NCBI GenBank assembly: GCA_002150815.3 | Contig: NDFF03000122.1 | Coordinates: 124,001-188,000, forward strand | Direction of reading: 5' to 3' | Length of the DNA: 64,000 bases | DNA from: Grammothele lineata | Taxonomy: Eukaryota > Basidiomycota > Agaricomycetes > Polyporales > Polyporaceae | Shown: one piece after another, positions 1 through 64,000 of the stretch | Numbering within the stretch: position 1 is the first letter of the stretch | Layout: the number at the start of each line of letters is the position of its first letter | Notes under the pieces: generated by a model | The model's database searches: none | Seen by the model: only the letters and a program-made list of their open reading frames with translations | Told to the model about the DNA's origin: nothing | Translations under genes and position numbers: made by a program

Positions 1-3000
1 GGGGACATCCACAGGTTCCCCGGGGTGATGAACCCGCTCCCTCCCGCGCCGTACACGAAGCCCCCAGAGAGGCTCTCGACCGTGTTCGACGAACCTATCC
101 CCAAACCCTCGTTAGTCCCACCCCAAACCCCCAAGCCCAAAAAATCCAATGGGGCACTCACCCGGCACGAGCACACTATCCCAAAAGTCCGCGCTGAGTA
201 TGCTGTCCATCGAGAGCATGTTCATGTCCATCCCCTGCGGCGCGGGCGCCATCGTCGGCGGGAACGTCGAGATGTCCGCCACGGGCCCCATCTCCCCGCT
301 GTACGAGAAGTTCTCGAGCATGTCCGGCCCGAACGCACCGTGCCCGTTGCGCGGCTGCGGCGCCGCGAACGACGGGCCCGCGCCCCCCGCGAGCGGGTCC
401 GAGGGTTGTTGCACGGCGCTCCCGCTCCCGTCCACTTGTTGTTGCTGGAGTTGCTGCTGGAGCTGCTGGTCCGAAGGCCCGTCCGTGCGCGCGTTGACGA
501 GCGCGCGGAGGAAGCAGCTGTACAGCGCCGGGGTGTGCAGCGGGCCCACCGCGATCTGGTCGAAGACGTTCGCGACCTCGGTCACGATCGCGATCGTCTT
601 CTGTTCGTGGTCCAGGAACGCTTGGAACTCGGGCCGGATCAGCTGCAGAGCCGCGTTATCAGCACACGCCTGCGGCGCTCGAGAACTGGAACTGCACGCG
701 GATGTGGATGGGATGTGAGACGGCCGCTCTCGCGCCGCACGCACCTTGAGCAGGCTGAGTACCGCGTAGGAGCCCATGACGAAGTGCGAGTCGGGCGCGA
801 ACTTGAGCCACCCGGACGGGCCGAGTTGTTCCGTGACGATGCTCGCGCAGCTCACCGCGGACGAGTGGCAGCGGGCGAAAAAGTGGCCGATGTCGACCGC
901 GGACCGCTCGAGCGCGTTTTGGAGCCCGAACGCGTTGATGGTGAGCATTGCGTAGTGGAAGTAGAAGTTCGCGATGTGCGTGCGGTACTGGGCAACCGGC
1001 TCGGTTTCGCCTGCGGGGATGAGGGCGGACACGGGCGTGGCGGTCAGGTTCGCTGCTGGGGCAGAGGAGGAGGGGGACGCGGGGTCGAGACGCGTACCGA
1101 CGGAGTGCCGGTGGTTCAGCCACTCGTGGTGCCATGCCAGCAGTTGGGTCTCCATCGTCTTTATTACGAGCAGGAAGTCGCAATCGACCTGCAGCCCGGA
1201 CGAGTTGGTCGTGCCGGAGTAGAGGAGGTCGAGGCTGCGCGTCAAGATGCGTTGTAGGTCCTGCCAATATGATCGCGTCGTCAGCGTCTAGCGCTGTGGG
1301 TCCATGATCGGCCGCGCCCCGACAGGTACGCACCGCATAACCAGCCAGCGCGCTATCGCCGGGCACGGACCACGGTGCGCGCGCCCATTGCGATGCGTTC
1401 CGGATCATGTAGCTGCTCGCCAGCGAGTGCGGCAGGGCAAACGCCGGCGACACCAATCACAGATGGGGCGGAAAGCGGGTCCCGGTCAGCATCCGTGTGC
1501 CCCAAAATGGTAAGCCGAGTAACACATACTCTTCCTTGATCGAGTACGGCTTGCCCATCTGCGCACTGAACGAGCGGTCCAGGCAGAAGCAGATGATCCA
1601 CGTCCGTTCCCGGTTGCGCACCTCCCGATCGCGAGCACGGCCTTCTGGCGTGTCCGGGCTGACACCGGTGGAGCGACGGTGCAAGTTAAGGTCGGTCGCC
1701 ATCCTGTACGTGCACGATGATATCAGTATATGGGGATCCTTAGAATAGGAGGGAACGGGCAGCCAGCGCGTGACCCCGGCCGCGTGCTCGGCGATAGTAC
1801 GTGCATGAGGCTACCGTCACCGAACAGCGAGTGGCGGCCGAGTATGACGACGATAACACGCAGACGTCAATTTCGGGAACGAACCTGATAGCCATGCCGA
1901 GGAGCATCCATGTCTGGTCCTGCTCGTATCGCTGCACGGGCCCGCAGCCCCACAGGACGTTGATGAGATAAGCCTGAACGATCTCGACCGACTTGTATCC
2001 CCTGGCAGGGACCTGGAAGGCGAGGTTGCGGGCGAGCTCCGACAGCTTGGTATGAAGGTCTGACCGCGCGTCGTAGAACCGTGACGCTACTGCGCAGACT
2101 GAACAAGTATCTGATTGAGCGGCTTTGCGGCGCGGCACTAGTGACTAACAACTCACTCGAGGTCAGGAGGAAGGGCGAACGCGAGCACACCAATGACGGG
2201 GTGTGGAACTCAGGGTCGAGGAACGGGGCTTGTACCTGTATTGTGGTTCAGCCAGGGGAATTTTCGGCATCAGTGTGTAAAGGCTTACATTCATATGATC
2301 AAAGTAGCTATAATCACCGCGATTGAATGGGGTGGGGAAAATAGTCAGCAACGCCCACGTTCATCGGCGGAAAGGCGTCAAGCGACGGTCGCTTACATTT
2401 TGAACAGTGCGACTACTTCTTCTGTGCTGACAAAGCTAAGCATCTCGGGCTGGATTTGCCGCTCGATATACAACCTCCGCAATGGGAGTATCGTCATGGG
2501 TCCTGTGCAAGTCAACCGTCAGGTCGGCACCGCGAGGCCCGCAGCGGCTCGACTCACCTGGCTTGAAGTAGACGTCGCTGGCGACGCCCACCTTGTCAGA
2601 CGTGTGGACGGCCTCGGTGATCTGAGACTTTGCGCCTGCCTGCGCGCGCCGGTTTGCTAGGCTTGCCTCGGCCAGAAGGCCCAGCGGGTTGAGCGCATTG
2701 TCAGGAAGGGAGTGCATCTTGGGCGATGGTGGTGCATGATGTGAAAGGTGGTGCCGACGATCTGGGGAAGGGGGCGGGGAGGGAGAGTTAATCAACGCTT
2801 GCGTGTTCTGAGCCTGGAGGCTGGGCGAGGGGGATCGAGATAGCAGCCCGGAAGCGACGCTGGGGTTGCCAAGCGAACGGAGGACGGTGTCTAATGTCCG
2901 CTCCATCTTCCGTAATGAGCGGGTCAAGATTTCATGTTTCCTGGGGCTGCAAATGAGTGCTCGGACCTGATGGAGAGGAGGGGTGGGTGCTCACTTGGTG

Positions 3001-3689
3001 GACCTCTTTCCGCGATTGGACTCCTCAAAGATGCACTCGTGGTTACCCGTCTGACACCTCTTACACGGTGGACCGTTCTCGGCACCGACGCACTTCATCT
3101 TGAGGCGACGGCAGACGGTGCACGCGCTAAGGACGCGTTAGCGGACGGAAAGAACGCGTCGGAGGGCAACATACCGTGAACCGCGGGTGGGCTTAGCCTT
3201 TGGCTCGTCCCCCTTCTCCGTGCTCGGGCTCTGAGCCTCGCCATCATCGTCCGGTCGGGGGCGCTTGCTGCGACCGTCGTTGGTCATGCTGTTTGACGAA
3301 GCCGGTCGCTTGCCGTTGACGTTGGAACTGAAGGAGATGGTGTCGTTTGGCGGGGTGCCGATAGTCTCGGAGCCGTGTGATGAGGGAGAGGAGAGGCTTG
3401 CGGAGATGGTAAGGTGGGGCGGGGGCATCTGCTGCTGCTGGTGATGGTGGTAGGAGGAGCCGTAGTACTGGGGTGGGTAGAGCGCGAGGGCGGGGTCAAT
3501 AGGGACAGGGGGCGAAGGCGGGGGCGGCTGCATTTGGTGTGCCAATGAAAGCTCGTGTGGATGGTGGAGGGTGATGGATTGGGAGGAGTAGACGGGCTGC
3601 TGGTGCTGGTAGGGGTTGTGGTGCTGTGGATGGTGGTGGGGGCTGTGATGTGTCTGAGGGAGGAAGTAGTCAGGGTACTGGGAAGACAT
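1..3689 (-). CDS. Zn(II)2Cys6 transcription factor with fungal-specific regulatory domain (C-terminus cut by window edge)
   Basis: This is a nuclear DNA-binding regulator of the GAL4-type zinc-cluster family; its target genes are unknown. I start it at the ATG at 3687-3689, which opens a His/Gln/Pro-rich N-terminus (MSSQYPDYFLPQ...). An upstream in-frame ATG exists, but the sequence before 3689 looks like leader. Exon 1 ends at 3175 after a basic Lys/Arg run, and a 48 nt intron (3127-3174) interrupts the start of the zinc cluster. Exon 2 then gives a six-cysteine C-x2-C-x6-C...C-x2-C-x6-C cluster (ACTVCRRLKMKC, then CKRC) at about 3000-3126. A linker that may form a coiled coil follows (RSLRKMERTLDTVLRSLG, about 2890). 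The PF04082-like regulatory region lies at about 1350-2150 (FYDARSDLHTKLSELA, RERTWIICFCLDRS). The last exon in the window runs from 94 into the edge after an intron at 95-161. The zinc cluster resembles the PrtT/WAR1-like subgroup, but I do not claim orthology. Internal introns between 1250 and 2450 were not all fixed. Confidence 0.85.
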
Positions 3690-4075
3690 GACGAAGAGGG
3701 AGGACGGGAGGGGTGGCGGGGCGGGAACTGACATTGGGGCGAGGACCTGGCAGAGGATGGCAGGCGAGCTTAAAGGAAGCTGGGCGACACTTCTTTTGCG
3801 AGGAGGACCGAGTTCACGTGGAGGGGCTTGCCGACAGAACGGGACGGAGTGCGATTGGAGATGGGAAAGAGGATGGAGGGGTAGGAGGTGAGAAAGAGCT
3901 GCGAGCGGGGGCACCGGTTCAGACAAGGAAATTTGGATTCACGACCGAGCCACGGCGGGCAATCAGAGAGTCTGCGGGAGGCTGTCGCCCTTGGCGAATC
4001 GGGTTCCGCGAGAGGGGGAGTGGGAAGCCGGCGAAGGAGACGCGATCTGGGACGGCGGCTCGGAGGGGGCGCGCA

Positions 4076-4100
4076 GTCGTCGTCGTCGTCGTCGTCGTCG
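4076..4100. repeat. GTC trinucleotide microsatellite
   Basis: Eight perfect GTC units lie 390 bp upstream of the start codon of the zinc-cluster transcription factor. No coding frame through it is convincing. Such repeats are prone to length change, so this could serve as a strain marker. Confidence 0.9.
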
Positions 4101-7100
4101 AGAGCGAGAAGCAGACAAGGCTCGAGCAGCGGGCAAAACCCTCCCCGCGTCCGTTCGGGGCGACGGAGGCAGCGTGACCCCCAGGCAGCGGCAGCCAGCG
4201 GCAGCCACTGCCTGCGACCCCAGCGCCCGCCGTCGCGTCTCCCGCGCGCCTCCCCCGCGTCTACGCCGGCCCTCCGCTCTGGGGTAGACGCCCCCCGATC
4301 CCGCCGTCCGATCTCTGCTCCCGCCAATCGCAGCCCCCTTATCGCCTCCGGCCCCGGCCCGCTCCCCGCAAGTCCTCCGCGGCCCGGCCGGCGACGGGCG
4401 CACGGGCGCTGGCGTGACCACCCACTCGCGGACTCCTCCTCGCCGCAACGGACGCTGCCCCTCGAGGCTCGCACTCAACCTACTCATTTCTCCGCCTCGG
4501 TCCCGCTTTGGGCAGCCCCTTTCTCACCGCGTCCCGTGGGAGCCCCGCTCGTCTACCGCTCGTCTCAGGAACAGAACGCGGCCCAATTCGTCCTCCCCCC
4601 GCTGACTTCATGCATTCTCCCAGGCCCGCCCCTCGTCCAGACTCGGCGATCCGCACATTCCAGACCCGCCCTCCATTCAATCCTTTCCACGCTCCCAGCT
4701 CCCCCATCGCGATTCTGACGTCCTCCTAGCGCGTCATGTCCATTGCCTGTCCTGTCTTTCAGGCCAATCACGTTAGTCTTGACGTCCTCGCCTCCATTCG
4801 GCTCCCACCCCAACCAACCTTCTCCTGCCAAACACGGTTTCCCGATCCCTTTCTCAACTAACCTCCGCTTCTTCCTCTACGTCTGCATCTCGCCATTGCC
4901 CCGTCGTCATCCGGTCCCAGCATCTTTCATCTCTCATTCAATCCCTCTCACGACGATTCTGACGCGAGCGTCTTTCTCCGTTTCGTCCGTTCCCATGTCT
5001 GCCACCCAACCCCCGCTTATCCGACCTGGGAACCAATCAATCCTATCTCACCTACCGTCTCTCGCTCCAGCTCCGCGAACCCCCCGGCAAGCCCTGACAG
5101 AGCACGTCTTTTTTCTCTGGAATTTCGCGCGCGTCTGTCGTGCGCCAGTCCGGCCGTGCGATCGCGCCCCTTCGCCTGATAGGCTGCCAATGTTTACGCT
5201 TCCCAAACCCCACCCAGGATCTCTACACGACAACCGGGCAAAACGTCTCGAGATCCACGTCGGAATTACCGCTCTATCCACCGCTCCCAGGCACGAGCGT
5301 GCTTTCAGACCCGCATCGCCTCCTCGTGACGTTGTCCATGAACACGACGGATCGCCGCCGCACCTGGCTCCTATTCCTCTCCAGCGCGCCCGCATGCACA
5401 GTACATTCATAGAAACTAAGCCGACACGCTCCACCCGCGGCGCAGTACCAACCTAAAAATCAAAGCGCTGCACGGGCGCACTTGAATCCTGCGTCCAGCG
5501 TGGACCGCGTCACGCCAACTCGCACGCCTCTTCCCCCACCCCCTCCGCGAAGGGCCCGGCCTACCGCCGCGCCGGGCACGCCGAACCAGTGCCCATGTCC
5601 TTACGCGGTTCTGTCCACGGTACCAACCCCTCGTTCCGCCCTTTGCTGCTTCGCGTCGCTCGTTCGCACACCCGACCGCCCTCCCGCAGCTCGCGAATCT
5701 CGCGACGTCGACGCTCGAACGTCCGGGCAAGCGAACGCGCGAACTGAACGAGGAACCCCCCACTCCCCACCCCTCGCGCACATAGCGCGGCCTGCGCCCG
5801 CCCCGCTCGGCTTTCCACCCCGGCCGCGATCCGCGATCCGCGGCGTGCGCGCCGCGGCGCGGGGGCTCCCACTGCCCTCGCGCCGTCCCGGGCGCATGGG
5901 CACGCCCAGGGCGCGCCCGCCCGTCCCGGTGTCTAAACTTGGTGCGTCCAAGCTCAATCGTGTCCGCGATCCCTGAGGCCCTGCTCAGCCCGGGCTTAGC
6001 CCCGCGCCCAAGCCTAAGACCCCGCTGCCCCTTCTCTCCCGCGAGGGCGTCGCGGCCTTGCGCCGAGGGCGCGTGCCGTGCGCGGCACGCGCTCCTCTAA
6101 GCTCCGTGCGCTGTCGCGTCTCTTTCGCGCCTCCCACATGCGCAACGCTCCGCGTCGCGTCGACGAGAGCCCGGGCGCCCCCTCCCCGAGCACCAGCGTC
6201 CCCCCAGTTCTCTCTTCTCGCCTTCGATCGCCGCTGCGCCGTCAGCGCCGCCGCCACCGCACCGCTCTCACAGGCCCGTCCCGCGAACCACCCGCCGCGA
6301 GGGCACCCAACGCTTTTTTTCCTCTCTGCTCGTCTTAGCCCCGGCTGGGCAGACGTGCTAACCCCCTTGTGGCGCAAATCATGTGTTTCGCGCCCTCGCG
6401 CCCCCCAGCCCGCTTCTTTCATCTCCGCGGGCACCACATGCGCCCCCAAACCCGCTCAGCCGGCGCACGTCCCCCCGAGCATATGCACGAGCTCCAAGGC
6501 CTCAGCCGGCGGCAGCCCGTCTCCATAGCGCAGCTTCATTGTCTCTATCCACCGCCCGGGGAGCGTTACGTGACGCGTTCCGCACGGCGGGAGCCCAGGG
6601 GGAGGCGGCGGGGGCGCACGACGGGCCACGGGTGAGGCGCATTGAGTCCCCATTTAGCGCGAGCTGGGCATACCCAGCCAAGGGAACCGTTAAGCACGGG
6701 CAGCGGTTTACCGGGGCGCGTCGGCGGTTCCAGGGCTGGGGGGCGCGCAGAATGGCGTGCTCGCCCTGCGCTGCGCCCCGCCCGTGCGTCCCGCCGAGCG
6801 GGTTCGCCTCGCTCTCTCGGGCTTCGAGCGAGTACACGCCGGGAAGAGGGGGTCGGGGAGTCACACCCGTTCTCGGGCTCGCGACGATTTTTTTCTTTCT
6901 TCGTTTTCCTCGTTCTTCGATTTTCTTCGTGCATGGGGTGCTTGCGAACCGCACGAGGACCTCCCGCCCGACCGGGGGAATGGGCTCGGCAACGCAGGAG
7001 CGAGAAGGGCTCGACAAACAGCGGAGTTGAGCCCGCCGTTGCCCGAAACGTGCAGAGACCGTCCCTGTTTTCTCGCGACGTCATGCGAGCCCGCCGCCGT

Positions 7101-7184
7101 TGCGCACATCGCTTGCTCGTGCACACTGGGCGTGCGCACGGGCACGCAGAGGCGGTCTCTCTAACGCCGTAAGACGTTCTCTGC

Positions 7185-7449
7185 GAAGGCCCGGCGTTCA
7201 CTAAGCTGCTCTCATCGGAGCGCGTCTAGAGAGAAACTGAAGGCTCGTCCTTCCCGCTAGAACCTTCCTGCGAGCTAAAGAGACGTTCTCTCAGCTCTGA
7301 GACTCTGTAGGTTTGACGCGGTATTCACTACGAATGGCCCGGTGTCCACTCAGCTGCTCAGCTCCCATCGACGGGCCCTCGTCCAGAGGGGAGCTGACGT
7401 GCTCGTTCTTCCCACTAGAATTTTCCTGAGCCGCTGTGGCGTTTTCTCG
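7185..7449. repeat. Diverged tandem duplication, two units of about 110 bp
   Basis: The unit at 7185-7292 and the unit at 7332-7449 align along their length. Both open with a GGCCCGG block, then an ACT(A/C)AGCTGCTC block, then a CTCGT(C/T)CTTCCC(G/A)CTAGAA block, and both end near CGTT(C/T)TCTC. By eye about 70 percent of positions match, with a few short gaps. No open frame is conserved between the units, so this looks like a noncoding duplication. A partial third unit may lie just upstream, near 7170. Confidence 0.6.
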
Positions 7450-10400
7450 TCGAACGCGCCGCTGCGCCGATTGCAACCTTGCGCCCCCCCCCTCTCCTCT
7501 ATCGATCTCCATGCTCTCAGGATGCTGCCCAGCACGGTCCACGGCGGCCGGCAGAAATTTCTCTAGCGGCATCCAGCGCGGTGTTACGGTGGCCATCGCC
7601 GTAGAAGGCGGGAGCGGGCCAGGGCGCTCGCTCTCATCCGTCGACGCGCCACGGCGTCGTCAGACTCAGACGCACCTTGCTCGACTTAGAAACAGCATGA
7701 GACGAGCGGCGGGCGGACGGTAGCACGCGGCGGTGTCGAACGCACACCACTCACTAAGCGCGGGCGCTCCCGCGAAGCACCGCGAAGCGGATCTAGCGAC
7801 GGCCGCGGGACCTTGCCGTCCCTTGGCCCTCCGGCTTGGCGTCCGCCCGTGTTCCCTCGCTCGTTCGACTGGCGCAATGTCGTCGTGCACGCACTGGCGA
7901 CGTCGACGGCGCGTCGCAGCGAGCGCGTCGGCCGTCGAGCACCCGCTCGCACGTCTGTGCACCCCCGCTGGCGAAGCTGAGAACCACGCCTGTAAGCGGT
8001 GAGAGCGCCGCCGCCCTTCTGGCAGTGGAAAGGCCCTCCCAAGCCCATTCCGAGGCTCGACGCTGAGTTATTTCGGTACGAGCCTCTCGAATTCTCGGGG
8101 AAGGACGGGCTGCCGCCCTGGCTGCGCTCTATCACGTTGGCCGTCGAGCGAGGCTTCGAAGGAGGGCTTCTGCGGGACGTCTCGGGTGTCGGCTAGGGCG
8201 CCTCCGTCGCGGTCGGGCTTCGGGCTTCACGCGCCCATCCGCCGCTGCTGGAGAAGGCAGCGCGCGCAGTCGCCTCGCGCACACGGTCGCGGCGAGGCGG
8301 CGCGACGTTGAGCTGCGTTGACCATATTCTCTTTAGCTCGAGTGCGTTTCCGTAACGCATGCCGACATCGAAGCAGGCACTCCAGCCGCGTAAATTGCTG
8401 TTGCTGCCAAGGTTATAGCTTTTGTGGTGGGGCCACGGTTTTCCTTTCTTTCTGACCAGCGTTAGTGCCGCGACAGGTACGAAGGCCGACCCTGGTCCAT
8501 TTGCTCAATTGAACAATGCCGACGCATCTGATGGCCATCTGAATCTCATAATCTCACAAAGAGACGTGCACGACCCGCATATGGAGCGTGCAGAACCAAT
8601 CGCAATTCATTCATTACTACACAGATTAGCCGGCCGGCGTTCAAAGGGCGCAGAATTGAAGCGCAGCTCGATGTACGGTACACACGCCCCCAAGGAGGAC
8701 ATAGACCGGCGGATCCGGACTGTCGGGCCGGTAAACAAGCTCGAGCCGTGAGTGCCACACAGGACCCGACGCCTTCTCGCCTCCCCGGCATCGAGCTCGC
8801 CGTGGGTCGGGACAAGTCTATAGTCGAGTTGCCGCGGCGCGGCGTGTCCTCCTCTGCCCGTTCGCAGGTACGATCGTCCCCAGAGTCTCCATGTCCATGC
8901 AGGACGAGTCACCCGGCCAGCACAGCCACCAGCGCGCCAGGGCTCAAGCGTTCCGGGAATCAAGTTCTGATTGCCACAGTAGTCGCCGGCATCAACGACA
9001 CGAACTGCTACGAGCAGGGTCGTCTCAATACACCGACGAGGTCGAATCCCATCGGGCGGACCATGACGCTTCATTTCGCTAGATTTGGGTGCGCGATAGT
9101 GGAGAGTGGCAATGGAGAGGCTCCCGACTGCGGGGAAAGAAGCAGAAGAAGCTGCGGCCTGTTAGAGACGGGGGCCGCTAGATTTGTATTGCGAGTATCA
9201 TTCTCCTCAACGACGATGCAATAATCGTCGCTCGCTAGAGCGTCAGAAGCCTGTCTTAGAGGAACGCACCGGCGAATGCATTGGAGCGTCTATTCCATGG
9301 AACTCGGTTCGTCCGCGGCTGGGCACAAGCAATGGTTTTGCCTAGCTGGGTATAGTGTGGGTCACCGTCTGAGAGCTCACTTGGGACGTCCAGAGCATCT
9401 TGCCAGCATGGCCTAGAGACGTTCTGGAGACTGATTACGGTCAGGTGAGAGTCAAATGTAATGGGTGGAAAAGAGACCATCTGCTCTTCCGTCATTCTTT
9501 CCCCCCAGGCACCCACGGCAACGCGTAATTCTGATAGCGGCGGAAAGGCGGTCGAGGATCTGAGACTAACACCTTTGCGTCATTTTCTGCATACGAAGCA
9601 ATGTCCTGGAACGGAGATGCTCAAGGTTGACAAGAATCCTGCGACACAGACAAGAGACTGGGCGCGGATGATTCGTTCTAGGACGCCTGCCATATATGGA
9701 GAGAGGAGGGGCTGGGTGGCAGCGGACGGACCGGAAAAGGGTCCGGGGTGCACAGCCGTGCGCGCTGGCCGACCGATCTGATTTCCCGAGTCGCCGATTG
9801 AGACTCGACGAACCCACGCGACGCGAGTCTGATCGTCCTCTGCTCTAGTCCTACTCCCTCATCCATCCGCTCAAGCCCAGCGGCCCTCTTCGTCCGCTCC
9901 TTCGCTAGACAGCGCACATCATGCGTCGCGACGCTACATCATCTGCATCCGCGACGCTCCCGAGACATTATTCAGGGCATCACGCGAGCTCGTCGAGAGG
10001 GGAACGTCGCTAGCGGCTCGTCATCTGCGTTTCTCCAACAGAAACGACACTCTGGAGACGCTCGTCGCGTGTTCGAAGCTGGCTGCGGGCTGCGTCCGGT
10101 GTCGCGCCTGCACAAGGATCGCACCCGATCGCCCTCTCCGTCTTCTACGGCCTCGAATCAGACATGGCCGCTCGCTCGACCGAGTTCCAAGTCAGCCCGC
10201 AGCTTCTCCCTTCCTCCTCCTGCCGGAGCGCACCCGCCATATCCCTCTCATGCCCATTGGGCACCTGCACATCTCCCGCTGACATGCCATGGCCGTCATG
10301 CCGTAAGTCTGAACCCATGGTCCCCATTGCTCCCCCGTAGCGGCGTACGCTGACGCACACTACCCACACCTCACCACAGCTCGCCTCCTGCAGCGGATCC

Positions 10401-13400
10401 TCTGCTCATCCGCTCCCCGCTGCTAGTCAGCGATAAGGGCCCATGACGCTGCGACGCGAGCGCGCGCACCACATGCTCGCTCTGTCTTCTTCGAGAACGT
10501 GGGTCCGCCGTTCTCAGGAATGCCTTCGCCATATGGTATGCGCTGATGACTTCGTCGCGCCTGTCCTTGCTGGTCTGGATGACTCCTCGCGCGTGATATT
10601 ATTCAATAGTGTTGTATCGCTCGCCACAGAACAGCACAGACCTCTCCAGATGTTTAGAGATGACGTCGCAATTCGGTGTCTTCGCCCGACTACTCCGCTG
10701 ACGGCAGAGCGTTGACGAAGTCCTGTTTCCTTTGCGCGTCCTCTCGGCTAGCTGTGAGGCACCCCTGTCTACTATCGTTCGCGGGGTTGTGCCTACCATC
10801 ACTTCGTACGGATTCGCGGCCCCAAGCCGCAGTTGATTATAATGGCTGCCAGGAAGACCCGTTCGAGTCGCTCTTAACCTGACAGATCATCAGCATGTTG
10901 CATTGCGCGATCCAGCCGTCGTTGCAACTGCGTCGTGCTCGAGCACGATGCGATCGATACGTACGCGGAGGGTTGATATCGCAGATTACAGTATCTGACT
11001 TAGAGTTTATTCACAGGACCGGGGCTGACGATTGTTCTTCCAATGTCGGAAACCTGGCTGTGACTCATCACGAGCTCGAGGTACCGTCCGGGTTTGGGCT
11101 AGTTCCCCGGACAGCATCCTCGGTCGTCGGCGTCGAGCATTCACCACTGCTCAGAACGTTCGCCGTACTAGTCAAAGACTGGTTATCGAAGACATAGTCC
11201 ACCCGGCGGGGCCCCACATTTGGGATACCCTTTCCCTTTCAGTATCTTGGTATTCCCAATATATTGTTGGCGGATGCTGAGATATGGACGCTGCCAGTCG
11301 CCTTCGTTCCTGTGGATGCCCTTCTCTTTTGCTATAGCTCCTCGAAGGCACCTAACTTGCGGTACGATGTCGTAAGCAAGGAAACAATCGTCTTCCATGC
11401 AGCGAGGTGCCTGCCTCTCATGGCCACCGAAATATGTGGCCGAGACTCACCGGGCTATTGCTCGCCTTGGGTGAGCTTCATAATCCAACTCTCTTCATGT
11501 GAATGCCGACCTTACCTCCTCGACTCACTAGCCCCGGTTAGAATCGCCCAGAACGCACCTAGTACTCCCCGCAGCGACTCGGGGTTTTGGCGACATTGCC
11601 GCGGCATATCGTTCAATCGCCTTCCCGTGCCTGGTTTCGCAGCCCCACTGCAAGCCCTGCGAGAGCCCATTGAAGCCAGCCTTCTATCGCGCATCAGACC
11701 AGGCTCCTCCTCGCCTTCGCGAACGTCTGGAAAACACGAGTACCCGCTGGGCTCGCAATGCACCCATCTCTCTGCCCGCGGAGGTGCCGCCTGTGCCATC
11801 GGCCCGCACCCGCCTCCAAAGCCTATTGGTCGAGACCTCGGTGGACCACGCTCGCGAGCGGCGCACAAATCAAAGTGCGGGGCTCTTGCCTTCCTTCTTC
11901 CTCTCCCAAACACGGATCAAGGACACACCAGGCCCCGACCTACTGGACCTGCCGCACGCTCAACCTGCCGGCCAGTGCGCGCTGCCAACCTCTCCGTGCC
12001 GCACCTCCGCGCTCACTTCGCTCCGCCTGCGTCGTTCCGCCTCTCGCGCCGCCTCTGCGTTAGCGGCGGCGGGGTGCGCCTCTTGTCCCTCGCCTGTTCC
12101 TTCTTAGCCTTTCTACGTGTGACCGCGTTATCATGCCCCCACACATCACCGCCGGCACAGCGTGACACGGAGACTGCGAAGGGCACGGCCCTGGGCCCGG
12201 TGCGCAGGCGCGGGCCCGGCTTGCCCGTCCCAGTGCACGCCGCGGCTCTCGCTCGGCGTACTAGACATAGCGGGACGGACGTGTCGCAGGTACCGCGCGA
12301 CACGCCCGCTGTCTTGGAGTCTGACAAAGGACGGGCTTGGGGCGCGCCAGCCGAGCATTGGCAGCGGCGCTCTGCCAGTCCGGCGGGGTGGGTGTGTGCA
12401 CGCGCGCGTGCATATTTGGGTGCGCGAGCCTCTTGCGTCTTGTCCCTGTAAGCTATTTATAGATTGCGCGGCCGCGACGCTGGTTCGCATTTTGGAAAGG
12501 CTCGAGACGAGCGAAGAGGCGGAGCGGGAGGAGCTCGCGAGCCCGACGGCGGGGTGCAGAGCGCGTCTCACGCCGCTCGATGGCCGACTGCATGCGTGCG
12601 CGGTGTCGTATTGGAAGGTTCGAGTGTGCAAGGCGGGAGAGGTGCGCTGCGCTGCAATGGAAGGGGATAGCTGGCCGTCCTGAGCGCGGAGGTGGGAAGC
12701 CCGTCTATTTGTTGCGCGCAGGAGGGACGGCGCATCGCTGTACATGGCGGGGCGGCAGGTCCGTAATAGCATGCGAGGGTGGTGTACAGCTTCGTGGCTG
12801 CAATCCACCAACCCAAAGTCGATCGCGGCCGTGTCGATGAGGCACATCCTGCTGCTTGGTTCCAGGAACGCGTCTCAGAGGCTCACCGCGGTCGCTGGAG
12901 CGTGTGCGTGGGGCGGTCGACGCCGATATATACTTAGCGCGCACAATCTAGACTGGCGTGTGTGGACTTTCGTGGCTGTAAGCTTAGAACGAGGCACGTC
13001 GCGGCATGATGGCAGCGTTCGTAACTTGACCTGACTGGCTACTCTCAAGCTTCCTTCGCCTGACATAGCATGCTCGGCCGAGGGCTCCAATGTCGCACCC
13101 CTCGCTGTTCTTTGCGTGAATTCAAATGATGATTGACGGCCAGGAGACACCAAATGGCGCAACGCTGAGCACGCTTGTGCGATCTCAGCGTGATGAGAGG
13201 CTTGAGCATACCGCTGATACGGTGCTATCTGGTGCTATCCCCGCCCATCTGAGGGAGGGGCCTTATGTCATGTTTTGGTAATCATATCAGCCCGCCCATG
13301 ACGACTTGTTATGACATCGGAATACAATCGCAGGATGCGAGTCATAAGGCTGGGGCGTACCGGCGCTGGGATGTCCCGAGGAAGAGAGACATGTCCTTGA

Positions 13401-14998
13401 ACGAATGGAGAAGCCCCTCGGAGCGGCGAACAAGGTGTGTGACGATGTCGGCCTTTCATGCCGTCGGCTTCTTCACTGGGACATTGCTTCGCGCAGTGAA
13501 GTCATGCATTGCGGTAGCAGACACCGCACCGCAAGATGGTAAATATAGGAGACTTTGTCAGGTACGGGGTATCGCGAGATTAAATAAACGCTCACGCTAC
13601 ACCCTTGACTTTAGATTGGCAGCGGTATCTGTTGGTTTTGGGTGTCGACCACAGCTAGGCACGCCATTTTACTAGTAGTTTAGTACGGACCGTTATCGGT
13701 CGCTACCCAACAATAGCACCCTGGAGAGTCATTGCACACCTGACAGGGAGAGGGCCGCGAGTTTGAATTGAGCGCATGGGAGAGGAAAGACATAGCTGGG
13801 TGAGCAATATCCATATATGGTATGGGTAAGGTAGAATCGTACTCACGACTGCCGTGCGTTCCGAGGCAAGTGATCGCTCGAGTCTCTGGTACCTGCACCG
13901 ACGTCGATATCGACTATGCCCCGGGTAGATCTGACTATCTTCGGCGGTTAGAAATATGACCGAAGCGGGGCGGCTCTGACAAGTAAGACATCGACGCTCG
14001 AGGACGCTCAGCGAGGCCGACGGTCGCGCGTACAGCATGCCACTCGCCACTAGGTGCGCACCCGCAGCGGAGTTGAAGAGAAGAGAGCCTGCACCGCACT
14101 AGAAGCGCGCTGAGCTCGTGGCGTAAGGAGAGCGGAGGGCGGTGGGAGTGGTGAGGTCAGAGTTTCCTCGGGAGTTGCGTAGGATGAGGCTTGGAAGGAT
14201 GCCATTCCGACGTTGCGATGCGCGCGGCGGGAATGTCTGCTCACGTTCATCGCACGCCTTCCAAGACGGAGGCTCACGGGAGCCCGATACTTCTTCTCGT
14301 TCGAGTCTCCAAATTTGCCGCCAGGCATACGGAAGACTTCTGTTCCGAGGTGGTTGCCCAGTCTCTTGGTCCGCTGGTAGCATGCGACTCCGAGACGTAG
14401 ATATTAAATCTTGTTCTACGGCGGTCAAAGATTGGATTTGGGTGTTATTTGGTCTGAGTTGGACTGGTCTGACCTCGAGGACCCTGCCGGGCATCAGAGA
14501 CGCAGATAGACGCAGATGGAGGATTCTTGCTCACCGTTAGCGCTGTCGGTAAAAATCAGATGTCGGACCTCTGAAGCGCCCTTTGGCCCACTCCAACCTT
14601 CAAGTAGCGTAGAGTCAGGTGGTTCACCGATGAACAATACCTGAACACTATGCATATGGCCACCTGTGCTCTGCCAGTTCCCCACATGCGGCGGACGGTG
14701 CGTGTCGGCTAGCGGGTGATTCCGGTGCGTTTTGCTCAAGCAAACACCTTGAGTAGTACTGAATATTGGTGGCAAACACGATGACAACAGAAGCTGTTTG
14801 TGCTGGAAGGAGAGAAAGAGAGGATAGACGAGGCAGGCGTCGGGGAGGCGCAAAGGGCGGGGCCAGCGCGGGCCGGATTGAGACTCCGCTGTGGCACAAG
14901 GCTCCGGGGGAGACGCGTTGGGCGCCGGCGCTGGGCTCATCGTCCAACCTGCCGTCCTTGGAGCTGCGCGAGGCCGCACGCCCTCTCCTTCCCCCACG

Positions 14999-17905
14999 AT
15001 GAGCAACAGCCAACGTCCGGCTCTCTTCCTCGCGCCGTCCGTCAACACCACTACGTATGTTTCCCTACTCTCTTTGCGTTCATGCTGCTCACTCGTCTCC
15101 TCAGGGTGGTCACGACGACGACAACGACGACGACATACGCGCCCATTCCCATCCCTTCTGTTCCTCCACCTTCTTCTCCCAAGGATCCGAAGCTATATCC
15201 TCTTCTCAATGCTACGCTTCCGAGGTCTCTACGCGAATTCCCCCTCGTTTTCCCAGGCGGTTCCCGTGCCACCTTCCGCGATGGTGAGTTCGGCGAGCAG
15301 GAGATGCAAGAGGAGGAGTCGGTCATAGAAGGAAAGGGTTGGAGAATGGTCAAGCGCGACGAGAGCGACACGAGGAAAGAGGTCGGTTTGGTCGAGGCCA
15401 TCGAGCGTTATGGCCGCAAGAGGTCATACAGCAACGAAAACATGATGGAGGGTATCGAGGCCATCCCTGGCGTCGTTGCCACAACACCTCCTCGCAAGAA
15501 GGCGAAGAGTCACCCGCTACCTCCCATCAACACCATGAACTCGGCTGCTCCTCCATCGCCGCTTCCGTCACCGCACGGCTCGCCTCCTCCTGAGAGCATC
15601 TGGCCCTCGGCACCTCCCAGCGGGCACTCTTCACCTCAACCACAAGCTGCTGTTCAAGCTCCCTTCCAACCCGACATGTCAGTCACGACCCTCCTAGCCC
15701 TCCCCACATTGCTTTCGCACTTCTCGACCCTTCCTCCGTCTCTCCAATCACATGTACTACTCACCTTCCTGCGACACTCTCCTCTCTCAGTCCTACGGAC
15801 ACTTCACTCCGTTCTTACACCGACATTAGCCAGGGACTTCCTGACTCTACTACCCCCGGAACTCGTGTCTCTCGTTCTCAGTTTCCTCTCCTTCCCCGAC
15901 CTTGCCCGTGCCTCCCGAGTATCCCAGACATGGCGCGCGATCATCGACTCAGACCCCGTCCTCTGGCGCGACCTGCTGAAAGGCACGAAGATCTGGTTTG
16001 GGCGGGAATCGGAGACCGCGTTTTCCGACGCTATCATGGCACGTCGCCGACGGCAGGGCTTACCCGCTCCAGGCTCGCTTCCTCTACCTCATCCTTACAA
16101 GATCCTCTTCAAATCCCGTCACCTCACACGCACGCGGTGGGTCACGAACCAGAACCCGAAGCGCCTTACGTTCCAAGCGCACGGCCGTTCAGTGGTGACG
16201 TGCCTCATCTTCTCGCACGGCCGAATCATCTCCGCGTCGGACGACCACTCCATTCATGTTTACTCGCCCGTCACCGGCGCCAAGATTCGATCCTTGGATG
16301 GCCATGACGGCGGCGTCTGGGCGCTAGCTGCGACGAAGAACACCCTGGTCAGTGGATCAACGGACCGCACGGTCCGGATTTGGGATCTCGAGACCGGACG
16401 CTGCACACACGTCTTTGGCGGGCATACAAGCACCGTTCGCTGTCTGGCTATCGTGAAGCCGGAATGGATAGATCACGAGAATGAACAGGGAATTATCACG
16501 CGCGAAAAGTGGCCGAAGCGACCCCTCATTGTGACCGGTAGCAGGGATCACTCGTTGAGGGTATGGACGTTGCCGAAACCTGGGGACGACGAGTATAGGT
16601 GCTATGGGGCAGACGATACCGAGGTCGATCCTTCTGAGGTGCGTATTAGTATAATCGGTTCTTCCTGATTACAGATCTGACGTCATCATTATAGGAGGAC
16701 GTCGAGGATAACCCATACCATAAGCTGCACTTGGAAGGCCACGATCATGCTGTCCGTGCTCTTGCCGCGAGAGGCCGAACGCTCGTTTCGGGAAGCTATG
16801 ATTGCACTGTCCGGATATGGGATATCATCACGGGCACATGCAAGTGGGTGTTGGTTGGGCACACGCAGAAAGGTGAGAAGCCACTCTAACTCGAGCGCTG
16901 TCATGGAACAATGCTAAATGCACCCCTTCGGATTCAGTTTATAGCGTCGTGCTTGACATAAACAGGAACCTTGCTTGTTCCGGCTCGATGGATGGCACGG
17001 TCCGCGTGTGGAACCTCAGCACTGGCCAGTGCCAGCACATTCTCGCAGGTCACACTTCCCTCGTCGGCCTTCTTGGTCTCTCCCCTTCCTATCTTGTATC
17101 CGCCGCAGCAGACTCCACCCTGCGCGTGTGGGACCCCGACACTGGTGATCTCCGCCACACCCTCGCTGCGCACCAGGGTGCGATCACCTGCTTCCAGCAC
17201 GACGAGTTCAAAGTGTTGAGCGGGTCTGACGGCACGCTGAAGATGTGGGACATCCGCGACGGCTCGCAGGTCCGGGATCTCCTTACGGGCATTGTTGGTG
17301 TCTGGCAAGTCGTCTTCGAGGGCCGTTGGTGTGTCGCCGCGAGCAATCGAATGGACTCGACCGTGCTCGACGTGTGGGACTTCGGCAATGATGAAGATGA
17401 CGAGTGGGAGGGCGAGCCTCCCGGAGGCCTTTACGACGAGGAGTCCGACTACTCGGACGAGGACGATGAGATGGACCGCGCCCAGGTAGAGGCTGATGCC
17501 ATGGATCAGGATCTCGACAACGTGCCCTCCGACACGGAGATCCTCGACGTCGACCACGACCCCATGGTCGAACCGGGCACGACCGACGACGACGATGACG
17601 GTTCGCCCGCGCCCTCTGACCGCATGCACGAGTGGAGTGGCGTATCGACCGACGCTGAGGACGCGCCTCGTGCCGCACCGTCGAGCCGCTCCGCCGTTGC
17701 AGGGCCGTCGAGCAGCCACTATCGCTCGCGGACGTCCACGCGGGCACGCGGGTCGCGGGAGGCGGGTGCCCTTGCCCCGCTTCTCGCCGCGCCGGGCGCG
17801 GGATCCTCGGAGACCCCGCTGCGGACGCTGCCCTCCGCTGACGAGACGCCGACACGGCCCCGGACGCGCAATGTCGGCGGCCATCGAAGGCGGTGGCAGC
17901 CGTAG
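14999..17905 (+). CDS. CDC4: F-box/WD40 protein, CDC4/FBXW7-like SCF substrate receptor
   Basis: CDC4 proteins are substrate receptors of the SCF ubiquitin ligase. They bind Skp1 through the F-box and phosphodegrons through a WD40 propeller, and so control cyclin and CDK-inhibitor turnover in the nucleus. Four exons (14999-15054, 15105-16638, 16695-16872, 16938-17905) give 911 residues. A Thr run from an ACG repeat (about 15113-15135) and a Pro/Ser-rich N-terminal half come first. The F-box is at about 15840-15985 (LPPELVSLVLSFL). Seven or so WD repeats follow from about 16160 to 17390, with clear GHDGGVWAL, SGSTDRTVRIWD, TGSRDHSLRVW and SGSYDCTVRIWD repeat ends. The insert between the third and fourth repeats is typical of CDC4/Pop1. 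The C-terminus adds an acidic and Ser/Arg-rich tail of about 180 residues that is not part of the propeller. Another F-box/WD40 class such as Met30 is possible but less likely. Confidence 0.88.
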
Positions 17906-19880
17906 GCGGACATGTAGGCACGCTGCACGCACGATTTTCGGGCGCGCAGTCGTGCACATCGGCTTCCTGAGGCCCCTCACCGTATCACCGCCGGAGGTTT
18001 TGTGTACACTACCTTTTACTCTCTTTCATGATGGGGATGGTCGCCCATCGTGGTTTGGCACTCCTTGTCCCCGTGTATTGTTCTGCAGCTTGTTGTCGCG
18101 CTTGTCGGTCACTCGTGTGATACTCCTCTTTCCTTGTTGGCTCGCTTCTGCGGGACCGCCGGCTCGCCGCTCCGCCCCTGGATCCACTACAGACACCGGT
18201 CTAACCCTCGTTCCGTAGACGACATGCATTTCGCCCTGGCTCGCATAGTGGATGGACTGCTGTACATAGCCTACCCGCACGAATACGTATAATACACTCT
18301 TCTGGAACTGTACCTGCCACCCACCAGAGATCCGTCGCCACGCCCGCGTGTTGGGACGGGCCATCAGAGCAAGTCTCGGGCCCGACCCCGCTTGTTCTGA
18401 CGATCCACCCAATCGACCGGGGCACCAGACCTGAGGGCTGGGAGCTGTGGCTGGTCGATGTGTGCACCCCATCCCTGTCGGAGTGTCATGCACGTCCGCG
18501 CGCCACGCGACCTGCGATAGCGATTCGTGCGTTCCCAAGCCCCCGCGCGAGGTACGCGTGCGCTCGTGGTGGCGTGCCCGCCTTCTCGAGGAGGGCGGGC
18601 CCGATCCGCGGCCCCGGAGAGAGCTTCGAGGCGGCGCGTGTCGGAGCGGCTCCCCCCTCCCTATTTCCTCCTCGTTCGGATCTCGCACGGAGGGGCGGGC
18701 CAAAGTTATATTGAACGGGCGAAATAGCGAGTCCGGAGGGCGTGCCCGCGCCCGGGTCACGGCGGCGGAGCGTGACGGATGGCAGAATCTGTGTCCGGGA
18801 GGTTGGCGAGGCTCGCTCTTTCCATTCAGTGACTGCTTGCGTGAGTACGCACGCGTGCGCGTGCTTGCTTGCGTGCTTTGAGACGTCCTGGCCATCTTTA
18901 TGAACCAGGAAACCTGACATTCAGAGATGGGGACGAACCGAATTGAAGATCAGGGATGAACAAACGGAGGATGAATCCAATGGGGCCTCTGACGAGACTA
19001 TCGGGGTGTCACACCGCATATCGGGGGGCGAGAGAGCCCATTGCACATTCGATGCCTGCATGATTGTGTCAACGACCGTAACGAGTACGTTGGGGTAAGC
19101 TACCCATGCTGCCCGTGGAGGATCGCCGCACGCAGAGGAGTGGGAGAGCGCGCCCGGAAGACGCGCAAGTGCCGTAAGGATGTCGAGCCCGCTCCGATAG
19201 CGTCGAAGGGGGGCGGCGCGGGGCAGGGCCAATCGGACGAGGGAGTGCGAGCATCAGGAAGGCCGAGGGGCCGCCCGCGTCCTGTCTCGTTCATGGCGGT
19301 GAGAAAGGGACAGGCGCAGGGTCCGTCCTCATGTGGCGCGCGGGCGCGTGCGCGTCAGGTTGCAGTGCCGCCGTCGAGTTTCCACGGCGGACCCGACGGC
19401 CTGGGCGGGCCACGAGAAGAACGACGCAGTGCTTTTGGAACCTGGCGGGCCTGTACCATGGTACACGGCGCTATCCGGCAAACGCCGCGGACGGGAGTCT
19501 TCCTATGAGAAGCAGGTAAATAGGCACAGCGCCTGAAACACGACTTCGTAGGATTCGAAGATACCTTGCGAGGACCCTTGTGAGGGCCGTTAGTCTGTTG
19601 CCTGCCGCCGTCGCTCGCATGGCACGCGTATCGGCCTTTCTGCGGACAGCAAAGAAGCCTCTTGGGGATTCGAAGTGCATAAAACGGCGCACTGAAGTGC
19701 CGGTGATATCGTCCGCGGAGAATGTCTATAACGAAAACGGACGCAGCGCGACCATCATACAGAGAACAGGAATGATCGATACGACAAAATTCTGCAATTA
19801 CAATGGGTCGATTGGAACGAAAATCCCGGAAGAAGTAGGACTACTCGCCACCGTTCGAAACCCGTCTGAGACGTGCAAGA
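17906..19880. other. Intergenic region with no supportable gene
   Basis: This is 2.0 kb between the ends of two convergent genes (CDC4-like on plus, PPIL1 on minus). All open frames are short or of arginine-rich, GC-driven composition, and none shows a recognisable domain or splice chain. It should contain both 3' untranslated regions. Confidence 0.55.
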
Positions 19881-20649
19881 TTACAAGACTCGTGCCTTGT
19901 AGATCTTGACGTCCTCTCGAGGACTAGATAAAATGTCAGCCTTCGATGCGCATATAGTCGACTGAAATCCGAGACTAACCGGTCTTGTGCATCGGTTCCT
20001 ACCGCTCCAAGCCGCTGTACGACGCGCATACCGGAACTGACGCGTCCGAAGATAGTATGTTTGTTGTCGAGGTACGGTGTGGGGGCGAGTGTTACAAAAA
20101 ATTGCGAGCCTGGGGATGCAGATAGGAACAGAGATGAACGGAAGGTGTGGCGTGAGAGCTGTAGTACGTACCATTTGTATTCGGGCCCGAATTTGCCATG
20201 GCTAAGATACCAGCCCCCGTAAAGCGAAGTTCTGGGTGAATTTCGTCCTCACTAACGCCGACCAATTAGAGACACGAACCGGGAAGGTTCTCCACGGAGA
20301 TGACTTACAATTTCTGCCCGTATATGCTCGTTCCACCGCGACCCGTCCCGGTCGGGTCGCCCGTTTGGATCATGAAATCCTGGCAAGGAGAGTTCGGTGT
20401 GAGTAGTCCGCGGTCATTTTCGGACATGTACTGACGTACTGCAATGATACGGTGGAAGACAACGCCATTGTAGTATCCACGCTTAGCGAGTTCAGCAAAG
20501 TTCTTGCACGTCTGATGCACGCAATCGATGGTCAATCAGAGGGTTTGTGTTGGGCAACGTGAGGCAGCCCGACCTACTCGGGGGGCGTGGTCCCAGTAAA
20601 GCTCCAACTGGACGTCTCCCATGCTGGTTTCGAGCACGACGGATTCCAT
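19881..20649 (-). CDS. PPIL1: Peptidyl-prolyl cis-trans isomerase, PPIL1-type cyclophilin
   Basis: PPIL1-type cyclophilins isomerise X-Pro bonds and ride on the spliceosome through SKIP/Prp45. The start at 20649 gives [19 protein letters not shown], matching the family N-terminus. Six exons are joined by short introns, and the second exon begins [16 protein letters not shown]. The active-site block FHRII...[16 protein letters not shown] is intact, and [19 protein letters not shown] follows. The total is close to 160 residues, the usual length for a bare cyclophilin domain. The position equal to Trp121 of human cyclophilin A is Tyr here (TPYLDNKHT), which in other cyclophilins goes with weaker cyclosporin binding. 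The gene is divergent from the D-aminoacyl-tRNA deacylase gene, with 317 bp between start codons. Stop TAA is at 19881-19883. Confidence 0.93.
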
Positions 20650-20966
20650 GTCGATTGCGGCAATAACACAACAGTGACAGATCGATATGTCGAGAGCAAC
20701 AGGTCTGATGATGCAGCAAGAGTGCAAGGAGCGAACGGAAGGAGACGAAGCAGGCTATTGGCGAGGCGCGTCAGTTGTTTGATGCGCCCCTGCGCGTCGT
20801 TCCCACCAGTAGTCACAGGTTCCCGCGGCACTCGCTCTTCTCCGCCACAACCTGCCGAGGCTCAGATCGCACGTGCTGGTGCGGTACCAAACACCTCCCG
20901 CATATTCGTATAACAAACTGCAGCAGGTCGCACGCTCGAATCGTGCCCGATTTCTAGACATCACCG
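20650..20966. promoter_or_regulatory. Shared divergent promoter region, PPIL1 / DTD
   Basis: These 317 bp separate the start codons of two genes read in opposite directions, so both promoters and both 5' leaders must lie here or overlap the genes. I see no TATA box at a convincing position and no known operator. The assignment rests on gene layout alone. Confidence 0.55.
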
Positions 20967-22270
20967 ATGCGAGCGATCGTCCAAAGGGTCAGTTCAGCCT
21001 CGGTCACAGGTGCGCAAATCCGCCAACCCACCGTCGTCAGTCACGCATTAATCACATCTTCTGCGATCCACAATCGCACAGTTGACAGTGAGGTCATCTC
21101 GTCAATCGGACGGGGGCTTATGGTTCTTGTCGGCATAGGAAGAGGTCGTCTATTGACCTGTGAATCCGACGGAAAAACTTCGCGGCTCAACACTTCGTTT
21201 GCAGAACAGACGACACGACCGCGGACCTCGAGAACCTAACGAAGCAGATGTATGTTCCCTTCCCTCGTCTCCGCGCAGTCAGATGCCCGACTGATGAACG
21301 TCCGTACACACGCTGACGCACCCTCACATTCTTAGCGTGTCGCTCAAGGTTTTCGCCGATGACGCGTCCGGCGCGATGTGGAAGAAGAGCGTGAAGGACA
21401 TCGAAGGCGACGTTCTCTGTGTCTCGCAATTTACCCTCTTCGCGAGCACGAACAAGGGGAAGCCCGACTTTCACCGAGCGATGGTCCGTCACAATTGCCC
21501 CCGTCCCCGCTCCCGGTTCCCGCCCTGCCGCGCCCGCACGTCCTCTGACCGCATTCTGCCCCTTCCAGGCCTCAGGACCCTCCCGGGACTTGTACGCCTC
21601 CTTCCTCAGACGGATGGGCGAACTGTATAATCCTGACAAAGTTAGAGGTGCGTGCGTTCGGACTGCTTACCCCGCGCACCCCACCCGTACCCCGCACCGG
21701 CCGCTGTAGGGCGCCCCTCCCCGCACGCGGTATTGCGGTACCGCGCTGGCGATGATCTGCGCCCACGCGACAGCGTAATGTCGCTATATCTAGGCTGCTC
21801 TGTACCACACCCACCGGCGGCACTGCAGAAAAAAGGCTCCGCTGCTGACGCTCTCTCCCCCCGCCCCCCGCGCGGTGTGAACAGACGGCCGCTTCGGCGC
21901 GATGATGGACGTCCGCCTGACGAACGAGGTGCGTCGCGCGGCCCGTCGTCGGACGCTCCCCGCCTCCATTCTCCACTTCCGGTCCTTCGTTCTTAATTAT
22001 GCGCTAACGGCGGCCCGCCCGTGGGTGGCTTCTTAGGGCCCTGTCACCTTTACGTTGGACTCGCGCAAGTTTGAGTACGTCGAGCCGCAGTCCGGAACTG
22101 CGACCCCGGATGCCAATGCACCTTCCAAGAAGGGCTCGTCCAGCGGTTCGGGCAAGCAGACGCGGTCACAGCTGCGGAAGGAAGGATCTGTGCCTCCGCC
22201 GACGGGCGCGCCGTCGACCGACACCGCAGCAGGCGTGGAGGGCTCGGTGCGCGCATCGGACGAGGCGTAA
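20967..22270 (+). CDS. DTD1: D-aminoacyl-tRNA deacylase (DTD)
   Basis: DTD removes D-amino acids, and also glycine, wrongly attached to tRNA, so it proofreads translation in the cytosol. Seven exons (20967-21009, 21082-21144, 21210-21249, 21336-21483, 21569-21647, 21885-21928, 22037-22270) sum to 651 nt, or 216 residues. The protein starts MRAIVQRVSSASVTVDSEV. It carries the family signature SQFTL after the first exons and the Gly-cisPro motif GPVTFTLDS that lines the active site and rejects L-amino acids. The C-terminal 60 residues are Lys/Ser/Thr-rich and low in complexity, as in other eukaryotic DTD1 proteins. The donor of intron 2 (GTCGTC at 21145) is weak, but the reading frame across it is conserved. 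Some homologs are named D-tyrosyl-tRNA deacylase; the function is the same. Confidence 0.93.
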
Positions 22271-22926
22271 AGAAGATGTGTAGAGCTCGGCGGCGTACAA
22301 CAGGAAATATACTAAGCGTTTATATGGTCGGTGCCCGATGCTTGGCAAGAAGTAGCAGGGTCGCTGACCGACAGCGCCCTCGCAGGCGGTGCATACACCC
22401 GCGTGAGTCACGGAGTGGTTGGTGCAGCGCCCCGGTCGCGCCTTCTTACTGCTTGCACGCAAAGTCTGGCGGTTTCTGCCGGCATACGAGGGAGGTCAAA
22501 TAGACGTCGAAGCTTTCGGGCGATCTAGCTCGATCAAAAAGGTGCCTATACCGCACCGCCGGGCCGCCTTCGCGCACAGGGCCAGAATCTCCAGAGACCC
22601 CTATGTGGTATGCGTCTGGACGGCATCCAGCGAGCAAGCCGACATGACCGTGTGTTTTTTCGCTGTCGTAAACGCTCCGCAAACACGCGCGCTCTCGGCC
22701 CCGGACAGGACGTCAAGATGTTGTCAAAGACACTCGCCGTCGCGCAGGACTCCCACAACACACCGCCACGCGGCTCGCGTGCGCAGCGTCGCATTCATCT
22801 CCTAAGATTATGTTCATTTCCTAAGCTCTTCGCGGGACCGATAGCCTGGCCACGCGAAGGCCCCCCACTCTACCACCGCGTGTTGGCGGGCACGCATCCC
22901 GCCTCGATCCGCATACCCTCGCCACG
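22271..22926. other. Intergenic region with no supportable gene
   Basis: These 656 bp lie between the 3' ends of two convergent genes (DTD and PGS1). No frame shows a recognisable product. The 3' untranslated regions of both genes are expected here. Confidence 0.55.
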
Positions 22927-24845
22927 TCATAGCATCCCACCAACAACGCTAACCAACGCCCGCGTTCCCAGCGTCACCTTGCGTGAATCCGAGTCGCGGT
23001 CACCGCGCCAAGGACGGCCGTGCTCTCGGAGCCCTTCGACCTCCTCACCGAGGCGCTGTCGGAGAGCAGGGTCTGTCGTGGCGAGCACGAACGAGAGCTC
23101 CGTGTCGAGGTCGGCAGAACGCGAGTTGAGATTCGTTGATCCGAACAGGGTCAGGGCCGGTGGGGCGGCGGGTGTGGGACGGACCCATATGCCTGGCATT
23201 TCATTTAAACCATCCACGGCGGACGCAAGACCGACATGTGAGCGGGCGCGTCGCGAAGTGGCGTTCGTATAGGCCACGGAAAACACGCACCTTTCGCGTG
23301 GTATGTCCATCCGTCGCGCTCCCACTCGTTCAGCTGTACTCCAGCGGTGACGGCAGACGATGAACTTTGTGCGCTACGTTCTGACCCCGCAACGCGGACG
23401 GCTGCCATGAAGCGTCGTTCGAACAAGGTGTACGCTTCGGGGATACGACCGGAGATGCCCTTGGAACCGTAGAATCCGTTGGCCTGGTCGACGGGAGTCA
23501 ATGTTATGTTGTCATCTCCGTGGCGGAATGAAAGAGAACGTACCTTAGGGCTCGCTGCCAATATTCGACAGGCAAGTCCCGAGTTGATCACCGCTGTCTG
23601 ATACGGTTTGTGCAGCGAGAAGTAGCCACTAGTGAGGTCGACCAAGGGTCCGTTGTAATGTTCGCTTTGGGGCAAATTGTAACGTTGTTGGGCCGATAGT
23701 TCACGGAAGAGGAGCGAAACACAGCGTTCTTCTTCTCGTATGTTGAACTGTCCTGCTTGTATCACAGGGAATAGCAGCACGTTGTGATCACCTTGGCAGT
23801 CTGACGAGCCTTTCTCCGACGAACTCACAGGTCGCGCCGTCGATCTGTCACGCTGTGCCTGCTGGAAAGAGACCAGTGCTTGTTGCGCTTTGGCCTCCAT
23901 CCAATGAGGATGTGTTGACGCGTCAGGCCAGTCCAGAAGAAATCCTTCGTCAGTGCTTGGTGACGGTAGCAGCCTGTAGGAGAAAGTGGACGCCGCTTGC
24001 AAGAAGTCGAAACAGTAGTCCGCCAAACGAACTTGGTCTGTAAAACGCAGGTAGCGATCTTGACGGTTGGTGAAATATGTCGTATTCAGATTGGCCCTGC
24101 ATGAACAGCCGCGTGTAAGAATGCTCAACGTGTCGTAACGGCAGGACGTACGCCTTACCCCGATATCACCAAAGAATTGTCGGCGCCGTATATTTTGGGG
24201 TGCCAAGTACCCCAACCTTCGTTGAATCGTGGAGGTACGATTCGAGCCATCAGGCCCTTCAACTTTGGACTTCGGAACAAGTATACGTGAACCCTGTCTG
24301 GATGCTGCTTGAGCAGCGGAAGAAGAATTTTCGCGGTCGAGTCTGGGCCGGGCCGTGTGGATCGATTTAGGTCGAGGTGAAGGTAAACATGGAGAGTAGG
24401 GTGTTCACGCAGTGAAGCGCGGATAGTATCAATCTAAAACATGCCATTGAGCGTCGAGGCAGAAAGCCGTTGTGTCTGCTTACTAGTTCGACATCTTCGT
24501 GACCAATATACAGGGAGGATAGAAATAATCTATGTCGTGCATTCCGTATCATAGTCTGGATGACGTCACCATGTGAGGCATAAGGACAAGGCACAAAATG
24601 CGAGCAAAACGACGCACAAGCAGTGATCGGTAGAATACGCGTGGCTCATGCATTATAGAGACACTCGAGGAGGGCATCGAGAAGCATGGTTGGTGTTCGG
24701 AGAGCTTGACGAGGAATTGGCGGATGGTGGGGTCGAATGGCGTTGTAGAGACATTACGCGGACGCTGAGTAGCAGCTATGGGGAGAAGCGCATGGCATAC
24801 GCGTAGGCGAGAGTGTTGGAGCGCATTGCGCGCTGCACCGAACAT
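22927..24845 (-). CDS. PGS1: CDP-diacylglycerol-glycerol-3-phosphate 3-phosphatidyltransferase (phosphatidylglycerophosphate synthase)
   Basis: PGS1 makes phosphatidylglycerophosphate from CDP-diacylglycerol and glycerol-3-phosphate, the committed step to cardiolipin in the mitochondrial inner membrane. The start at 24845 gives a basic, acid-free presequence (MFGAARNALQHSRLRVCHA) suited to mitochondrial import. The N-terminal domain contains RNARHRLFLSSLYIGHEDVE. The first HKD site of the phospholipase D superfamily is WHPKIYGADN, followed after an intron by NLNTTYFTNRQDRY. The second site is WTYHAKGIWVRP, also split by an intron; its Asp is replaced, as is usual in this family. Further family blocks are DLTSGYFSLHKPYQ and GFYGSKGISGRIPEAY. 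The stop is at 22927. Exons were placed by conserved blocks. The start codon lies 202 bp from that of the LSM14 gene on the other strand. Confidence 0.92.
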
Positions 24846-25047
24846 CGAGCAACTGCGTAGGACAGGCTATGAAGGTTGCACACACCGTCATCGGCGCCTT
24901 GGCTTGACGAGCGAGGATCGAGAAGGCGCCAGAATCGTGGGAACGGAAGACGCCGGCTGGGCAATGGTCGTTGCTGCAGCAGGCTTTGACGAGTCTCCAG
25001 TGTCCACCTCAGTTCTCTCCCTCTCCCTCTCTTCCCCTCTCTTCCCC

Positions 25048-26658
25048 ATGGCTGCGCTCAGTTTCATCGGGTACGTGTCACATGCTTGTCTATTTGCGCT
25101 CGCGCTGACGAACTCCCTCTAGAAAGCCTATTTCCCTCATCTCCCATTCGGATGTACGATACAGAGGTATTCTGGCGGGCATCGACCCCGTCGCGTCGAC
25201 GATTCAGCTTTCAAATGGTGAGTTTCGTTTGGTGTGTCTCTTATGCGCGTGGCACGTGTGCTTATATGCGCCTCAGTGTTCTCTATGGGAACGGAGTCGC
25301 GAAGGTGAGCCCCCCAGTTTCGTCGACGTGTTCTTAGGATGAAGCCATTACGGATGTAAAAGAGCTTCGGCTCACTCGTCCGAGAGCGCATAAACCCATG
25401 TGGATTCTTCCGTTGCCTTCCTTCTGAGACTCGACGCGTCTTCGACTCCTTCCACGCTTTTTCAAGTCAGGCGTACTGACTCTCAAGTGTGTTCTAGGCC
25501 GCCAAACGAGTACATTCCCCCTGTGCAAGACCCTTACACCTACATTATCTTCCGAGCTTCTGAAGTAAAAGATCTTGCGGTTGATGACACGGCGACCCAG
25601 CGGCGGAACGTACATGATGACCCTGCAGTCATAGGCGTGAGTCCTCCTTCCTTCTGCCTGTTGCACACAATATTTCTTTCATTGATGAAATCATTAACGG
25701 ATGTAACGAACAATGTTCGATTGTCCGAGAGCGCATAAAACCGTGTGGATATCCCGTTGCCTTCCTTCTGAGCCTTCTTGTTTTGCTTTTCGCCTACGTG
25801 GTTGACGGATGGGCGCTGACGTTTGAGCTGCAGGCTTCGGCGCCTCCCATGGCACCAGCCTACCCGTACGGTTCTCCTTCCTATCCTCAACAAGCGGCTG
25901 CGGCTGCCCCTCCTCAACAAGCCCAAGGACAAGCTCCTCCACGGCAGCAACAGGCATTCCCCAACCGCCAGCAGCCCGCACAGCCGTCGGGTTCGCAACC
26001 GAGCCAAGCCGCAAATACGCCGCCGCAAACCAACGGCGGCGCCGCGCCCCCGCGGGCAGCCACGCGTAACCAGTCCGTCAACTCCGCCACCGCCTCGATG
26101 GAGACGATCGAGCGCGCCATCGGCGACCTGCGCGTCTCGAACGGTGCTACCAACGGAACGGGGGCGCCACAGCAGCAAGGACGCGGAGGGGGCCGCAGGG
26201 GCGGTGGGCGCGGGCAGGGCGCGGACATCAAGGCGGGCGACCTGCGCGTGCCCACGACGGACTTCGACTTTGCGAGCTCGAACGCGCGCTTCGACAAGGC
26301 CGCCCTCGCGCCCTCGCCGCGAGGGACGCCGAAGAACGACGGGGAGGGTAGTGAGGACGCCGCGGAGGGCGAGGCGAAGGATGAAAACTCTGCTTACAAC
26401 CCCCAGAAGTCGTTCTTCGACTCGCTCTCGTCTGGGAGCAATGGTCCCCAGGCGGACGGGCGCGGACGGGGTGGCCGCCGCGGAGGCGGGCGTAACCGCA
26501 GAGAAGAGGAGCGGGAGCGGAATTTCGCGACGTTCGGCGAGGCTGGTGGGGTCGGTTTGCTCGGTCCTGGTGGGTATGTTGGTGGATGGGGCGGGTATGG
26601 TAGGCGTGGCGGAGGTCGTGGACGGCGTGGAGGTGCCGCGGTGGGTGCTCGCACGTAA
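25048..26658 (+). CDS. SCD6: LSM14/SCD6-family mRNA decay and translation repression protein
   Basis: Scd6/LSM14 proteins repress translation and promote decapping in P-bodies by binding eIF4G, Dcp2 and the Dhh1/DDX6 helicase. Five exons (25048-25070, 25123-25217, 25277-25304, 25498-25636, 25834-26658) give 369 residues. The N-terminal Sm-like domain reads MAALSFIGKPISLISHSDVR and continues over four exons to YTYIIFRASEVKDL. A Pro/Gln/Ala-rich linker leads to the FDF motif (DFDFASSNARFDKAA, about 26265-26300) and a second conserved block, NPQKSFFDSLSS (about 26400). RGG/GGR-rich stretches lie at about 26175-26220 and 26455-26510, and again at the C-terminus (GYGRRGGGRGRRGG); these are typical RNA-binding and methylation sites. 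Introns 3 (25305-25497) and 4 (25637-25833) are three to four times longer than usual here and are related to each other in sequence. Confidence 0.93.
25338..25428 (+). repeat. Intron-borne repeat, copy 1 (in SCD6 intron 3)
   Basis: This 91 bp block within intron 3 matches a block in intron 4 at 25684-25772. Shared landmarks, in the same order, are GATGAA, ATTA(A)CGGATGTAA, GTCCGAGAGCGCATAAA, TGTGGAT and CGTTGCCTTCCTTCTGAG. Both copies stand in the same orientation, inside introns, roughly the same distance from the 3' splice site (69 and 61 bp). Confidence 0.85.
25684..25772 (+). repeat. Intron-borne repeat, copy 2 (in SCD6 intron 4)
   Basis: This is the partner of 25338-25428 and is 89 bp long. 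The last 50 bp are almost identical between copies, with a few substitutions and two single-base gaps. The first 40 bp are more diverged. The exons on either side are unrelated to one another, so the similarity is confined to intron sequence. Confidence 0.85.
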
Positions 26659-26902
26659 GGTGCCACCTTGCACATGGTCTTTGTGCGCTCGTGTCTTTGC
26701 TACTTGATGCTGTCGTGAATGCCGAATTGCCATCATTGTTGTCCACTCTCATGTCACTCGTGCGTGGGAGGGCCATACAACATCATAATCAAGCGTTTAG
26801 TAGGATGGTACAGTACAGTGCGAGACAGACAGGGGTACAGCATGAAGAGAAAAGGAAGAAAGCCACAAGCAAGAACATGCACAAGCTTACGCTCTATGCA
26901 CA

Positions 26903-27866
26903 CTACCTCCTCCTCGCCTTCGCTTTCTGCGAACGCCGCAGCGCTCTCCACGCAAGTGTCCACACGGCCGCCGCGACGCCAATCGGCGGGCAAAGCCAAC
27001 TGATACGCCAAGTCCACCCAGTATCCTTCCGGAGCCGCTGCACGAGCTGCTCGACCTGACGTTCGAGATCCTGCGGCGAGCCCGAGTTGTCGAGCACCAC
27101 GTCCGCGTACTGGACCTTCTCCGCGATCGGGAGCTGCGCGTTCAGCCGCGCGGACGCGTCCTCGCGCGAGGATCCGTCGCGCTTCATGAGCCGTTGTAGC
27201 TGGATCTCCGCCGAGCTGCACAAGAGACGGGGGTTCTAGTCAGCAACACGCCTGCACGAACCAACATTAGGGAGGACGCACCAATAGACAACGACGACCT
27301 TCCCAACCCACTTCCACAGCCCACCCTCAATCAACAACGGCACATCCAACACGCACACCCTCTCGCCCCTCCACCAACACCTCACCACCGCCCAAAACAT
27401 CGCCCTCCTCACCGCCGGATGCACGATCCCATTCAAGATCTTCCTCTTCCTCTCGTCAGCAAACACCACACGCCCGAGCGCAGGGCGGTCGAGCGTGCCG
27501 TCCGCGCGGAGCACCCCGGGCCCGAACGCGCGCACGATCGCGGCGAGCGCGGGGGTGCCGGGCTCGACGGCCAAGCGCGCGAGGACGTCGGCGTCGATGA
27601 TGGGCACGTTGTGTGCGCGGAGGAGGGAGGAGACGGTTGATTTCCCGGTGGCGATCCCGCCGGTGAGGCCGACGACTTGGGGTGGCGGGAAGTTTTGGGT
27701 TAAGGGAACGGTGCCGGGTCAAGAGAGGTTGTGCATGGACATTCGTATGTGCGGACGTGTGTGCGGCACAGGGGTCGAAGAGGACGTGTTGAGACAAGGA
27801 GAACGCAAAGTGGTGAGCTCAATGTCGTTTGATGACGTAGGGCTCGAGCACAGACGTACCGAGCAT
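26903..27866 (-). CDS. CAB5: Dephospho-CoA kinase
   Basis: This enzyme phosphorylates the ribose 3'-hydroxyl of dephospho-CoA with ATP, the last step of coenzyme A synthesis. Three exons (27860-27866, 27282-27675, 26903-27215, read on the minus strand) give 237 residues. The first coding exon is only 7 nt and encodes MLV with the third codon split. I infer it because the conserved start MLVVGLTGGIATGKSTVS cannot otherwise be reached: an in-frame stop lies just upstream of exon 2, and ATGCTCG is followed by a perfect GTACGT donor. The P-loop GGIATGKST, the DADVLAR substrate block, the lid-region RKILNGIVHP and LDVPLLIEGGLW are all intact. The C-terminal hydrophobic stretch (SWLCPPIGVAAAVW) may anchor it to a membrane, as in fungal homologs. 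The gene ends 244 bp from the convergent SCD6 gene. Confidence 0.92.
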
Positions 27867-28457
27867 TATGACTACAATATACGGCTTCTAGTGACTTTGA
27901 TATGAGAGCGCTGCTGGTTTCAGAGAATACTCAGAGAGATACAGGTGGGGAGGACGAAAGACGAGATGGTCGGTCTAAGAGAGCTTTCCAGGCTCACACA
28001 TGGCCAGGGGGTACTTGTTGAGCGTCCGTGACAGGGTGAAGCTGACCGGCCGGGTACGTGCGTGCGGGGCCCTCGTGCATCATCAGCCCTCGGGTCTCGT
28101 TCGACTCTGGCTCGCGTCGACGGCCCCCTCGTGCATCATGTTGTCCACCTGAGCCGTCTTGTCGTAAAACCGCACCCTGCGCACTACGTGATGTTCCAAA
28201 AGTCTCGTATATCACCGGTACTGCGCCACGCTAGACGCGGCAGCAGCGGGCTCTCGACGGGGTATGTCATTAAGTTCTATGCGATGTGCGATGTGCTATA
28301 TGCAGGTAGAAAGTCGTACGAAGTAACAGCTAACAGCTAGAAAAGCGCGTTGTCGTATCTGATGCCGTATAGGGGCAGAGAGGTAATCATACAGTTTGCG
28401 AACCATGTCCGTGCAACGAGGCGGAGAAGCAAGAAAGAAGAGCCAACGAACGTAACG
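27867..28457. other. Intergenic region with a short direct repeat
   Basis: These 591 bp lie between the start of the dephospho-CoA kinase gene and the end of the IRS4-like gene; both genes are on the minus strand. No coding frame is convincing. A 14 bp direct repeat (CCCTCGTGCATCAT) occurs at 28070-28083 and 28126-28139. The region should hold the kinase promoter and the upstream gene's 3' end. Confidence 0.55.
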
Positions 28458-30201
28458 CTATCGGAGTATCGGTCTCGGAGCATGCGTCGGCTTGGGCTGG
28501 CGGACGAAGATGCGCGGCGGCGCGACGTGCTTATGCAGCTGCGCCTTCCGGAGCTCCTCGTCGATCCGCCACATGCCCTTCACGAACCCGTCGCGATCTA
28601 ACGAACCCGTTCCCGCCGGGTCGCATTCCATCCTGCACACACGAGGTCCGTTAAGCGACGCCGTTCATCGAAGCCACGCGGCGGGGCAGTGAAGTGACAG
28701 AGGGCACTCACCATATCACACGCAACGTCGCGTTCTCCAGCCTCGACAGCTTCCAGATAGCCCTCACAACGTTGCCATCCAGCCTGTCCTCCGCGCCGAC
28801 CTCCTCTTCGACCAGCTCCGCCAGCTGCGTCCTCGCCACCGCCGCAGGATGTGGCGTGACCTCCGGGTTCGTGATCAAGTCGACCGAGAGCCCGCGCCAT
28901 CCCGCCGCCTGTCGCGGCTTGCGGCTCGGGGGCGGAGACTTGGCCGCGGCAGAGCTCAGACGCTGGCGCGCGGCGACGACGTTCGCCGCGAACACGCCCT
29001 CGTACCGCCGGCGCGCGGCGGGGGGCATCGGGGTCGGTCGTGTGAGCTGTGCTAATTTGGGCTTGGGGGTGGTCGCGCTGCGCGAGCTGGCGCTCGTGCG
29101 CGAGGTCGCGGTGCTGAGGATGGAGGAGCGGTCTGAGTTCGAGGCGGATGCTGCGGAGGTGGACGCGAGTGAGTTGCGGGAGGAGGGGGGCCGGGAGCGC
29201 GGTGGGGGCGGGGGCGGGCCGTCGCGCTTCGGAGCTAGAAGGGGGGAGTGGCGGGGAGAGGTGGGCGCGGAGGACGGGGGTTTCGTTGGTCGCTGCGGGA
29301 GCTTGGGAGGTTCTGGCGCGAGCTTGGACGCATATATCTCCCAGTCGTGCGAGACGGAGGAGACGGAAGGGCTCACGGCGGACGTCATGGATAGGTTTTC
29401 AAACGACTCGTCGAGACTGACCGCATCGATGCTCGCGCGATCGTGCTCGAGATCGTCGTGGTCGCCAGGGTAGGTCGCTATATGATTTGAAAACGTACTC
29501 GCTGTCCCAGTCCCAGGAGTAGCGGGATCTGTTCCCCCGTCGGAGGATAAGGAGACGGAGTGGAAGGATGATACGGAGGAGGCCTGAGCATGGCGCGAAT
29601 TACGTCCCAATTTACCAACAGGCGGGTAAGTGTGATCGACGGTGAGTGAGTCAGATGACGACCTCGTTTGTGGCAAGGGTGGATAAGAGGGTGGTTTCGG
29701 GCTGCGCGGAAGAGAAGCTGTAGATGAATTGGAGCCAGAGGCAGACTTGAGAGAAGAATATGATGGCTTGCGAGGTGGTAGCGGGGGAGCTGTAGGAGTG
29801 CGATTCTTGGGAGGCGAATCAAGGCTAATGAGCGGGGGCGGCGGCTTCCTGACCACAGAATCTGATACATGTCTGGGCGAAGGTTTGGGGGCGAGCGGAG
29901 GAGGCTTCCTTGTTACAGGCGGCTTTTGGCGGGGGACATATGGGAGAGGCCCGTCATCGACGACCCAGTCTTTGAGATCGATGAGCGACGTTTTGCGACC
30001 CAGTATAGGCGGCGAGGGCGAGGGCGAGGGAGACATGGCGCTGATGGGTGCAGCGGAGGGAAGCATGGGAGGGAGTGTGGTGGCCTTCGGAGAAATCGGG
30101 GCCTCGAGGAGGTCAGGCGGTGGTCTGGCGACTACGGTAGCGTTTGAGGCCTGCATAGCCTCGAAGGCGTGAACGCGAGCCTTGACTGCAGAGGACGCCA
30201 T
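28458..30201 (-). CDS. IRS4: EH-domain protein, IRS4/TAX4-like
   Basis: IRS4 and TAX4 of yeast carry a C-terminal EH domain and regulate phosphoinositide turnover, autophagy and rDNA silencing. Two exons (28712-30201 and 28458-28632) give 554 residues. The first 400 residues are Ser/Pro-rich and probably disordered, with many PxxP stretches (RKPPPPLISL, PPLPPRKPSY) that could bind SH3 domains. The C-terminal EH-like domain starts near RRRYEGVFAANVVAARQ. It contains VVRAIWKLSRLENATLRVIW, then, across the intron, MECDPAGTGSLDRDGFVKGM and WRIDEELRKAQ. The D-x-A-G-T-G-S-L-D loop looks like an EF-hand calcium site. The family call rests on the terminal EH domain and overall layout. A different fungal EH protein, such as an Ede1 relative, is less likely because only one EH domain is present. 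Confidence 0.75.
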
Positions 30202-30540
30202 GGCAGCATAGACGGGCAGGGAAGAGCGGGCGAGTCGGGCACGAGAGGAGCGGCGGAGGCAGCGTGGGCGGGCTCTGGGAAGGCGGAGGAAAGAAGCGCT
30301 CGCGCTGGACGCTGGGCGCGAGAGCTGCGTCGACGGCGCGCGTCCCGCGAGAGGCGCCCGGTGTACGCGGGGCCGCGGGAGTGACGCCGTCCGTACGCGT
30401 GCACCAGCGCCGGCCCCCTCAGACTGTCACTGACGATGATGCTGACCTCTCCCAGACGCCCTCGGTGGCGGGATTCCTATCTTTCTCTCCATCTACCACC
30501 TCCAGTCCGTCGTGCGCGGTGCCCCATCTGAGCAAGAACC
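30202..30540. promoter_or_regulatory. Shared divergent promoter region, IRS4-like / IML2
   Basis: These 339 bp lie between the start codons of two genes read outward. The sequence is GC-rich with a pyrimidine-rich stretch just before the IML2 start. I see no defined TATA box or known operator; the label follows from layout. Confidence 0.5.
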
Positions 30541-33460
30541 ATGGCCGCCCCCAACGCGACCGACGCCCAGCTCCGCGCAGCCACCACGGGCTTCGACCTC
30601 CTCTTCGCCAACGACCTCGACAAGGCACGCGAGACCTTCACTGCCGGCGACTCGCCCTTCCACGCCCTTGGCCTCGGTGTCTGCGCATTTCTCGAAGCAG
30701 CGCTCGGAATGGAGGTGAGCACCCCTATAGAGCCCAGCCCATCTCGCTCCCTCACGCGCAATCTCCGCAGGCTGGTCTCATGGCCGAGGCTTCTCGCCTC
30801 CTCACCCTCTCAGAGGCAGGCGCGAAGAGGGAGCTCAAGGCCGCCAAGACCACTCCCCAGGCCACGCAGTTTCCCCCAGGCACAGAGTGGGAGCTCTTGC
30901 ACTCGGACGCCGTCATCCTCCTTGGCCTCACCCACGCCCTCAGGTGGGTCCATATGGATTGTTGGTCCCCGTCTATGTACTGATGTGGGCCGCACCAATA
31001 GCGAGTCGTACATGGGCTACCTCCAGTGCCTATATGCTATGAATAGGTATGTGTCCGTCGCGGTCCCCGTCCTCCCTGCAGCTGACACTTCCCTGTCAGC
31101 GCACATTCGAAATTCTCAAAGTACGTTCTTTGCACTGCTTCCCTCGGTAGCGGACGGAGTTTGACCGCCATCGCCCAGATTGTACAAGACTGTCTACCCT
31201 AATGGCCTCGATGATTACGCTACGCCCGCCGCCTCCGCGCCTAATTCCAGAGCCGCCAGCATCCGTTCCGAGGCCTCTGGCTCATCAGCACCGAAACCCG
31301 CCAAATCCTCTGGGTTCTTCGGCCGATTCACTGGTTCGTCTCTGACCGTCCCGACCACCCCGCAAACACCGATCGTAGCTGCGGAGGGTTCGGTCGACGA
31401 GCTCGTATTATCGGGGACTGCGTTTGGTAGGTATCTGTCGGTTCCTTTTTTCTACTCTGGCTGACCTGCGGTCCAGGGTACGGGTAAGTCGCACACGGGT
31501 CCAGAGGAACGGCTTCTATCGATATGCTGAGCACTGCGCTTGGCAGGCTGTTCAACCTCGTGTTCTCCCTTCTCCCTGCCAAGATTCGGTGAGTACTTGA
31601 GTTCCCACATATTATTAACCTTCCTCCTGACTCGAGAGGTCAGCGGGGTCGTCGGATTCTTTGGCTTTAACCATGACAGGAAACTCGCGCTCCGAGCGTT
31701 GGCTGTCTCTGCTGCCAAAACGGACGTTCACGCCGTCTTCGCCGGGTGCGTCATCGCGCTCAGATAGCTATAAACAATACGTCTGACACAGTCATCGTAC
31801 CTTGTAATAATAGCTTATCTCTCATGACCTATCACGGCGTTGTCCTGCTGCTCGCTGGCTATCAGGCCGACGAAGACCACATCCTGCGCCAGTATCGGGC
31901 CATCGTTGACAAGTACGTCGTCTTCTGCCTTGACTATCGGCGGATCTCATTCCACACTCCCAGGCTCGAGGCGAGATATCCCACAGGGTCCCTCTGGATC
32001 TTGAATCGGGTGCGTAGCCCCCGATTTCCGCTCGTACCGTCGAGCGCACCGATCTGAAACCCGTGCCCGTATTAATAGGCCAAGATCCTGCGCATGTCAT
32101 ACGACCCCGATGGCGCAATCAAGGTTCTGCAGGACGGCCTGGCGCCAGGCATGCCGCACACGTTCGCGCAGGCCGACGGGCTGGTAAGTTTGGCGATGTT
32201 TATTCGTCGTGGGTGGCCGTTAGCCGGTTGTGTGCTTACATGGACGCCTGTCCGCCCCCCACCCGCGCCCGCGCCCGCGGACGCGTCACGCAGCTTATCT
32301 TCGAGCTCGCGTGGACGCTGCTTTCCCAGCGGCGGTACCAGGAGGCAGCTGACGCGTTTATTCGCGTCACCGAGATCAACAGCTGGTGCGTCTAGCCCGG
32401 TCCTGGCGGGCGGGCCCCGAGGGGCCCCGCTGCTTCTCGCGTTAATTGCGATCGCGACGATAATAGGAGTCACGGGACGTACTACTTTATCGCCGCCGGG
32501 TGCTACATCTCCCTGAAGAACTACGAGAAGGCGCAGGAGCTGCTCGACAAGGTGCCTGACCTGATCGACAAGAAGAAACTGGGGGGCAAGGACCTCCCGA
32601 CCGAGGTCTTCATCAAGAAGAAGCGTGCGTGCCGCGTTTGTTTGGCTTTGTGGAGCAAATTGTGTCACGTTATCTGACTGGGGGATGGTTGCAAACAGTG
32701 GCTTTCTACAAGGAAAAACAGAAGGCCGTCACCGGATCTGAGGAGGGCTTCGCGCGTGCCGCGAGGATTAGCCCAGCAGAAGGTATGACCGTTAATCCGA
32801 ATAGAGCCAGGCCGAGACAGTCCGCTGATGTTCAACGCTTAACAGAGCTTGCTATATGTGAGTCCTTCCAAAACATCGGCCACGACACAGTATTGACACT
32901 AATCGTCTTCAGTCTGGAACACGCACGCCCGCATCACAAAAGACACCGCGATCGCACACATCCACGAATGGTCCGCCTGCCTCGACACCCCCGTCCAAGT
33001 CAAGAGCGACCTCATCCCCTCCCCCTCCCCCTCACCCTCCCCAGCAGCGAACCACGACACGCCCGACGAGCTCGCGATCCGCGCCCTGCTCCTCGGCATC
33101 GCCCTCCGCACCGCGGGGGACCTCCCCGCGGCCCGCGCGCTCCTCGAGGACGCCGCAGCGCGCCAGCCCGCGATCCAGGTCAGCACGTGGGTCGGGGGCG
33201 TCGCGTGGTTCGAGCTCGCCGTGCTCGACCTCAAGACGCAGGACTTGCTCTCGCGCTCGCGCGTGGAGTCGGGCCCGGGAGGAGGAGATGTGGATACGGA
33301 CGGGTGGGCGAGGGCGCTCAAGGGCGCGGTGGAGAAGCTCGACAAGGCGCTCGCGCTCGCGCCGCAGACGGTGGACTTGTCGAGTCGGCTGGATAGCAGG
33401 ATTGCGATGCTTAAGGATGAGATTGCGTTGAAGCGGGAGACGCTGGGTATCGTGGGTTAG
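30541..33460 (+). CDS. IML2: IML2/TTC39-family protein (inclusion body clearance)
   Basis: IML2 is a cytosolic and mitochondrial outer-membrane-associated TPR-like protein (PF10300) that clears stress-induced inclusion bodies in yeast; TTC39 is the animal relative. The start [20 protein letters not shown] and the blocks [46 protein letters not shown] and [12 protein letters not shown] match the family. C-terminal helical repeats such as [19 protein letters not shown] and [19 protein letters not shown] are TPR-like. There are about 15 exons. Several are tiny: 21 nt at 31100-31120, 7 nt at 31477-31483 and 12 nt at about 32847-32858. A Pro/Ser run (PSPSPSPSP, about 33020) interrupts the C-terminal domain and may be a basidiomycete insertion. 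The stop is at 33460, and the convergent ATG9 gene ends 487 bp further on. Confidence 0.87.
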
Positions 33461-33947
33461 AGGCCGTCGGTGCGAGGAGAGGGGATATGGCTTGGAGGAG
33501 GTACTTTACGACTCTGCTTAGTTGCATGGACTGCTACCTTGGATATTAGATCTCACGGCATGTCGGAGGATCGCATAGCGATAGATGATTCTTGTTCTCA
33601 AACACAGGATACATTCCTCGGAAGGGACAATACTCAAACCGTCTACCTGGTGCCCGTCCAGAGTGCGCAAATTCCACCTGTAAACCAATGGTCACAGCGC
33701 AATCAAAGACTGAAGGGTCGTTGAGTATCGTTCCTGCAAGACTAGGAACACATCTTCAGGGCAGATACGTACGGCGAGTGTCGATTCTACGTTTCGACAT
33801 GTTCAGCATAAGGTCGACGACAGTGACGCTCACACCTGGACACGCCAGGCGCACATACAATCCAATCCAGAGATCCATTACCACCGGTCCGTACACACAA
33901 CTAACTCAAAGCAACATCCGCCATAATGTCCCACCCCCTTTCCTCGC
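33461..33947. other. Intergenic region between convergent genes
   Basis: These 487 bp lie between the stop codons of IML2 and ATG9. No gene is visible. Both 3' untranslated regions are expected here. Confidence 0.55.
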
Positions 33948-36900
33948 TCAAATCGCGCGCGGCGGCCCCCTCCCCCTCCCCTTCAAGTTCCCACCCGCCC
34001 CATAAATCTGCGCCAACAACCCCAGCACGCCCCCATCCGCGAGCTCGTCCGCCTCCACCCCATCCCCGTCCTGTGCCGCCCCAGCCAAGCCCGCCCTCCC
34101 GCGCCGCCCATCGACGTACGACCCGCCCAAGCCGCTGCCCACGCCCCCATCTGGGGCCAAATCCCCCTCCTCTTCCTCTTCCTCCGCTTCTTCCTTGATA
34201 GCGGACTGGGCCACCCCCGCTCCGGCTCCTGGAGGCGCGAGCCCCACGCTCCCATGCGAGTCCCCCAGGACCGCCGTCTGCGCCATGCCCATCCCCACCG
34301 CCCCACCCCCGACGGTCGCGGTCGAGCGGAGGAGCATAGAATCTGCGACGGGCCGGAGCTGCGCGGGGTGCAGGACGCTCCCCGCCATCGCCATCGCCCC
34401 GGGGCCGCGCCGGCGGACGACGCTCTGGAGCGCGCGGTCGTACTTGTCCCCACCCCCAACCCCTCCGGGACTTGGGCCCCCGGGGGCGTGCAGGTGCACC
34501 GTCGAGTCCATATCCCCTTCCCCCACCGCCCCCGCCGATGAGACGTACCCGCCCAGCTGGGACCGAAGCAGCCGATGCCGGCGCGCGACCGAGAGGTCCG
34601 CGATGCGGGAGAGGTAGAGCGAGCCGGAGGGGTCCGCGGGCGTCCAGTCGGGGTGGGCAGCCTTGAAGTTGAGGAAGGACTTCTCCATCTTGCCCTCCTT
34701 GGACTGCCAGCGCTCGTCCACGGCCGTCGCGGGCGCGCCGAACTGCGTGTGGGGAAAACGAGCGAGTCAGTCAGTGCGCCGTGCGTATATAGAGAGATGG
34801 GGAGGTAGGGAGGTAGGGAAAGGGGGAGAGGAAAACAGACCTTAACGTTCCCATGCCGCTGGAAGTCAAACACCGCAAACGAGCACACATACCCTAACCC
34901 ATCCACATGGACCGAAAACTCCCTAAAGAAATCCACAATAGCCGGCGCGCACGGCGGGAGCGAATACCACAGCACGAACGGCGTCAGGATCACCGACGCC
35001 AGCTCCCTCGCGAACGTCAGCGCCTTGATCGCAAAGAGCTCGCCAAACTCCCTGTGCACGCGCGTGGAGTGCAGGGCCCCGCCCCACTCGTCCGGCATGT
35101 AGTGCGTGTGCTGGACGACGTCCGCCATGAGCAGCTCCGGGTCGAACACGCGGTTCTCCTCGGGGATCATGCCGCGCGCGGCGGCGAGCACGGAGCCGAA
35201 GACGGTGATGTAGAAGAGGACGGTCCCGTGCGGGGTGATTTCGAAGTGGAGGAAGATATCTGGGTCGACGACGGACGCGAGGACGAGCACGGCGGCGAAC
35301 GAGCCTGCGATGAAAGCCACGAATCTAGCGAAGCGATGGTGTTAGTGATGGATACGGCATATCTCTACTCGGGAGAGGGCGGCGTACCTCGCAAGGAGGG
35401 TGACCTTGTCGTTGGGGAACTGGCCAATGTAGATGCTCGCGGTCTCATAGGACTCGTTCAGGCGGCGCTTGAAGAGGTGCGGGAGCTCGTTGAACTCGCG
35501 GAACTTCCACTGCGCGTACGGCGTGTATGCCCGACCCCCGATATTCGACGGGTTCTTGTGGTACTCCTAAAGTGGAATCGTGAGCGTCTGTAGCAACGAA
35601 AGGTCATGTGCAAGACGTACCTCGAAATAACGGAAGAACGAGTACATGAGAAGGTAAAGCACGATGAACGGCGCGAAGACCGCATTGATCATCCCCATGA
35701 AAATTAACCTCCGTCGAAGCCTACGAAGGAAGCCAACTTTTAATATCCCATCGACGCTAGAACGGCGATCCACAACGCACCCTTCGATCAACACCGCGCG
35801 GTTCTTGCTCTTCAAAAACACCTTCCGCACCCTCCCGCTCTCATCAAACAAATACTCCATCAAGCAAAACCTCAAGTTCCACTCCAGCGCCCTCGTCAGC
35901 CTCCTCCCCTTCCCCTCCTCGCTCTGGCTCAAGAACGACACGCGGGCGAGGAACGGGGGGAGGGGCACGCGCAGGTCGAGCAGCTCCTTGTTGAAGAGAG
36001 CGATGAGGTAGTTCTCCTGGCGCATGATGCGGTTCGCGATGTCGTGCGCGTCGAGCTTGGCGTGCACGGACTGGTGCGCGCCGCCCGCGGAGGAGAGCGC
36101 GGTGAGCGGGTTGTCCTCCCGGATCGCGCCGATCCGGCGGACGACTTCGGGCCAGGAGATCGTCTGGATGTCTTGCTGTGGGCGACCACGGGGGTGAGCA
36201 TAGGGAATGGGGTGGCGGGGGAAAGGGGACTCACATCGGGGATGTGCAGGAGGTGGGTGTAGAAGCGGTACATGTCGACGAGGCGCATCATGCTGAGCGC
36301 GTACGACACGAGCTGCCAGATGAAGAAGGCAGAGAAGAGCATAAAGAAGAGGAGCGTGAAACCAGAAAACCTGTAAAATATCGTGTAAGCGTCCGCAGCT
36401 TGTAGATGCGATGCTTCCCGTCTCCCTGCGAAGACAGGGCGGGTTGTCACTGCGCACGGCTGCAGGGGGTAGACGGACACAGGGTTTGCCAGCTATATCT
36501 CAAGTATGTTTTCGCTCCGCCTACACCAGCCAAGGACAGGGCTAGTCACGAGATATTCCGGTGTCTCATTCGAGAGACGGGGATACGCCAATTATCCAGC
36601 CCGCGTGAGTGTGTACGGCACCGACATGCACGAGGCAAAGCAGCGTGTTGAAGCCCTCCCGTAAAATCCCACAATATATGGTGCACGTACGGCGTGCTCG
36701 CAGTCTAAATGTTGGTGAAAAGAACGTACCTCGATATGCATCTGTCCACAACGACCTCACTCAGTCGCGTTACTTGTTCGGGCCGTATGCGCGAGTAGTC
36801 CACACATCCGAGGAGGAAAGTCGAAAAGCTTATTACGAACCCGACTGTGCTACGTAGAGGTATCAGTACATGCTGCGGAATCGACAGAGGGAGGGAGAGG

Positions 36901-37652
36901 ACGGACAGGAGGTTGAGGCCGCGGGAGAGGGCTATGCTGTAAATGCCCTTGCCCTCGTAGTAGCCGTAGGCCTCTTGGAGGAAGGCATCGAGGTTTGTGA
37001 CGTTCACCCAATTCCATAGGGCGCGTTCATGGTCGTCCAGACCGCGCATGTGCCTCGTCTGAGGCTCATGAAGCTGCTCGGACTGAGATCTCGGCTCCGG
37101 GTTGATCTCGGACGGGCGGGGCGGTATTGACAGAGGAGTATCGGATGAGGTAGTAGGAAGGATAGGCCGGGATCCTGAAGCGGTTCGAGACGGGTGCAAG
37201 GGTTGCTTGCGGTCTTGCCGCTCCTTTCCCTTCGCGCTCCTTGGAGGTGGAGACGTAGGCGGGCGGCGCTGGGCAGGGGCGGAGGCCTCTATCATAAAAT
37301 CCTGGGGAACCTCATCGTCTGAAGATTGCTCTCCATCCTTGGGGTCTGCATGGCGGTTGTTGGGGTTGGGCCGGAGGACGTTCATCTCGGAGGCGTCTGC
37401 GCCCCACGCGACCTTGCGCTTGCCATGCGCCTTGGTAGTGGAGTGAAAAACGGAGCCCCGCGCGCCGGGTTGGCCAGACTCGAGGTCCTCTTCGTCGTCA
37501 TCGTCATCGTGAGCAGCCTGGTTGGCCTGGGAGTAGCCCTGGTAGGTGCGGCCCATGGGGTTGAGCATGTTGAGGAAGGGGCGGGAGGAGGAGCCACCGG
37601 GGAAGATGGACTGGGAGCCGTACATGGAGCGAGTATTAGCGTTGCTGGCCAT
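33948..37652 (-). CDS. ATG9: Autophagy-related membrane protein ATG9
   Basis: ATG9 is the multi-pass lipid scramblase that supplies and equilibrates the growing phagophore membrane. The start at 37652 opens [20 protein letters not shown], followed by a long acidic and Ser/Pro-rich cytosolic region. The conserved core begins at [20 protein letters not shown] and [16 protein letters not shown]. Hydrophobic segments include [64 protein letters not shown] and [14 protein letters not shown]. Family blocks [35 protein letters not shown] and [16 protein letters not shown] are all present, and [14 protein letters not shown] sequence ([14 protein letters not shown]) follows the last membrane segment. 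The Gly/Ala-rich C-terminal tail holds an acidic Glu run ([10 protein letters not shown]). There are roughly seven exons, and one donor is GTCCGT instead of GTRAGT. The gene is divergent from the arrestin-domain gene. Confidence 0.93.
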
Positions 37653-37802
37653 GGCACATCGCCGGAGAGACTGGGGCAGGCACGCGAGGAGAGGAGAGCG
37701 GGGAGGACGCGGGAGGCTTGCGCGTCGCGGTGTTCTCGGATTGGGACGAGAGAGGGCGCGAGGCAGCGCGCGCTTGCCGCGGGTGGCTTGGGCGACGGAG
37801 CG

Positions 37803-37828
37803 TCACAGTGGGGACTGGCAGCGCCCGC
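37803..37828. repeat. Inverted repeat, left arm (26 bp)
   Basis: This 26 bp sequence beginning TCACAGTGGGGACTGGC is repeated without mismatch, in inverse orientation, at 39000-39025. The left arm lies about 150 bp upstream of the ATG9 start codon. Just inside it is a small hairpin (GCCCGC...GCGGGC). The arms could be terminal repeats of a 1.22 kb non-coding DNA element, but I see no clean target-site duplication. Confidence 0.8.
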
Positions 37829-38010
37829 CTAAGCGGGCTGAAGCGCCGTCCGAGCGCCTTGCGAGCGTCTTGAGGAGGCGAAGAGGAGATAATCTACGCA
37901 GGCATTCGGCATCTTCGGCATCTTCAAGAGATTGTCATCGCCGAAATGGCCGGCGGATTGGCCCAGACCAAAGCCACAACCGAGTACCTGGGGATCAATT
38001 CCGGATCAAT

Positions 38011-38035
38011 CCACGTGGCTTGGCAAGCCACGTGG
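38011..38035. repeat. 25 bp perfect palindrome with two CACGTG cores
   Basis: Two 12 bp arms (CCACGTGGCTTG and its reverse complement) flank one central base. Each arm contains CACGTG, the core site of bHLH factors such as Cbf1/Pho4. It lies about 360 bp upstream of the ATG9 start codon, within the DNA bounded by the 26 bp inverted repeats. A hairpin, a paired bHLH site or both are possible. Confidence 0.75.
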
Positions 38036-38999
38036 CTCGAACACGGCTACCACTCGCGTCCACGCACTTCCCTTATTGGGGTCAGAGGTCATGGCTACGA
38101 CTTTCGATTGTAAAATATCATACACGAGTGAGCTGACTGGGCTGGAAGAGGACTCAGACTGTAGCTACGGATGAACTCAACAAATGTATAAGACGGATTT
38201 TCCTCGGAAGACCTGTAGCTAGAGAAAAAGGTGAAATAAAATCTGTCTTATAGAATCCAAGCCCTGCATCCCCTCATTCAAAATCTGCAAGAATCTCTCC
38301 GAGAAAGTGAATGTGTCGCGAGATTTTGTGTGATCAGTGAACACCTTGAGCTACGTAGACACTGCATAGACGCCCCTCAGAAAGGCAACTTTTGGCGCTT
38401 GCATACTGGGCGCCAGTGAGTCGGATGAGGCGCCGGGGATGTCGAAGAGATTATGGCCACGCTCTGCTCTAATGCTCCGACGCATGACGAGCGGCGACCA
38501 TTTCAGGTATGAAAGCAATACAATAACCATATTCCCGCTCAAAATCCGTCACCGTGCTTGACTTAATTCTCCCGTGAGCTATACCTTCACTCATAGTCAC
38601 AATCACATATGGTCGATACAATTTCTCCCTCAGTTCTCCCCTGTGCGCCATGAAATTTCGCTGTGAAGTCAAGCTGATTTTGTAGACACGAGATCGTGTC
38701 TTTTCAGGGTATGCGTGCTTAAGAACGAGAGTTTGCCGCCTAATCTTGCTTTTGGTGGCTGGAGCGAGAGTAGCCGAAGGAGGCGGCTCAAGCGAGTTTT
38801 ATCTCGTACGTACAGATCCTTCCTCGGCTCGCAGCGCTAAGGATAAGCGGGGGACCGTGGTCTGGATGCCCGTTCGCGAATCTTTAGACGCATAGATGAG
38901 ACTGATGGCACGTGCCTCCTCTCCTGTTATCTTCAAAGATAACTCGTTCAATCTCTCCTTCGCCGCTGGCGCCAATTCCCATCAGCTGGACACCGGCTA

Positions 39000-39025
39000 G
39001 CGGGCGCTGCCAGTCCCCACTGTGA
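39000..39025. repeat. Inverted repeat, right arm (26 bp)
   Basis: This is the exact reverse complement of 37803-37828. Right after it, and also shortly inside the left arm (37841-37850), stands the 10 bp AGCGCCGTCC in the same orientation. The two contexts are therefore not simple mirror images, which weakens a plain transposon-terminus reading. Confidence 0.8.
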
Positions 39026-39441
39026 GTCACAGCGCCGTCCAGCCTGAGCTAGAGAAGCGCCCGCGCTCCCGAGAGACTCGGGCCGACGGCGACGGCCTCC
39101 CTCGGCGACAGTCGACAGGCACACTCGATCGAGAACCTGGCGGAAAGCAGCTGCAGAATATTGCAATGAATATTAATGTGCCGACCCCGCACGCTGCACG
39201 TCGTATTCTATTCACCACCACTCATTTTCTACCGTTGCAGCGTGCAATTCGGAGACAATGTGGAGTCGTCCAACGTCAGGGGACACGACGGGCTCGTCTG
39301 CGAGCTTACTGCGAGCGGATCTGTCGAAATGGGCGTCTGCGCGCAGTGAGCGGTGCTGGGGCATGATGATGTCCCTCTGCTCGCCCGCCGACGCTCTCAG
39401 CCCTTCCTCTTCGCCCTCCACCAGCTCGTATACCCTACCCA

Positions 39442-42400
39442 ATGTCCCAGCCTAAGTTGTCCGTCTCGCTCTCCCCGCTGCCCCTTGTCCTCCCGCTCAC
39501 CCCGTTTCCAGAACATTACGTCCCCCTCCTAATGTCGACTTCGTCCACGGTGCGTCTACCTCGTGTCTCACAAGCACGTAATCGCCCTGACGTCCATGTC
39601 CTCCAGGCTACCCTGGCATTCCTCCAGGAACAGACCGTCCGCAGGCTGCAGTCAAAGGCGTGAGTCTCCCTCCCGTCTCGCTACTCTTGTAGCTCGCGCT
39701 CACTGCGTTCCCAGGCCATTGAGGTACGGGTAGCGCAGCAAGGTGTCAAGGCCAAGTGGGTCCGCATCGAGCTCAGAAAGATCGAAACCCTCCCTGGCGG
39801 TGGTGTCGCCAACACCTTCTTTGACTTTGTCGGCCAGAGCCCCATCAACCTCTGGCAATCCCCCACCGATGAGTACTCGACACTACATACCGTGAGTGCC
39901 CGCCTTCACGTTCACCATCCTGCTTTGTCTCCAATGCCTCACCCTTGCCACGTCCTAGAACGACTTCTCCTTCTTCATTCGGATTCCGGAATCCATCCCA
40001 CCTACTATCGCACTCGAGAAAGGAGGTGAGTCCCACTGCCCGCTCGGTTCCGAATTGTTTGGCGTTTGCCTCCCTTGTCAATACGGCATCGAACATCAAG
40101 CCACTGCCCCCTCCAACCGCACAACTTCGTTTCATGTTCCCTCTGTGTTCCCTTCCCATCTCGTCCCCGAGGACACCCATTTGGGCTCTGAGTCGACGGC
40201 ACAGCTGCGGATTCTTCCTCGCCCTAGTCCTATGCTTTGCACCGCGACGTGACGTAACCCGGTGCAACGCTCGTCCGCCGTGCATGAACGTTCGTTCGTT
40301 CTTTGCCCGTCGCGATACTCTCATTATTGCCTCCCAGTCGGGTAGGACGACGCGCGAACACCTTCGCTCGAGATTCTGTCAGGTTTCCACCTCGACGCGT
40401 CGCTGTCGCGGTTCCGATAGATGGATGCGCCCGCTCATCAAGAAGGTGGTGGTTCGCACCCATCAGTGTTAGGGTGACGACGCTATGTCCTCGCTTCTCT
40501 GGGTCCACTTTCCGTTCTGTTCCTCACGCTGATAAAACATTTACAGCCGGTATCAAGTATGAGCTCATCGCGTCGGTCTGTGTGCAGGGGAAGAAGTGAG
40601 TCCGCACAATCTCAAACCCGCCTCCCTCCCACAAATTCTGACGTTCCACGCCGCGCGCAGGGGCTTCCTCCGGCGCGACAAGCCCGTGATCACCGCGACA
40701 GCGTCCACGATCATCATCGACAAGCACGAGCTGCACTCGACCTGGCCGATCTACTCGCAGCCCGAGACGCGCACGCACTCGCAGGACGGCGTCTCGCTCG
40801 TCGTCGAGCGCGCGCACACCTGCTACGGCCCCGGCGACCGCGTCGTCGTGAGCGCGACGGTCAAGTCCGACACGCTCCACACCGTCATCCTCCGCGGGTT
40901 CGAGTTCATGCTCCGCGAGACGACCATCTTCCGCGCCGCGCCGCACACGCAGGGCAAGAAGGGCAGCCCGCAGGTGAAGGTCGCCGCCATTGGGGAGCAG
41001 AAGGTGCCCGTGAACGCGACGCTCTACGGGGGCACGCAGCATAAGGCGGAGCTGAGCGTCACGGTCCCGAGCCACCACACGTCCGCGACGATCAACTCGG
41101 CGAGGCATATCGACATCAACTATGTGCTGCACGTCAAGGCGTTGATGGGGACCGGGCAGCCACTTATCATGGAGCTGCCGATTATGATCTCGAACTGGCC
41201 TCGGTGCGTTCACTCCTCTAGCTGCCTTTCGCCGCATTCTGACACAGCAACGCAGAGCCGTCTCGGTGGAGGCTATGAGGCGGATAGGCCACGCCTTCAA
41301 CGTCTCCCTCCCCAACTCACAGCACCCCCAACCCACCGCCCCCTCCCCCTCTCACTCCCCCTCCTCCTCCCAGCAAAACCCATACTCCAAGCCCCCTCCC
41401 GCCGCCGCCGCCGCCGCCTCCATCGGCAAGCCCATCTCCCCCAGCTACTCCCTCCAAGACCCCAAGCCCCTAGCGACAGCGACAGCCACCTCGTCCCTCT
41501 CCGCCCCCTCCAAGGGCCCCTACAGCACCGTCCCGCCCCTCGGGGGCAGCGCTGACAAGACCCGCTTTGGCGGGCTCGCGGACGAGTTTGGCGCGCGCAA
41601 GGATAGTGTGGACTATGTTTCCCCGCAGACGATTGGGGCGACTGGCTACGGTAGCTCTGCCGCCCCTACCGCAACCATACCAACGTCGGGCCCGATCGCA
41701 CGCGCGCGTGCCGGCAGCGGCGCGTCTTCACAGGAGAACGGCGTCGCCGGAATTGGTGGGGGCGTAGGGGGCATAGGGGCGCGCCCAAGGAGCAGCACGG
41801 GCCGCGGGGGCGCGGGCGGGGGCAACAGGCTAACGATCGTGAACCTGAACGAGGAGGAGCTGAGGGAGCAGGCGGAGGCGGAGCGCGAGAGGGCGCGGCG
41901 CCAGCCGTCGACGATCCTCGAGAGCCCTGTCGCGCTCACTGCGGCGGAGGAGGAAAGGGAGCGGCATAGGGAGAGGGAGCGCCAGCGGGAACGAGAGAGG
42001 GAGAGGGAGAGGCAGCAGCAGCAGGGGAACTCGCCTGCGCTTGTGAAGAAGACGTCGGCGCAGGGCTGGATGCCGGCTGAGATGGAGAAGAAGCTGCTGT
42101 ATGAGCGCGCGGTCGCTGATGTTCGACGCGTGCAGGGCCGTGGACCCCCGGACGTACGTGCTCTCTCGGTCTTCCCAATCCTTACGGCGAATGCTTACAC
42201 TTTCGTTCGCTTCTTTTGATCCAGTCCACTTCACAAAACGGCCATGTCACCGACACTGCGTCGATCAAGAGTGTCAAGAGCCCCAATTCTGTCGTGAGCA
42301 CCGGCGGCGGCTCCAGCAAGCCGCACAATCGGTGGCCGACTGCGGAAGAGGAGAAGGAGCAGCTCTTCAAGGAGGCCCAGGCCGCCGTCGCTCGTGCGCA

Positions 42401-43925
42401 CGGTGCCCCGTCCTCGCCTGGCCCCGTGGGCGGCTCGTCGTCGTCCGCCGCGCTCCAGGCGGGCGGCAGCAGCAGCAGCAACCGCACCCCGAGCATGTCC
42501 GCCGGGGCCGCGCTCTACTCTGAAGCGATGTCCGCGATCAACAAGCCCGTATCCTCTCCCGGCCCCGCCCCTGCGTCTGCGCACCCTACGGTGGTGAGCC
42601 CGACCCCGTTGCGGCAGTCGACGGCGTCGGTGCTGCCGTCGGCGTCGGACGAGAAGGCAATGCTCGCACGCTACTACGAGGCGAAGAACGCCGTGTACCA
42701 GACCCAGTCCGCACACTACGGCGGTGTGCCCGGGCCCGCCGCCGAGCCGCTCCCGTACGAGTCGCTCTACCCGAGCCCGCAGAGCGCCGCCCCGGCCCCT
42801 GGGCAGTCGCTCGCCCAGTTCCAGCAGCAGCCTCGCACGCCTCCCGCACAGCAGCAGCAACAGCCACCGGCGGACATGCCCCCGTCGTTTGCAGCGGCAG
42901 GCGGTTCGTCTACTCACCCGATTCTCTCTGAGAAGGAGCGTTTGCGGAGACATTTCGAGGCTCAGGACGCCGCAGCTCAGCAGCAGCAGCAGTCCCCTCC
43001 ACCACAACAGCAGCAATGGCAGCAGCCCTGGCAGCCCGCCCCTCCACAAGAAGACTACGCGTCCTCGCCCCCGCCCGGGCCGTACCCCGCCGCGAACGGT
43101 GGCCCGCCCCCCTTCGCCGTCACATCCCCCGCGACCCCGCTATCCGCGTTCGCCGAGAAAGAGATGCTCCGCCGGCGGTACGAGCAAGAGGAAGCCGCGT
43201 CCGGCGGCGCGCGGCCGACCCCCACCCCGCCCCCGCGCGCGTCGCAGCTCGTCAACGGGCGCGGCCGCCCCCCGCCCACGCCCCCGATCTCCCCATACAC
43301 CCCCGCGCCCGGCTCGCCCGCCGGCGTGGGGCGCCCGCTGACCGCGGCGGAGGAGAAGGCGCGCCTGCGCGCGATGTACGAGGCGGAGGACCGGGGCGCC
43401 CCGGCGCCGCTCTCGTTTGCGTCGCAGGTGCAGGCGCAGGTGCAGTCGCCGTACCCGTCGCCCCCGCCCTCGAATGGGTACCACGCTCCTCCCCTAGCAG
43501 CGGGCGCGGGTGAGGTGAACTTCGCGGCGGTGCCGCCCCCACCTCCTCTCGCGCCGAAGCCGCCGCGGGAGTACATCGAAGAGACGCGCGCCGAGGACCT
43601 CCGGACGAGCGCAAAGCTGAGCGCGATCGACGCTGTGGGGGTACATGCGGATCCGGACCTCGCAGACGGTAACGGGGACGCGAACCTCGACGGCGAGGAG
43701 GACGCGGACCTGGCCGTGGACGAGATGGACAAGCAAGACAACACGTTCGGGCCCGGGACGCTCTCCGCGTTCGCGGCTGCGAACGGGTCCGCGTCGAGGC
43801 CGGGCTCGTCGGGCGCCGCGCCGTCGCGCTCGAGCACGTTCTCGGCGACGGGCCCGTCAAGGACGAGCACCCTTAGCGTGCCGCCGCCCCCGCCGCTCCC
43901 GCCAAAAGTCCCAATTGCCGAGTGA
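39442..43925 (+). CDS. Arrestin-domain protein with long disordered C-terminal tail
   Basis: The first 370 residues form an arrestin fold, used in fungi by adaptors that bind plasma-membrane cargo. The long tail has no recognised domain. Nine exons (39442-39458, 39512-39549, 39607-39659, 39715-39891, 39959-40025, 40547-40595, 40661-41203, 41256-42153, 42225-43925) sum to 3543 nt, or 1180 residues. The start MSQPKLTLRPPPNVDFVHGY needs two short exons. Arrestin blocks include GVKAKWVRIELRKIETLPGG, PINLWQSPTDEY, IRIPESIPPTIALEKGAG, IIDKHELHSTWPIY, NATLYGGTQHKAELS and SARHIDINYVLHVKALMG. After ISNWPR the protein is rich in Pro, Ser, Gln and Ala. It carries six copies of a charged helix of the form EK..L...(Y/F)E.(A/Q)..A, plus polyproline PPPPPLAPKPP and PPPPPLPPKVP, candidate SH3 ligands. 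I see no PPxY motif, which Rsp5 adaptors normally have. Intron 5 is 521 nt. Confidence 0.85.
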
Positions 43926-45347
43926 GCCCCGCCACTTTTCCCTGTTCCGTGTATATAGTTCCCTGCTTTGCTTCCATCTCTTCTGCTATAGTATAATCAG
44001 ACCACCCACCAATCGGCGGGCTCACACACACTCTTTCGTCTCTTTTCTCCTCGCTCTCCCATCGTACATTACAGCCCGCTGCAACCCAGGAGTGTCCGGC
44101 GGGCGACACGTGCACGCTCGCATATAACTCGCATACCTACCGCCCATACCATCCGTATCACTCCAATCCCCTACTAGCAGCACCGGCCTAGCCTCGCTGC
44201 CCTACCCGCACACCACCGTACGTGTCGCACCGTCGATCTTTATAACCTTATTCCTTCCTCCTCCTCTGTCTTGAAATAGCTCGTCCCTCTCCTCTGTCCC
44301 AGCTGTGAGTCGTCCCTCTCATGTGTACATATATCCTGCTTCCAGTGCCGCTTACGCATACGTGCGCACCTGGGCCCGCGCGTTCCTTCACTCTGCACTC
44401 GATCGGATGCTTTCTCGTCATTGTGCACGCGCTCGCGTCTTGAATATATGCTTATCTCTTTGGTTGTCGCTCCTATCTGCTCACGTTTCTATCGAGTGAT
44501 GAAGCTGTCAGTCCCGCGTGTGTTATCTTCGTATTGTGCCCGATGCGCAGGTGAACGATTTGGTACATTCGGATAGGTATGTGACGCTCTCTGCGCCTTG
44601 GTGCATGTTCGTCGTCCTCGTAGCCAGCACATGTACGTATATCGAGTCCCATGCGTATCACACAAGACGTCCTCCTTTCTCATCTGCACCCGGAGATAGG
44701 ATTACAGCTATACACCTCGTACAAGTACATCTAAGTATATGCGGCACCTCAACGCGTTTCTTGCAGGGGCTTTCCCTCTTCACAACCCTCTGGCACACGG
44801 CGCCCCGCCAGGCCTCTCCTCTTCCCGGTCCGCGCGCGCCCCTGCCTCCGCTCGGACTCCGAGCGTGGGGGCTTGAACCCCTGTGCCAACACCCGTTTCC
44901 CTCGTCCGCCAACCCGAGGCGCCTCATCATGTCCGCACGAAAACAAGACCTCGCCTGGTACCGGAAAAAGGCAGAGGAGTAGAAGATGAGGTTCGATATG
45001 AGGCGTGTGCAACGGCCCGCCCCGCCGGCCCACCAGAGAGATATAGTCGGAAGATGGAAGGGGAAAGATGGAAGATGGAAGCGTGGGAGTCGATGTCGAT
45101 GTCGAGCAATGTAGATATTGTGGGTTGCAAGAATGCGGGAAGAACGAGATGTGGTCGGACGGGGATGGTGGCATGATGGAAGCAGGGTCGGCGAGCATGA
45201 GGATGGGAGTCTGGTAGTCGGAGCTGGGGCTGAGGAGAGGCGGAGGAGAAAGGAGAGAAGAGCGGAGAGGGCGCAAAACCCACAGGCGACCACAGCGCGC
45301 AGCCGTCCCCTCAGAGGAGCAGGATACCCTCCAAACGACGACGACGC
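43926..45347. other. Intergenic region with no supportable gene
   Basis: These 1.4 kb lie between the convergent arrestin-domain and HSF1 genes. Frames are short and lack known domains. A tRNA-like B-box sequence on the minus strand near 44870-44880 lacks the rest of a cloverleaf. Both 3' untranslated regions should be here. Confidence 0.55.
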
Positions 45348-47784
45348 TTAGCGCTTGCGCTTGACCTTCCTCCCCGTCTCCTCCGCAGGCGGCGTCGGCA
45401 GCGGCAAGTCCGCAACGTCCGACTTGCGTTTCTGGTGCGTCGTCCCACCCCCACCCCCTCCTCCCCCTCCTCCATTCATCAAACTCACGCGCGGGCTCCT
45501 CGTCGCATTCGGCGAGCCCGGCCTGCCCTCCGCGTTCGCGCTCGCCTCGTCCAAGAACGCCGTGAGCTGCTCCGTGCTCGCGTCCTCGATCGCCGTCCCG
45601 TCAATGCGCGCGCTATGGTCGTACGCGCCCGTGATGTCCGGGACGTACCCTCCCAAGCCCCCGCCCCCATTCAAGCCCAAGCCCCCGCCCCCAGCGCCGA
45701 TCGCGCTGCTCCCGGAGTGGTCCCCGATCTGGGAGAGGAGCGAGTCGAGGAGGTAGTCCGGGACGGCCTCGGACCCGGGCATGTCGAGGTCGTGCATCCC
45801 GTTCACCCCGTGGCCGAACGCATCCAGCGCGGCCGCGCCGCCGAACCCGCCCCCTCCCCCTCCTACGTTCCCATTGCCATGCACCCCATTCGGACCCCCC
45901 TGCGCCACCGACCCAGGCGAAGAAGAAGCCGCCCCCGCATCCTCCCCGCTCCCCACAGGCGCAGGTACGAAGCTGCTCGGATCGATGCCCAAGTTCTGGA
46001 TGAAGCTGTTGATCGACGACTGGAGCATGTCCATGTCCGACTCGATCTCCGCCGCGTCCCGGTATGACTTCTGCAGCCGGCTCGACTCGTCGAGCAGCAG
46101 CTGCAGCGACGGGCTGTCCTCCGCCTGTGTCTGCATCGCGGGCGCGAGGAGCGACGGCGGATTGGGCGCCGCTGCGGACGACGATGACGACGACGACGGG
46201 ATGGGGGAAGGGGCGGGCATGGGCGAGGGCGAGGGGCTGAACCAGCGCGAGTAGTCGGTCTGGTTCGGGTCGTACGGGGCGACGGCAGAGATGTTTGGAT
46301 TGGTGGGCGCGGGGTCGGAGGGCTGAGCCAGGTTCGGGAGGGCTTGCTGGTTCGCGAAGGCCTGCACGATCCGCTGGAACTGGCTCGGATTGCTCATCAT
46401 GTGCTGGATCGCGGCTTGCAACATCGCGGTATCAGCGCCGTTCTGGCCGTTCAGCGCGGGCAGGGTGTTTGGGGCTAGGACAGGGGTCGGGGTAGAGCCG
46501 TTGGTTATTCGCGGGGCGGAGGAGCCGCTGTTTGTGCGAGAAATCAAGCGAGGGCCAGGGAGGGGCGGCGACCGTCCCCTATCCGAGCCTACATCCGTAC
46601 GAGGTGAGAATGCCTCAGAGGGAGCAGCCGTCTCGAGACCACTCGGCGTGGACAGCGCGTCCGGGGTAGAAATGGTCGCGAAGCGTTCTGCACGAGCGCC
46701 TATAAGGCGCACGCTTCCAGGGGATCCGAGTACGCAGCGTGCTCACCTGAAGAGAACGACGTGTCGCCCTTGTGCCGGCCGTAATCCGCCTCATCGTCCT
46801 CGACCTCCATGATATCGACGTGTTTGGGCGCGCGGCCGCCGATCATGAGCCTCGGGCGGATGCGCGGGGTGACTTGGGGCGGGGTGTGCGTCCCGTCCGG
46901 CGAGTGGCTCGCGTTGTCGGTGTGCCCAAAGACTCCGGCCAAGAACTTGAGGATGCGGTTGATCGTGTCTTGGTGCTTGGCATGGCGCTGTCGTGCGGCG
47001 AGGGCCTCCTTCCAGAGGGCGTCGTTGGACTGTTTGAGGTTGGAGAGGTCGGAGGAGATGGCCTGCTGGTGACGCTTGATAGCAGAAACCCCGTTCACGA
47101 TGGAGTCGATGTCCATAAGGTGGCCGGACGGGACGTTAGCGGCGGCGGGTGGCGCGGTGGCGGAAGGGTCGTGGACGTCGAGAGCAGGCTCATCTGCCTG
47201 GCCGTGTGCAGGCTGCTTCTTGCGCTGTATGAGGCAGAGGAGGTCTGGTTGGGCACGCCGGAAGTTGGGGTGTTCAAAGTGCCAGGGTTCGGTGTCAGAG
47301 TCGCTCTTCAGGACGCCTTGCTGCAGGTGAGGAATTTTGTGAAACCCGTACATGTTCAGCTGGCGCACGAAGGACGCGAACTTTTGGTGCTTGAACCAGC
47401 GTCCGAGCACCTCGCGGGCAAACCGCTCATGATTGAGGACTGCGTGGGGCGTGGATGGGAGTGGCGGAGGACGGGACAAGCCAGGGAGGTAGGGAGAACA
47501 TGAGACGAGGAAGAAAGGAGTGGCGGAGAAAAAGAGACTCGCCGTAGAAGGAATCACCGTTGTCTGACCACTTGATAAGCTCCTCATTGGCGGGATCGTT
47601 GACGATTCTGGGCAGGGTGGGAACGTGTAAGCGGGGGCGAAGGAGAGCGAAGGCGATGGAAGGAGACAGACTCGTAGAGCTTCTGGAGAAAGGGGGGCAC
47701 GATCTGGCGGGCGGCCCTGGACAAATGGGAGGACTCGCCTCGCGGGAGAGGGCGGGCGAGGGCGACCTGTGTGTCGGGCGACAT
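45348..47784 (-). CDS. HSF1: Heat shock transcription factor
   Basis: HSF1 binds inverted nGAAn repeats as a trimer and drives chaperone genes. Four exons (47672-47784, 47543-47607, 46747-47439, 45348-46699) give about 740 residues. The DNA-binding domain is built over three exons: VPPFLQKLYE, then IVNDPANEELIKWSDNGDSF, then VLNHERFAREVLGRWFKHQK and FASFVRQLNMYGFHKIPHLQ, ending LLCLIQRKK. A hydrophobic-repeat oligomerisation region (about 46930-47110, SAIKRHQQAISSDLSNLKQS) follows, with GRAPKHVDIMEVEDDEADYG after it. The C-terminal half is Ser/Pro/Gly-rich, with a second helical patch (SPSLQLLLDESSRLQKSYRD). It ends in a basic run (KRKSDVADLPLPTPP, then RKVKRKR). Intron 2 (47440-47542) appears to use a GC donor. 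Two in-frame 3' splice sites 12 bp apart (near 46700 and 46688) could give isoforms differing by four residues. Confidence 0.92.
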
Positions 47785-48179
47785 GGCGTCCGTTTTCGAG
47801 CGGCCAGGCGAACACGCTAGATCGAGCGGCGACGGCGGATAGATATTGGTCTAGACGAGTTGCGTATGATGGAAACGATGACGCAAATCCTCGGTCTCGC
47901 CAGTGCACAGCCACACACCCGAGACCATCCACGCCCCTGCCGACTGGCGCTTACCGCTCGAGCCGCGAACACCAGCTATCGCACAGATTTAGCACGCCTC
48001 CCCTCACGCACAAACATCTTCTCCGGCTGCACATCATACCGTCGAACGCCCCTCCTACCACCGCTCTTCTGCCCGGTGAATTTGTAGTATGTACAGTCCA
48101 AGCCAGCTCGTAAGTACACGCGCGTTATCGCCAGCCCATCCGAGTCCGGTCAACAGCATCCGACCGTCGTAACACCCGC
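47785..48179. promoter_or_regulatory. HSF1 upstream region
   Basis: These 395 bp lie between the HSF1 start and the COG6 stop; both genes are on the minus strand. The HSF1 promoter and the COG6 3' end must share it. I looked for a continuous nGAAnnTTCn heat-shock element and found none that meets the spacing rule. Confidence 0.45.
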
Positions 48180-50939
48180 CTATCGCGCCCCGCCCTCCTG
48201 CTCCTCCAGCCCAAAGATCTGCCACAGCAGCCTCGCCTGCCCAAACGGCCGCTCGCTGCCCAACACCGTCGCGCCCGCCTCGTACTTATTCTCCGCCCTC
48301 CGCACCTCCTCGCACACCCGCTCGTACGCCCCCGCGAGCCGCGACAGCGCCGCCTGGTGCACGCGCGCCTGCACCCCCGGGGCCGCGAGCTGCGCGAGCC
48401 GGGGGGAGTGCACCACCGCTGGGCCCGACAGCCACTCGGAGAACCGGTGCAGCGCGCCTTGCAGTGCGGCGGGTTCGGCGCTTGGCAGGTGCGATAGCGG
48501 TTCCTGGGAGGGAGATACGGTCTCAGAAACGTGCTTCGAGAGGGAGATGGAGTGTGAGGGGATCACTGACATTTGGTCGGCGGCTTTCGCACGCGGCGAC
48601 GATCTCCGCGAGCCCTGCATCCGCGAGCACGTCTTGGTACTGGTTTAGTCCAAGCGGTCAGTTTCCTTCGACGCCGTGAAGAAAAGCAGCAGCGGCGCAC
48701 TCACATGCTCCTCGATGAGCTGCAGCACCTTCGCGTCCACCAAGCCCTGCAGCACGCCCCGCTTCTCGACCGTGAACGCGAACGGGTCGAGCACGCCCTG
48801 GAGGTACGCGAGCGTATTGAGCACGAACACGGCCTTGTCCCACCCTTGCCGCAGCTTCTTCTTTTCGTCCGCGCCCGTGAGGCACATCTCGAGCGCGGGG
48901 TCGACCATCTTGTCCAGGATGTCGCGGAACCCGGCCTGGAGTTCCTCGTCGCTCTCGTCGCCCAGCAGGGACGACTCGTACACGGCCATCATCTCGCGCA
49001 GCACTTGCGCGTGGTCGAGGATGGCGAGTGGGGGTGCTACGCCTGAGTCGTCGAGGTCCTGAGCAGAGAACCGGCGGACAGGAAAGTTAGCAGGACGATA
49101 GTACTCCCGCGCTAGAAGAACTGCTTACGAGGGGGACGTGGAGAAGAGACCTTCCTTGGGTCTCGATAGCTCCATAGAAGATCGAATACGCTAGATCCGT
49201 GAGCCTGTCGAGAACACCACGCCGTCAGCGCTGAGGACAACCATGACCGACGTAGTGACCAGCACAGTGACCGGTACAATGACCGGCACCATGACGCCAT
49301 CACATACGACAACAACAAGCACTCACTCTTCCAGCGTCTTCGACAACAACGCCTCCTTCCCGATCGTCCTCTGCATCGTGAGCATATAGAACCCAAGCAA
49401 ATTCGCGATCTTATACAGCGTAATGCTGCTCTCCTGCGACCTCACCGTCTGCTGCACCCTCACCCGCAGCGGCCCACACAGGCCCCGCACCGCCGCGTCC
49501 GTGAGCGCGCCCATCGCCGCCTCCTCCTCGCTCTCCTTGAACTCGCGCACGGCGCCGACCATGCGCCGCGAGGCGCCGCGCACCCCGAAGAGCCCCTCGA
49601 GGAACTCGCGCTCCGCGGCGATCGCTTGGTGCACCCATGCGAGCATGTCGCCGGCGTATCGGAGGGGGTCGTGCGCGTGCAGCTCGATCGGGCGCGGGAG
49701 CCCGCCGGGGCCGCCGCGCGTGAGGGCGTCCATGAAGGACGAGAGGAGTGTCGCTTGTCGGGTTTGCGAGAGGTATGTGAGGGCTTCCCTGTGGAACGAG
49801 TAAATCCGTGAGCGGTGAACGCGTACGGAGAGGGAGTTTCCTATATGGGGATCGTTACGCACGTCAGAAGCTCCGGCCTCTCCCTCAACCTCCGAACAGC
49901 CTCAACCAGCACAGGCGACACGTCCAAATTCGCATCCTTGCCCATCTGGCGGAACTCGAACGCACAATACCTAAACAGCTTGTCGTACGCCGCCTCCAGC
50001 TGCGCAGCAGTCGCCGAGAGGATGTCGAGCCCGGCCTTGGTATCGCCCTCGTCTGAGCCGGTCATGAGCACGCGGCAGTCGTCGCGCACAGCTGCAGCCT
50101 TGTCCATCGCGGCGAAGAAGCGCGAGCCGACAGGCACGTCGCGCGAGGCGATCGCGGCTTTTTCGTCTGGGGAGAGTGTGAAGCGGGAGAGGAAGAGGGC
50201 GATGATGGACTGTTTGACTGCGACGGCTTGTCTGAGGATGAGCGTGAGCTAGGAAGGGGGAAATGGCTGCGGGAGGACGGACCGTTCTTCGCGCAGCGAG
50301 CCGGCGCGTTCGAGAAGAGACTTGCATGCCTTGTTCGTTTCGTGTAGTTGTGTCTGCGCCTCATCGCACCGCACGCGCATGAGACCTAAATGTTCTTGTA
50401 GGGTGTCTAGTTGCTGTTCGTGTAGAGCATAAGTACAATTACACATAACAGCGTACGCCGTGCCCTATGCATTTAACGGTGCGAGAACACACCTTGTCCA
50501 CTTCTCCAAAGGCAGCCAAGAATTGCCTACTTGATTCTGCAAGCTTGTTTTCGACGTCACGCCGGAGGTTTTTGCGTGCTCGCGCTGCGATATCTCCCGG
50601 TACGCTCTCCTCTAGCGCAGCTGCCGCTACCATCCCATTCGGTTTCACCGTTCCCGCACCTGACACACCGTCCCCCTCATCCTCTCCATCCCAGTCCGGG
50701 TCCCCGTCCAGCCACACCTCCTTCCCCTTCCCACCGCTACTAGCGCCATTTACCAGTCCTGACGAGCTTGGGGCTGCATAGAGCTCCGCGAGGGTATCGA
50801 GCGCCTCGCGTGTCGCATCGTCGTCGAAATGCGCGCCGAGAACCTTGTAGAGGCGAAGGGAGATAGGATTTGGGGCAGAGGGGGAGGCGGAAAAGCTCGC
50901 GCTGGGGATGCGCGACGTGGAGGGGGAGGTGGCGGTCAT
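48180..50939 (-). CDS. COG6: Conserved oligomeric Golgi complex subunit 6
   Basis: COG6 belongs to lobe B of the COG tethering complex, which captures vesicles returning within the Golgi. I start it at 50939 (MTATSPSTSRIPSASFSASP). A longer in-frame start at 51062 adds a Lys/Arg-rich stretch not expected in the family. Blocks in order are PISLRLYKVLGAHFDDDATR, AARARKNLRRDVENKLAESS, QLDTLQEHLGLMRVRCDEAQ, AVKQSIIALFLSRFTLSPDE, EALTYLSQTRQATLLSSFMD, LHAHDPLRYAGDMLAWVHQA and LTDLAYSIFYGAIETQGR. The C-terminus carries VFVLNTLAYLQGVLDPFAF and QARLLWQIFGLEEQ. The start of the protein is coiled-coil rich, as expected of a tether. There are about nine exons. A short acidic insert (WLDGDPDWDGEDEGDG) near the N-terminus looks lineage-specific. 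Confidence 0.88.
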
Positions 50940-51756
50940 TGAAGTACCTGGACGTATGGCGGTCCGGAGGCGCGCGCCGGGCGTCGATGACGCGCACTTC
51001 TTGCGCGGCTGTAGCCACCGCTTGAAAACCAGACCGCGCCTGAGTTGTCCGGAGCCTGCCATCCGTTTTTTCTGGTCGCGTCTTTATCTGTTAATGTCTT
51101 CATCTGAGTTAATGGCTGAAAAAGTTCGTTCTTGGAAATATTTCGAGGATCCTAGAGGAACTTTTCGAAATACCCTGACCATACAGTTCGAAGAGCAGGT
51201 TCGGTATTGGATATGTATGAAGGGGACGCCGATGGTTAGTCGTATCTTGTAGTACCTCGTTATTGCCCGAAGTACCACTTCGTGAGTCATAAAGGCTATC
51301 TGTGCAACTCTCATGGCACTCCGGCACAGTTTGAGGATCATGTCCATGAGATCCTCTGGCCTGAGCAGGTACCCAGGCGTGGGTCAGGCGCTAGCTCGCT
51401 TGTGGGTACCAGAATTCCGCGACGTGCCCGAGAGCCCTCAAGACATGCAGCGACGCTCCCAGGCCGCGTTAACGCCTCTCCTCCTTTCTTGTAGCCATCC
51501 TCGACCTCTATGCACCATTTGACGAGGACTCGCGACCCGAAGGGCACGACCGGGAAGGTCGTCCGAGGCGGTCGCGAGAGACGCGTCGTGCGAGGCCGAC
51601 GCGCGCCTGCTGGGGACGAGTGGGGTGACTTTGGGGCGTGACCGATTTCACCCGAGGCGCGTACCCGGCCGACACGTCCCAGTCCTTTTTGCCCTTCATC
51701 CTCACCGCCAGCGGCCGCTCTCGTCCCTCCCTCCCTTCCTCCCCTACTTCCCAGTC
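50940..51756. promoter_or_regulatory. Divergent intergenic region, COG6 / PDA1
   Basis: These 817 bp lie between two start codons read outward. The part at about 51.07-51.30 kb is noticeably less GC-rich than its surroundings. An 87-codon open frame on the minus strand (51084-51347) has no recognisable features, and I do not call it a gene. Confidence 0.5.
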
Positions 51757-53277
51757 ATGGCCACCCTCGCCCGGATACGCACCGCCGTCCCCCGCCGTCT
51801 CGTGAGTCCTACCAACACCCGCCGCGGTGCTCGTCTGACCTCCGTTGTGTGTGCACGCTAGCCATTACAGCCGCGCGTTGTCGCGCGGTCCATCCAGACG
51901 GCCGCGGACACGACGCAGCTCCGCCAGGACGCGTCGCACTCGGAGCCGTTCAAAGTTCGCCTCCATGAGGACTCCTTCCACGGGTACCGGACGGACACCC
52001 CCGAACTCGACGTCGAGGTCTCCAAGGACGACCTCCTCAAGTGGTACAAGGACATGAACGTCATCCGTCGCATGGAGCAGGCCGCCGACGCGCTTTACAA
52101 GCAGAAGCTCATCCGCGGTTTCTGCCATCTCGCTATCGGCCAGGTGCGTATATCCGTCCAGCAGTTGCTATATGCGCATTGTGCGAGAGAGGGTAGAAGC
52201 TGAGCTGTCGCTCCGACTATGCCCGTAGGAAGCCATCTCCGTCGGCATGAACTCGGCAACGACCTTCGACGACAACATCATCTCGTCCTACCGCACCCAT
52301 CCCTTCGTCTATCTCCGTGGCGGCACCGTCAAGAGCTTGATCGGCGAGCTCCTCGGTCGCGTCTGCGGTGTCTCGAAGGGCAAAGGCGGCTCCATGCACG
52401 TCTTCACCGAAGCCTTCCAGGGCGGTCACGGTATCGTCGGTGCGCAGGTTCCGCTCGGCGCAGGTCTCGCCTTCGCAGAAAAGTACAACGGCAACAAGAA
52501 CGCTACGTTCGCAATGTACGGTGATGGTGCGAGCAACCAGGGCCAGGTGTTCGAGTCGTACAACATGGTGCGTGGTTCCCTATTACGTCGTCGAAGGAGG
52601 CGCTAAGTGCGTTCGTGTGCGCAGGCCAAGCTTTGGAACCTTCCCTGTATCTTCGTCTGTGAGAACAACAAGTACGGCATGGGTACCTCCGCGGAGCGCA
52701 GTTCCATGAACACCGAGTACTACAAGCGCGGTGACCTCATCCCTGGCCTCCAGGTGAACGGCATGGACATCATCGCCGTCCACCAGGCGACCAAGTGGGC
52801 GAGGGACTGGGTGAACAGCGAGAAGGGTCCTCTCCTCGTCGAGTTCGTCACCTACCGCTACGGTGGTCACTCGTACGTGGATCACGTTCTCCGTTTGGCG
52901 CTCCGTTGCTCACCGATCCGTTAGTATGTCCGACCCCGGAACCACCTACCGTACCCGTGACGAGATCCAGCGGATCCGGTCCACCCAGGACCCGATCCGC
53001 GGTCTCCAGCGCTACATCAGCGAGTGGGGCCTCGCGACCGAAGAGGAGCTCAAGCAGATGGACAAGGACGCGAAGGCGGAGGTCGACGCCGCCGTCGAGG
53101 AGGCGAAGGCCTCGCCCTTCCCCGACGAAAAGGAGCTCTGGACCGACATCTACTCGGCCGGCACGGAGCCCAAGTTCATGCGTGGTCGCGAGCGTGAGGA
53201 GGTGCGCGCGTCCCTCCCTCCTATTGATGTGATTTCGTGCTGACGCTTGTGGCTGCGTGCAGTTCTTCGTCTACTGA
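51757..53277 (+). CDS. PDA1: Pyruvate dehydrogenase E1 component, alpha subunit
   Basis: E1 alpha, with E1 beta, decarboxylates pyruvate using thiamine diphosphate in the mitochondrial pyruvate dehydrogenase complex. Six exons (51757-51801, 51862-52143, 52229-52567, 52625-52872, 52925-53201, 53263-53277) give 401 residues. The start [15 protein letters not shown] is a clear import presequence. [20 protein letters not shown] opens the mature part. The thiamine diphosphate motif runs from [15 protein letters not shown] to [15 protein letters not shown], with the GDG and NN pairs intact. The phosphorylation loop [20 protein letters not shown] keeps the regulatory serines, so control by PDH kinase and phosphatase is likely. 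The last exon is only 15 nt and encodes FFVY and the stop. The gene is convergent with COA1, 212 bp apart. Confidence 0.96.
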
Positions 53278-53489
53278 GCGGGTCGTGGCTGCATGGAAGG
53301 ACGTGGGTGGCTTGTCACTAGGTTGGTATAGACTACATTATACTGGTTGATACACTACTGCTTTCTACGCGATGGCGTGACGGTTCTGCGAATCCGACCT
53401 CCATGTGCTTGTTGAGATGCCGGTGAGGGAAGTGCGAGTGAAGTGCCAATGTCTATCCGGGGCGACAAGCTCAACTACGGGAAGAACGT

Positions 53490-54508
53490 CTACGTCGGCC
53501 TGCCTGCGGGAGCTATGATGACCTCCGTCCCGTCGTCCGCGATCACCTTGAATCGTACTGTGCGGGTTGGATGTTACTGTATGCGCGTCGACTACATAGG
53601 GAGAGACGTACGGATCTGGAAGGGCTCTCCTTTCGCTTTCCGGATGCTCGTGAAGTAGAGCGTGCCGGCACCTACATCGCGCTCAGCAAATAACCATACG
53701 GATCGCTATCGTCCTCAACGAACCTTTGTGCCCCTTGACGCGAAAGCTCAGGTCGATGTTCCCACCCGGTATATGGATCTACGCATCCCCACGCACACAC
53801 ATCAGCTCTCTCCTTCCTCCTTCATAGTCCCTCCCTCAACGCACAGTACGCCCCCAAGCCGCACTCCCTCACACGAAAGACAAGGTAAGGCAAACGAGCA
53901 CTCACCGCGCCGTCGATCCACGGGTCCCCATTCAGCCACCAAACGGGCTCGGGGCGGATCGCCTCGCCGAGCACGTCGCGCAGCGCGCCGTCGTCGCGCA
54001 CCGCCGCGAGCACCTGCTGCATCACCGACGACGAGAGCTTCTCCTGGTTCGCGACGAAGAGCATGAACACGCCCCACACGCTCACGCCGAGCGCGCCGAA
54101 CGCGAGCACTGCGGGCCACCGGCTCTGTGTGCGGGGGTGTTGGGGTTAGCGTAAGTGTATGCAAACGGGGTGAGGGGAAGAAAAGGTATATGCATAATCG
54201 GGGAAGTGGGCACTGGGCGGATAGGAGAAAGGCGGAAGGAGTGGGAGAACGAATGTAGAACGTACGCGGAGCGGGGGCAGGTCGCGCGGCGAGGGTCGGG
54301 CGTAGTAGAGCCCGGGGCGCGCAGTCTTGTCGAACGTCTCCGCCTCGGGGAGCGGCTTGTGCGCATGGGGCTGGCGCAAGCTCTGTGTCGACGTTGCGTA
54401 CGCTCGGAGGCCGGCGGCGGCGGCGGCGAACGACGGGGCGTAGATGGGGCCAACGGGGCGTGTCGCGGTGCGCGTCGCGGCGATTCGGAGGGGCGTCAAG
54501 CCGGACAT
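53490..54508 (-). CDS. COA1: Cytochrome c oxidase assembly factor, COA1-like
   Basis: COA1 is an inner-membrane protein that helps the early Cox1 intermediates of cytochrome oxidase to mature. The start at 54508 (MSGLTPLRIAATRTATRPVG) gives an Arg/Ala-rich mitochondrial presequence. The second exon carries one membrane span (VLAFGALGVSVWGVFMLFVA) followed by NQEKLSSSVMQQVLAAVRDD and the family block RPEPVWWLNGDPWIDG. Three short exons complete the domain: IHIPGGNIDLSFRVKGHK, then GAGTLYFTSIRKAKGEPFQI, then RFKVIADDGTEVIIAPAGRP and the stop at 53490. The length is close to 214 residues. The 3' exons are short, and the last ones were placed by frame and splice consensus. The TIM21-like fold of the family makes TIM21 an alternative, but the WLNGDPW block favours COA1. 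Confidence 0.85.
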
Positions 54509-54881
54509 GTATTCACCCTGCTGGAAGATACGAAGGCTTGGAGCAGTGTCGCTAGTAGAGTACGAAGGTGGAGGAGATGAGAGACGGGAGGACGGCCGAG
54601 GTAGAGGAGTCAAAGGCGGACTGGACCGACGATTGTGACGTCGCTCGGCGTCAGGCGGTGTTCCGCGGACGCGTCGCGGCACAGCGCGAGTTCGGATGCG
54701 ACTTAGACTCAAGCTCGTGTGTTCATTCTACTGTGATTCCCAGCCCGGACGACAGCGATGCACGAGGAGACTGGGTATGGAGCATACAACTACAATACAA
54801 CGATGAGGCCCAGCACAATTCTATCCAACATATTCCCTTGCTCTTCAACACACAACTTGACCAGAGTGCTAGTACTACTGC
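54509..54881. promoter_or_regulatory. COA1 upstream region
   Basis: These 373 bp lie between the COA1 start codon and the DNMT1 stop codon; both genes are on the minus strand. It should hold the COA1 promoter and the DNMT1 3' untranslated region. No specific element is recognised. Confidence 0.45.
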
Positions 54882-57800
54882 TTATTCAATCTCGGGGCTC
54901 TGCACTCGCTCATCTTGCAGAGTCCGTGCCCTCATCTCCAAGTGCTTGATGTATGCTTTACCTATCTCCCTGCCCAATGCTAGAGCTAATGGAACTGGCA
55001 CGGCATTTCCAATCTGCCTCAGTTGCTATTAGGAGAGATTGATATCAGTCCTGCTATGCATAAGTTCAGTAATTAGGACATACATCATCTACAATCTTGT
55101 TAGTTTCTGAGTTGGTGGAGCAGAACTTGTAGCTGTCAGGGAATCCTTGAGCCCTTGCACATTCCCGAATGGTAAGTGCCCTTCTTTGCTGAGTTAATCT
55201 AGAGCTTCAGTGCATGCCACAAGTTACAAAATCACTAGGAAAACACTTGCAGTTGGATGAAGAACTTTGGACCCTTTGGCATTAGGAAAGACTGTAGTCA
55301 TTGCTGTGGCAAAATGCCCATTTCCATCAAGCCTCCCAAAGATGTCTACTGATGATTAGGAGAGTTCACCATGTGGATGGTAGGCATACTCACCATGCCT
55401 CTTCCTCTTCTCTAAGTCCTGATAAGGCTTAGGGAGATCTGGAGATGTATCTATCAGTCTCAGAAATCTTAGGCTGTGATCCGACCATGATGTCCCACCA
55501 ATGTATCCAGCATTTGGCTCAAGAGGGACATTGACAGATCTGGGGATAGTTTTCTATTAATACTCAATCACATATGGAAGTAAGAGACTCCCACCTCTCA
55601 ACAAGATCACTACTGTACAGTCTTGTGTAGTGATAGGACACTAGCCCCTTGCCAGGGCTTCTCAGCCAATTCTGATAGCGGCTCAAAGGAGGGTGAAGGT
55701 ATGGAGTGGGCTCTTCAAACCCTGGAAGCTTCTTAAGAGAGCCATTAGGAGGCTTGACAGCTGGGAAAGACAGAGAGTCCTGTCTGGAGAGATGCTTCCT
55801 CTTCTTGACCATCTGGTGTGGGTCCTTCCTGCAGGTGAATGAGAAGCAAATCTACAGGATTACATATAAATCCTACCAGCTGAATGGAGGCTAATTGGCA
55901 GTTAACAAATGTATTCAGGAGGAGTTTGGAACTACTCACCAAATCAGAAATTGCATCACTGACAGTCACTGGTAGAAATGGTGCACATTGATGCCCTTCT
56001 TCTAGGCAACCAGAGCGGAAGGGTGGATACAGCCTATCACCTGTTGGCAGCTTGAAGTGCATGGCAGGTTTAGGGTAGGCAAACTGGGGGATTGGAAACT
56101 GTGGAAGGGGAACATCTCTTCGAGCTCCAAGAAAGATGACTCTGGAACGCCCTTGAGGAGCACCATATTGACCTGCCTGCAAGACCTTGAAGTGAACTTG
56201 ATATCTGCCTGGAGTCTTAATTGCTTAGATAAGGGATCAGAACAAATAAGCTCACCCAAGTGCTGTCATTGCACGCAGAATGAATTTGACTACTCCCATT
56301 CTCCCTTTGTGGTCTTCATCTTGAAGAGAATAGCTCAGAAGACCAGTGACATTCTCTAATAGAAAATAGAGAGGTCTGTAGAACTCCACATAGGAAATCA
56401 TGTTGCAGACTAGAGTACTCCTAAAACAAGATTAGCTGCATGCACATACAGAGAGGCCTCTAACCAAACCTTTCATCATCTGGATTCTACACAAAAATGT
56501 AAGCTCCAATGTAATAGATGTAAATGATGCACTCTCTACCCTGTGATGATTCATATGTGAGAAGCTCTGGCAAGGTGGTCCTATCAGAGCTAAAATTGAA
56601 TGACAGCATCATGAAGATACAATGCAAACATACCTCCATATATAAGGTCAACCTCTCCTCTTTGAGGCATTGGTGGAAGATCAACTTTCTGTAAAGGGCT
56701 TCTGAGAGGAGCTGGGTTGTGACCCTCAGCTGTCTCAATTGCATGTTGCAGTACACAGTTGGAACACAAGTCATAAACAGTGGTCCCCTTGTGGTTGGCC
56801 CTAAAATCCATGGTCCCATGTCAGTCAAGTACACTGTAGCAATGTGACACTTACTGATAGGTTTTTGCAGCACTTGGGGAAAACTCCACTGCCCATTTGG
56901 TGTGCACATAGCCAGAGAGATGGAAGCCTGTTGACAATCCTCCAGCACCTAGTTGAGAGTTAGCAATGGCAAGGGGAAGTGGATAAAGTAATCACCAGCA
57001 AATAGTTCTAAACCTCTTAACTTAGAGAATTTGTGAAGCAGACTGTCCTTTTGAAGAGAAGTGGCTTGCAGCACAGAATAGCATTTGCCACACTGAGGAA
57101 CACTAGAAGAGGACAAGACCTCTAATGCTGCCAGGGACCCTGGATGAAGAGACTTAGCATTGAGGTCACAGTAGAAATGATCATCTTCCTGGATCCATGC
57201 TTCAATCTCCCATGCTGAGTCCCTGGCTGAGGAAGGAAATATAACAAAGGCCTTTCCTTCAATAGCTGAAGGGTGTAGCAAGGTCCAGGTCTTGGTTCTG
57301 AATAACCTCCTCTAATATCCACTCAGCAAGACTGCTCAATCAACTGGCACAAGACTACTTACATTGTCCAGTTGTTTCAAACTATTACCACCATCCTTCT
57401 TGGCCACCAAGTCATAATGGCCATAGAGATTCACCTCTAGCTCCTGAAGCAGACCAGACCCATCAGAGATGAATTGGGTGATTTGGCCAATGTCTAGGAG
57501 ATTTCCACTGCCTGCATTGTGAATGTACACAAAGTCATTGACATGGTAGTCAATGCCTTGGTGTACAAACCCTCCATCAGGAAGAGAGAGCCAGAGTTCC
57601 TTCTGTTCTTGCATTGTTTTGAAGCCACAGGCTATGCAGGGCTTGTGAGGTGCACAGTGAGCAAGAACTTGCTCCTCTCCTGTGGAATACTGGAGAAAAG
57701 CATTGCTGGTATCATCTATGGTGAGCCTACAAGAGGACCTAAGTGAACAATACTGCAGAAGAATGTGCATTCAAAGCCTCACCCAGTGAAGAACAGGTTC

Positions 57801-59564
57801 TCACTACCATCCTGATCATCCAGAGGTTCCATCTCATTAATTGGCCAGGACTGTATGTTACAGTGAGAATAGATGCACTCTAGAGGGAGGTCTTCACATT
57901 CTTGCAGCCAGAAGAGAGCTCTAGGGTGGGATGACTCCTGCAGGATGGTCTGGGACCCATGTTGCAGCCACTGAGCATGAAAGGACTTCTTTGAATACTT
58001 ATGGGAACCAGAAGAGACCATCTCCTCATATAGAAAACAGATCTTGCAAAACCTGCACAGAAGTCAGTGTGTGCTCTTAACAACACAAGTGGTACTCACC
58101 AGAACCTGTTTGCTAGGTTATTCTTCAAACACTGGGCCTGAGCAGAGCTGGCATTTTTGGCTCTCTGTTTGTAGTGATCTTCTCCTTTGGTGACCAGTAC
58201 AATATCCCCAACCTGATAAGAACAATGATTAGCCAAAAACTTGACTACCAACCAAAACTTACTGAGTAGGTGACACTGTCAATGATGACACTCTTGTAAA
58301 AATGCTTGACGGTGGTGCCTTCACCCCATTTGATGGAGGTGGGATTGCGAGGGTGGACAATGCAACTTGCAGATGGTGGGAGGTCATGAGAGATGTCAGT
58401 CTGCATGTCCACAACATGGAGAGACTGTGAGAAGTGGCCCTCAGCAACTCTAGCCACCTTGGGAGTGACTACAGTGGAACAATGCTGCTGCAGCACAGCC
58501 TTCTCCCTACGATGCTGACCCTGTAGACAAAATCTTCTGGATGTGAGGGGTCTGCTGAGAGATGGACAAAGCTCCCTGAGGAGGCGGGATTTGGCTAGAA
58601 TCTTGTAGAATCTTGGATCATTCTCAGAGAACCTCTCCATTACTGCAGCAAGATAAGTTGTCTGAAAGTGCTATGAGCCCTGTCCCATAGACTGGCAGTA
58701 TAGTACTTACAAATTCTGAAGACCCCAGTAGACGTGCAGCTTCCACTGAACTCAACCTTGGCTCACCCACGGTGATGGAGAGATACCCCTCGTCTATGGA
58801 GGCATTGGGGTCTTGTAAAGCTGCCGTAAGGATCTCATGGGTAAGGGAGTGGTACCCTTCCAGATCCCGGAAATAGGTCAAGTAATCCGCAGCTGGTCTC
58901 CTGAGTATGTACCAGGCATGAGCAGTACGAAGATAAATTTTACTACAAGCAAATATCATTGCGTGTCAGAAAGGAGCGGATAACAAACGAACTCACTCAT
59001 CCAATGAGTAATGCCCACTTTCACTGTCAACGCAATGGACACTCCATTCCTGCACGTCGGAAATTCGTACTTTGACGCCGTGATTGGATTTCCAGTCTTC
59101 GTCCTCCTCACTGAAGGAGTAGACTGTCCCTGTACCCAGGACAGGCGCCTCGGGTTCGGAAAGGAGCAGTTGAAGGACAGGAATGTACTGGCGGGTGCGA
59201 GCGTTGAAGAGTTTGAACCTGTCCAATGATCTCACTGGAATAGAGTCGTAATCATCACCGGCGTCGGGTTCTGTTTCTCCCGGGACATCCAAGTCCGAGT
59301 CTTCGTCCGCAACTGGTTTGAAGCCTGTTCGTATGAACACATTAAGGTGCATATGGCAAGACGCAAACATACCGTACGAACTAGCGGAAAGGGAAACACA
59401 AAGTCAGCGAATTGGCGTATTCATGGGATAGAACAACGCACGGCCTCGACGGAACTTCAACCCAGACCTCGGGGAGATGCTTCCGGTTCTGACGTGATGC
59501 TATACGAAAGGTTCATACCAAGCTCGTGCCGATAAGTGCAATCATAATTACCTGTTCTTTTCAT
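54882..59564 (-). CDS. DNMT1: DNA (cytosine-5) methyltransferase, DNMT1 family
   Basis: DNMT1 enzymes restore CpG methylation after replication. Order on the protein: a short N-terminus, a replication-foci domain (about 58650-59330: VQEWSVHCVDSESGHYSL, LRTAHAWYILRRPAADYLTY), two BAH domains (about 57340-58300: YSVGDIVLVTKGEDHYK; GIDYHVNDFVYIHNAGSG), then the catalytic domain. Catalytic motifs are all intact: GLELFAGAGGLSTGF (motif I, about 57000), GGPPCQSFSHMN with the nucleophilic Cys (about 56570), LYFLLENVTGLL (ENV, about 56355), QAGQYGAPQGRSRVIF (about 56140), RECARAQGFPDSY and RQIGNAVPVPLALALG. There are about 17 exons, including an 8 nt exon at 59373-59380. One intron (55189-55250) seems to be GC-AG. 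The start is uncertain: I use MKRTASRQNRKHLPEVW at 59564, but a 3' splice site lies right before that ATG, so an upstream exon is possible. From about 54950 to 58700 the gene is almost free of CpG. Confidence 0.88.
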
Positions 59565-59956
59565 CTAGAAAAGTCGTTAGTGACCATACTTTACTGAGCC
59601 CGGAAGCAAAGACGACCCAGAATCGGCTCGAACGAGACCTATGTCGCGACTGAGGCAGCGTCACAGCCCGCGGTCTCGCATACGTGCAGAGCTATCTTAC
59701 TCACCGAACTGTATCCACTGTGACGCGTATAATATGTCTCAGATTCCTTCCAACAGATTCGCGAGGGACCAAAGCCAGGAAGAGAAAGGTTCTGAGGGAC
59801 GATGGTGGTGGTGGCCAAGAACAACAGAAACAGCAGGCGCTCACACGCGTGACGCAACGCGTCGAGGGCGCACGCGCCTTGGTCACGCTCTTCGTCCTAG
59901 ACCACGACTACCTCTGCCATCCATCGCGTCCTTGGTCCTCTCGACGCGTCTTCGCC
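59565..59956. promoter_or_regulatory. Divergent DNMT1 / MCM7 promoter with four MluI cell-cycle boxes
   Basis: ACGCGT occurs at 59723-59728, 59845-59850, 59857-59862 and 59944-59949, four times in 227 bp. ACGCGT is the MluI cell-cycle box bound by the MBF/SBF family, which drives G1/S transcription of replication genes such as MCM subunits in yeasts. The box is a perfect palindrome, so it can act in both directions. By base composition about one occurrence in 3 kb would be expected in DNA like this. If DNMT1 has an additional 5' exon, part of this interval is transcribed. Confidence 0.75.
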
Positions 59957-62719
<2,763 letters not shown>

Positions 62720-62963
62720 ACTACTCGTTGCCCGATCCTTCTTGGACTTCGTTCTCGACTGCTCCGACTCCAGCTCTTTGCTTTGGTTCTGCCCATCTCG
62801 TTGATCTCTGTACATTACTTACACCGCGCTCTCCCGTTTTGCTTTGTTGTCTGTACTGTTCTGTAGCGCATAAATATATCCGGTCCATGCCTGAGCTACG
62901 AGGGATACAGAAACCGGAGGCAACCACCAGATTGTATATCCAATCCAAAGACTCTAAGAAATG

Positions 62964-64000
62964 CTATCGTGCCTCGGACGCATGCTCCCAACTACTCCCG
63001 CTCCCGCTCCCACTTCCAGGACTCTCCGACCGTTCCCCCTCCTTCTCTACAGGCGAGTCAGGCTCGTCCCTATACCGCGTCTGCTGTTGTCCGCTCCCCG
63101 CCGTGGGCGGGTCGTCGTCGTCCAGGAAGCCCGAGTGCAGGCCCGTGTCGAGCGCGGGCGAGATCGAGTGCGGCCGAAGCGCGGTCTCCTCGTCGACGTC
63201 CTCGTCGTCCGAAACCTCCCCGAACGCGTCGTACAGTTCCTTCGTCGTCCGCTGTGGCCCCCGTGATGGCTGGCGTCCACCTCCGAGCCCTGCGCCGCTG
63301 ACACGCCCGAGCGCACCCATCGCGACGTCGTCGTCCCCGCGGAGGGATGTGTAGTTGTCCCGTTGGCGGCGACGGCGCTGGACCGCGCGCCGCCAGAAGA
63401 AGAGGCCGGCCCCAGCGGCAAAGATGAGGACGGCGCCGATAGCAACGAAGAACCAGACCTGGTTCGAGACGAGGTTCGAGAGGTCGGAGAACCAGCCCTC
63501 ATCGGGTGTAGGCGTGTTCGTGGCTGTCTCGGACGCGAGGTCCTCAGCAGACGTCTTCGTGGCAGCGGCACCGGTAGTAGTGAAGGCAGGCTTGCTGTTC
63601 TCGCCTTCGGCGGAGCCGTGATCGCCTGGGAGATGTTCAGTGGGGCGGACGTAGGACTTGGTCCCCGTCCCCGTCACGGACGTACTCGTAGTAGCAGTAG
63701 CTGATGACGTAGTGGTTGCGACCTCGGTGTCGCTGGGCGGCGGGGGCGGTAGGATATCCGCAGATTCGTCATCCGGGACGACGTAGTCCTTGTGACTCTT
63801 CTCAGCGTCCTTGACAGCTCCCCAGATGCTCATGGTCCACCCAAGGAAGACACCAGAATGATCCTCTTTGTGCTGGTCGGAGACACGGATTGTCCAATCC
63901 CCAAGAGGGTTCTCGTCCCTGCGGTCGTCCATTAGCGAATAGGACGCAAATGATATCCAACACAAACCCTTACCAGTGCTTGACCGTCATGAACGTCCAT
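62964..64000 (-). CDS. KEX2: Kexin-type proprotein convertase, C-terminal part (5' part beyond window edge)
   Basis: Kexin is a calcium-dependent subtilisin-like protease of the trans-Golgi that cuts after Lys-Arg and Arg-Arg in secreted proteins. Only the end of the gene is in the window. The exon at the right edge reads WTFMTVKHW, spliced over an intron to DENPLGDWTIRVSDQHKEDH and SGVFLGWTMSIWGA. This is the close of the P (Homo B) domain. The catalytic domain lies outside. A Ser/Thr/Ala-rich stalk follows, then one membrane span (VWFFVAIGAVLIFAAGAGLF, about 63400-63480) and a cytosolic tail. The tail contains KELYDAFGEVSDDEDVDEE, an aromatic-plus-acidic pattern like Golgi retrieval signals of Kex2, and a Ser/Gly-rich end. 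The stop is at 62964-62966. Confidence 0.88.

Follow-up and report, generated by a model that had tools for sequence, protein, structure and literature searches.

All three DNMT1-type DNA methyltransferase genes found in the genome of Grammothele lineata contain a CpG desert, located over the region from the BAH domains to the methylase domain, and some TET/JBP tracts of this genome carry the same depletion; neither had been noted in a first-pass annotation, which saw a single stretch of this DNA. Among the titles and abstract openings listed in a literature search, none reported fungal DNMT1 genes to be methylated or depleted of CpG. As read from the DNA sequence, the deserts probably arose because CpGs in the cores of the DNMT1 genes were methylated in the germline over a long time and deaminated, with selection keeping the encoded protein.

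The first of these genes, gene A (Table 1), lies in a 64-kb stretch of contig NDFF03000122.1, hereafter the window. The first-pass annotation of this DNA had claimed a CpG desert within the gene, a CpG-free interval of about 2.0 kb, equal depletion of exons and introns, and plentiful CpG elsewhere, and had advised computing observed/expected (o/e) ratios across the window; the counts upheld each of these claims. Positions 54950-58740 were found to contain 13 CpGs (o/e 0.066, GC 0.457), compared to 6267 in the whole window (o/e 1.09, GC 0.60), and 1000 mononucleotide shuffles of the block produced 198+/-11 CpGs, with a minimum of 163. No CpG occurs between those at 56274 and 58310, whereas the maximum inter-CpG distance elsewhere in the window is 99 bp. 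Sixteen of the 17 modelled introns, those between 58710 and 55026, are devoid of CpG, the first intron has three, and each exon from 58661 down has 0-4. The annotation had also described a sharp edge at 58.7 kb; instead, CpG density climbs over about 700 bp, with 0-3 per 100 bp up to 58.8 kb, 4 at 58.9, 6-7 at 59.0-59.3 and 9 at 59.4. The 3' edge, at the stop codon, is steeper: counts per 100 bp are 2 in each of the bins at 54.9 and 54.8 kb, then reach 5 at 54.7 and 17 at 54.6.

Table 1. Coordinates of gene A and of the features of its CpG desert, in positions of the window.
Feature	Position	Strand	Basis and remarks
DNMT1-type gene A, 18 exons, 1178 aa	54882..59370	-	Hand-built splice model, Pfam, PDB relatives; N-terminal exon uncertain
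CpG desert	54950..58733		CpG counts; from the second modelled exon, just beyond the RFD match, to just short of the stop codon
CpG-free desert core	56275..58309		CpG count and splice model; spans both BAH stretches and part of the methylase domain
5' ramp of desert	58734..59400		100-bp counts; CpG density climbs toward the gene start
3' desert edge, stop codon (54882-54884) and downstream stretch	54600..54949		CpG counts and splice model
Exon with PPCQ	56540..56580	-	Translation of the gene A model
Exon with three residual CpGs, each in an Arg CGN codon	55940..56204	-	Gene A model and CpG-codon tally
Intron with GC-AG splice pair	55189..55250	-	Gene A splice model

The gene itself had been judged not to be decayed, and its hand-built model, in which the first exon is uncertain, has no internal stop. 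Its product was matched by the Pfam families RFD (PF12047; aa 44-175, 35 bits), BAH (PF01426; two stretches, 80 bits, best at aa 332-475), and DNA_methylase (PF00145; aa 683-1154, 198 bits), and its best PDB relatives were entries named DNA (cytosine-5)-methyltransferase 1 (E 2.8e-68). The DNMT1/Masc2 family, which has CpG maintenance activity, is characterized by an RFD, a pair of BAH domains, and a C5-methylase domain with a catalytic PC motif, all of which are present in gene A. The PPCQ of the model is this catalytic motif; judged from the sequences of the model, methylase motifs I, IV, and VI lie in the CpG-free core and motif VIII lies in the exon with the three residual CpGs. The neighboring genes carry the tentative names MCM7 and COA1; the one open reading frame tried on the COA1 side had no Pfam match at E 0.01.

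Across the deserts of the three genes, CpG ratios of 0.03-0.06 were accompanied by TpG/CpA ratios of 1.36-1.39, the loss of CpG and excess of TpG/CpA on both strands that characterize a deamination footprint. Third-position pyrimidines preceding G were T in 312 cases and C in three, compared to 89 and 117 outside (p 8e-55), whereas those preceding other bases were distributed alike (T388:C585 in the deserts, T163:C285 outside; p 0.22). Within the deserts, NCG made up 4 of the 537 NCN codons, compared to 87 of 310 beyond them, and the ratio of Arg CGN to AGR codons was 14:78 compared to 92:14. Together, these data show that C-to-T loss was centered on CpG and affected both strands, in introns as well as exons, while selection preserved the protein; coupled with the stop-free model, the dinucleotide and codon counts bear out the earlier claim of a CpG-to-TpG/CpA footprint in an intact-reading gene. 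Codon choice for translation was rejected as a cause because introns are depleted too. Of the 20 residual exonic CpGs, 13 reside in Arg CGN codons (9/12 in A, 1/4 in B, and 3/4 in C), compared to 93 of 297 outside (p 0.003); the residual CpGs are thus mostly found where their loss would alter the protein, as expected of mutation pressure. The dN/dS values between sister genes B and C were alike in the desert (0.22/0.95) and the N-terminal part (0.20/1.20), a further sign of selection on the protein.

The deserts match such a footprint imperfectly: their TpG/CpA ratio is lower than the 1.78 obtained by simple in silico conversion of the CpGs of the window. CpT/ApG was 1.32-1.36 in the deserts compared to 1.02, the in silico value being 1.17. 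In GG/CT/GT codons, third-base A was slightly more frequent in the deserts (82/459 compared to 24/228; p 0.013), a shift that CpG loss does not explain. Such small shifts outside the CpG context, and a block GC of 0.46 against 0.60, would be consistent with a foreign or converted segment obtained from a CpG-poor source by horizontal transfer, gene conversion, or assembly chimera. This origin is scarcely credible, however, as the third-position C/T usage before non-G matches that of the rest of the three genes, the feature occurs in three genes with modelled exons crossing its edges, and identity between B and C is 0.71 within the core compared to 0.66 beyond it. The first-pass annotation had raised the alternative of conversion from a copy poor in CpG, which was not substantiated: the low GC of the block mostly reflects its lack of CpG, and a DNA search of the genome with the block matched only itself, revealing no CpG-poor donor.

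The annotation had also proposed a search for a second DNMT1 copy, and two more genes were found, each with a desert. The three genes reside on two contigs, with B and C forming a sister pair on contig C222; these two were assigned by spliced alignment to A, the whole-protein Pfam scan having been made for A only. A general PF00145 search of the genome, which also bears on the RID/Masc1 gene expected for RIP or MIP of repeats, returned six matches, located at the three DNMT1-type genes and one DNMT5-like gene. Two scans of viral contigs for relatives in other species yielded none (0 pattern matches in one; 11 in the other, no relative). In each gene, the depleted part comprises the BAH domains and extends over either the first half or the whole of the methylase domain. 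Gene A presents the gene-body pattern of a CpG-normal 5' end followed by depletion to the gene end; in B and C, CpG returns within the methylase domain, and both have a CpG-normal 3' end. The deserts of B and C do not count as independent cases.

That two of the three genes are sister duplicates on the same contig is in keeping with a RIP- or MIP-like process, whereby DNMT1 copies (extant or lost, for example transposon-carried) were recognized as repeats, CpG-methylated, and mutated, with the native genes surviving by selection. CpG-biased repeat mutation is described in basidiomycetes possessing Masc2/DNMT1 (PMC4352252, PMC4457147, PMC6980582), and dim2 copies of Zymoseptoria tritici were amplified and RIP-mutated (PMC8016269). 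Repeat-induced mutation following a duplication, as suggested in the annotation, is nonetheless unlikely. The homology between B and C spans 4.9 kb and their deserts 2.0-2.6 kb, about half, such that the tracts do not coincide. Blastn aligned gene A to neither B nor C, its block has no other copy in the genome search (past copies may have been lost), and the best candidates scored in genome searches included no additional DNMT1 copy, be it whole or decayed. Likewise, two RdRP loci that lie about 6 kb from each other on C232 and are as diverged as B and C (68 percent identity over 498 bp) are undepleted (o/e 1.05 and 0.86 in 500-bp probes). The age of the loss was addressed with a TG/CA mismatch test, applied first without codon constraint and then with a simulation allowing for it. 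TG was opposite CA three times in the 1401 bases of aligned B/C exons, and nine times in the whole core compared to 8.6 expected, no excess over chance; the small set of aligned introns (252 bases) had five such mismatches and 17 matches. TG in B was never found opposite CG in C (16 expected), and CA was opposite CG once (18 expected), showing that CpGs arising since the duplication were cleared. Independent loss, in a crude simulation, generated an average of 21-38 TG/CA mismatches before later substitutions, more than observed, and hence the loss seems to be older than the duplication that gave rise to B and C.

Depletion of this kind might conceivably be ordinary, with many genes being deserts and DNMT1 not special. 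Approximately 0.8 percent of the genome was read, and further desert genes may therefore exist; one of 59 random 400-bp probes qualified as a desert, a share whose 95 percent interval runs from 0.04 to 9 percent. However, this probe (C109:120556) sits 2.4 kb from a depleted TET/JBP match, and the minimum o/e among 630 background 400-bp windows outside the deserts, which represent the surroundings of the DNMT genes and not the genome at large, was 0.72. We consider this explanation highly unlikely. No such depletion affected the SRA loci, the DNMT5-like gene, or nine RdRP probes, and the 264 kb read around the DNMT1 genes and the DNMT5-like gene contained no other window with an o/e below 0.4; spread from neighboring transposons was rejected on this basis. 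The same depletion was found at 8 of 17 TET/JBP matches (o/e 0-0.31), indicating that a CpG-directed process exists in the genome, and 20 of the 66 reverse-transcriptase loci probed were undepleted (o/e 0.65-1.40), indicating that it is selective or slow.

In the proposed process of methylation and deamination, the DNMT1 gene cores would carry CpG methylation in the nuclei that pass to the next generation. The DNMT1/DNMT5 system, which seems to be active on old transposon-like tracts as well, would place or maintain this methylation, and deamination of 5-methylcytosine would erase the CpGs of the cores; the gene start and neighboring genes would remain unmethylated. Selection against CpG itself could produce a similar end state: a methylatable DNMT1 would silence itself, and the desert would then be a shield rather than a scar. 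The near-complete loss, its retention in both sister lineages, and the CpG maintenance activity of the family are consistent with this notion. Nevertheless, such selection would presumably be weak on single intronic CpGs, yet nearly all introns of A are cleared; the leftover CpGs are mostly those whose loss would alter the protein, and CpG is retained at the start of A and in the final part of both B and C. A shielding role thus appears quite improbable.

The proposed methylation of the gene cores has partial counterparts in known systems. Invertebrate genes with gene-body methylation have a low CpG o/e, and as in the genes described here, exons and introns are depleted and the 5' end is CpG-normal; unlike that pattern, B and C are CpG-normal at the 3' end too. 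The plant DNA demethylase gene ROS1 is under methylation-sensing control, with the sensing located near its promoter. The likeness lies in the gene of a methylation enzyme serving as a methylation sensor, a putative role in G. lineata; the difference is that the gene core is affected here and not a near-promoter site. A counterpoint is that published descriptions place fungal methylation mainly on transposons, with methylated gene bodies absent from most fungi (PMC7862722) or gene-body methylation very low on average, though some methylated gene bodies were counted (PMC6627472). Invertebrates differ from most fungi in this respect. CpG-centered C-to-T mutation of transposons in the basidiomycetes Microbotryum, Ganoderma, and Tricholoma has been read as methylation followed by deamination, or as RIP-like (PMC4352252, PMC4457147, PMC6980582). 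The signature is the same as in this genome, where TET/JBP tracts are likewise depleted, but the targets here are intact-reading genes in CpG-rich gene neighborhoods. With dim2 of Z. tritici, a DNA methyltransferase gene was similarly hit by its own C-to-T machinery; there, the extra mutated copies, many of them dead, lie in repetitive subtelomeric DNA (PMC8016269), whereas in G. lineata three genes read as intact, CpG alone is affected, and no dead copies were found.

Core methylation might, speculatively, function as a feedback by which high enzyme activity reduces the expression of DNMT1, and sensing of this kind through methylation of the DNMT1 genes is possible. More tentatively, and in our view rather doubtfully, the DNMT1 genes would be permanently and heritably targeted by the enzyme they encode, with a self-methylated core inherited via duplication and acting as a thermostat for methylation capacity, its CpGs burned away over a very long time as selection kept the protein. 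If long-term methylation of the cores is the correct reading, the deserts would bear on whether self-methylation sets the level of DNMT1. This genome would then record how a maintenance methyltransferase has, over evolutionary time, marked the very genes that encode it, although gene bodies in this group reportedly lack methylation for the most part. It would also provide a natural example of selection on a protein offsetting strong mutation pressure.

The CpG desert that the first-pass annotation had placed within the DNMT1-type gene of the window (gene A) was borne out by counting: 54950-58740 holds 13 CpG (observed/expected ratio, o/e, 0.066), against 198 +/- 11 after shuffling, and the CpG-free core claimed within it indeed has none in 56275-58309. 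It is the one desert of a window with a GC content of 0.60 and an o/e of 1.09, where the longest CpG-to-CpG gap elsewhere is 99 bp. The sharp edge proposed near 58.7 kb was not found; the 5' side of the desert is a ramp of ~700 bp, and the 3' side stops at the stop codon. In keeping with the claim that the gene lacks a premature stop, a hand-built model gave a stop-free protein of 1178 aa that matches DNMT1-RFD, two BAH stretches and a full DNA_methylase domain, and whose closest relatives of known structure carry the name DNA (cytosine-5)-methyltransferase 1. Sixteen of its 17 introns are devoid of CpG. The intron at window 55189-55250 has a GC-AG splice pair.

A PF00145 search of the genome (41.8 Mb, 252 contigs) returned 6 matches in four genes: A on contig C101, B and C ~80 kb apart on contig C222, and one on contig C248. 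The search proposed for a second DNMT1 copy thus turned up two, B and C being DNMT1-type by spliced alignment to A, with protein identities of 0.30 (A-B), 0.32 (A-C) and 0.64 (B-C). Both models are of poor quality in parts of their last third, where that of B also contains one in-frame stop. In the C248 gene, a methylase match is followed ~2 kb downstream by an SNF2 match, an architecture that fits DNMT5/Rad8. All 17 matches of a protein search with B lay within A, B and C, and an RFD family search of the genome gave 1 match, in C only; since the latter missed known copies, the genome may have others beyond the three DNMT1-type genes found. Across 264 kb around the four genes, the o/e of 400-bp windows fell below 0.4 in exactly three stretches, one per DNMT1-type gene (see table). 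What the three deserts have in common is the stretch from the BAH domains through the first half of the methylase. The C desert extends beyond that of B on both sides, and in B and C the CpG content recovers around motif VIII or shortly past it.

Outside the deserts, 400-bp windows of these 264 kb (n=630) had a mean o/e of 1.12 and a minimum of 0.72. Random 400-bp probes, 60 from 41 contigs (12.0 Mb) known from earlier matches, of which 59 were read and one was left out as located in the window, gave a single o/e <0.4 (1/59), at C109:120556, where a depleted TET/JBP match lies 2.4 kb away. No CpG deserts occurred among the 20 reverse-transcriptase (RVT_1) places probed of 66 matches (o/e 0.65-1.40) and 59 of the 66 have no internal stop; it seems that the CpG-directed process spares retroelements or has had too little time to act on them. 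Nine of the RdRP loci matched ranged over 0.86-1.33, a BAH gene on contig C50 had 1.28, and 300-bp windows at all three SRA matches, on two contigs, had at least 0.67.

The TET/JBP matches, all 17 of which were probed, comprise 8 deserts (o/e 0-0.31) and 9 normal places (0.93-1.16). Of two depleted places read over 8 kb, L071 is depleted for 7.2 kb with a sharp edge (CpG 0.10, TpG/CpA only 1.14) and L072 is mostly depleted; they share ~69 percent identity across 3.8 kb. In each, a TET/JBP frame of 130 aa is still open and has thus survived CpG loss there too; six ORFs scanned yielded two TET/JBP matches and nothing else. TET-bearing Kyakuja elements occur in Agaricomycetes, according to a passage of PMC12730594, and we take the depleted tracts to be putative old transposon islands like these. 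The gene set, with its DNMT1-type and DNMT5-like genes and TET/JBP matches, and the shortness of the introns suggest a basidiomycete, probably among the Agaricomycetes.

Coordinates of DNMT1-type genes and depleted tracts
Feature	Coordinates	Description
A desert	window 54950-58733	CpG-depleted
A model	window 59370-54882, minus strand	18 exons, hand-built; first exon uncertain
A low-o/e stretch	C101:178751-182950	400-bp o/e <0.4
B low-o/e stretch	C222:179001-181350	400-bp o/e <0.4
C low-o/e stretch	C222:257701-260600	400-bp o/e <0.4
B desert	C222:179190-181160	
C desert	C222:257862-260492	
L071	C201:2001-10000	depleted tract at 751-8000
L072	C247:17001-25000	long CpG-depleted tract

The mutational signature was examined by comparing the three deserts (2211 codons) with the remainder of A, B and C (1185 codons). 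Third-position pyrimidines before G were T312:C3 in deserts and T89:C117 outside, third-base G in NCN codons numbered 4/537 and 87/310, and Arg CGN:AGR stood at 14:78 and 92:14. By contrast, pyrimidines before other bases (T388:C585 versus T163:C285, p 0.22) and third-position A:G after non-C (263:401 versus 114:205, p 0.26) differed little. With the shift confined largely to CpG contexts, the low GC of the deserts stems mainly from CpG loss on both strands. Three observations do not fit CpG loss alone: CpT/ApG is 1.32-1.36 in the three deserts versus 1.02, third-base A in GG/CT/GT codons is 82/459 versus 24/228 outside (p 0.013), and the TpG/CpA excess of 1.36-1.39 is below the 1.78 from in-silico conversion, as though eroded by subsequent substitutions. 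CpG loss by itself does not account for how common third-base A is in the deserts.

The identity of B to C is 0.71 within their shared core and 0.66 beyond it (0.58-0.79 in 200-bp windows, the short last one excepted). Within the core, TG in B opposite CG in C was never seen (16 expected) and CA opposite CG once (18 expected), and hence CpGs newly arisen by mutation have been cleared. Mismatches of TG to CA numbered 9 in the whole core (8.6 expected) and 3 in 1401 bases of aligned exons, whereas simulated independent, codon-constrained loss after duplication gave a mean of 21-38 (range 11-52); the simulation leaves out later substitutions, which by our guess would bring the expectation down to ~12-20. 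Given so few mismatches, we read the CpG loss as predating the B/C duplication. A control RdRP pair of similar divergence on contig C232 (221701-223590 and 227991-229896, ~6 kb apart; 68 percent identity over 498 bp, B-C having 67 percent over 4.9 kb) is not depleted (o/e 1.05 and 0.86, 500 bp of each).

Residual exonic CpGs lie within Arg CGN codons, where either transition alters the protein, in 13/20 cases in deserts and 93/297 outside (p 0.003; A 9/12, B 1/4, C 3/4). B-C dN/dS (NG86), rough at such divergence, was 0.22/0.95 in the desert, 0.20/1.20 in the N-terminal part and 0.12/0.95 in 78 C-terminal codons.

CpG loss in fungal repeats is already known, as passages of PMC4352252, PMC4457147 and PMC6980582 indicate. 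Among the matches listed from the open-licence literature there was no report of CpG depletion or methylation in the DNMT1 genes of fungi, a silence that, given this scope, is weak evidence that their CpG depletion is new. Homology-guided marking would need separate triggers for A and for B/C, since A has no blastn similarity to B or C; candidate marking by feedback from the gene product, or an inherited ancestral mark, would be as likely. The simplest account would be long-term CpG methylation of DNMT1 gene cores in nuclei from which the next generation arises, CpGs then being erased from these cores by deamination, the region near the gene start being protected, and selection maintaining the DNMT1 protein despite the loss.
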